NCBI GenBank assembly: GCA_020722085.1 | Contig: DYLN01000021.1 | Coordinates: 1-36,808, forward strand | From: Melioribacter roseus | GTDB lineage: Bacteria; Bacteroidota; Ignavibacteria; Ignavibacteriales; Melioribacteraceae | Length of the DNA stretch: 36,808 bases | Direction: 5' to 3' | Shown here: piece after piece, positions 1 through 36,808 of the stretch | Layout of the letters: each line of letters begins with the position of its first letter | How positions within the stretch are numbered: position 1 is the first letter of the stretch | Made by a program: the position numbers and the translations under genes | Notes under the pieces: generated by a model | Told to the model about the DNA's origin: nothing | Seen by the model: only the letters and a program-made list of their open reading frames with translations | The model's database searches: none

Positions 1-87
1 CACCGATAAGATACAATAAGCTTTGCTTGGCGCACGCGTAATGTGAGTTAAGTAACATAACTTGTTAAATGATAAGTATTAAATCCC

Positions 88-181
88 GACTTAGATTTTC
101 TTGGGCTTGTGGTTATCCACACCTTCGGTAAAAGATTTTCTTACGGTTATATTGCTCTCAAGCCCTTAGAAAATCTTAGTC
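88..181. repeat. Large imperfect inverted repeat (long hairpin)
   Basis: Arms at 88-109 and 159-181 are nearly perfect reverse complements over about 22 bases (one base bulge and one or two mismatches), separated by about 49 bases. The short word AGATTTTCTT occurs in the left arm and again in the loop. The element lies just downstream of the minus-strand dehydrogenase gene ending at 220, so it could be a transcript-end hairpin, a small non-autonomous repeat or a structured RNA. There is no clear T tract for an intrinsic terminator. The rest of bases 1-219 shows no convincing gene. Confidence 0.55.
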
Positions 182-219
182 GATTTGTTATTGGTGTTTA
201 TCTAATGACAAATTTGGGA

Positions 220-1173
220 TTAATAAATTGGTGTAATTGGTTTTTTCCCAGACAATACTGCAATTACATTTTTTGCGGCAAGTTCAGCCATTCTAAAACG
301 GGCTTCAAAGGTAGCACTTCCTATATGAGGCAGTAAAACTACATTGTCAAGAGCAAACAGTTCTTTATTTATTTTAGGTTCGTTTTCGTATACATCAAAA
401 CCAGCAACAAAAATTTTTCTCTGCTTCAGCATTTTTACTAAAGTATCTTCTTCAATAACTTCACCTCTCGAGGTGTTTACAAGAATCACATTTTGCTTAA
501 GAAACTTCAAGTTATTTTTGTTGAGTATATGATAAGTTAAACTGCTGAGAGGAAGATGGACGGATATTATATCACTCTTTTTCAGCAGTTTATTTAAAGT
601 AACTCTTTCCGCAGAAACATATTTTTCGATTTTATTGTTTTGGGAATTATTAAAGTAAATTATTTTTGTTCCAAAAGCCTTCAGACGTTTTGCAACTTCA
701 GTACCAATTCTTCCAGCGCCAATAATTCCAACCACCTTATCTTTTAATTCAGTCCCTAAAAATAATTTTGGCTTCCAGCCGACATATTTGCCTTTTCTCA
801 CAAACTCATCTGAACGTACTATATGTCTCGCACAAGCAAGAATTAAAGCTACAGTTAAATCTGCTGTTGAATCAGTTAAGATATCGGGAGTGTTTGTTAC
901 AAATATCCCTTTACTTTTAGCATAATCTACATCAATATTGTCATAACCGACCGCATAATTTGCAATCACTTTGCAGTGCTTCAGATTATCAATAAATTGT
1001 TTGTCAACTTTTTCTGTAAGAAGTGAAACTATACCATCGGCATCCTTCGACCTTCTTAACAATTCTCTGCGTGGAATCGGTCTATCTTTTTCATAAACAT
1101 CTACTACGATTCCGTGTTTAACAAGCAACTGCTCGGCAACGTCGGGCAATTTTCTAGTAATAAAAACTTTCAT
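220..1173 (-). CDS. D-isomer-specific 2-hydroxyacid dehydrogenase (glyoxylate/hydroxypyruvate reductase-like)
   Basis: Predicted cytosolic NAD(P)H-dependent reductase of 2-keto acids such as glyoxylate or hydroxypyruvate. The 317-residue length is normal for the family. The Rossmann motif GAGRIG is at residues 152-157, and the family's catalytic triad is visible as Arg236 (NTSRGE), Glu265 (ENEP) and His283 (LPHIGSA). The N-terminal MKVFITRKLP start is typical of glyoxylate reductases. The start codon is only one base beyond the stop of the upstream SpmA/SpmB-like gene, so the two are very probably cotranscribed. Exact substrate cannot be read from sequence; D-glycerate dehydrogenase, hydroxypyruvate reductase and glyoxylate reductase are all possible. 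Family assignment is firm. Confidence 0.9.
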   Translation of the reverse strand: MKVFITRKLPDVAEQLLVKHGIVVDVYEKDRPIPRRELLRRSKDADGIVSLLTEKVDKQFIDNLKHCKVIANYAVGYDNIDVDYAKSKGIFVTNTPDILTDSTADLTVALILACARHIVRSDEFVRKGKYVGWKPKLFLGTELKDKVVGIIGAGRIGTEVAKRLKAFGTKIIYFNNSQNNKIEKYVSAERVTLNKLLKKSDIISVHLPLSSLTYHILNKNNLKFLKQNVILVNTSRGEVIEEDTLVKMLKQRKIFVAGFDVYENEPKINKELFALDNVVLLPHIGSATFEARFRMAELAAKNVIAVLSGKKPITPIY

Positions 1174-1174
1174 A

Positions 1175-2794
1175 TTAACCGAATAGAAGTTTCACTATAA
1201 ACAACGCCCCCAAAATTCCGGCAATATCGGCAAGGACCCCAGCAGCAACGGCATGCCGTGTTTTTTTAATGTTAACAGAACCGAAATAAAGAGCAAGGAC
1301 ATAGAATGTTGTTTCAGTACTTCCCATTATTGTTGAAACCAGAATTCCAATAAACGAATCCGGTCCGTGGACCGAAATTATTTCTGCCATAATCCCCAAC
1401 GAACCGCTGCCGGAAAGCGGACGCATTAAAGCCATTGGAAGAGCTTCGGCAGGCATTCCAATTAGATTGGTTAAGGGACTAAGAACAACAACCAAAAAAT
1501 CCATTGCACCGCCTGCACGGAAAATTCCAATGGCAACAAGCATTGCTACTAAAAAAGGAATAATTCTAACGGCAACATTAAAACCTTCTTTTGCTCCTTC
1601 AACAAATGATTCATATATTTTTACTTTTTTAACTGCAGCATAACCGACAAACAAAATTATTATTGCTGGAATCGCAATTACCGAAAAAAATTGTACGACA
1701 TTCTTTATAGAAGTTGCACTGAAAAAATTTAGTTTAGAGAAAATTCCTGATATAAATAATGCAATCACTAAAAAAACAAGAAAAGCAAAAATTGAAATTG
1801 ATTTAATACTTTTCTTAAACCATGCTGAGAAAGAAAAATTCGGTATATAAAATTTTTCAAGAATTTTTGCCGCTATAATTCCGGTTATCGTTGCGCAGCT
1901 TGCACCAAAAAAAGATGTACCGATAATAATTGCCGGGTCGCTGCTTCCTGCCGCTGCTCTAACAGCAATAGCAGTTGCAGGTATTAATGTTAAGCCAGCA
2001 GTATTAATTACAAGAAATGTACACATTGCGTTTGTTGCTTCGCCTTTGTTCGGATTTAATTTATCCAGATCTTCCATAGCCTTAAGTCCGAAAGGAGTAG
2101 CAGCATTTCCCAATCCAAGCATGTTGGCAGAAATATTCATCAGCATTGAACCGATTGCCGGATGATCGTGGGGAACATTGGGAAATAAAAATTTTGTAAT
2201 CGGGCGCACAGCATTTGCGAGTTTCCTGATCAGTCCGGCTTCCTCTCCAACCTTCATCACCCCAAGCCACAAAGCCATAATGCCGATAAGTCCCAGAGCA
2301 ATAGTAACTGCGGTTTTCGCATAATCGATCGCTGCATTTGTAACATCTTTCATCTTTACAAATGAAATACTCTCTAACGTAAGTGAAGCATTATAAGTTA
2401 CTGAATCAATTTTATCCTTAATTTTTAGCTCGCCGTTTAAATCATTTCCCTTTCCGTTCATCTTTGCCATCTCTTTCCAGATAACGGGAGATTCTTCGTT
2501 TGTAAGCAGATAAACAGAGTATACGTTTTTGTGTGGATCAAACGTAAGCTTAGAATCCTGCTCAACATTTTTATTAATAGAAATTCCGTAAAACTTTGAA
2601 AATATTGTCGATGGAATTTTAATTTTTCCTGTTAAAGATTTTGGGCTAGTAACATCAACCGGCTCATTGAACATTAGTAAAACTTCAATTTCATCGCCGT
2701 TTCTGTATTTGTTATTTATGCTGTCTGCAATATCAAGAGTAATTGCTGTTCCGATTCCAAGTGCAAGAAGAGCAAGCCAGATATAATTGAGCAT
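1175..2794 (-). CDS. Fused SpmA/SpmB-type nucleoside-recognition ('Gate') domain membrane protein
   Basis: A 539-residue polytopic inner-membrane protein. Residues 153-315 match spore maturation protein SpmA, including the hallmark stretch around 219-242 (NISANMLGLGNAATPFG). Residues 390-539 match SpmB, with RPLSGSGSLG at 458-467 and the MGSTETTFY segment near 490-498. Known SpmA proteins run from the first membrane helix straight into the second; here about 120 hydrophilic residues (31-152) are inserted after the first helix. No sporulation gene is present nearby, so a sporulation role is unlikely. Bacteria outside Firmicutes carry such fusions with unknown transport or signalling roles. It is followed after one base by the dehydrogenase gene. 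The domain call is firm, the function unknown. Confidence 0.87.
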   Translation of the reverse strand: MLNYIWLALLALGIGTAITLDIADSINNKYRNGDEIEVLLMFNEPVDVTSPKSLTGKIKIPSTIFSKFYGISINKNVEQDSKLTFDPHKNVYSVYLLTNEESPVIWKEMAKMNGKGNDLNGELKIKDKIDSVTYNASLTLESISFVKMKDVTNAAIDYAKTAVTIALGLIGIMALWLGVMKVGEEAGLIRKLANAVRPITKFLFPNVPHDHPAIGSMLMNISANMLGLGNAATPFGLKAMEDLDKLNPNKGEATNAMCTFLVINTAGLTLIPATAIAVRAAAGSSDPAIIIGTSFFGASCATITGIIAAKILEKFYIPNFSFSAWFKKSIKSISIFAFLVFLVIALFISGIFSKLNFFSATSIKNVVQFFSVIAIPAIIILFVGYAAVKKVKIYESFVEGAKEGFNVAVRIIPFLVAMLVAIGIFRAGGAMDFLVVVLSPLTNLIGMPAEALPMALMRPLSGSGSLGIMAEIISVHGPDSFIGILVSTIMGSTETTFYVLALYFGSVNIKKTRHAVAAGVLADIAGILGALFIVKLLFG

Positions 2795-2917
2795 TAAGAA
2801 ATCCGTAAAAACGTTAAAAAAATTATAATAAGTTAAAAATTCTTTTTGAAAAACTCATTCAAAAATAATCTTTTCTTGAGAATTATTATTTTAGATATAA
2901 CTAAAAATAAATACAAA

Positions 2918-3679
2918 ATGAAAATTGGTTTAGTTCAATATGACCCGATCTGGGAAGACCCTGTGGCTAACATATCGAAAATAGATAATCTTCTAAAGAA
3001 TTTTCGCCAGAAAACAGATTTATTGATATTCCCGGAAATGACATTAACCGGCTTTACAATGCACGCTGAAGAATTCGCAGAAGAGATTGACGGTATCGGG
3101 ACAAAATATTTCATTAATCTTGCTCAAGAAAGAAAGCAGCATATTCTCGCCGGTATAATTGAACTCTCCGGTTCAAAATTCTACAACACACTTTTTCATT
3201 TTGATAGAAACGGAATAATTACAGCCAGGTACAGAAAAATCCACCCCTTCACTTATGCAAAAGAAAATATTTTTTATTCAGCGGGGAATGAGATAGTTAT
3301 TTCAAAAATTGAAGGAATAAAAATTGGGCTTAGTATTTGTTACGACTTACGATTTCCAGAACTTTACCGCAGCTATGGTAAACAACTTGCAGAATTAATA
3401 ATTGTAATCGCTAATTGGCCCGTGACACGAATAGAACACTGGAAAACGCTTTTAAAAGCAAGAGCGATTGAGAATCAATGTTTTATTGCCGGAGTTAACA
3501 GAGTCGGCGACGACCCGTACAATAAATACAACGGCTACAGTGCCGTCTTCGATCCAATGGGAAATTCTGTTCTTGAAACTAATGGTGAAGAGAAAATATT
3601 TGAAGCGGAGCTGAATCTCGAATTAGTAAAAGAAGTTAGAGAAAAATTACCGTTTTTAGACGATATAAAATTGATTTAA
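2918..3679 (+). CDS. Carbon-nitrogen hydrolase, omega-amidase/nitrilase family
   Basis: Predicted cytosolic amidase of the nitrilase superfamily. The catalytic triad is visible as Glu40 (FPEMTLTGF), Lys107 (YRKIHPF) and Cys141 (SICYDLRFPE). The CYDLRFPELYR block resembles omega-amidases of the YafV/NIT2 type, which hydrolyse alpha-ketoglutaramate and alpha-ketosuccinamate; that substrate is inferred. The open frame extends upstream to 2846, but family proteins begin at MKIGLVQYDP, so I start at the ATG at 2918, giving 253 residues. It diverges from the SpmA/SpmB-like gene (123 bases apart) and converges on the NADH dehydrogenase gene with only 6 bases between stop codons. Confidence 0.9.
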   Translation: MKIGLVQYDPIWEDPVANISKIDNLLKNFRQKTDLLIFPEMTLTGFTMHAEEFAEEIDGIGTKYFINLAQERKQHILAGIIELSGSKFYNTLFHFDRNGIITARYRKIHPFTYAKENIFYSAGNEIVISKIEGIKIGLSICYDLRFPELYRSYGKQLAELIIVIANWPVTRIEHWKTLLKARAIENQCFIAGVNRVGDDPYNKYNGYSAVFDPMGNSVLETNGEEKIFEAELNLELVKEVREKLPFLDDIKLI

Positions 3680-3685
3680 TGACGC

Positions 3686-4951
3686 TCACAAGTCAGTCTT
3701 ATGTGTAATTAATCTAATCCCGTGTCTATTCCTGACATAATACCACATCCATTCGGATAAAACTTTATACCGGTTACGAAAACTGATTAAGTATAGAATG
3801 TGAACAAACACCCAGGCAAGCCACGCAACAAAACCCGAAAGTTTAATACCACCTATTTGCATTACTGCCCTGGCACGACCAATAGTTGCCAGATCACCTT
3901 TATCAAAATACTTAAAAGGTTTCCTTTCCTTATTCTGTGCATCTTTCTTAATAATTTTCGCAATGTATTTCCCCTGCTGGATTGCAACCGGCGCAACACC
4001 GGGTAGCGGTTTTCCGTTTTCAATAAATAAAGCCGAATCGCCTATTACAAATACATCTGGACGATTTTTTATCGAGCAATCTTTTTCTACTATCACCCTG
4101 CCGGCTCTATCGAGTTCGGTGTTCAATGATTTTAATAAAGGAGAAATAGCATTCCCTGCCGCCCAAATTACATTTTGTGTTTCTATAAACTTATCGCCAA
4201 TCTGTACGCCTTCTTGATTTACATTTGTTACTCTTTCATTCAGTATAACCTGAACACCGAGTCCCTCCAAAGATTTTCTTGCCTTTTTACTTAAATGGGG
4301 ATCAAACAACGGAAGGATTCTATTTTCTCCTTCTACAAGAATTATTTTTGCTTTTGACGGATCAATTCTTCTAAAATCTCGCAGCATTGTTTGTTTAGCA
4401 ATTTCAGCAATTGCACCTGCCATTTCAACTCCGGTAGGTCCGCCGCCGACAATAACAAATGTCATATATTTATCTACATTTTCCTGTTCAGCAACTCTTT
4501 CTGCTTTTTCGAACGAAAGCAAAATTTTTTCTCTGATGGAAATTGCATCGGTAATAGTCTTTAACCCCGGTGCGAATTTTTCCCATTCATTTTTACCGAA
4601 GTATGAATGTCGTGAACCAATCGCAATAATCAAATAATCGAAATTAAGTTTGTCATCATGTAATTCAACTGCTTTAGTCTCCAGATCAATAGAAATAACT
4701 TCGCCCATTATTACAGATATATTTTTTGCCTTTCTAAGAATCCATCTTATCGGAGCAGCAATATCACCGGGCGACAAAGCGGCGGTTGCAACTTGATAAA
4801 GCAGCGGCTGAAACAAATGGAAATTTGTCTTATCAATTAACGTCACTTCAAAAGCGGTATTGGCTAATTTTTTTGCTGCGCTCAAGCCGCCAAATCCGCC
4901 TCCGATTATTACAACCTTCTTTTCGCAATGCGATAAATTCTTACTATTCAT
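3686..4951 (-). CDS. ndh: Type II NADH dehydrogenase (NDH-2)
   Basis: Single-subunit FAD enzyme that passes electrons from NADH to quinone without pumping protons, attached to the cytoplasmic face of the inner membrane. The FAD motif GGGFGG is at residues 17-22, a second dinucleotide motif VIVGGGPTGVE (NADH site) lies in the middle, FVIGDSA lies before the AIQQGKYIAK quinone-side motif, and the C-terminus has a hydrophobic, aromatic-rich anchor followed by basic residues. I start at the ATG at 4951 (421 residues), preceded by a purine-rich AGAGAAAA. A GTG start at 4984 would overlap the upstream lptD stop and adds non-conserved residues. The gap to lptD is 10 bases, suggesting cotranscription. 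Confidence 0.93.
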   Translation of the reverse strand: MNSKNLSHCEKKVVIIGGGFGGLSAAKKLANTAFEVTLIDKTNFHLFQPLLYQVATAALSPGDIAAPIRWILRKAKNISVIMGEVISIDLETKAVELHDDKLNFDYLIIAIGSRHSYFGKNEWEKFAPGLKTITDAISIREKILLSFEKAERVAEQENVDKYMTFVIVGGGPTGVEMAGAIAEIAKQTMLRDFRRIDPSKAKIILVEGENRILPLFDPHLSKKARKSLEGLGVQVILNERVTNVNQEGVQIGDKFIETQNVIWAAGNAISPLLKSLNTELDRAGRVIVEKDCSIKNRPDVFVIGDSALFIENGKPLPGVAPVAIQQGKYIAKIIKKDAQNKERKPFKYFDKGDLATIGRARAVMQIGGIKLSGFVAWLAWVFVHILYLISFRNRYKVLSEWMWYYVRNRHGIRLITHKTDL

Positions 4952-4961
4952 TTTTCTCTCA

Positions 4962-7529
4962 TTATCTTCCCGAATATAAGCCACCAGATTTTGTAACTTT
5001 AATATCCTGAAGTTCCGGAGCCTTCATTCGTATTTCAAGTCTATAACCCCTGTAATATCCTGCCGGATTCCATGAAAAGTTTAATTCCCAGCAATGCAGA
5101 TCCCGATAAATTGTAATCTGCGGCGCACTTAGTTCCTTCCTTTCAAAATCATAACTTCCTCTTATAGTGAACTTCCAGTAATTAGTTAAATTAAAACTCA
5201 TGTTTAAACTCAAGTTGGAAAATTTTGTAACCGCATCTGGAGTAGGTTTGGACAAATTAAAATTATAACTTAAACTCAGGTTCCACGGAATTGTAAAATC
5301 TGCCGGCTGGTTTTCACCGTACAAATTAATATAATCCGTTTTCTTAAATGCATTGAATCCTTCTTCTTTGCTTTCGGTCGTTTTTTGTGATTTGCCTGAA
5401 GTGCTTTGAGTTTTGCTCCCGCTTAGGTTTGTTGATATAGAAAAATTAAAGTTTGTCAGCCGGAACCAGCCCTTGCCTTCAGAAATTAAAAATTTATTTA
5501 CATAATGTCCGTTAACGTAATCGTAAAAAGTATAAGATGAGGAACCGGAAAAGCTAAACATGTTTCCTACTTGAGTTCTGTAACTTAAATTGAGATCGGA
5601 AAGCTTAAGGCTGTCTGCAGCAAAATTATACCCGATACCTGCGTTCAAGTTCAGCAGTTGTATTTTATTATCGTCTTCGGCAGCAGAGGTGTCGTTTGGA
5701 TTTTTTTGAGTCTTTATTTCAAAAATATTTCCAAGAGAAAAATTCAAAAATTGTCTTTCACCTGCAGAGGCACCTCCAAAAACTTCACGACCGAATTTAT
5801 CGTACTTCACAATAGTGCCGTCTGCTTTTTTATATGAATCATAATAACCCCAATTGTCGCTTGAAAAGTCCGGCTGATAAGAATATGAAATTGAAGGCAT
5901 TAATGTATGTCTAAAAGCTTCAATTCCGAAAATATTCGGCTGAAAAATTCCATACAGTTTTGTTGAAGCCGATACACTTAAATCAAACGTTCTTACAAAA
6001 TTTAATTCATTTAAGTCACTTTGTGCGATCGAATCTTTATAAGATATTATTTTACCTGTTGTATCTTTAACAGGGACAGAGTAATAATCAATTTTTAATC
6101 TTTTATTGTACCACTTTTCGGTATAACTTATACGGGGCGAAATATTGAAATAACCGATTTTAGGCGAAGCATTAAAAGAAAAATTATGCTGAACACCGCC
6201 GCGAATGTTTAATACACCTTCGATTTTATTTCTCCGGTTGAGAAATTGCCCGGAATAATTATAAGCAATTTGTTCATACCACTTTTGAGAGCTGCCAGAA
6301 ATTTCGTTATCACTTTTGAAAGGATAAGCTTGGTTTTTTGTAAAAGTTATACTTGGAAGTGTTTCGTAAATATTGCCGCTTTGCAGATTTTGAGTTCTGC
6401 TGTAATTAATTGTCAGGTTATTGCCAGATTCATCCCATCTCTTGCTGAATGTAGCATTAGATACGATATCTTGAGATAATAGATCATTATAATCTACAGC
6501 GTTGTTAGATAAAAATGTTGAAGACATAAATTGAAGATTTGCATCAATCCGTGTTGTTGGATTTAACTGCTGGTTATGATACAAAGAAAAATTCCAATCA
6601 GTTTGATCGGTTCTAGTAGGATCAGATGGCTCGCCGATAGTTATTTTCGAATAACCGGCGTTAATCGAGCCGCTGAAGTCATAACGTTTAGAGTAACGAA
6701 CCCGGCTTCTAAAACCGTATCCCCCCTTTGTATAATAATCGCCGGTTAAGGTCAAATCGTAATAATCGCTGAGAGCAAAGAAGTAGCCGAAATTTCTAAA
6801 GTATTGTCCTCTTTGCGCCATTTCTCCGTAAGTCGGTATAATTATGCCGCTGCGCCTGCCCGACTGATTTGGAATTACTGCAAAAGGAAGCGGAATAGGA
6901 AGCGGCACACCGCCAATCCACATTAAAATCCATTTTGCAATTATCTTATCATTTTGAATGACTTTCATCTCACTTGCTGTAAAATACGTATGCGGATTTT
7001 TTTCATCGCATGTTGTATACATGCCATCCTTAACGAAGTAAACATCTTTATCAACTTTTTTTACTTTTTCACCTTCATATCTCGAATTTTGTTCTTTATT
7101 TTTCGCCATCGAGATATAACCCTGTGTAGTCTTAAAATTATACTTGAGCATACTGCCTTCATAAGTTTCGCCATTTTCAACCAGCACTGGAGTTTGTTTC
7201 AGCTTAACTGATGCGGTATCGGAAGTATCTTCTATGCCGTATGCTTCCAATTCATTTTTATCATAATCGACAAATATTTTTCCGCCCAGCAGTTCTGTTT
7301 TTTTATACTTTAAATCACCCTTACCATAGAGAAACATTTTTTTGTTAGTAACATCGTAAAGCAGTGAATCGGAAGAAGATGCATAAATTACGGCATCTAC
7401 ATCAAATTGTTTGGAAATATTTTTGACGGCAGATGTATCTTTTGTGGTAGATATTAAAAGGGAATCCTTATTTTGAGCAAAAACGAAACCGGCAATTAGA
7501 AATAATATTAAGATTCCCCACAATTTCAT
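4962..7529 (-). CDS. lptD: LPS-assembly outer-membrane protein LptD (OstA family)
   Basis: Predicted outer-membrane beta-barrel that inserts lipopolysaccharide into the outer leaflet with LptE. An 18-20 residue signal peptide ends near FVFAQ. Residues about 41-200 form the periplasmic OstA/LptA-like jellyroll. They are followed by the conserved proline-rich block with PLPIPLPFAVIPNQ (about 209-222) and GRRSGIIIPTYG, then a long barrel of alternating aromatic strands to residue 855. The C-terminal part, with CWELNFSW and MKAPELQDIK, is typical of Bacteroidota LptD. It lies in a minus-strand run with a ROK kinase upstream (36 bases) and ndh downstream (10 bases). Length and domain order are normal for the group. 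Confidence 0.9.
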   Translation of the reverse strand: MKLWGILILFLIAGFVFAQNKDSLLISTTKDTSAVKNISKQFDVDAVIYASSSDSLLYDVTNKKMFLYGKGDLKYKKTELLGGKIFVDYDKNELEAYGIEDTSDTASVKLKQTPVLVENGETYEGSMLKYNFKTTQGYISMAKNKEQNSRYEGEKVKKVDKDVYFVKDGMYTTCDEKNPHTYFTASEMKVIQNDKIIAKWILMWIGGVPLPIPLPFAVIPNQSGRRSGIIIPTYGEMAQRGQYFRNFGYFFALSDYYDLTLTGDYYTKGGYGFRSRVRYSKRYDFSGSINAGYSKITIGEPSDPTRTDQTDWNFSLYHNQQLNPTTRIDANLQFMSSTFLSNNAVDYNDLLSQDIVSNATFSKRWDESGNNLTINYSRTQNLQSGNIYETLPSITFTKNQAYPFKSDNEISGSSQKWYEQIAYNYSGQFLNRRNKIEGVLNIRGGVQHNFSFNASPKIGYFNISPRISYTEKWYNKRLKIDYYSVPVKDTTGKIISYKDSIAQSDLNELNFVRTFDLSVSASTKLYGIFQPNIFGIEAFRHTLMPSISYSYQPDFSSDNWGYYDSYKKADGTIVKYDKFGREVFGGASAGERQFLNFSLGNIFEIKTQKNPNDTSAAEDDNKIQLLNLNAGIGYNFAADSLKLSDLNLSYRTQVGNMFSFSGSSSYTFYDYVNGHYVNKFLISEGKGWFRLTNFNFSISTNLSGSKTQSTSGKSQKTTESKEEGFNAFKKTDYINLYGENQPADFTIPWNLSLSYNFNLSKPTPDAVTKFSNLSLNMSFNLTNYWKFTIRGSYDFERKELSAPQITIYRDLHCWELNFSWNPAGYYRGYRLEIRMKAPELQDIKVTKSGGLYSGR

Positions 7530-7565
7530 TGTATTTAAAGTTAATTGCTGACAAAATAAAAATAA

Positions 7566-8525
7566 TTATGACTTATAAAATACCAGTGCCGATGCCCCTT
7601 TAATGCCGGCGTCGTTTTTTAATTTTGCAGGAATAATTCTAACCCTTGCTCTAAACGGAATCAATACTCTTTCTTTGACTGTCTTTGTAACAGCATTGAA
7701 TAACGGTTTACCGAATCCGGCAACACCGCCGCCGATTATTATGCTGGTTATATCTAGAATATTCACTACCGAAGCGAGTCCATAGCCTAGTTTTTTGCCG
7801 ACATCATCAATAATTTTTAGTGCGAAGCCGTCATTCATTTTAGCAGCTTCGTAAATTAATTTTGGAGTCAATTCAGTACCGTCGTTCTGAAGCATCTTAG
7901 AAATCAATGAATTTGGATAGGAAGGGATATCTTTTTTAACGTTGTTAATCAAATAGTTATTTCCCACATAAGCTTCAATACAGCCTCTTGATCCGCACTT
8001 GCAAACCGGTCCGTTATAATCAATTGAAGAGTGCCCGATTTCGCCTGCACCGCCGGTTTCGCCTCGGTATATTTTTTTGTTAATAATTATTCCTCCTCCA
8101 ACACCCGTACCGAGTGTGATCATTATAAAATAGTTTAAGTTTTTCCCGGCACCGTAAATTAATTCGCCGATAGCTGCAGCATTGGCATCGTTTTCAACAT
8201 ACACTCTTTTCCCGAATTCACTTTCGATTAATTTACCGAGCGGAACTCTTCCCCATCCCGGGAAATTCGGAGGATTTGCAACAATACCTTTTTCAGCAAT
8301 AATTGCACCCGGAGAGCCGATACCAATTCCTTCTATTTTTACATTATCGTTTTTTATAAGCTCTTTGATACCAAGTTTAATTTGTGTAACAACTTTTTTT
8401 GGTCCCTCGGCAGCGAAACTATCAATAGAAATTTTCTGTAAAATTTTTCCCGTACGGTCCACCAACCCAAGTTTAATTGATGTTCCGCCAAGATCTACTC
8501 CAACAGCAATTTTTTGTTTCTGCAT
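7566..8525 (-). CDS. ROK-family sugar kinase (glucokinase-like)
   Basis: Predicted ATP-dependent cytosolic hexose kinase of the ROK family. The phosphate-binding DLGGT is at residues 11-15, the catalytic Asp is D113 in ENDANA (111-116), and the second phosphate loop GTGVGGG is at 139-145. The ROK zinc site is complete: His165 plus Cys175, Cys177 and Cys182 in the CxCGxxGCxE signature. The 319-residue length fits kinases rather than ROK repressors, and no N-terminal helix-turn-helix is present. A strong Shine-Dalgarno (GAGGGG) precedes the ATG at 8525. The substrate could be glucose, N-acetylglucosamine or N-acetylmannosamine; I favour glucokinase without proof. Confidence 0.9.
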   Translation of the reverse strand: MQKQKIAVGVDLGGTSIKLGLVDRTGKILQKISIDSFAAEGPKKVVTQIKLGIKELIKNDNVKIEGIGIGSPGAIIAEKGIVANPPNFPGWGRVPLGKLIESEFGKRVYVENDANAAAIGELIYGAGKNLNYFIMITLGTGVGGGIIINKKIYRGETGGAGEIGHSSIDYNGPVCKCGSRGCIEAYVGNNYLINNVKKDIPSYPNSLISKMLQNDGTELTPKLIYEAAKMNDGFALKIIDDVGKKLGYGLASVVNILDITSIIIGGGVAGFGKPLFNAVTKTVKERVLIPFRARVRIIPAKLKNDAGIKGASALVFYKS

Positions 8526-8616
8526 ATTCCCCTCTAATAAAATGTGTATTTAGAATTAATAAATTTCATCGTCCCGCAATGATTAAAACGAGCCGGATAA
8601 TAAATTTGTTACACCT

Positions 8617-9606
8617 TTACTTTAAGCCGGACTCCTCGATTTTCGAAATAATCATTCCGGCAACTCTCAAAGCCTTCAAGCCGTCGTATCCTGAAACAAC
8701 GGGTTTTTCTTTATTAATAACTGCATTAACAAAAAGTTCTAATTCATATTTAAGGGCATTAATTTCTTTTAACTCCGGCTGTTCGTAAACAACAAATTTC
8801 TTCTTATTGCCAATACCCATTTCGCCAAAAGAAATAAAATGACCTTTCTGCATTTCTTCGGGTGATATTAATCGGTATACCTCCGATACGCCTGTAATAA
8901 AATCCAGACTTATGTAATTATCCCTCTGAAACATTCTCATTTTTCTCATCTTCTTTTGGGAAATCCTACTTGCAGTAACATTCGCGACAGCGCCGTTTTC
9001 AAATTCCAGCCGCGCATTGGCTATATCAATAGTATCGGAAACAACCGCAACTCCGCTGGCAAAAACATTTTTTACTTCACTTTGAACTAGACTAAGAATT
9101 ATATCGATATCGTGAATCATCAAATCAAGCACTACAGCTACGTCGGTTCCGCGTGGATTAAACTGGGCAAGTCTGTCCGTCTGTATAAACATAGGATTCA
9201 AATTATATTTTTCCAAAGAAAGAAGAGCGGGATTAAACCGTTCAATATGACCAACCTGAAAAGTCAATTCTTTTTGTCGGGCAATTTTTACAAGTTCCTC
9301 TGCTTCAGAAATATTTGAGGTTATCGGTTTTTCTACAAAAACATGAAGATTTTTTTCAAAAGCTTTTTTGACTATTTCATAGTGCGCACTTGTTGTAGTT
9401 ACAACAGATACTGCATCTACATCATCAAATAATTCTTCAGCGCTGCGATATGCTTTGACTCCTTCTTTTTCAGCTACATTTTGAGATTTATCAAAATCTT
9501 TGTCAAAAATTCCAACTAGTTCACAATTTTCGATTTCTTTTAATAGTTTAATATGAAATTTGCCGAGGTGACCGGTGCCCGCTACACCAATTTTTAGTTT
9601 ATTCAT
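8617..9606 (-). CDS. Gfo/Idh/MocA-family NAD(P)-dependent oxidoreductase (possibly GnnA-like)
   Basis: Predicted cytosolic sugar dehydrogenase. The N-terminal Rossmann fold shows GVAGTGHLG (8-15), the family's EKP motif is at 92-94, and the second-domain motif DLMIHDID (about 161-168) supplies the catalytic His165. The segments VGHIERFNP and KKMRKMRMFQRDNYISLD resemble the UDP-N-acetylglucosamine 3-dehydrogenases (GnnA) that supply diamino-sugar lipid A in some bacteria. That assignment is inference, helped by the nearby lptD. The ATG overlaps the upstream plug gene by 4 bases (ATGA), indicating translational coupling. The family is secure; the substrate is not. Confidence 0.87.
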   Translation of the reverse strand: MNKLKIGVAGTGHLGKFHIKLLKEIENCELVGIFDKDFDKSQNVAEKEGVKAYRSAEELFDDVDAVSVVTTTSAHYEIVKKAFEKNLHVFVEKPITSNISEAEELVKIARQKELTFQVGHIERFNPALLSLEKYNLNPMFIQTDRLAQFNPRGTDVAVVLDLMIHDIDIILSLVQSEVKNVFASGVAVVSDTIDIANARLEFENGAVANVTASRISQKKMRKMRMFQRDNYISLDFITGVSEVYRLISPEEMQKGHFISFGEMGIGNKKKFVVYEQPELKEINALKYELELFVNAVINKEKPVVSGYDGLKALRVAGMIISKIEESGLK

Positions 9607-10835
9607 AAATTTCCACTTTCGATTTTTGCGTAACCGATAATTGTGGGATAACCGCCATAATATTGTGACCAGTAATATAAAAAAACATAATAATCGTGTT
9701 CTGCTTCCCAGAAATTTCCTTCAAGAGTAAGCCAATTAACATCTTGAACCACACCATCAACTAAACGACCTATAACATATTGATAATCAAAAATGCCTCT
9801 TTTTAACTCAATAGCGAGATTCATCAAACCGTTATCATTGTTCATTTCGTATTGTGGCAATACCTGCCAGTTATTAAATGAGCCTACTAAAAAAACAGAC
9901 TCTTTAATATTTTCTGGAGGTCGAATTTTAAAAATAACATTCATGTACTGAGCATATTCATCACGAAAATTATCAAGTCTACTGCCCCCCTTAAAATCTT
10001 TTTTATGGAACTTATAAAAGTCCGAAGTTTCTATTCCCTCAAAATGAGCATTTGTCTCAGGCGGAAAGTATTTGTCTTTATTCATTAAATTTACCTGACG
10101 GTAATTATTGCCCGGCAGAACATTACGCACAGTAAAAGTAAATTCGTTGAAACCGTTCCAATTGTAAAATCTGTTATTTGTAACTTCCCTTTCAATTACG
10201 ATAGGATAATCGTATTTCTGATTTTCAATGATTTCAACGTGCATTACATTTGTCTGGAAAAGCGAATCAGGTAAAACAAAACTTGTCTGAATACTTATTG
10301 CTCTACCGAGAGCAGAATTTTCAGGCGCCTCACCCTCCAGCCGGTCCTTTGCGATAACAGTATTTAATTTTATCTGAGGATTAACAACAATAAACCTGCC
10401 TTCTGCTAAAATTTCTCCGGCATTTGACTGCTCGGAAATAAAATATTTCCATTTGCCTGAAAAAGGAAAAGTAACATCTTTATTAGGAAACTCGCCGCTG
10501 TAATGGTAACGCGCACCATTAGCTGTTACTGGCAGAGTTTCAAGCCATAAATTGTAGGCAGTATTATATCCGGGATTCAGTAAAAAAACATTTTCAATGG
10601 GGACCCAATTCTGATCACAGAATTTAAATCTAATAATTAAATTCGGTGAATAAGTGCTTTCTACATCAAACTCGATTGTGATCGAGCCGGGATTTTTATC
10701 TTTCACATTAATAACCGGAGCGGAAATTTGGTTAATAGAATTGTAGGTTCGGAGACTTTTAATAACAATACTTTGAGAAAAAATTGAATTTTGAGAGATA
10801 AGATAAACCAGAGCCAGCAGAACGGTTCTCGACAT
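9603..10835 (-). CDS. Type IX secretion system plug protein (DUF5103)
   Basis: Predicted periplasmic protein with a signal peptide (MSRTVLLALVYLIS...). The N-terminal immunoglobulin-like region (about residues 20-160), with FDVESTYSPNLIIRFKFCDQ and the SGEFPNKDVTFPFSGKWKYF block, matches DUF5103. The Flavobacterium homologue plugs the periplasmic side of the giant SprA translocon in type IX secretion. The C-terminal half, with FLVGSFNNW and the YDYQYVIGR-like strands, resembles a carbohydrate-binding-module-48 type beta-sandwich, as seen in this family. I start at the ATG at 10835 (410 residues), whose first base overlaps the upstream TAA stop. An ATG at 10853 is possible but reads into the preceding gene. 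No sorting domain is seen. Confidence 0.82.
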   Translation of the reverse strand: MSRTVLLALVYLISQNSIFSQSIVIKSLRTYNSINQISAPVINVKDKNPGSITIEFDVESTYSPNLIIRFKFCDQNWVPIENVFLLNPGYNTAYNLWLETLPVTANGARYHYSGEFPNKDVTFPFSGKWKYFISEQSNAGEILAEGRFIVVNPQIKLNTVIAKDRLEGEAPENSALGRAISIQTSFVLPDSLFQTNVMHVEIIENQKYDYPIVIEREVTNNRFYNWNGFNEFTFTVRNVLPGNNYRQVNLMNKDKYFPPETNAHFEGIETSDFYKFHKKDFKGGSRLDNFRDEYAQYMNVIFKIRPPENIKESVFLVGSFNNWQVLPQYEMNNDNGLMNLAIELKRGIFDYQYVIGRLVDGVVQDVNWLTLEGNFWEAEHDYYVFLYYWSQYYGGYPTIIGYAKIESGNL

Positions 10836-11074
10836 TAAAAAATCTCCACACATTTTATGGAAGCATACGGTACAAAAATCTTATAGATTTGTTCATCTCT
10901 TTTTGATTCCAAAAGCAAACCGTCATCAAAGGCTTGGGTTAATTTCCCAGTTTTAAAAACAATTTCGTAAAAAGCAGGACTCACATCATCTTTTTGATTA
11001 TAGACAACCCCGTAGTTTTCAAATAAAGTGATATTTAGTACTCTGCCTATAAATTCCTGCCAGTTAATTTTCAT
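10835..11074 (-). CDS. Small beta-rich protein of unknown function upstream of the T9SS plug gene
   Basis: I do not recognise a named family. The ATG at 11074 gives 79 residues; an upstream in-frame start at 11098 lies in the expected transcription start region and is less likely. The sequence alternates hydrophobic and charged residues, with FIGRVLNITL near the start, a central FYEIVFKTG, then DGLLLESK and a terminal IFVPYASIKCVEIF. The strand pattern, and the 'VPYASIKCVE' ending in particular, recall small SH3/Sm-like barrels, but this is only a visual impression. It has no signal peptide or membrane segment. Its stop overlaps the plug start by one base (TAATG), so the two are translationally coupled. 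Confidence 0.75.
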   Translation of the reverse strand: MKINWQEFIGRVLNITLFENYGVVYNQKDDVSPAFYEIVFKTGKLTQAFDDGLLLESKRDEQIYKIFVPYASIKCVEIF

Positions 11075-11107
11075 TCTGCTTCTCAAAATTTTGTACAATA
11101 ATTAATT

Positions 11108-11138
11108 CAAAAGTAGTCAAAAAAGGATATTATTCAAA
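11108..11138 (-). promoter_or_regulatory. Bacteroidota-type promoter for the small gene-plug-oxidoreductase operon
   Basis: On the minus strand TTTG (11135-11138) is followed by exactly 19 bases and TACTTTTG (11108-11115), a perfect match to the Bacteroidota consensus TTTG-N19/21-TAnnTTTG. Transcription would begin near 11101, about 25 bases before the ATG at 11074. This placement also supports the shorter start of the small gene. Confidence 0.65.
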
Positions 11139-11246
11139 GGAAGGAATGTAGCAGAGCATGCCGGGTAATAAGATCAAAGAAAAAAAGTATTAATAAACAA
11201 TTTTTTCTCTTTTATCTTAAGTCTTTCGCCTTATACTTCTACCACG

Positions 11247-12164
11247 TCATTTTTGTCTAAGTGAAATTTCACCGCCGGAAGTTCTACAGTATAATCTTTC
11301 ACCGCCGCCGTTTAACTCAGCTTCAAATTTTGTGCGGGTAACTTTAAATATTTTCGCATTGTCAAAATCTACATTAACATCGCCGCCTGTAGAATTTAAT
11401 TCGGCATCTGCCTTGAAATCGGCAGGCAATCTTAAATCAATATCACCCCCGGAAGTTGAGGTTTCTATCCCATAACTGCTGCCAGAATAGTCTAAAAATA
11501 TGTCTCCACCCGAAGTAGAAACATCAATTTTTCCGTCAATCGCATTTACATGAATATCACCGCCAGAGGTTCGTGCAAAAAGATTCCCTCTTAAGCCGGC
11601 AATCTTAATATCGCCGCCGGACGCCCCAACTTCGCTGCTGCCGGTTTGATTATAAATGTCTATATCACCGCCGAAAGTTTTTATTTCAAGCGGTCCCTTC
11701 GCATTAGCCACAGAAACATCTCCGCCAGAGGTAAATAATCTTATTACTCCTTTCAAAGAAGCTAATTCGATATCACCGCCTGATGTATTAATATCGGCAT
11801 TAAATTTATTTGGAATAGTTACCTCAATCCTCAAACTAATGCCGCCGCTAAACCAGTTAAACCAGTTACTACCTTTTCTTTTTACAATAACATTCAGCCC
11901 GTCGCTTTTTCTTTCCACATAAAATTCCATTTTTTCTTTTGCCCTTCTGTCCCCTAAAATTTTTACATAAGCTTCTTCTTTAGTCCAGGTTTTAATTTGT
12001 ACATCGGCACCGCTTCCTTTAACATATAACGATTCCCCCGGCTTGACTGCGAGCGTCTTTTCCAAAATGGTTCTGAGTTCAGTTGCGTATAAAGAAGACC
12101 GGTTCAGAAATAAAATTGAAAAGAGTAATAAAATTTTAGCAAAATCTTCTGATAAATTTTTCAT
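11247..12164 (-). CDS. DUF4097-family exported beta-repeat protein
   Basis: A 305-residue protein with an N-terminal signal peptide (hydrophobic stretch at about residues 10-20, cleavage near YAT). From about residue 110 it consists of short beta repeats built on the motif T-S-G-G-D-[IV]: GGD or GGE recurs near 129, 147, 165, 184, 202, 220, 240, 260 and 298, about every 18-20 residues. This is the DUF4097 pattern, predicted to form a right-handed beta helix; its biological role is not established. The last repeat degenerates to GGGERLYC and SGGEISL. A Shine-Dalgarno AAGGAG sits 6 bases before the ATG. It diverges from the PAP2 gene, and 148 bases separate it from the downstream plug operon, which has its own promoter. 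Confidence 0.85.
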   Translation of the reverse strand: MKNLSEDFAKILLLFSILFLNRSSLYATELRTILEKTLAVKPGESLYVKGSGADVQIKTWTKEEAYVKILGDRRAKEKMEFYVERKSDGLNVIVKRKGSNWFNWFSGGISLRIEVTIPNKFNADINTSGGDIELASLKGVIRLFTSGGDVSVANAKGPLEIKTFGGDIDIYNQTGSSEVGASGGDIKIAGLRGNLFARTSGGDIHVNAIDGKIDVSTSGGDIFLDYSGSSYGIETSTSGGDIDLRLPADFKADAELNSTGGDVNVDFDNAKIFKVTRTKFEAELNGGGERLYCRTSGGEISLRQK

Positions 12165-12303
12165 AGCCGCTCCTTCTGATTTTCTTGTACAAAGGATATT
12201 TAGGATAATTTTAGTAATTTAGACTTGTCAACACTTTAAAAAGTTACATCTTGTTGATCATGCTTGTCAATTTTTTCATAACAATTATTAAAAGATACAG
12301 ATT

Positions 12304-13065
12304 ATGAAATTCCTGACTCTCATCATTATTAATTATATATTACTCACCTCAACTTCACTCCCACAATATAAATACAATTTCTGCCAGGCTGAGAATGAGA
12401 CCTTAAATTTTTTAACAGCTCCTGCTAAATGGGAAACAAGTGACTGGCTAAAATTAGGCGGATTAATCGGCGGCACAGCAATCTTAATGCACTTTGATTC
12501 GGATATAAAAGCAAATGTGCTGAAAGATCAGCGCTATTACAAAAGCGTCCCCGCAGAAGGCGGAAGAATTTGGGGCGAGGTGTACACAACTGGAATTATC
12601 GGTGGAATGTTTTATCTTTATGGTGTGGTAAATGACAACAACTCAAATAAAAAATTAGGCTACGAAATTTTACAATCTGCCGGATACGCCGGTGCAGTTA
12701 CACTTGCCTTGAAATTTATTGTAGGAAGAAATAGACCGTATAAATCAAACTCCCCTCAAAAGTACGATCCGCTTGCTTTTAAATCGTACACAGAGTCATT
12801 GCCTTCAGGTCACACGACCCTTGCATTTTCACTATCTACCGTATTAGCGGAAAATACTAATTCAACAGTTTTAAAAATTATTTACTACCTTCCGGCAGTT
12901 TTAACTCTTGCATCGAGAGTATATCAAAATAAACACTGGGCATCGGATTCTTTGCTTGGTGCAGGAATCGGATATTTCACTGCAAAGTATGTTACTAACT
13001 CGCATACTTATGTTAACGTTTCGATAAATTCGGCTCAGCAAATTAGTATATCATATTCCTTTTGA
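12304..13065 (+). CDS. PAP2-superfamily membrane-associated phosphatase
   Basis: Predicted exported or membrane-bound lipid phosphatase (phosphatidate, undecaprenyl-diphosphate or a related substrate). All three PAP2 motifs are present: Lys137-x6-Arg144-Pro145, PSGH at 167-170, and SR-x5-H-x3-D with Ser204, Arg205, His211 and Asp215. A hydrophobic N-terminus ending near LPQYKYN looks like a signal peptide, and several moderately hydrophobic helices follow. At 253 residues it resembles outer-membrane or periplasmic PAP2 proteins common in Bacteroidota. The ATG at 12304 is the only sensible start. It stands alone between divergent DUF4097 and convergent pntB. Confidence 0.9.
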   Translation: MKFLTLIIINYILLTSTSLPQYKYNFCQAENETLNFLTAPAKWETSDWLKLGGLIGGTAILMHFDSDIKANVLKDQRYYKSVPAEGGRIWGEVYTTGIIGGMFYLYGVVNDNNSNKKLGYEILQSAGYAGAVTLALKFIVGRNRPYKSNSPQKYDPLAFKSYTESLPSGHTTLAFSLSTVLAENTNSTVLKIIYYLPAVLTLASRVYQNKHWASDSLLGAGIGYFTAKYVTNSHTYVNVSINSAQQISISYSF

Positions 13066-13129
13066 ATTTTTAATTAATGACAATATTTTTAACACTTTAT
13101 AGAACCCCGTTTATCTTCTATCAGTAATT

Positions 13130-14524
13130 CTAAAGGTTTTTTATTTCGTGTGTTAATTTTGTAATCGCATCTTTCGCATCCCCGAAATACATTAATGTAT
13201 TTGGATAGAAAAATAATTCATTATCAATACCGGCATAGCCAACATTCAACGATCTTTTGTTTATAACAACAGTCTTAGCATAATCCACATTTAAAATCGG
13301 CATTCCGTAAATCGGGCTTGACTTATCATGTCTTGCAACCGGATTAACAACATCATTAGCACCGATTACAAGTGCAATATCCGTATTGGAAAAATCATCG
13401 TTAATATCTTCCATAGCAAAACATTTATCGTAAGGAACCTGTGCTTCGGCTAAAAGAACGTTCATGTGACCCGGCATTCTTCCAGCTACAGGGTGAATAG
13501 CGAACCTTACTTTTTTACCTTTTGCTTCGAGAGCGTTTACAAGATCTCGTACGGCGTGCTGAGCCTGAGCAACAGCCATTCCGTAACCCGGTGCAATAAT
13601 TACACTGCTTGCAGCATCAAACAACATCGCAAGTTCTTCAGCATCAACAGACTTAACATTTCCTTTTGGAGCCTCGGTAGATGCAGAAACACTAACAGAA
13701 CCAGCTGACTCCCAGCCTCCGAGAACTACGTTCATCAAAGAACGGTTCATTGCTTTGCACATAATGTTAGTTAAAATAATTCCGGATGCACCGACAAGCG
13801 CACCTGCAATTATAAGTTCATTATTTCTTAAGACAAATCCGGTCATTGAACCAGCTAAACCTGAATAAGAATTAAGAAGCGAAATAGCAACCGGCATATC
13901 AGCACCGCCAATCGGGAGAACCAATAAAACCCCTAAAACAAGAGAGACAGCAGCGATTGTCAAGACAAGCCATATTTGCGAAGGATCAATAACAAAATAG
14001 ACTCCGCCTGCAAGTACTCCTAAAAGCAAAAGCAAATTTAGAGGATGCTGCATAGGGTATTTTACAACCTTCCCAGTTACTAATCCCTGCAGTTTGCCAA
14101 AAGCAATTAATGAACCGGTAAACGTAACTGCACCGATTAGAATACTGAGTATTATTGTTATATCTGTCTGCAGATCGGAACTATATTGAATAAAGTTAAC
14201 AACTTTGTAATATTCCGAAATTGCAACCAACATGGAAGCACCGCCCCCAAATCCATTTAACAAACCAACCATCTGAGGCATGCCAGTCATAGGCACTTTG
14301 AAAGCCATCAAACTGCCTGCTGCAGCACCTACAATAAAACCAATAATTATCCATTCATAAGTCAATACATTTTGATCAAGAAGAGTAACAACAATTGCTA
14401 TAAACATGCCGATAGCAGATAAAAAATTTCCTTTGCGTGCTGTTTTTGGTGAAGCTAATTGTTTTATTCCAAAAATGAACAAAACGGAAGAAATTAAATA
14501 TGATATCTCTATAATTATACTCAT
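13130..14524 (-). CDS. pntB: NAD(P) transhydrogenase subunit beta
   Basis: Membrane and NADP(H)-binding subunit of the proton-translocating transhydrogenase, which uses proton-motive force to reduce NADP+ with NADH. Residues 1 to about 265 contain many membrane helices, with GGADMPVAISLLNSYSGLAG and the ASGIILTNIMCKAMNRS loop that are hallmarks of PntB domain II. Residues about 290-464 form domain III, with the NADP-binding IAPGYGMAVAQAQ, HPVAGRMPGHMNVLLAEA and GANDVVNP motifs. The 464-residue length is normal. It is the last gene of pntAa-pntAb-pntB, 8 bases after pntAb. Confidence 0.97.
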   Translation of the reverse strand: MSIIIEISYLISSVLFIFGIKQLASPKTARKGNFLSAIGMFIAIVVTLLDQNVLTYEWIIIGFIVGAAAGSLMAFKVPMTGMPQMVGLLNGFGGGASMLVAISEYYKVVNFIQYSSDLQTDITIILSILIGAVTFTGSLIAFGKLQGLVTGKVVKYPMQHPLNLLLLLGVLAGGVYFVIDPSQIWLVLTIAAVSLVLGVLLVLPIGGADMPVAISLLNSYSGLAGSMTGFVLRNNELIIAGALVGASGIILTNIMCKAMNRSLMNVVLGGWESAGSVSVSASTEAPKGNVKSVDAEELAMLFDAASSVIIAPGYGMAVAQAQHAVRDLVNALEAKGKKVRFAIHPVAGRMPGHMNVLLAEAQVPYDKCFAMEDINDDFSNTDIALVIGANDVVNPVARHDKSSPIYGMPILNVDYAKTVVINKRSLNVGYAGIDNELFFYPNTLMYFGDAKDAITKLTHEIKNL

Positions 14525-14532
14525 TGTTCAAC

Positions 14533-14817
14533 TCACTTTTTTTTGAACATTTTTAACATTCGATCGGTTACTAAATAGCCGCCGACCACATTGATAGTAG
14601 CAAAAATCATTGCTATTAATCCAAGGATTGTGCTCACTGTAAATTCATGCAGACCCGCCGACAAAATTGCTCCCACTATAGTTATTCCCGAAATTGCATT
14701 TGAGCCTGACATAAGCGGTGTGTGAAGTGTCGGCGGCACTTTCGTTATCAATTCGAAACCGACAAATATTGCGAGCACAAATACATAGATTAACATTAAA
14801 ATTCCTGTACTTTCCAT
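14533..14817 (-). CDS. pntAb: NAD(P) transhydrogenase subunit alpha part 2 (membrane domain)
   Basis: A 94-residue subunit with three hydrophobic helices: the first from about residue 5, the second containing SGSNAISGITIVGAI, and the third containing TILGLIAMIFATINVVGG. It ends in the basic tail MLKMFKKK. This is the membrane part that is fused to the NAD-binding domain in E. coli PntA but separate in three-subunit enzymes. Together with the helices of PntB it forms the proton channel. The TPLMSGSNAISGI sequence is diagnostic. It lies 28 bases after pntAa and 8 bases before pntB. Confidence 0.96.
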   Translation of the reverse strand: MESTGILMLIYVFVLAIFVGFELITKVPPTLHTPLMSGSNAISGITIVGAILSAGLHEFTVSTILGLIAMIFATINVVGGYLVTDRMLKMFKKK

Positions 14818-14845
14818 ATCATTACCTTTTTTTATTTAACAAATT

Positions 14846-15991
14846 TTATAATAAAGCTTTTGTTCTTTCGTGTACTACCTGGAAATCTTTTGTAATTGTA
14901 GCACCTTTAAGAATTTCATCTTCCATATCAAAATTGAATTTCCCTTCTTTCGTAAAATGTTCAATCAAATTGTATAGATTCTTTGAGTACATTTCACTTG
15001 CATGATAGGGAACAAGACTCGGCAAATTAGGTTCACCAACAATTGTAACATCGTACTTAACCACTGTTTTTCCTTTCTCACTGATTTCACAATTGCCGCC
15101 AAATTCGACAGCCATATCGAGAACGACCGAACCTGGACGCATGTTTTTCACCATTTCTTTTGTAACCAAAATCGGCGCTTTTTTCCCGGGAATTAATGCG
15201 GTGGTAATTACAATATCTGCTTCAGTTACGTGTTTGAAAATTATTTCCTTTTGCTTTTTCAAAAATTCTTCGGATTGTTCTTTTGCGTATCCGCTTGCGT
15301 CCTGCATCGATTGGTCAGTCGGTACATCAATAAATTTTCCGCCAAGACTTTCTACTTCCTCCTTAACAGCAGGACGAACATCGGAAACTTCAACTACGGC
15401 ACCAAGTCTTTTTGCCGTTCCAAGCGCCTGCAGTCCTGCCACACCTGCACCCATAATCACAACTTTAGCCGGTGAAATTGTGCCCGAGGCTGTCATCATC
15501 AAGGGGAAAATTTTCTTTAAATGATTTGCAGTTATAATAACACTCTTATAACCTGCAATATTTGCCTGCGAACTCAAAGCATCCATTCTTTGTGCAATTG
15601 TTGTTCTCGGAATTGCATCCATCGAAATTATATCGATGCCTAAAGCTGCCGCTTTCTTTGCCAATTCCGGGTAGTGGAGGGAATAAAGAAAAGTAATTAG
15701 CAGCGTTCCTTTCTTCATCAATTCCAGTTCATTTTTTTTCTGAACAGGATGTTCAACAGGTCTTTGTACTTTTAAAATAATATCGGAAGAAGAATATAAT
15801 TGCTGAATATCCTCTGTAATCTTCGCTCCAGCATTTTCATATATTTCATCCCTTATGCCAGCATTTAGTCCGGCACCCTTTTCAACAATAATTTGATACC
15901 CCTTTTTCATATATTTTGATATCACATCCGGAATTACAGCAACTCTATTTTCTCCAGACAAAACTTCTTTTGGGACTCCAATAATCACCAT
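14846..15991 (-). CDS. pntAa: NAD(P) transhydrogenase subunit alpha part 1 (NAD-binding)
   Basis: Peripheral NAD(H)-binding domain I of the transhydrogenase. The N-terminus IGVPKEVLSGENRVAVIP is the alanine dehydrogenase/PntA signature. RMDALSSQANIAGYKSV occurs at about 135-151, and the Rossmann motif GAGVAGLQA is at 181-189, followed by VEVSDVRPAVKEE. Length 381 residues matches the soluble alpha-1 subunit of split enzymes. The ATG is preceded by AGGAG at suitable spacing, and a Bacteroidota-type promoter lies about 30 bases upstream. It is the first gene of the pnt operon and is divergent from the NfnAB-like genes. Confidence 0.96.
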   Translation of the reverse strand: MVIIGVPKEVLSGENRVAVIPDVISKYMKKGYQIIVEKGAGLNAGIRDEIYENAGAKITEDIQQLYSSSDIILKVQRPVEHPVQKKNELELMKKGTLLITFLYSLHYPELAKKAAALGIDIISMDAIPRTTIAQRMDALSSQANIAGYKSVIITANHLKKIFPLMMTASGTISPAKVVIMGAGVAGLQALGTAKRLGAVVEVSDVRPAVKEEVESLGGKFIDVPTDQSMQDASGYAKEQSEEFLKKQKEIIFKHVTEADIVITTALIPGKKAPILVTKEMVKNMRPGSVVLDMAVEFGGNCEISEKGKTVVKYDVTIVGEPNLPSLVPYHASEMYSKNLYNLIEHFTKEGKFNFDMEDEILKGATITKDFQVVHERTKALL

Positions 15992-16021
15992 TTATCTCCT
16001 ATATAATTATAAATTTGAAGC

Positions 16022-16053
16022 CAAAATTAGCAATATTAAATTTTGAAGCCAAA
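16022..16053 (-). promoter_or_regulatory. Bacteroidota-type promoter of the pnt operon
   Basis: On the minus strand TTTG (16050-16053) is followed by exactly 20 bases and TAATTTTG (16022-16029), a full match to the Bacteroidota consensus TTTG-N19/21-TAnnTTTG. The start of transcription would fall near 16015, a short leader upstream of the AGGAG and start codon of pntAa. I could not find an equally good promoter for the divergent plus-strand genes. Confidence 0.7.
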
Positions 16054-16206
16054 TAACTCATTAATAAGACACTTTAACTTTTTCAAGATGTAATAAAATT
16101 TCACGATTTTTTAATCCAAAATAGTTTGATATTTTTTCAATATAAGTTTCCCTAAATATGGTAATAAATTTTTTCAATGGTTCAAAAATTCCCGCCGGAA
16201 AACACA

Positions 16207-17061
16207 ATGAGTAAAATCTTAGTTAAACAACAGTTATCAAAAGACGTATTCTTAATGAAATTAGAAGCCCCTTTAATTGCCGAGGAGCGTTTGCCGGGTC
16301 AGTTTGTCATAATTCAAGTTGATGAAGAATTTGGTGAAAGGATTCCTCTTACAATTGCCGACGCTGACAAAACTGAAGGAACAATAACAATAATTTTTCA
16401 GGTTGTCGGCAAAACAACATTACAGCTTTCTATGTTAAACATTAACGATACTATTCCAGTGTTAGTTGGTCCGCTCGGCAAACCGACACATACTCAAAAA
16501 TTCGGTACGGTAGTTTGTGTCGGCGGCGGAATAGGCATTGCACCTTTGCATCCAATAGCTCAAGCACTTAAGCAAGCCGGAAATCATGTTATTACAATAA
16601 TCGGCGCCCGCACAAAAGAGTTATTAATCCTTGAGAAAGAAATGGGAAAAATTGCTGACGAATTTATTGTCTGCACCGATGACGGCAGTTATGCAAGAAA
16701 AGCTTTAGTTACCGAACCATTAAAAGAGGTGTGTCAAAGAAATCCAAAGCCGGATATGGTTATAGCCATAGGTCCGCCTCTTATGATGAAGTTTTGTTCG
16801 GAAACAACAAGACCTTTTGAAATTTTTACTCAAGTTTCACTAAACACAATTATGGTAGACGGCACCGGAATGTGCGGCGGCTGCCGTGTGAATGTTAACA
16901 AAGAAATAAAATTTGTATGCGTTGACGGGCCCGAATTCAACGGACACTTAGTTGATTTTGACAACATGATTGCACGCTTAAATTCTTATAAAGAATTTGA
17001 AAGAGAAGCCCACAAATGTTATCTCGAAAAACTTATACATGATAAAGAGGTTTCGGTATGA
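16207..17061 (+). CDS. NfnA/SudB-type FAD and [2Fe-2S] subunit (ferredoxin-NADP+ reductase subunit alpha)
   Basis: Smaller flavoprotein subunit of an NfnAB/SudAB complex, related to dihydroorotate dehydrogenase electron-transfer subunits. An FAD-binding barrel covers about residues 1-95 (RIPLTIAD at 45-52), and the NAD-binding region begins at GGGIGIAPLHP (107-117). The C-terminal iron-sulfur motif is DGTGMCGGC with Asp218, Cys223 and Cys226, then Cys238, followed by DGPEFNGHLVDF. An Asp plus three Cys set is the unusual [2Fe-2S] ligation known from NfnA. I start at the ATG at 16207 (284 residues), since family members begin near KILVKQ; an upstream in-frame start at 16177 is less likely. The stop overlaps the next gene by 4 bases. 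Confidence 0.9.
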   Translation: MSKILVKQQLSKDVFLMKLEAPLIAEERLPGQFVIIQVDEEFGERIPLTIADADKTEGTITIIFQVVGKTTLQLSMLNINDTIPVLVGPLGKPTHTQKFGTVVCVGGGIGIAPLHPIAQALKQAGNHVITIIGARTKELLILEKEMGKIADEFIVCTDDGSYARKALVTEPLKEVCQRNPKPDMVIAIGPPLMMKFCSETTRPFEIFTQVSLNTIMVDGTGMCGGCRVNVNKEIKFVCVDGPEFNGHLVDFDNMIARLNSYKEFEREAHKCYLEKLIHDKEVSV

Positions 17062-18578
17062 ATTTTACCACCCAAGAACAATTATCCGAAGAAGCAAAAA
17101 AATTAATTGTACAATATCTTCCTAAAATAGATACGATGAAGACAAAAGAGAGAATGCTTATACCACTTCAGGAAATGCCTTCACAAAATCCTGCTGTTAG
17201 GATAAGTAATTTAAATGAAGTAGCTTTAGGTTACACCCCAGAACAGGCTATAATCGAAGCGATGAGATGTATTCAATGCCCTAAAAAAGTTTGTGTAGAA
17301 GACTGCCCTGTTCAGATTGATATTCCTCAATTTATAAATCATATCGCACACGGAGAATTCGAAAGCGCGGCAAGTGTCATCAAAGAAACAAATCTGCTCC
17401 CAGCAATCTGCGGAAGAGTTTGTCCGCAGGAAACACAATGCCAGAAAAATTGTACGGTGGGAAAGGCGTTAAAAGATGTAAATAAGGCAGTCTCTATAGG
17501 AAGACTCGAAAGATTCGTTGCTGATTGGGAAAATGCTTCCGGAAAAATCTCCGTCCCTCAAGTAAAATCTGAAACAGGCAGGAAAATTGCGGTTATCGGA
17601 AGCGGGCCTGCGGGTTTAACTGTTGCTGCCGACTGCCGGCGGGAAGGTCATCATGTAACTGTGTTCGAAGCTTTTCACAAACTCGGCGGTGTATTACGAT
17701 ACGGGATTCCCGAATTCAGACTGCCAAACGAAATAATTGACCGCGAAATTCAAATCCTTGAAAAAATGGGTGTCGAATTTAAAACAAATTTTGTTGTAGG
17801 CAAAACAAGAAAGCTGATGGATCTGATAAACAAAGATGGTTACGATGCAATCTTTATCGGTACTGGTGCTGGACTTCCGTTGTTCATGAACATCGAAGGT
17901 GAAAATTTAGTAGGTGTTTTCTCTGCCAATGAATATTTAACACGTGCAAACTTGATGCGCGCTTTTGAAAAAGGTAAAGCAGATACGCCAATTTACAGTT
18001 CAAAAAATGTCGCAGTACTTGGCGGAGGAAACGTTGCAATGGACGCGGCGCGAATGGCAAAACGTCTCGGTGCAGAAAATGTTTACATTGTTTATAGACG
18101 AACCGAAGTTGAAATGCCGGCACGTAAAGAAGAGGTAGCACATGCAAAAGAAGAAGGTATCGAATTTCATTTCCTTCAAAATGCAAAAAGAATTTTAGGA
18201 GATGAAAAAGGCAGAGTAAAAGCAATGGAATGTTTGCGTTATCAGCTAGGCGAATCTGATGAATCCGGAAGAAGAAAACCTATTATTATTCCCAATAGTG
18301 AATTTATTATGGATGTTGATACAGTGATTGTAGCAATCGGCAACAGCAGTAATCCTTTGATAAGTCAAACTACTCCCGAAATTAAAACCAACAAATGGGG
18401 AAATATCATTGTAGATGAAAATCAAAAAACTTCTGCAGATAAAATTTATGCCGGTGGAGATATTGTACTTGGTGCAGCAACGGTAATTCTCGCAATGGGA
18501 GAAGGCAGACGGGCTGCCGCCGCAATAAACAAAATGTTAGCTGAAGAGATTGAAAAAGAGAAAATTGTAGCAAGTTAA
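17058..18578 (+). CDS. NfnB/SudA-type NADPH flavoprotein with two [4Fe-4S] sites (GltD-like)
   Basis: Large subunit of the complex, 506 residues. The N-terminal iron-sulfur region has Cys71, Cys74, Cys79, Cys83 and then Cys118, Cys122, Cys128, Cys132, as in the glutamate synthase small subunit family. The first dinucleotide motif GSGPAGL is at 181-187, GGVLRYGIPEFRLP follows, and a second NADPH motif GGGNVAMDAAR precedes a C-terminal GGD. With NfnA it probably carries out reversible, flavin-based bifurcating electron transfer among ferredoxin, NADH and NADPH. SudAB-like sulfide or polysulfide reduction is an alternative. The ATGA overlap with NfnA fixes the start. A 6-bp hairpin (18587-18608) lies just after the stop but lacks a T tract. 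Confidence 0.9.
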   Translation: MNFTTQEQLSEEAKKLIVQYLPKIDTMKTKERMLIPLQEMPSQNPAVRISNLNEVALGYTPEQAIIEAMRCIQCPKKVCVEDCPVQIDIPQFINHIAHGEFESAASVIKETNLLPAICGRVCPQETQCQKNCTVGKALKDVNKAVSIGRLERFVADWENASGKISVPQVKSETGRKIAVIGSGPAGLTVAADCRREGHHVTVFEAFHKLGGVLRYGIPEFRLPNEIIDREIQILEKMGVEFKTNFVVGKTRKLMDLINKDGYDAIFIGTGAGLPLFMNIEGENLVGVFSANEYLTRANLMRAFEKGKADTPIYSSKNVAVLGGGNVAMDAARMAKRLGAENVYIVYRRTEVEMPARKEEVAHAKEEGIEFHFLQNAKRILGDEKGRVKAMECLRYQLGESDESGRRKPIIIPNSEFIMDVDTVIVAIGNSSNPLISQTTPEIKTNKWGNIIVDENQKTSADKIYAGGDIVLGAATVILAMGEGRRAAAAINKMLAEEIEKEKIVAS

Positions 18579-18594
18579 TATTTGTAGTGACGGC

Positions 18595-19001
18595 TTAATT
18601 AGCGTCACCTGTGGTTGTATTGGTCAACGTAATGTTTATACGTACATTGCCTTCAACTGATTTACCGCCAAAGCCCAAAACGCTGCCTCCTTTTTCAGCA
18701 ACCCCTGCTTCAGAAATATTGCCGGACAATAAATAATGTGCACCGATTTCTTTTGCTGCAGCTATATTACCACCGTTTGCAATTCGGAAAGTCTCTTCTC
18801 AAACAAATTGATATCAAGCACCTTAAACTTTCCTATCTTAACCAACTCTGAAGTAAAAATATCAGAAGCCTGGTAACCCAAATCACCTTTTTCAGATTCG
18901 AGATGCGAACCCGATGTCTGTTCGCTAACAGCTGCCGCACCCGCATTATCACCGATGATTGTCCCTCCGGTGTGTTTATCACTATTAATATTTCCACGCA
19001 T
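18595..19001 (-). pseudogene. Frameshifted remnant of a CsgG-family secretin-like lipoprotein gene
   Basis: Two minus-strand frames together resemble the middle of CsgG/HfaB-type proteins. The first (19001 down to about 18783) contains ASDIFTSELVKIGKFKVLD and FEKRLSELQ, like the CsgG segment that precedes its EQ-rich helix. The second frame (about 18780-18595) continues with AAAKEIGAHYLLSGNISEAG, GKSVEGNVRINITLTN and ends TTTGDAN-stop. A one-base loss near 18781 separates them. The N-terminal 'RIAVLxF' region, the lipobox and the C-terminal third are absent, so no working product is expected. Homology is judged by eye from the conserved order of motifs. Confidence 0.6.
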
Positions 19002-19109
19002 AGGTTGTTTCGCGGAAAACTTTTTTTAGATTTTTTAAAGATTTGATTAAAAGACTAAAAAAGTGTTAAAAATAGCTTCACAAAAAAAATATTGTTAATT
19101 TTATACTGT

Positions 19110-19505
19110 ATGAAAACTAAAGAAGAACATATTAACTATTGGTTAAATCAAGCTGAGGATGACTGGGAAGCAGTTGACACTTTATTTAAGGGGAAAAAAT
19201 ATCTTCAGTCTTTATTTTTCGCCCATTTAGTAATTGAAAAAATATCTAAAGCTTTATGGATTAAGTACAATCAGCAAAACATCCCACCCAAAACACATAA
19301 TTTGAACTTTATTTTATCACAAACTCCCTTAAAACTTTCAGAAGAACAGAGTGAGTTCTTACTTAATTTGAATCGTTTCCAATTGGAAGGAAGGTACCCA
19401 GAGTACATCACAAAAATACAAGAAATATGCAGTTATGATTTTACCCATGAAATTCTAACAAGAACCAAAGAGATTAAGTTATGCCTACAAGAGAATTTGC
19501 TATAA
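19110..19505 (+). CDS. HEPN-domain protein paired with an MNT nucleotidyltransferase
   Basis: A 131-residue all-helical HEPN protein (PF05168-like). Conserved features are the N-terminal WLNQAEDDWEAVDTLF helix, FFAHLVIEKISKALW, the PPKTHNLNFIL turn and GRYPEY. I start at the ATG at 19110; an in-frame TTG at 19092 is less likely. The canonical HEPN ribonuclease motif RX4-6H is not visible, so nuclease activity is uncertain. It overlaps the downstream MNT gene by 25 bases, the layout of HEPN/MNT pairs. In studied type VII toxin-antitoxin pairs (such as HepT/MntA) the MNT partner AMPylates the HEPN protein to silence it. That role is inferred here. Confidence 0.85.
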   Translation: MKTKEEHINYWLNQAEDDWEAVDTLFKGKKYLQSLFFAHLVIEKISKALWIKYNQQNIPPKTHNLNFILSQTPLKLSEEQSEFLLNLNRFQLEGRYPEYITKIQEICSYDFTHEILTRTKEIKLCLQENLL

Positions 19506-19792
19506 AAACGGCTACCGATTTTATTAATGAATGCCGTTCAAAAGGTCTTACCTTTTATAGAATACTTTTATTCGGCTCTTATGCTAAGGGGAACGCTTCA
19601 GAATATTCCGATATAGATCTGTTACTAGTTTCAGACCAGTTTACAAACAATGTTTTTGAAAATCTAAAACTATATTCTAAGATTAATATAAAGTATCCAA
19701 CTATCGAAACACATCCTTATCCCACTCGTGAATATCTGGAAGGGAATGATTTTATTAAGGAAATTGAAAAAGAAAGTATAGTTATTAATTAG
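19481..19792 (+). CDS. Minimal nucleotidyltransferase (MNT), HEPN partner
   Basis: A 103-residue protein of the DNA polymerase beta-like nucleotidyltransferase fold. The GSYAKG motif (32-37) and the metal-binding SDID (43-46) form the GSx10DxD signature; the third acidic residue is probably Glu76 in YPTIETHPY where many relatives have Asp. It is expected to bind Mg-ATP and modify its HEPN partner, as in HepT/MntA pairs. The ATG lies within the last 25 bases of the HEPN gene, so expression is coupled. The pair is bounded by decayed genes on both sides, suggesting an acquired cargo. Confidence 0.87.
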   Translation: MPTREFAIKTATDFINECRSKGLTFYRILLFGSYAKGNASEYSDIDLLLVSDQFTNNVFENLKLYSKINIKYPTIETHPYPTREYLEGNDFIKEIEKESIVIN

Positions 19793-19826
19793 AACGGATT
19801 AGAAATTTTTATAGTTAGTGAAGTAT

Positions 19827-20129
19827 TCATTTCAAATACCTTACTCCTTCAGCAAGCTTTTTTGTGTAATTACTATATAGCGGTTCTTTAACTTTACCAT
19901 ATAGTAATAAGCGTTTATACTCTGCAACAAAATTATCTGCTAATATAATACTTTGCAATCTTCGCACCAATTGGATCAGATTGAGAGTATAATTTAGCAA
20001 TCTGCGCGTTTGCGATTCTTAGAAAAAAATTTTTGTATGAGAGGAATAATTGTTTGTCGTCAATTTATCAATGTTAGTTCTAAGTGATGAAATAAATTTT
20101 TTCAGATAATAATATTTTTCATCTTTCAT
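19827..20129 (-). pseudogene. Decayed small gene (three frames) of unknown family
   Basis: On the minus strand an ORF starting at 20129 (MKDEKYYYLKKFISSLR...) stops after 36 codons at a run of seven T. Adding one T there opens a frame reading RIANAQIAKLYSQSDPIGAK. A second shift near 19915 leads to ADNFVAEYKRLLLYGK and KKLAEGVRYLK, ending at 19827. The three segments look like one protein of about 100 residues that has taken two frameshifts. I do not recognise the family. It ends 5 bases beyond the GH13 gene's 3' end (20135), and this gap of about 340 bases between the MNT gene and GH13 holds nothing else that I can see. Confidence 0.4.
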
Positions 20130-20134
20130 TCAAT

Positions 20135-23100
20135 CTAATTATTAACTAGTTTCGAAATAAATATTTCGTATTTATAACCCGATTCATCCGATAATCTCTT
20201 TACATTGCGATACTTCTCAAAAGTTTCTTTTATCAGGGTTACTCTTTCCGTAGAATCATTATCACTCTGATGTCGGATACTCTCTTCATCGATTTTGTAA
20301 ATGAGATAAAGCGAGAACAACCAGTTTAGCAGCACTTCAAAATTTTCTTTGCTGTAATAAATAATTCCTTCGTATTCATTTACGCCGATAAATTTTTTGA
20401 TAACCGGTTTCTCAAGAATATCAATCAACTTGCCATAACCGGTAGGTTGAATTAATAAATCATTCACAACATTATTATCAAAAATACTTACACACACTTC
20501 AGAGGTTTCCCGTAAACAATTCAAAAGCAATAATTCGTGGTAAACTTCTGCTTCACCTCTGCCTAATCTTTTCAAAATATTTCTGATTGGCTTATCGAGC
20601 AGCAATTCATCGATAAAATCTTTGTTAGTAACAAATTCTCCTTGAGCTATTGTTTTCTCTATGCTCGAAATAATTAACCACATTATAAAAAGAACCGAAT
20701 TCTCTTTATAATTCGTATCGACGCTCATAACTATCGCTTTATGAAGTTCATGGTTCAACCGGTTGTTATCTATCTCGAAATTCCGTTCTAAAATGTTATT
20801 TATTTTTTTTACGGCAATAATTTGATTATCAAATTGATTTAATATTTCTTTAGTACCATCGATAAAACCGAAATGTTCATTAATACTTTTTAACAGCCGG
20901 CTAAACTTTTTATCAATAAATATTGCCTTATCTTTTTTCCCTTTCTTTTCATTCCCGTTAAGGACGCAAGTTTTAATAAATCCTTCTATAGATTCTTCAT
21001 CAAACATTTGTTCAAATGCAGAATGGACCGGTTCAAGTTTTATTTCAGCTAAAGCTCTCGAAATACTTGGCACCCCTCTACCTTGCAATTTTTTAATCAA
21101 TTTATCGAAATCCCCTTTATCATCATAAATTTCTTTGAAACCGAAATACACCTGATGTTTGAAAGCGTGCAGCTCAGTTTCAAATCCGTTCCTAAAAAAA
21201 TCTTCACCTGATTTAACAAATTCCATATTGGATACATGTTCTCGGAATAAATAAAAATAGTTCTTAGAGGGTTTAAGATCCAATGCCTCCGCAAAAGTCT
21301 TTGTCTGCTGTTTATCGTTTACAAGTTTAGCAGTTGAACGATAAATTTTACCGGCTGTGTATTCATATTTATTATTATAAAAAACCAGCGTACGCTCGCC
21401 GTGCTCCATATTAGTGTAAGCAAAAACATTTTCATTGACATTTCCGTTGCTGTCAATAAAATCGAACAGCCAAAAATTTTCTACACCGGCAAACAAATAA
21501 CGTTTCTTTAAGAGAGGAAATATTTCTCTTTCGTGTCTTTCCACCAACCATTGCTGCGGTGCTTCGTAATAGTATGCGCGCTGGTATTCCATCCCATATT
21601 TTTCAGTAAAGCCTTCTATTTGTCCGTGTGCAAACATCGGCAGTCCGGGTAATGTTACCATTAAAACACACACACCAAAATATTTATCGTCTGTACCGAA
21701 TTGCTTTATAGCAGTTTCTTCATCGGGATTGCTCATAAAGTTAACGTACCGTTTCAAAATTTCCGGCTCGAATTCAAGAGTATTCGAAATTAGGCCCCGG
21801 TATTTTGCATTTTCTTCTTTCATCATCATGTGCATGAAAGCAGAATTGTAAACTCTGTGCATGCCAAGAGTTCGAACAAAATAACCTTCCATTAGCCAGA
21901 AAGCTTCGGCAAGCAGCAAGGTATCCGGCATCTCGGAGTTAATTCTATCCACAACTTCGCGCCAAAACTCTTTTGGAAATAGTTTATCAAAATCATTTTG
22001 ATCCATGGAGAAATCCGAACGTGACGGAATATCGCCGCCTTTACCCGGAGCCGGATACCATAATCGTGAGAAATGTCGCTTGGTTAGAGTCATTGCAGCA
22101 TCGAAGCGAATGATGGAAAACTTTCTTGCAACCTCTAATATTTTTTGAATTACCGCTTCCCGTACTTCAAGCTTAATCATATCAAGTTGTGCAGTATCGT
22201 TCCAGGGCATATTTGTCCCGTCATTGCCATGATAAATATACCGTACTTCACCGCTTCTATTATTAATTCTCTGAAAAACAACAGCAGCATCAGAACGATT
22301 CCAGTAGCGGTCTTCTATTCTGATCTGAATTGAAGGGTCATCGGAAAGATCCGGTCCTGTAAAGCTATAATTCGGAAACGGCGGATAATTTGTTTGAATA
22401 AAATATTCAGGATGCTCGATAACCCACTTTGAAAATATTCCGGTATGATTCGGCACCATATCACTTGCAAGACGAATTCCTCTTTTACGTGCTCGCTCAT
22501 TCAAATTATTGTAAGCATTTTCTCCGCCAAGATCTACAGCAATTTGATAATCATACAGCGAATATGCAGAGGCAACAGCATCAATATTTCCTAATATATG
22601 TTTAATTTTTTTTGATGCATTACTTCTCTCCCAAATTCCAATCAACCATAATCCATTAAATCCCCAAGCAGCAAGCTGGTCGAGTTCTTCATCTGGAATT
22701 TGATCTAGACTTCTTATGTGCCGTTGATATTTCTTTGACAATTGATCGAGCCACACGTAAGTATTTTTTGCAAGAAGAACAACTTTTGGCATCCAGTCAA
22801 TATCCGGCGTAAAATTTTTCAATTCTTCGTAGTCTTTCCAAATATCCTCTGCATATCTATAACCCGATTTTCCTAACGATAAGAAACCGGCGTCTTCCAT
22901 CTTACCTTTGAATTTAGGAACAACTGTCGGCGCTCCGTCTCCCCCAAAAAATTCAAAGCGGTAATCTTCTTTTATCAAATCCCTGCTCTGCAAAATTCTC
23001 TTCCCGAACTTTTCTTTGATCAACACTCCCCACCGTTCAAAAATAAAATCGAGCTGGAATTCAAAATTATCGGGACTCTGAAGTATCGGGGTTTTTAAGA

Positions 23101-23761
23101 ATGAAAATATATCCTGGCTGTCGGGACCAAATTTTTTCTCTTCCTGAAAAAACTTATCAAGTTTATTAATAGTTTTATCGAAAATCTTTGTATCGGAAAG
23201 ATATCCAGCGTCAAACAATTCTTTAAGTCTTGCGTTTGCAGAATTTATATTTGCAAAATAAAGAAGCAACAACTCTTCGAGTACAATTTCAATATTAGGT
23301 TTACTTTCGGTGAACCCGTTCAGGTAATCAAAAATTCCGATCTTGCGGTTGTAAACATCCAACGGCGGAAAAATTTCGTTAAAATTAAAAAGCAGCTTTT
23401 GTAATTGCTCGTCTCCGATTTCATCACTTAAATATTCGACAGCTCTTTTAAATACATTAGGATTAACATTGGTTTCATATTCTCTTAATAAAAAATGATA
23501 AATCTCGTCTATGAGTCCCATTGCATTTACTTCCCCGGCTTTAACATGCTCGCTTACGTTTCTTTTTGAATTAATCTTTTGAACGAAGAGACGTACAGAC
23601 TTAAAATCGGAAAAGATCACATTGCCTGTTATCGAAAAAAGTTCATTATCAAATTGGTACTTTTCTCTAATCTCTTTAGCAATGTGAAACTCAAATTTCG
23701 GCTGCTTCAATTGGGAAAAATTAGATGCAATGAAATATTTAGATGTGATTGTTAATAACAT
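20135..23761 (-). CDS. Large multidomain GH13 alpha-amylase-superfamily protein
   Basis: A 1208-residue protein without a signal peptide, so probably cytosolic. Residues about 325-800 are the GH13 (beta/alpha)8 barrel. Region I is DMVPNH (Asp434, Asn438, His439), region II is IRFDAAM with nucleophile Asp554 and Arg552, and region III is LLLAEAFW with acid/base Glu619. Region IV reads SNPDE (677-681), where Asp680 would be the transition-state stabiliser; the usual NHD histidine is replaced by Pro, as in GlgE-type NTPD. About 320 residues precede the barrel and about 400 mostly helical residues follow; neither part is recognised. It may act on intracellular alpha-glucan or maltose phosphate. 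The reaction cannot be assigned. Confidence 0.85.
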   Translation of the reverse strand: MLLTITSKYFIASNFSQLKQPKFEFHIAKEIREKYQFDNELFSITGNVIFSDFKSVRLFVQKINSKRNVSEHVKAGEVNAMGLIDEIYHFLLREYETNVNPNVFKRAVEYLSDEIGDEQLQKLLFNFNEIFPPLDVYNRKIGIFDYLNGFTESKPNIEIVLEELLLLYFANINSANARLKELFDAGYLSDTKIFDKTINKLDKFFQEEKKFGPDSQDIFSFLKTPILQSPDNFEFQLDFIFERWGVLIKEKFGKRILQSRDLIKEDYRFEFFGGDGAPTVVPKFKGKMEDAGFLSLGKSGYRYAEDIWKDYEELKNFTPDIDWMPKVVLLAKNTYVWLDQLSKKYQRHIRSLDQIPDEELDQLAAWGFNGLWLIGIWERSNASKKIKHILGNIDAVASAYSLYDYQIAVDLGGENAYNNLNERARKRGIRLASDMVPNHTGIFSKWVIEHPEYFIQTNYPPFPNYSFTGPDLSDDPSIQIRIEDRYWNRSDAAVVFQRINNRSGEVRYIYHGNDGTNMPWNDTAQLDMIKLEVREAVIQKILEVARKFSIIRFDAAMTLTKRHFSRLWYPAPGKGGDIPSRSDFSMDQNDFDKLFPKEFWREVVDRINSEMPDTLLLAEAFWLMEGYFVRTLGMHRVYNSAFMHMMMKEENAKYRGLISNTLEFEPEILKRYVNFMSNPDEETAIKQFGTDDKYFGVCVLMVTLPGLPMFAHGQIEGFTEKYGMEYQRAYYYEAPQQWLVERHEREIFPLLKKRYLFAGVENFWLFDFIDSNGNVNENVFAYTNMEHGERTLVFYNNKYEYTAGKIYRSTAKLVNDKQQTKTFAEALDLKPSKNYFYLFREHVSNMEFVKSGEDFFRNGFETELHAFKHQVYFGFKEIYDDKGDFDKLIKKLQGRGVPSISRALAEIKLEPVHSAFEQMFDEESIEGFIKTCVLNGNEKKGKKDKAIFIDKKFSRLLKSINEHFGFIDGTKEILNQFDNQIIAVKKINNILERNFEIDNNRLNHELHKAIVMSVDTNYKENSVLFIMWLIISSIEKTIAQGEFVTNKDFIDELLLDKPIRNILKRLGRGEAEVYHELLLLNCLRETSEVCVSIFDNNVVNDLLIQPTGYGKLIDILEKPVIKKFIGVNEYEGIIYYSKENFEVLLNWLFSLYLIYKIDEESIRHQSDNDSTERVTLIKETFEKYRNVKRLSDESGYKYEIFISKLVNN

Positions 23762-23795
23762 CTTATATCAATTGATTTGGTAATTAAATATACTT

Positions 23796-23941
23796 AAGTA
23801 GACCGCCAAATAAAAAATTCTTTGAAATAAGCCGCTAATTACACTAATAAACACAAACCATCTTAAAAATGTAAAAATTTAATCAACGAAAATTAGCGAA
23901 ATTCTCGGCTAAATTATGTCTTTAAAATAGGCGGTCAACTT
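23796..23941. repeat. Small element bounded by inverted repeats
   Basis: The ends at 23796-23807 (AAGTAGACCGCC) and 23930-23941 (GGCGGTCAACTT) are inverted repeats with 11 of 12 bases complementary, and partial similarity continues inward. Inside, words such as GCCGCTAATT (near 23831) and AAATTAGCG (near 23890) add a second, imperfect inverted pair. No ORF is present. It could be a short non-autonomous repeat or a structured leader. The surrounding gap (23762-24146) otherwise shows no gene. Confidence 0.4.
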
Positions 23942-24109
23942 GAATAAATATAAATAAAAATGCCCCTAAATCTCGACAATCAATTAGCTTCAAAGTAGTA
24001 AAAAATATACTGAGCCTGTTTTTTTAGTTTGCGTAGTATCGTATGCAAGAACGATTTTCCACTTTAAGACATCGATGATTAGGTTGTTCGGCTCACAAAA
24101 GAATTCAAG

Positions 24110-24134
24110 ATTTCATCTTTCAAAAAGATGAAAT
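24110..24134. other. Perfect 11-bp hairpin upstream of the his promoter
   Basis: ATTTCATCTTT (24110-24120) and AAAGATGAAAT (24124-24134) are exact reverse complements around a 3-base loop, with a G-T and an A-T pair extending the stem. It ends 13 bases before the promoter. No T run follows, so it is not an obvious terminator. It may be an operator or a weak bidirectional terminator. Confidence 0.4.
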
Positions 24135-24146
24135 TTCTTAAATGAG

Positions 24147-24177
24147 ATTGACATTCATTGTAAATTGTTTATTTTAG
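24147..24177 (+). promoter_or_regulatory. Putative his operon promoter
   Basis: ATTG at 24147-24150 is followed by 19 bases and TATTTTAG (24170-24177), one mismatch in each box from the Bacteroidota consensus TTTG-N19/21-TAnnTTTG. The same bases also read as TTGACA (24148-24153), 16 bases, TATTTT. Transcription would start near 24183, about 15 bases before the leader ORF. The fit with the downstream leader and terminator supports it. Confidence 0.55.
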
Positions 24178-24197
24178 CACAACAAAATGATTTAAAA

Positions 24198-24269
24198 ATG
24201 GCAAAATTGATCCGCACATATTATCATCATCATTATTTACTTCCTCGAAGAGGCGTCGGATTAGTTTAA
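24198..24269 (+). CDS. Histidine operon leader peptide (three consecutive His codons)
   Basis: A 23-codon ORF, ATG to TAA, begins MAKLIRT, continues YYHHHY (residues 8-13) and ends LLPRRGVGLV. The three His codons at 24225-24233 are all CAT and lie between Tyr codons. It sits between a promoter and an intrinsic terminator directly before hisG, which is the layout of a ribosome-mediated attenuator. Stalling at the His codons when charged tRNA-His is scarce would leave the GCGUCGG segment at 24253-24259 free to form the antiterminator. It is too short to appear in routine gene calls. Amino acid content, position and RNA pairing agree, so I rate it highly. Confidence 0.85.
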   Translation: MAKLIRTYYHHHYLLPRRGVGLV

Positions 24270-24319
24270 TTAGATTATCATAATTTTTATTAGAACCCCG
24301 GCGCAAGTCGGGGTTTTTT
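24243..24319 (+). promoter_or_regulatory. Transcription attenuator of the his operon
   Basis: Two mutually exclusive pairings are visible. The antiterminator joins GCGTCGG (24253-24259, inside the last codons of the leader ORF) with CCGGCGC (24298-24304): 7 pairs including one G-U. The terminator uses 24294-24300 with 24309-24315, so 24298-24300 are shared. A small pause-type stem CCTC-GAA-GAGG lies at 24243-24253. A ribosome halted at the His codons (24225-24233) leaves 24253-24259 free; a ribosome at the stop codon (24267) covers it and permits termination. Confidence 0.8.
24294..24319 (+). terminator. Intrinsic terminator of the his attenuator
   Basis: A perfect 7-bp stem AACCCCG (24294-24300) / CGGGGTT (24309-24315) encloses an 8-base loop and runs into six T residues (24314-24319). 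It lies 17 bases before the hisG start codon, so it must be bypassed for operon expression, consistent with attenuation. Confidence 0.88.
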
Positions 24320-24335
24320 GTTATATGGAGTTATT

Positions 24336-25205
24336 ATGCTAAATGGAAATTTAAAACTTGCAATTCAAAAGAGCGGCAGATTAACACAAAAGTCAATTCA
24401 ACTGCTGCGAACGGCGGGACTCGAAATTGAAGATTACAACGACCGGCTTATAATTTCTGTGCAGAATTTCGATATGGATATTATTTATTTAAGGGATGAT
24501 GACATTCCAGAGTATGTTAAGGACGGCGTTGCGGATATCGGCATTGTTGGAGAAAATGTTTTTTATGAAAAAAAAGCAGACGCAGAAATTATAAGAAAAC
24601 TTGGATTCGGAAAATGCAAATTCTCGCTTGCAGTACCGGAAAACAAAGAAGTAAAAGAACTGAAAGAATTTAACAATCAAAGAATTGCTACATCATATCC
24701 CAATTTGCTGGGAGATTTTTTGAGAAAAAATAATCTTAATGCGACCATAGTTGAAATCAGCGGTTCGGTAGAAACAGCCCCATCGCTCGGCATTGCAGAT
24801 GCGATATGCGACTTGGTCTCAACAGGCAACACACTAAAACTTCACAAGCTCAAAAAGTCTTTCGATGTATTTGAATCCGAAGCAGTGTTGATTGCAAATA
24901 AATCAATCCATAAAGATTTAAAAAAGAATCCTGTATTTGAAGAACTGCTTTTTCGTATTGATTCGGCATTAAAAGCAAAATCGTCTAAGTATTTAATGAT
25001 GAATGCGCCGAAAACATCAATCGAAAAAATAAAAGGTGTGCTGCCAGCTCTCAAAAGTCCAACAATACTTCCGCTTGCAGATGAAAGCATGGTTGCGGTT
25101 CACGCAGTAATCCCCTCTGAAAAATTCTGGGATATACTTCGAAATCTGAAGAACGCCGGCGCATCAGATATTTTACTTCTAACAATTGATAATATGATTT
25201 TATGA
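24336..25205 (+). CDS. hisG: ATP phosphoribosyltransferase, long form
   Basis: First enzyme of histidine synthesis, joining ATP and PRPP. The open frame extends to a TTG at 24318, but the ATG at 24336 follows a GGAG Shine-Dalgarno by 5 bases and gives the usual N-terminus LKLAIQKSGRLTQKS, so I start there (289 residues). The periplasmic-binding-like catalytic lobes cover residues 1 to about 210 with GVADIGIVGENV, and SGSVETAPSLGIADAICDLVSTGNTL is the PRPP-binding signature. Residues about 215-289 form the C-terminal ACT-like regulatory domain of long HisG enzymes, so feedback inhibition by histidine is expected and no HisZ is needed. It overlaps hisD by 4 bases. Confidence 0.97.
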   Translation: MLNGNLKLAIQKSGRLTQKSIQLLRTAGLEIEDYNDRLIISVQNFDMDIIYLRDDDIPEYVKDGVADIGIVGENVFYEKKADAEIIRKLGFGKCKFSLAVPENKEVKELKEFNNQRIATSYPNLLGDFLRKNNLNATIVEISGSVETAPSLGIADAICDLVSTGNTLKLHKLKKSFDVFESEAVLIANKSIHKDLKKNPVFEELLFRIDSALKAKSSKYLMMNAPKTSIEKIKGVLPALKSPTILPLADESMVAVHAVIPSEKFWDILRNLKNAGASDILLLTIDNMIL

Positions 25206-26488
25206 AAACATACTCGTTAAAAAATATTTCAGACAAAACTCTTAACCGGCTTTTTTCAAGACCAGCAGTTGACAGCAGTCGAATTCAGAAAATCGTTAAA
25301 CCGATACTTGAGGATATTAAACAAAACGGTAATAGGGCTCTGTTTAAGTACGCAAAAAAATTTGACGACTTTAATGGAAAAAGTTTTTTAATTCATCAAA
25401 CAAAAATCACTGAAGCTGCTAAGAATATCGACAAAGAATTAAAACAAGCAATAGATACTGCCTTCAGCAATATTTATAAATTTCATAAGCGGCAAAAGCC
25501 TAAAAGCTACACTCTTGAAACTGCCGGAGGTATAAAATGCAGAAGAAGTTTTATCCCCATTGAAAATGTTGGATTGTATATTCCAGGCGGAAGTGCAGAA
25601 CTTTTTTCTACGATGCTGATGCTTGGCATTCCGGCAAAAATTGCCGGCTGTAGGCGTGTTGTAGCATGCTGCAGACTAAAAGACAACAAGGTAAGTCCAG
25701 CATTAGCTTATTCTGTCCTCAAGTGCGGCGTTAACGAATTTTACAATATCGGCGGCGTTCAGGCGGTAGGACTGATGGCTTACGGTACAAATTCAATTAA
25801 AAAAGTTGATAAAATTTTCGGACCAGGTAATCAATTTGTAACAGCAGCAAAAAGTTTAGTAAGCATCGATTCCGCTGGAAGTATGATAGACATGCCGGCA
25901 GGTCCGAGCGAACTTCTTATTATTGCCGATAAATTTGCAAATCCTTCTTTTATTGCTGCCGATCTTCTATCTCAAGCTGAACATGGAAAAGATTCGCAGG
26001 TAATTTTAATTACTACCGATGAAAAATTTGCTGAAAAAGTAAGTAATGAAATTAATAAACAGATTCAGACATTGCCTAGAAGAAAAATTGCAGAAGCATG
26101 TTTAAAATCTTCTTTCATTTTACTCGTTGATAAGATCGATGATGCAATTTCTCTTTCCAACAATTATGCACCAGAACATTTAATTCTAAATTTGAGAAAC
26201 GCAAAAAAAATAACCGGCAAAATAAAAAATGCCGGCTCGGTTTTCATAGGTGAATACTCAACGGAAAGTCTGGGTGATTATGCTTCCGGCACTAATCATT
26301 CGCTGCCGACTTCAGGTTATTCAAAAGCAATCGGCGGCGTTAGTGTTGAATCATTCATGAAATCAATTACATTTCAGGAAGTTTCAAAAAAAGGATTCGA
26401 AAAAATTTCACCTGCAGTAATAAAATTAGCAGAACAGGAAAAGCTGCAGGCTCATGCAAACGCTGTTAAGATAAGGATTTCAAAATGA
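25202..26488 (+). CDS. hisD: Histidinol dehydrogenase
   Basis: Catalyses the last two steps, histidinol to histidine, with two NAD+ and a zinc ion. The 428-residue length is normal. By alignment with E. coli numbering, zinc ligands are Gln258, His261 (SQAEHGKDSQ), Asp359 and His418, and the catalytic pair is Glu325/His326 in APEHL. The segments GPGNQFVTAAK and MPAGPSELLI are also diagnostic. The ATG overlaps the hisG stop by 4 bases and the stop overlaps hisC by 4 bases, so translation is coupled. Confidence 0.97.
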   Translation: MKTYSLKNISDKTLNRLFSRPAVDSSRIQKIVKPILEDIKQNGNRALFKYAKKFDDFNGKSFLIHQTKITEAAKNIDKELKQAIDTAFSNIYKFHKRQKPKSYTLETAGGIKCRRSFIPIENVGLYIPGGSAELFSTMLMLGIPAKIAGCRRVVACCRLKDNKVSPALAYSVLKCGVNEFYNIGGVQAVGLMAYGTNSIKKVDKIFGPGNQFVTAAKSLVSIDSAGSMIDMPAGPSELLIIADKFANPSFIAADLLSQAEHGKDSQVILITTDEKFAEKVSNEINKQIQTLPRRKIAEACLKSSFILLVDKIDDAISLSNNYAPEHLILNLRNAKKITGKIKNAGSVFIGEYSTESLGDYASGTNHSLPTSGYSKAIGGVSVESFMKSITFQEVSKKGFEKISPAVIKLAEQEKLQAHANAVKIRISK

Positions 26489-27537
26489 ACATCGAAAACT
26501 TAGTGAGAGAAAATATTAAAAAATTGCAGCCTTACTCTTCGGCAAGGGAATCCCACCTTCCTTCCGAAGAATCTGCTGTGCTGCTTGATGCAAACGAAAA
26601 TGCTTTCGGAAGCGTGATCGACGACGACGGTTTGATGCTCAATAGGTATCCCGACCCAAATCACAGAGCCCTTAAAGAAAAATTATCCGGCTATCTGGGA
26701 ATCAGTCCGCAGCGGCTTTTTATTGGGGTCGGCTCAGATGAGATAATCGATCTTGTTATTAGGATATTTTGTAATCCCGGGAGTGATAAGGCGATGATTT
26801 TAGAGCCGACTTACGGAATGTATGAAGTCGCTTGTAATATTAATGACGTCAATGTTGTAAAAGTTCCGTTGTCAAAAGAATTTCAAATTGACTTTGAAGC
26901 AGTTAAAAAATCTTTCGACAATAAAATAAAAATGATTTTCCTCTGCTCGCCAAATAATCCTACAAGTAATTTGATAGATGCAACCTCAATTATAAAACTT
27001 GCAAAAGAATTTTCTGTTATTGTTGTTGTGGACCAGGCATATTATGATTTTGCCGAAGAAAAAACAGACTTAACCGAAGCCGGCGAAACAACCAATATTA
27101 TTCTGCTCAGAACGTTTTCGAAAGCATGGGGTTTAGCAGGAATTAGATGCGGTTACTGCATTGCCGACAAAGAAATCATTAAATATTTTTATAAAATAAA
27201 GCTGCCGTATAATTTAAATAAGCTTACTTCCTCGAAAATAATCGAAGCATTAAATAAAACGGAGAAAAAAGAAAAATTAAAAAGTAAAATAATTTTACAA
27301 AGAAAATTTTTGAGCGATGAATTGAACAAAATAAACGGCGTCAAAAAAATATACCCGTCGGACGCAAATTTTTTGTTGTTCGAAGTTGAAAATCCTAAAG
27401 AAGTTTATACAAATCTTGCAAAAAAAGGAATTATCGTGCGGGACAGAAGCAGCCAGGTTAAAGGCTGCCTTCGTGTAACTGTAGGCACCGAAGAAGAAAA
27501 CCAAAAGTTTATTAATGAATTGAAAAAATTATTATGA
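26485..27537 (+). CDS. hisC: Histidinol-phosphate aminotransferase
   Basis: PLP-dependent class I/II aminotransferase converting imidazole acetol phosphate to histidinol phosphate with glutamate. The N-terminal LDANENAFG and RYPDPNHRALK blocks, GVGSDEIIDLVIR, CSPNNPT, and the PLP lysine K213 in RTFSKAWGLAGIRCGY identify it. The 350 residues are typical. HisC homologues can also transaminate aromatic keto acids, but the position between hisD and hisB fixes the main role. ATGA overlaps both neighbours. Confidence 0.96.
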   Translation: MNIENLVRENIKKLQPYSSARESHLPSEESAVLLDANENAFGSVIDDDGLMLNRYPDPNHRALKEKLSGYLGISPQRLFIGVGSDEIIDLVIRIFCNPGSDKAMILEPTYGMYEVACNINDVNVVKVPLSKEFQIDFEAVKKSFDNKIKMIFLCSPNNPTSNLIDATSIIKLAKEFSVIVVVDQAYYDFAEEKTDLTEAGETTNIILLRTFSKAWGLAGIRCGYCIADKEIIKYFYKIKLPYNLNKLTSSKIIEALNKTEKKEKLKSKIILQRKFLSDELNKINGVKKIYPSDANFLLFEVENPKEVYTNLAKKGIIVRDRSSQVKGCLRVTVGTEEENQKFINELKKLL

Positions 27538-28133
27538 AAGCCGAAACTAAAGAACGAAAAACCAAATACGAACGAATCACCAAAGAAACGTCAATCAAGA
27601 TTTCAATAAATCTTGACGGTTCCGGCAAATACAAAATCAACACCGGACTCGGCTTCTTCAATCACATGCTCGAACAACTTGCAAAACATTCCAATATTGA
27701 TTTAACTCTAAATGTTAAAGGTGATCTGTATGTTGATGAACATCATACCGTAGAAGATGCTGGAATCGGGTTAGGTGAGGCAATCAACAAAGCTTTGGGG
27801 GATAAACGCGGCATCGCACGGTACGGATTTTTACTGCCGATGGATGATTCGGTTACCGAATGCGCAATCGATTTGGGCGGCAGACCTTTCCTCGTATTCA
27901 AATGTAAATTTAATAGAGAATTTGTCGGTGACTTCCCTACAGAATTAACAAAAGAATTTTTCAAATCGTTCGCACATGGATTGCGGGCAAATATTTATAT
28001 AAAAACCTCGGGCGAAAACGATCATCACAAAATTGAATCGATGTTTAAAGCCGTTGCAAAATCTTTAAACGAAGCATTTAAGTTTGACCCGCGCAGTAAA
28101 AAAACTTTACCATCAACAAAAGGTATTTTATGA
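27534..28133 (+). CDS. hisB: Imidazoleglycerol-phosphate dehydratase (monofunctional)
   Basis: Manganese-dependent dehydration of imidazole glycerol phosphate. The two metal-binding motifs are HHTVED (70-75) and DHHKIES (163-169), and GLGFFNHMLEQL is the N-terminal signature. At 199 residues it is the dehydratase only; the N-terminal histidinol-phosphatase half seen in E. coli HisB is missing. No phosphatase is present elsewhere in the operon, so that step must be supplied by an unlinked gene. ATGA overlaps with hisC and hisH. Confidence 0.97.
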   Translation: MKAETKERKTKYERITKETSIKISINLDGSGKYKINTGLGFFNHMLEQLAKHSNIDLTLNVKGDLYVDEHHTVEDAGIGLGEAINKALGDKRGIARYGFLLPMDDSVTECAIDLGGRPFLVFKCKFNREFVGDFPTELTKEFFKSFAHGLRANIYIKTSGENDHHKIESMFKAVAKSLNEAFKFDPRSKKTLPSTKGIL

Positions 28134-28717
28134 CAGCAATAATTGATTACGGCGCTGGCAATATTCAATCGGTTATCAATGCACTTGAAGAATTGAATGT
28201 GAAATTCATTGTTACAAATAATGCGAAAGAAATAAACGAAAGTAAAAAAATAATTTTCCCGGGAGTCGGCGAAGCATCTTCGGCTATGAATAATATACGT
28301 TCACATGGTCTGTTTGAAGTAATTAAAAACTGCAAAAAACCTTTTCTGGGAATTTGTCTTGGAATGCAGCTTTTATGCGACTATTCCGAAGAAGGTAATG
28401 TTGAATGCCTCGGAATTATTCCGGCTGTTTCAAAAAAATTTAATTCAGCAAAAGTGAAAGTTCCTCACATGGGCTGGAATAAAGTCAGCTTTAACAAAGG
28501 ATCGAAATTATTTGAAGAAATTGAAAACGGGTCTTCTTTTTATTTTGCCAACTCGTTTTACGTGCCAGGGAATAAATTTTCATCAGCGCTGTGTAACTAT
28601 GATATTGATTTTTCAGCAGCAGTTCAAAAAGAAAATTTTTATGGCGTGCAGTTCCATCCAGAAAAATCGGGTGAAGCAGGAATTAAATTACTCAAAAATT
28701 TTATAGAAAAATGTTAG
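28130..28717 (+). CDS. hisH: Imidazole glycerol phosphate synthase, glutaminase subunit
   Basis: Class I glutamine amidotransferase that delivers ammonia to HisF. The catalytic triad is Cys76 (GICLGMQLL), His176 and Glu178 (VQFHPEKSG). The N-terminus IIDYGAGNIQSV and the FPGVGEASSAM oxyanion strand are typical. The length is 195 residues. It overlaps hisB by 4 bases and hisA by 7 bases, and HisF lies one gene downstream, so both subunits of the synthase are encoded here. Confidence 0.96.
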   Translation: MTAIIDYGAGNIQSVINALEELNVKFIVTNNAKEINESKKIIFPGVGEASSAMNNIRSHGLFEVIKNCKKPFLGICLGMQLLCDYSEEGNVECLGIIPAVSKKFNSAKVKVPHMGWNKVSFNKGSKLFEEIENGSSFYFANSFYVPGNKFSSALCNYDIDFSAAVQKENFYGVQFHPEKSGEAGIKLLKNFIEKC

Positions 28718-29430
28718 CTATACCTGCAATTGATATTTATGAAGGAAAAGTAGTACGGCTGCTTAAAGGTGATTTTAATCAAATAAAAATTTACAGCAGC
28801 AATCCATTCGAAACCGCAAAGAGCTTTTCACAAAATTCTTTTCCATGGATTCACATTGTTGATCTTGCTGCTTCTGTTGACGGGAAAATATCAATACAAA
28901 AAATATTGGGTGAAATAAAAAACAAAACAAAATTAAAAATCCAATTTGGCGGCGGAATAAAAACTTACGAGAGCGCCAAAAATATTCTCGAAAATGGAAT
29001 TGACCGTATTATCATAGGTACGATGAGCATAACAAATAAAAAAGATTTTGAAAAAACTATTGATGAATTCGGCAGTGAAAAAATTACCGCAGCTATAGAT
29101 GTTCAAAATGAAATAGTTTTGATTAAAGGCTGGACACAAAAAAGCCAGACAAGTTTATGGGATCATATCGATTATTGTCTTTCAAAAGGAATAAAACATT
29201 TTCTTTGTACAGATATTTCGAAAGATGGAACATTAGAAGGTCCCGGAATTGAATTTTATAAGAAGGTCTTAAATAAGTATCCGCAAATTAATTTAATTGC
29301 ATCCGGCGGTATCGGTTCTGTGAATGATCTGATTGAACTCGAAAAAATTGACATGCACGCATGTGTCGTGGGAAAAGCAATTTATGAAAACAAAATAACA
29401 CTCGAGGAGTTGAAAAAATTTGCTGGCTAA
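28711..29430 (+). CDS. hisA: ProFAR isomerase
   Basis: (Beta/alpha)8-barrel isomerase that opens the ribose of ProFAR to PRFAR. The acid/base residues are Asp8 (PAIDIYEGKVVRL) and Asp130 (AAIDV). The phosphate-binding FGGGIK and ASGGIGS loops of the half-barrels are present. The 239 residues are normal. The ATG lies inside the last codons of hisH (7-base overlap), and hisF begins within its last 11 bases. Confidence 0.96.
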   Translation: MLAIPAIDIYEGKVVRLLKGDFNQIKIYSSNPFETAKSFSQNSFPWIHIVDLAASVDGKISIQKILGEIKNKTKLKIQFGGGIKTYESAKNILENGIDRIIIGTMSITNKKDFEKTIDEFGSEKITAAIDVQNEIVLIKGWTQKSQTSLWDHIDYCLSKGIKHFLCTDISKDGTLEGPGIEFYKKVLNKYPQINLIASGGIGSVNDLIELEKIDMHACVVGKAIYENKITLEELKKFAG

Positions 29431-30175
29431 AAGAATAATACCCTGTCTTGATGTAAAAGATGGACGCGTCGTAAAAGGGACTAAATTTGTAAATCTGCAT
29501 GACAGCGGCTCTGCTGTTGAACTTGCTTACAGGTATTACAAAGAAGGTGCAGATGAATTGGTTTTTCTTGATATCACCGCAACAGAAGAAAAACGAAAGA
29601 CTCTAATCGAACTGGTAAAAGAAGTTGGCCGCGTTATTAGAATCCCTTTTACAGTCGGCGGTGGAATTTCATCAATAAATGATATTGAAAATTTATTGAA
29701 TGCGGGTGCGGATAAAGTTTCTTTGAATTCTGCAATTGTTCAAAATCCAAATTTAATAGACGAAGCTTCTAAAAAATTCGGAAGTCAGGCTGTAGTAGCA
29801 GCAATAGATATTAAAAAAACAAACGGCGGACAAAAAGTTTACATCAAAGGAGGAAAACAACCTACAGCTCTTGAAGGATTAAGCTGGTGCAAAGAAGTAT
29901 GTGAGCGCGGCGCCGGCGAAATTCTGCTCACTTCAATTGATCACGACGGAACACGGCAAGGGTATAATGTAGAATTTTTAAGTGCCGTTGTAAACTTGGT
30001 TACAATTCCTGTGATTGCAAGCGGCGGTGCAGGCAAAAAAGAACATTTCCTCGAAGCTTTCGAAAAAGCAGGGGTCGATGCATGCCTTGCTGCAGGTTTA
30101 TTTCATTACAAAGAGTTAAATATTCTTGAATTAAAAAAATATCTTGCAGATAATAATATAAGGATCAGGTTATGA
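29420..30175 (+). CDS. hisF: Imidazole glycerol phosphate synthase, cyclase subunit
   Basis: Cyclase that forms imidazole glycerol phosphate and AICAR using ammonia from HisH. Asp11 (CLDVKDGRVVKG) and Asp130 (AAIDIKK) are the catalytic acids; GGGISS, SIDHDGTRQGYN and ASGGAGKKEHF are diagnostic. The start is a TTG at 29420, giving the conserved N-terminus MLAKRIIPCLDV; a GAGGAG Shine-Dalgarno at 29404-29409 is 10 bases upstream and no ATG is available. The length is 251 residues. It overlaps hisA by 11 bases and hisIE by 4. Confidence 0.96.
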   Translation: MLAKRIIPCLDVKDGRVVKGTKFVNLHDSGSAVELAYRYYKEGADELVFLDITATEEKRKTLIELVKEVGRVIRIPFTVGGGISSINDIENLLNAGADKVSLNSAIVQNPNLIDEASKKFGSQAVVAAIDIKKTNGGQKVYIKGGKQPTALEGLSWCKEVCERGAGEILLTSIDHDGTRQGYNVEFLSAVVNLVTIPVIASGGAGKKEHFLEAFEKAGVDACLAAGLFHYKELNILELKKYLADNNIRIRL

Positions 30176-30789
30176 TAGAAATTGAAAAACTCAACTTTGA
30201 TAAAGGCAGCGGACTTATACCGGCAATCGTTGTTGATGAAAACACCGGGCAGGTTCTTATGCTCGGATTTATGAATCGCGATTCTCTTCAGAAAACTCTG
30301 GATACTAATCTGGTTACTTTTTTCAGCAGGACAAAAAATGCTTTATGGACTAAAGGTGAGACGTCCGGGAACTATTTGAAACTAGTAAGTATCCTCCCCG
30401 ACTGCGATGACGACACACTGCTTATTTATGCTTCGCCTGAAGGACCAACCTGCCACACCGGAAATTATTCATGCTTTGGACTGGAGAAAAACAATCTAAA
30501 GTTTTTAAAACATTTGTTCGAGTTGATTCAATCGAGGAAGAAAGAACTGCCGGAAAATTCGTACACAACAAAGCTTTTTAAAGAAGGTTCTAACAGAATT
30601 ATTCAAAAAGTCGGAGAAGAAGCAATAGAAACCGTCATTGCCGCTAAGAACAATAACAAAGATGAAATCGTTAATGAAGTTTCTGATTTAATGTATCATC
30701 TATTTGTCATGTTAGTTGATAAAGGGATAGAGCTGAAAGATATAACAGATAAATTGATGGAAAGGCATACTAAAACACGATTGCATTGA
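30172..30789 (+). CDS. hisI: Bifunctional phosphoribosyl-AMP cyclohydrolase / phosphoribosyl-ATP pyrophosphatase
   Basis: Catalyses the second and third steps of the pathway. Residues 1 to about 110 are the PRA-CH domain: WTKGETSGN at 59-67, the metal-binding DCDDD at 77-81, and Cys94 and Cys101 in GPTCHTGNYSCF. Residues about 117-205 are the PRA-PH domain (an all-helical MazG-like fold) with KVGEEAIETVIAAKN and EVSDLMYHL. The fusion order is that of E. coli HisIE. It overlaps hisF by 4 bases and is the last gene of the operon; no clear intrinsic terminator follows. Confidence 0.96.
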   Translation: MIEIEKLNFDKGSGLIPAIVVDENTGQVLMLGFMNRDSLQKTLDTNLVTFFSRTKNALWTKGETSGNYLKLVSILPDCDDDTLLIYASPEGPTCHTGNYSCFGLEKNNLKFLKHLFELIQSRKKELPENSYTTKLFKEGSNRIIQKVGEEAIETVIAAKNNNKDEIVNEVSDLMYHLFVMLVDKGIELKDITDKLMERHTKTRLH

Positions 30790-30839
30790 TGAATAAGAGA
30801 CTTCTAAAAAATTGACTAATAAAGGTTCTAGATATTTTT

Positions 30840-30862
30840 AATGGAACACAAATGACACAGAT
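30840..30862 (-). repeat. Copy A of a short dispersed phrase flanking mutS
   Basis: Read on the minus strand, this 23-base stretch matches 33719-33741 (plus strand) at 19 of 23 positions. It lies in the 264-base gap (30790-31053) between hisIE and mutS. Neighbouring bases to about 30911 contain more of the same repetitive wording, with ATATCTGTGTTAATC near 30885-30900. The gap holds no gene that I can support. Confidence 0.45.
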
Positions 30863-31053
30863 TTGACTAATTTTCACTGATTATATATCTGTGTTAATCT
30901 AATTAACTGTGCCCGCAAACCGAAATGGCGTTATGAGATGCAAGCGTGTTATTCGTGTGCTATTGACAATTTTCCAGAGGCTTCAAATAAATTGAACGTA
31001 ACCAATGTAGTAGGATTTTTTTGTATATTTTCATAAAATAATTTCAATTAAGT

Positions 31054-33669
31054 ATGTCAATTACTCCCTTAATGACGCAATACAGTAAGATCAAACAAAG
31101 CTATCCAGATACAATTTTGTTATTCAGGGTAGGTGATTTTTTTGAGACTTTTGAAGAAGATGCAAAAACTGCTTCCAAGGTTCTGGGGATTACTTTGACC
31201 AAACGTGCAAACGGTGCCGCCGGCGAAGTACCGCTTGCCGGCTTTCCCCACCACGCAATTGATTCATACCTCCCAAAACTTGTTAGAGCTGGCTATCGTG
31301 TGGCAATCTGCGAGCAAATGGAAAATCCGAAATTTGCAAAAGGAATTGTTAAGCGCGAAGTAATTGAAGTCGTAACACCCGGTGTCGCATTATCCGACCG
31401 CCTGCTCGACCACAAAAAAAATAATTATCTGCTTGCAATTTATCTTGAAGATGAAATTGCCGGTTTGTCTTTCAGCGATGTTTCCACCGGTGAATTTTTT
31501 GCTTACGAAGTTTACAGAAATGAAATAAAAGAGCAGCTTGGACTTATCAATCCTTCCGAAATTTTAATACCGAAAAAAAATAAAAACGAACTGGAGCCTT
31601 TAATTCAAAAATTTTCCCCCAACTGCAGAATTACAAAACTAGATGATTGGATTTTTACTTTTGATTTCGGGAATGAACTTCTTCTCAATCATTTCAACAC
31701 AAAAACGCTAAAAGGTTTCGGTATTGAAAAACTGAGGGCTGGAATTTGTGCAGCGGGAGCCGTATTAAATTATCTCAAAGAAACACAAAAAGTCGCACTC
31801 ATACATATAAATAAAATCTCCCTTTACAATCCTTCCGATTATATGATGCTGGACAATTCGACAAAAAGAAATCTCGAAATAATGTACACCATGCAGGAAG
31901 GCGAACGTGAAGGCTCGTTAATTTCCATACTTGATAAAACTCTTACACCCATGGGCGGACGCATGCTCAAAAAATGGATCACTGCCCCGCTGCGAAAATT
32001 AACCCCGATATTAAAACGTCAGGAAAGTGTTGAGGAACTTTTTAATAAAAAACATCTCCGTAAAAATATTCAAAATGAATTAAAAGAGATTGGAGATTTA
32101 GAAAGACTAACTTCAAAAGTTTGTACCGGAAGGGTAAATCCACGTGAATTAGTTTTTCTAAAAACTTCACTCAAAAAAATTCCGCTCTTAAAACAACTCC
32201 TCGACCAGGCAGACTGCGAAACATTAAGTCAAATAAATGAGAGACTGAAACCGCTCGAAAATGTTGTAGAAAAAATTGAACTGGCAATAAGTGATAACCC
32301 GCCGGCAAGTTTTAACGAAGAAGGAATAATCCGTTACGGCTACAGTGCCGAACTGGATGAACTGCGTGATCTTTCTTCCCACGCCAAAGATTGGATCGCG
32401 GCACTTCAAAAATCCGAAAGAGAACGAACAAAAATCCCTTCTTTAAAAGTAAGCTACAATAAAGTTTTCGGCTATTACATCGAAATCAGCAACGCACATA
32501 AAGAGAAGGTGCCGGCTAATTACATCCGTAAACAAACTCTCGTAAACAGCGAGAGATATATTACGCCGGAATTAAAAGAATATGAAGACAAAATTTTAAA
32601 TGCACAGGAAAACATTGCCGGTCTTGAATCTCAGCTTTTTGATGAAGTAAGAAATTATGCGGCAGCAAGCGCAGAAATTATTCAGGAAAATGCAAGACTG
32701 ATTGCAATGGTTGACTGCTATCAGTCATTGGCGGAATGCGCTGATCAGTATAATTATGTTAAGCCGACTTTAAACGAAACCGACACAATTGAAATTGTCG
32801 ACGGACGGCATCCGGTAGTTGAACGAATAATGCCGCCTGGTGAAAAATTCGTTCCAAATAGCTGCAGACTTTCGTGCAGCGACGATCAAATCATAATTTT
32901 AACCGGACCGAACATGGCTGGCAAATCCGTTTACCTTCGTCAGACAGGCTTGCTTGTTCTTATGGCTCAGACCGGTTCGTTTATTCCGGCTAAAGAAGCT
33001 TCGATTGGATTGGTTGATAGAATTTATACACGTGTTGGTGCAAGCGACAATATCATTGCCGGTGAAAGTACTTTTCTTGTAGAAATGCAGGAAGCTGCAA
33101 ACATCTTAAATAATGCTACAAACAAAAGTTTGATTCTGTTAGATGAAATCGGGAGAGGTACAAGCACATTTGACGGCATTTCAATTGCATGGGCAATAAC
33201 AGAATATCTTCATGAAAATCCGGTTGTCCAGGCAAAAACGCTTTTTGCAACCCACTACCACGAATTGAATGAGATGGCTTCAATTTTCCCGAGAATAAAA
33301 AATTATAAAGTTGAAGTGAGAGAATACGGCGACAAAGTAATATTTCTTCACAAAGTTTCATCCGGCGGAGCCGATCATAGTTACGGAATTCAGGTTGCAC
33401 AAATGGCGGGTCTTCCGAATTTTGTTACCGACCGCGCTAAGGAAATTCTCTTTAATCTTGAAAGCAAAGAATTAACTCCATACGAAATAAAGAAAGCAAA
33501 ACTTGCGAAGTTCAAAAACCAGGATGATATGCAAATTAATATGTTTGAAATAAAAGACGACCGGCTGCGAAAAGAAATTTCCGATATCTCGCTTGATAAC
33601 TTAACTCCTCTTGAAGCACTTAACAAATTAAACGAATTGAAAAAGAAGGTTGATGAGAAAAAAGATTAA
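31054..33669 (+). CDS. mutS: DNA mismatch repair protein MutS
   Basis: Recognises mispairs and starts mismatch repair. The 871-residue protein has the MutS1 mismatch-binding motif F-x-E within GDFFE (27-31), a connector and lever region in the middle with SYNKVFGYYIEISN, and a C-terminal ABC-type ATPase: Walker A GPNMAGKS at 618-625, Walker B LLDEIGRGTS with Asp697-Glu698, and the FATHYHEL switch. No endonuclease (Smr) domain is attached, so it is not MutS2. The ATG at 31054 is supported by the homologous N-terminus. A TTGACA-like box at 30963 is a weak promoter candidate. The stop overlaps the next gene by 17 bases. Confidence 0.98.
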   Translation: MSITPLMTQYSKIKQSYPDTILLFRVGDFFETFEEDAKTASKVLGITLTKRANGAAGEVPLAGFPHHAIDSYLPKLVRAGYRVAICEQMENPKFAKGIVKREVIEVVTPGVALSDRLLDHKKNNYLLAIYLEDEIAGLSFSDVSTGEFFAYEVYRNEIKEQLGLINPSEILIPKKNKNELEPLIQKFSPNCRITKLDDWIFTFDFGNELLLNHFNTKTLKGFGIEKLRAGICAAGAVLNYLKETQKVALIHINKISLYNPSDYMMLDNSTKRNLEIMYTMQEGEREGSLISILDKTLTPMGGRMLKKWITAPLRKLTPILKRQESVEELFNKKHLRKNIQNELKEIGDLERLTSKVCTGRVNPRELVFLKTSLKKIPLLKQLLDQADCETLSQINERLKPLENVVEKIELAISDNPPASFNEEGIIRYGYSAELDELRDLSSHAKDWIAALQKSERERTKIPSLKVSYNKVFGYYIEISNAHKEKVPANYIRKQTLVNSERYITPELKEYEDKILNAQENIAGLESQLFDEVRNYAAASAEIIQENARLIAMVDCYQSLAECADQYNYVKPTLNETDTIEIVDGRHPVVERIMPPGEKFVPNSCRLSCSDDQIIILTGPNMAGKSVYLRQTGLLVLMAQTGSFIPAKEASIGLVDRIYTRVGASDNIIAGESTFLVEMQEAANILNNATNKSLILLDEIGRGTSTFDGISIAWAITEYLHENPVVQAKTLFATHYHELNEMASIFPRIKNYKVEVREYGDKVIFLHKVSSGGADHSYGIQVAQMAGLPNFVTDRAKEILFNLESKELTPYEIKKAKLAKFKNQDDMQINMFEIKDDRLRKEISDISLDNLTPLEALNKLNELKKKVDEKKD

Positions 33670-34324
33670 AAATATCAGGACACAAATTCTCACCTATGTA
33701 TCTGCGTATATCAGTCCTATCTGCGTTATCTGTGTTCTATTTCTATCCACAGGCTGTCAAAAAAATTACTCCCCCGAACAAAAAGAATACATTGCTGGGA
33801 TCGAAAAGGAACGACATGATAAAAACGAATACATGAAAGACAATCCCAATTCCCCTTTCAATTATAAAAGGAAAATGGAATTTCACGATTTGAATTATTT
33901 CGATGTAGATCCGGCATTTGTATTTAAAAGTAAACTTTACGAATATAATCCAAAAGATACAATCACTATATACGGTACAAAAGGAGAACCAAGAAAAGTA
34001 GTGAAATACGGTTATGTTAAAATAAAATTCCCTAAGCATGAAGAGCCGCTAAACATAAATGTTTATGAAGGGAAAGCCGTTAACGGAGAAACCTATTACA
34101 GCATTTGGTTTACGGATAAGACAACAAACGAAGAATCTTACGGTGTAGGAAGATACATCGATTTCGAAAAATCAGACAACCCGGATTACGTCTACACAAT
34201 TGATTTTAACTTAGCCTACAATCCGTACTGTGCATACAGTCCAGAATATTCCTGTGCAATACCTACAAAAGAAGATTACATACCAGTAGAAATTAGAGCT
34301 GGAGAGAAAAAATTTCACGAATAA
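33653..34324 (+). CDS. DUF1684-family lipoprotein
   Basis: Predicted envelope lipoprotein of 223 residues. A basic N-terminus (MRKKIKNIR) and hydrophobic stretch end at LSTGC with lipid-modified Cys35; Ser rather than Leu is at the -3 position, slightly off the usual lipobox. The mature part matches DUF1684: FVFKSKLYEYNPKDTITIYGT, GRYIDFEK and the highly conserved DFNLAYNPYCAYSPEYSCAIP with closing RAGEK. Function of the family is unknown. The ATG at 33653 overlaps the mutS stop by 17 bases; a TTG one codon earlier is possible. Codons 23-30 of the signal peptide coincide with a dispersed repeat. It lies 3 bases before the DAHP synthase gene. Confidence 0.83.
   Translation: MRKKIKNIRTQILTYVSAYISPICVICVLFLSTGCQKNYSPEQKEYIAGIEKERHDKNEYMKDNPNSPFNYKRKMEFHDLNYFDVDPAFVFKSKLYEYNPKDTITIYGTKGEPRKVVKYGYVKIKFPKHEEPLNINVYEGKAVNGETYYSIWFTDKTTNEESYGVGRYIDFEKSDNPDYVYTIDFNLAYNPYCAYSPEYSCAIPTKEDYIPVEIRAGEKKFHE
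33719..33741 (+). repeat. Copy B of the mutS-flanking phrase, inside a signal-peptide sequence
   Basis: This 23-base stretch pairs with copy A at 30840-30862 in inverted orientation (19 of 23 identical). It encodes residues 23-30 of the DUF1684 lipoprotein, reading ICVICVLF. The preceding bases from about 33696 carry related wording (ATCTGCGTATATCAGT). Confidence 0.45.
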
Positions 34325-34327
34325 AAT

Positions 34328-35353
34328 ATGGAGAATAACGTGGTAGTAATACTTGAGAAAAACATATCATCCGAACAAGTAGATAAAATAATTCATACAC
34401 TTGAAAGCTACGGATTTCAAGTTCACAAATCTGTGGGTGTTGAAAAAACAATTTTAGGTGCTATCGGAGTTCAGCCGGATTTCGATACCCGCAAAGTTAA
34501 AATTTTAGACGGTGTTGCAGATGTATATCGTGTAACCACCCCATACAAACTTACCAGCAGAAATTTCCACGAAGAAAATAGCCTAATTAAAATTAAAGAT
34601 GTTGAGATAGGCGGCAATCAAATTGCATTAATAGCCGGACCGTGTTCGATTGAAAATGAAGATCAAATATTCCGGCTCGCAAAAATTGTTGCGGATTCAG
34701 GTGCTAAAATTTTACGTGGCGGTGCATTTAAACCGAGAACTTCTCCTTACTCTTTTCAAGGATTAGGCGAAGAAGGACTGAAATTAATTCGTGCAGCAGC
34801 AGATGAGTTTAATTTACTCGTAATAACCGAAGTGATGCAGATTGATCACATCGATTTAATTGGTAAATACACCGATATTTTTCAGGTCGGTGCGCGCAAC
34901 ATGCAAAATTTCGCTTTGATTAAAGAACTTGGCAAAGTTGACAAGCCGGTAATGCTAAAAAGAGGGATTGCTGCGACAATTGAAGAATGGCTGATGTCTG
35001 CCGAATATATTTTATCTAACGGAAACAGAAAAGTTCTTTTGTGTGAAAGAGGAATCCGTACATTTGAAACTTACACACGAAATACATTTGATCTGTCGGC
35101 AATTCCGGTAGTTCATAAAAAAAGCCATTTGCCTGTAATTGCAGATCCTTCGCACGCAACAGGAATACGTGATCAGGTTCCGCCGATGGCAAGAGCCGCA
35201 ATAGCTGCCGGTGCTGACGGTATAATGATAGAAATTCACGACGACCCAGAAAATGCTTTGTCCGACGGCCCGCAGGCTTTGCTGCCGAATACATTTCTAA
35301 AATTGGTCGACGAACTTAAATTAATTGCACAAGCAATCGGCAGGAAGATTTAA
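34328..35353 (+). CDS. 3-deoxy-7-phosphoheptulonate (DAHP) synthase, type I-beta with N-terminal regulatory domain
   Basis: First enzyme of the shikimate pathway, condensing phosphoenolpyruvate and erythrose 4-phosphate. Residues 1 to about 75 are the ferredoxin-like regulatory domain found in Thermotoga-type enzymes, where tyrosine or phenylalanine inhibits. The barrel begins near 95 with AGPCSIEN (103-110), then KPRTSPYSFQGLG and IADPSHATG. Metal ligands are Cys106, His276, Glu302 and Asp313. The 341-residue length matches the subclass. The gene starts 3 bases after DUF1684 and its stop directly abuts tyrA, so flux into and out of aromatic synthesis is regulated together. aroF or aroG symbols are used loosely for this class. 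Confidence 0.95.
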   Translation: MENNVVVILEKNISSEQVDKIIHTLESYGFQVHKSVGVEKTILGAIGVQPDFDTRKVKILDGVADVYRVTTPYKLTSRNFHEENSLIKIKDVEIGGNQIALIAGPCSIENEDQIFRLAKIVADSGAKILRGGAFKPRTSPYSFQGLGEEGLKLIRAAADEFNLLVITEVMQIDHIDLIGKYTDIFQVGARNMQNFALIKELGKVDKPVMLKRGIAATIEEWLMSAEYILSNGNRKVLLCERGIRTFETYTRNTFDLSAIPVVHKKSHLPVIADPSHATGIRDQVPPMARAAIAAGADGIMIEIHDDPENALSDGPQALLPNTFLKLVDELKLIAQAIGRKI

Positions 35354-36451
35354 GTGGAAATAAAAAAAATATCCATACTTGGTTTGGGACTCATCGGCGG
35401 CTCGCTGGCAAAAGCGTTTAAACAGAATAAAAAAAATCTTTCTATTCATGGATTCGACAGAAAAGCAGTATTGGAAAAAGCTTTTGAAGATGGAGTAATC
35501 GATTCATTCAGTGAAAACGCCGATGAAGCTTTACAATCGGATGTAATTTTTATTTGCCTGCCTGTCGATGCTTCGCTGGAATATTTCAAAAAATTTTTAG
35601 AAAAATTAAATGCCGGTCAAATTATTACAGACGTTTGCGGCGTAAAAACTGTTTTTCAGAATACATGGAATGAAAAACCGAGAAAGGGATTTTATATCGG
35701 CGGACATCCGATGACCGGCAAGGAAACCGGCGGATATGAAAATTCCGATCCGTTTTTGTTCGAAAACAGCATCTATATTTTAAATGAAGATGCAAAAAAA
35801 TTCTCGGTAACAGAATCATTAATAAATTTACTGAAACTTACAGGAGCAAGAATTACCTTTTTAACTCCGAAAGCACACGATATTATTATTGCATCGGTAA
35901 GTCACCTCCCACAATTATTATCCGTTGCTTTAATTAATTCGGCAAGCTTAAAAGACAGCGACAAAAATTTTTTTGATTTCGCTGCAGGCGGTTTCAGGGA
36001 TATGACAAGAATTGCTGCAAGTGATTTTATTATTTGGGAAGATATCTTTAAACATAACAAAAGAAACATCGATATTGCCGTGGATAATTTCATAAACGAT
36101 CTGCAGCAAATGAGGAATTCGATTAACAAAGATGATTACGAAAGCATTCATCAAAGATTTGAAAACGCACGCATTAAACGCGATGAAATACCGAAAGCAA
36201 ACAAAGGATTTATAAATCCGCTCGTTGACATTTTTATATCAGTTAAGGACGAACCAGGTGTGCTAAGTAAAATTACTACGGAATTATACAAAGCCGGAAT
36301 TAACATTAAAGATATCGAACTACTAAAAGTGCGTGTCGGCACCGGCGGCACATTCAGGCTCGCATTTGAGAACAAAATAATTGCAGACAAAGCACGACAG
36401 GTAATCGAACAAGCGGGTTTCACCGCAATTTTTTCGCACAAAGATGGATGA
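35354..36451 (+). CDS. tyrA: Prephenate dehydrogenase with C-terminal ACT domain
   Basis: Oxidative decarboxylation of prephenate to 4-hydroxyphenylpyruvate for tyrosine. The NAD motif GLGLIGGS is at 10-17, HPMTGKETGG includes His118, SHLPQLLS includes His184, and GGFRDMTRIA carries the substrate-side arginines. Residues about 291-360 form an ACT domain (SVKDEPGVLSKITTEL... INIKDIEL), so feedback by tyrosine is expected. The start is GTG at 35354, immediately after the TAA of the DAHP synthase gene; no ATG is nearby. The 365-residue length fits ACT-containing TyrA. It is the last gene of the mutS-DUF1684-DAHP synthase run. Confidence 0.94.
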   Translation: MEIKKISILGLGLIGGSLAKAFKQNKKNLSIHGFDRKAVLEKAFEDGVIDSFSENADEALQSDVIFICLPVDASLEYFKKFLEKLNAGQIITDVCGVKTVFQNTWNEKPRKGFYIGGHPMTGKETGGYENSDPFLFENSIYILNEDAKKFSVTESLINLLKLTGARITFLTPKAHDIIIASVSHLPQLLSVALINSASLKDSDKNFFDFAAGGFRDMTRIAASDFIIWEDIFKHNKRNIDIAVDNFINDLQQMRNSINKDDYESIHQRFENARIKRDEIPKANKGFINPLVDIFISVKDEPGVLSKITTELYKAGINIKDIELLKVRVGTGGTFRLAFENKIIADKARQVIEQAGFTAIFSHKDG

Positions 36452-36568
36452 ATCCGACTTCTCACCCCGTCTCGCTCCGGCTCTCCGAGGCGGGCGTTTC
36501 GGCAAAGCCAGGCGACCGGACTTTCCACCACTCTCAACTTTCAATCATCCCGGCAATTGAAAATTGAT

Positions 36569-36616
36569 TATTGATTATTGAGAATTTTTTCGTAGAAAGC
36601 AAAAATAATTTTCAAT
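36569..36616. repeat. Direct repeat copy 1 (48 bp)
   Basis: It matches 36745-36792 with 46 of 48 identical bases (differences at 36592 and 36612) at an offset of 176 bases. It contains TTATTGAGAATTTTTT followed by TAGAAAGCAAAAATAATTT. The flanking bases 36610-36650 carry the same words in inverted orientation, so it can also form a hairpin. Confidence 0.85.
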
Positions 36617-36744
36617 ATTCAATTTTCAATTCTCAACTCTCAATACGCATCCCCCTACAAACCTGTCCCGCCCGCTCCAACTGCAGAGCGAGGCAAGCCT
36701 GCGGGGAATGTCAGGGCAAGAGCAATTGAACATTGATTATTGAG

Positions 36745-36792
36745 TATTGATTATTGAGAATTTTTTCATAGAAAGCAAAAATAATTTCCAAT
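36745..36792. repeat. Direct repeat copy 2 (48 bp)
   Basis: Second copy of the 36569-36616 repeat, with 2 differences. The spacer between copies (36617-36744) contains a GC-rich block. Only two copies are visible in this window. Confidence 0.85.
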
Positions 36793-36808
36793 TTCATCTG
36801 CATTCAGA

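Follow-up and report, generated by a model that had tools for sequence, protein, structure and literature searches.

The window, a 36,808-nucleotide stretch of Melioribacter roseus DNA, carries on its minus strand a gene for a 1208-amino-acid GH13 protein (20135..23761) that has the motif NPDE in region IV and is a putative glycogen branching enzyme; we refer to it and its relatives, found at 71 loci with this motif, as the NPDE family. The open reading frame is real, as is its GH13 assignment from a sequence-only reading: PF00128 is the sole Pfam match above cut-off (residues 358–720, E = 6.9e-10, 39.2 bits versus 22). No NCBIfam model came near its cut-off, the weak matches being to models of the alpha-amylase MalA and of TreY, and the sequences of solved structures gave weak GH13 matches (best E = 0.00028), with a weak GlgE match among them. 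Twenty other open reading frames of the window looked ordinary in Pfam, and the 16 matches to a sigma-70 pattern were at chance level.

All parts of the protein described here lie on the minus strand. The catalytic barrel spans residues ~331–740 (21542..22771), as judged from PF00128 and conservation. Sequence and alignment place region I (DMVPNH, residues 434–439) at 22445..22462, region II (IIRFD) with R552-F-D554 and the predicted nucleophile D554 at 22100..22108, and region III (LLAEAFW) with the predicted acid/base E619 at 21905..21907. Region IV (SNPDE; N678-P679-D680-E681, at 21719..21730) contains D680, the predicted transition-state stabilizer, and has Pro at the position of the His typical of GH13 enzymes. 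Since [S/N]NPDE was present in all 71 loci read (66 by pattern, the other five by eye), the region-IV Pro is a trait of the family. Residues D434, N438, H439, R552, D554, E619, N678, P679, D680 and E681 were invariant in 29 of 29 sequences aligned from across the phylum, consistent with the intact Asp554/Glu619/Asp680 triad and the unusual SNPDE that had been read from the window.

Mean column conservation in the 29 diverse sequences was 0.79 in the barrel, which had 155 invariant positions, 0.48 in the N-terminal part and 0.31 in the C-terminal part. Such strong constraint on the barrel argues for a protein that would be an active enzyme. Alternatively, the loss of the region-IV His and the large non-catalytic flanks could point to a catalytically inactive scaffold or regulator that binds glucan. 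However, conservation is highest in the barrel, where decay would be expected in a scaffold, and no variation was seen in the three acids, in R552 or in the region-I NH, so we regard this explanation as highly improbable.

The flanks reached no Pfam or NCBIfam cut-off, in line with the sequence-only reading, which had found them unlike anything familiar. Structure prediction, the check proposed for the N-terminal part, gave a confident, all-helical model of residues 20–271 (22949..23704; pLDDT 88.7, pTM 0.88) with no match in the PDB: the best Foldseek hit had E = 0.27, with none at E up to 0.001, and the best VIA-align hit to solved structures had Z = 2.8, with none at Z of 5 or more. This helical domain may represent a new fold, though lack of a match is no proof of one. 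The model of the whole protein (mean pLDDT 71.4, pTM 0.48) has a beta-rich region after the barrel (residues ~741–880; 21122..21541), in the position where domain C of GH13 enzymes usually sits, followed by a long, weakly conserved helical region (residues ~881–1208; 20138..21121). If the beta-rich domain is modeled correctly, the C-terminal part without a match would comprise ~330 residues, rather than the ~400 originally estimated. The barrel, a (beta/alpha)8 fold in GH13, was itself poorly modeled, with parts under pLDDT 50, probably because the 42 input sequences are so alike there, but its best fold matches were still GH13 chains. TreS ranked first for the whole-protein model (Z = 11.6), and neopullulanase, GlgE and branching enzymes also appeared; these are generic GH13 chains, so fold comparison assigns no subfamily.

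The gene is widespread among relatives of the window's genome. A strong match (best E at or below 5.6e-52), in some cases in pieces, was present in every one of 58 genomes searched across the family and order, among them the genome of the window, and a scan of genome contigs yielded 50 loci whose titles mostly name Melioribacter, Ignavibacteria or Bacteroidetes. One contig titled Candidatus Aminicenantes encodes a family member (L064:5407-8931) that is 53% identical to the window's protein; perhaps it belongs to a misnamed or misbinned MAG. Eight plasmid records matched 31–38% of the query at 24–27% identity, none at full length, and none of the 48 pattern matches in viral contigs proved to be a relative.

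The GH13 tree comprised 48 sequences (15 of the NPDE family, 13 of a group of 490-amino-acid paralogues, six GlgB and 14 others), with reference sequences from E. coli and the own genome, one GlgE and five further GlgB. The NPDE family, the paralogue group and GlgB each fell on one side of a branch (support 100/100, 99/97 and 100/100, respectively), and the NPDE family joined the paralogues (100/99), not GlgB; deeper joins are unsure because many end branches are long. The protein thus forms its own clade, in agreement with the earlier suggestion of an uncharacterized GH13 lineage. Within the tree, one member from the window's class, in family f10 (L116:7586-11110), grouped with six members from outside the class (95/100), a position that may fit transfer between lineages.

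The paralogues share with the NPDE family the motif WLxGxW and a D-E-E after the region-IV Asp, but they have the canonical ENHDE, lack the helical N- and C-terminal regions and occur also in genomes with GlgB. This uncharacterized sister group, represented by L002:1330-2802:- (C94 of the own genome) and by L159–L170, has no signal peptide. GlgB resembles the 1208-residue protein in its GH13 barrel, in region I (D-x-V-P-x-H; DWVPGH in GlgB versus DMVPNH), in the D-E pair of region IV (SHDE in E. coli GlgB versus NPDE), in the function that we propose and in the place it occupies in the distribution described below. It differs in forming a separate clade and in having the region-IV His, and the NPDE protein adds helical N- and C-terminal regions to its barrel while lacking GlgB's accessory parts: CBM48 and the GlgB C-terminal all-beta domain were absent from its Pfam matches, and the branching-enzyme model TIGR01515 from its NCBIfam matches, up to E = 1. 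Loss of the region-IV His is not known to occur in any branching enzyme. The GH57 branching enzyme, which shares the proposed function and occupies the corresponding place in further families of the class, belongs to a different glycoside hydrolase family, and neither its barrel nor its BE_C domain (PF09210) matched the 1208-residue protein.

The sequence-only reading had been reminded of GlgE (GH13_3), and the resemblance holds for the catalytic triad and for the change of His to Pro in region IV (FWPNTPD in the GlgE at L144), although the motif itself is NTPD in GlgE and NPDE here. A GlgE-like maltosyltransferase, elongating glucan with maltose 1-phosphate as donor, could also account for the weak GlgE matches in both sequence and fold searches. 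Kinship, however, was not supported: the GlgE N-terminal domain (PF11896) had no match in the protein, region I keeps the NH that is missing in the L144 GlgE, the nearest relatives are the ENHDE paralogues, and the distribution is unlike that of GlgE. Among 197 class genomes, the GlgE N-domain occurred in a single one (G061, family f7; L144:1378-3468), which does not carry the NPDE family and also has GlgB. Moreover, GT5 synthase is present in 192 of these genomes, and carriers of the NPDE family lack GlgB, named as the partner that accompanies GlgE in the part of a review available to us (PMC11046441). Kinship with GlgE was therefore set aside on domain content, the GH13 tree and distribution, and a GlgE-like activity seems very unlikely.

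The genomic pattern points instead to glycogen branching, a reading absent from the original description of the gene. In the literature passages available, two families of branching enzyme are described, GH13 (GlgB) and GH57 (PMC11046441, PMC6629080). A single draw of 197 class genomes contained the NPDE family in 65 (carriers being defined by a match with E at or below 1e-97), GlgB in 64 (E up to 1e-100) and, in another 61, the C-domain of the GH57 branching enzyme (E up to 1e-10), with pairwise overlaps of 0, 0 and 0; weaker copies of GlgB and the GH57 enzyme would be missed at these cut-offs. Exactly one of the three was present in 190 of the 197 genomes and none in seven (G125, G134, G151, G159, G173, G195 and G210), six of which belong to families where the remaining genomes do have one. 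Of the 26 families in which any of these enzymes occurs, eight have the NPDE family, six GlgB and 12 the GH57 enzyme, and none was mixed. Weaker matches to the NPDE protein, all with E above 1e-25, were left uncounted (10 of 75 in the class and 25 of 152 in the phylum); those inspected were other GH13 proteins or fragments, and one, in G439, belongs to a carrier family, f33.

The exclusion extends to the phylum, the one phylum that the survey covers. Among 345 genomes, 127 had the NPDE family and 160 had GlgB, with an overlap of 0 versus 58.9 expected if the two were independent. The GH57 enzyme was found in 22 of 259 phylum genomes (assumed to fall within the 345, with 42 of them named), and none of the 22 was a carrier. 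Neither the NPDE family nor GlgB was present in 58 of the 345, GH57 genomes among them, and some phylum genomes have, as far as seen, none of the three enzymes.

GT5 glycogen synthase was matched in 192 of the 197 class genomes. Three of the five genomes without a match are carriers, all in family f10 (G111, G145 and G149), one of which is listed as 100% complete. Since related genomes are not independent, we built a tree of the class glycogen synthases, taking 56 from many more GT5 matches (20 from carriers, 20 from GlgB genomes and 16 from GH57 genomes) and leaving out three taken for second copies (L174, L177 and L210); families f9, f16, f17, f20, f21 and f24–f27 lie outside this tree. On the best tree of the remaining 53 synthases, the type of branching enzyme requires seven changes, four of them of the NPDE family, which occupies four places; bootstraps gave three to four changes for the NPDE family, and the best supported branches force two. 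A first, quicker tree that included L174, L177 and L210 required nine. The family-level and tree tests lessen the effect of kinship without removing it.

The own genome is listed as 99.94% complete and narrows the candidates. It contains nine GH13 open reading frames, seven of which begin with signal peptides (judged by eye) and score as amylase-, pullulanase- or cyclomaltodextrinase-like. None of the nine came near the GlgB cut-off, the best branching-enzyme score of the signal-bearing frames being 117 bits versus 741, and the GH57 BE_C domain was not found in this genome. Only the 1208-residue protein and the 490-residue paralogue lack a signal peptide; because genomes with GlgB (G069, G077, G191 and G240) contain the paralogue too, the 1208-residue protein is left as the branching candidate. 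No signal peptide was visible by eye at its N-terminus, as had been noted before, and it probably acts on internal glucan. The genome encodes two GT5 synthases. In the available portion of the M. roseus genome paper, two glycogen synthases are named and the term "branching enzyme" occurs once, about a CBM48 domain (PMC3534657).

Alternatively, the protein may be some other intracellular alpha-glucan enzyme, such as a 4-alpha-glucanotransferase, an amylase or a debranching type, that shares its distribution with a branching enzyme still unseen. All of these activities are possible with GH13 chemistry, the nearest relatives are uncharacterized amylase-like proteins, and the weak matches to MalA and TreY models lean the same way. 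However, this explanation would leave 65 genomes of the class without any branching enzyme and would need a further unseen enzyme to account for the three-way exclusion, and the own genome already has a MalQ 4-alpha-glucanotransferase as well as secreted amylases. We consider it unlikely, though less so than either a scaffold or a GlgE-like role.

In the gene neighborhoods, no glycogen genes were seen adjoining the NPDE gene. The commonest neighbor in the 71 loci was a divergent mutS (32 loci), followed by adjoining genes, likewise divergent from the GH13 gene, namely a DUF1684 gene (25) and two more (23 and 21). In the window, mutS, DUF1684 and the two further genes lie at 31054-36451, with a his operon between them and the GH13 gene; the his genes formed no cluster in the other loci. 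Ten neighbors from other loci comprised seven ordinary Pfam families and three proteins unmatched at 1e-10, with no glycogen gene among them.

Carriers lack both known branching enzymes and the NPDE protein was never seen beside either, and we therefore think it likely that the 1208-residue protein, as a GH13 transferase in the cytoplasm, introduces branches into alpha-1,4-glucan and so takes GlgB's part where both GlgB and the GH57 enzyme are absent. It is the distribution, and only this, that speaks for branching, and the activity is a prediction. Counted against it are the lack of adjoining glycogen genes, the distance from GlgB in the tree, the absence of GlgB domains, the three f10 carriers without a GT5 match, the phylum genomes with none of the three enzymes, the restriction to one phylum, the loss of the region-IV His and the non-independence of the genomes.

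If it is a branching enzyme, it could work by the retaining double displacement usual in GH13, the activity and every step of which we infer. Asp554 would attack an alpha-1,4 linkage in a donor chain that GT5 glycogen synthase has produced, with Glu619 as acid/base and Asp680 stabilizing the transition state. The chain held by the enzyme would then pass to the C6 hydroxyl of an acceptor chain, creating an alpha-1,6 branch. The region-IV Pro may favor transfer over hydrolysis, the same change being present in the transferase GlgE, and the helical N- and C-terminal regions may serve instead of the CBM48 of GlgB in binding glucan chains.

The family also appears to reach phototrophs. A chlorosome protein was present in five of six carrier genomes tested (three of f33, one of f31 and one of f46) and absent in one of f35, so that f33, f31 and f46 probably represent green sulfur bacteria and allied Chlorobi. 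In f33, at least 66 genomes have the NPDE family, and f33 is absent among the GlgB matches. According to the part of a review available to us, Chlorobium limicola makes its storage glycogen from ADP-glucose, and this glycogen has alpha-1,6 branches (PMC11269200). In green sulfur bacteria and allied lineages, the NPDE protein is probably what introduces the branches into glycogen.

More broadly, and with slightly less assurance than for the function of the protein itself, we favor the view that the NPDE family, non-orthologous to the two known types, evolved independently as a third class of glycogen branching enzyme in bacteria, with a region-IV Pro, an N-terminal helical domain of unmatched fold and a helical C-terminal region. 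On this view it has traded places several times with GlgB and the GH57 enzyme, and it would supply the branching activity so far missing in green sulfur bacteria and Ignavibacteria. Titles and abstract openings, with few subscription journals among them, yielded no report of such an enzyme or of a third class. The account of two families cited above also infers an undiscovered branching activity for TACK archaea (PMC11046441/PMC6629080, seen in part). If the NPDE family is indeed a third kind, whole lineages with glycogen synthase, chlorosome-bearing ones included, would have the step they now lack accounted for, and a function would be assigned to a protein whose sole match is the general alpha-amylase family. 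Its accessory architecture would be new among branching enzymes, and it would set a precedent for other groups that have glycogen but no known branching enzyme.
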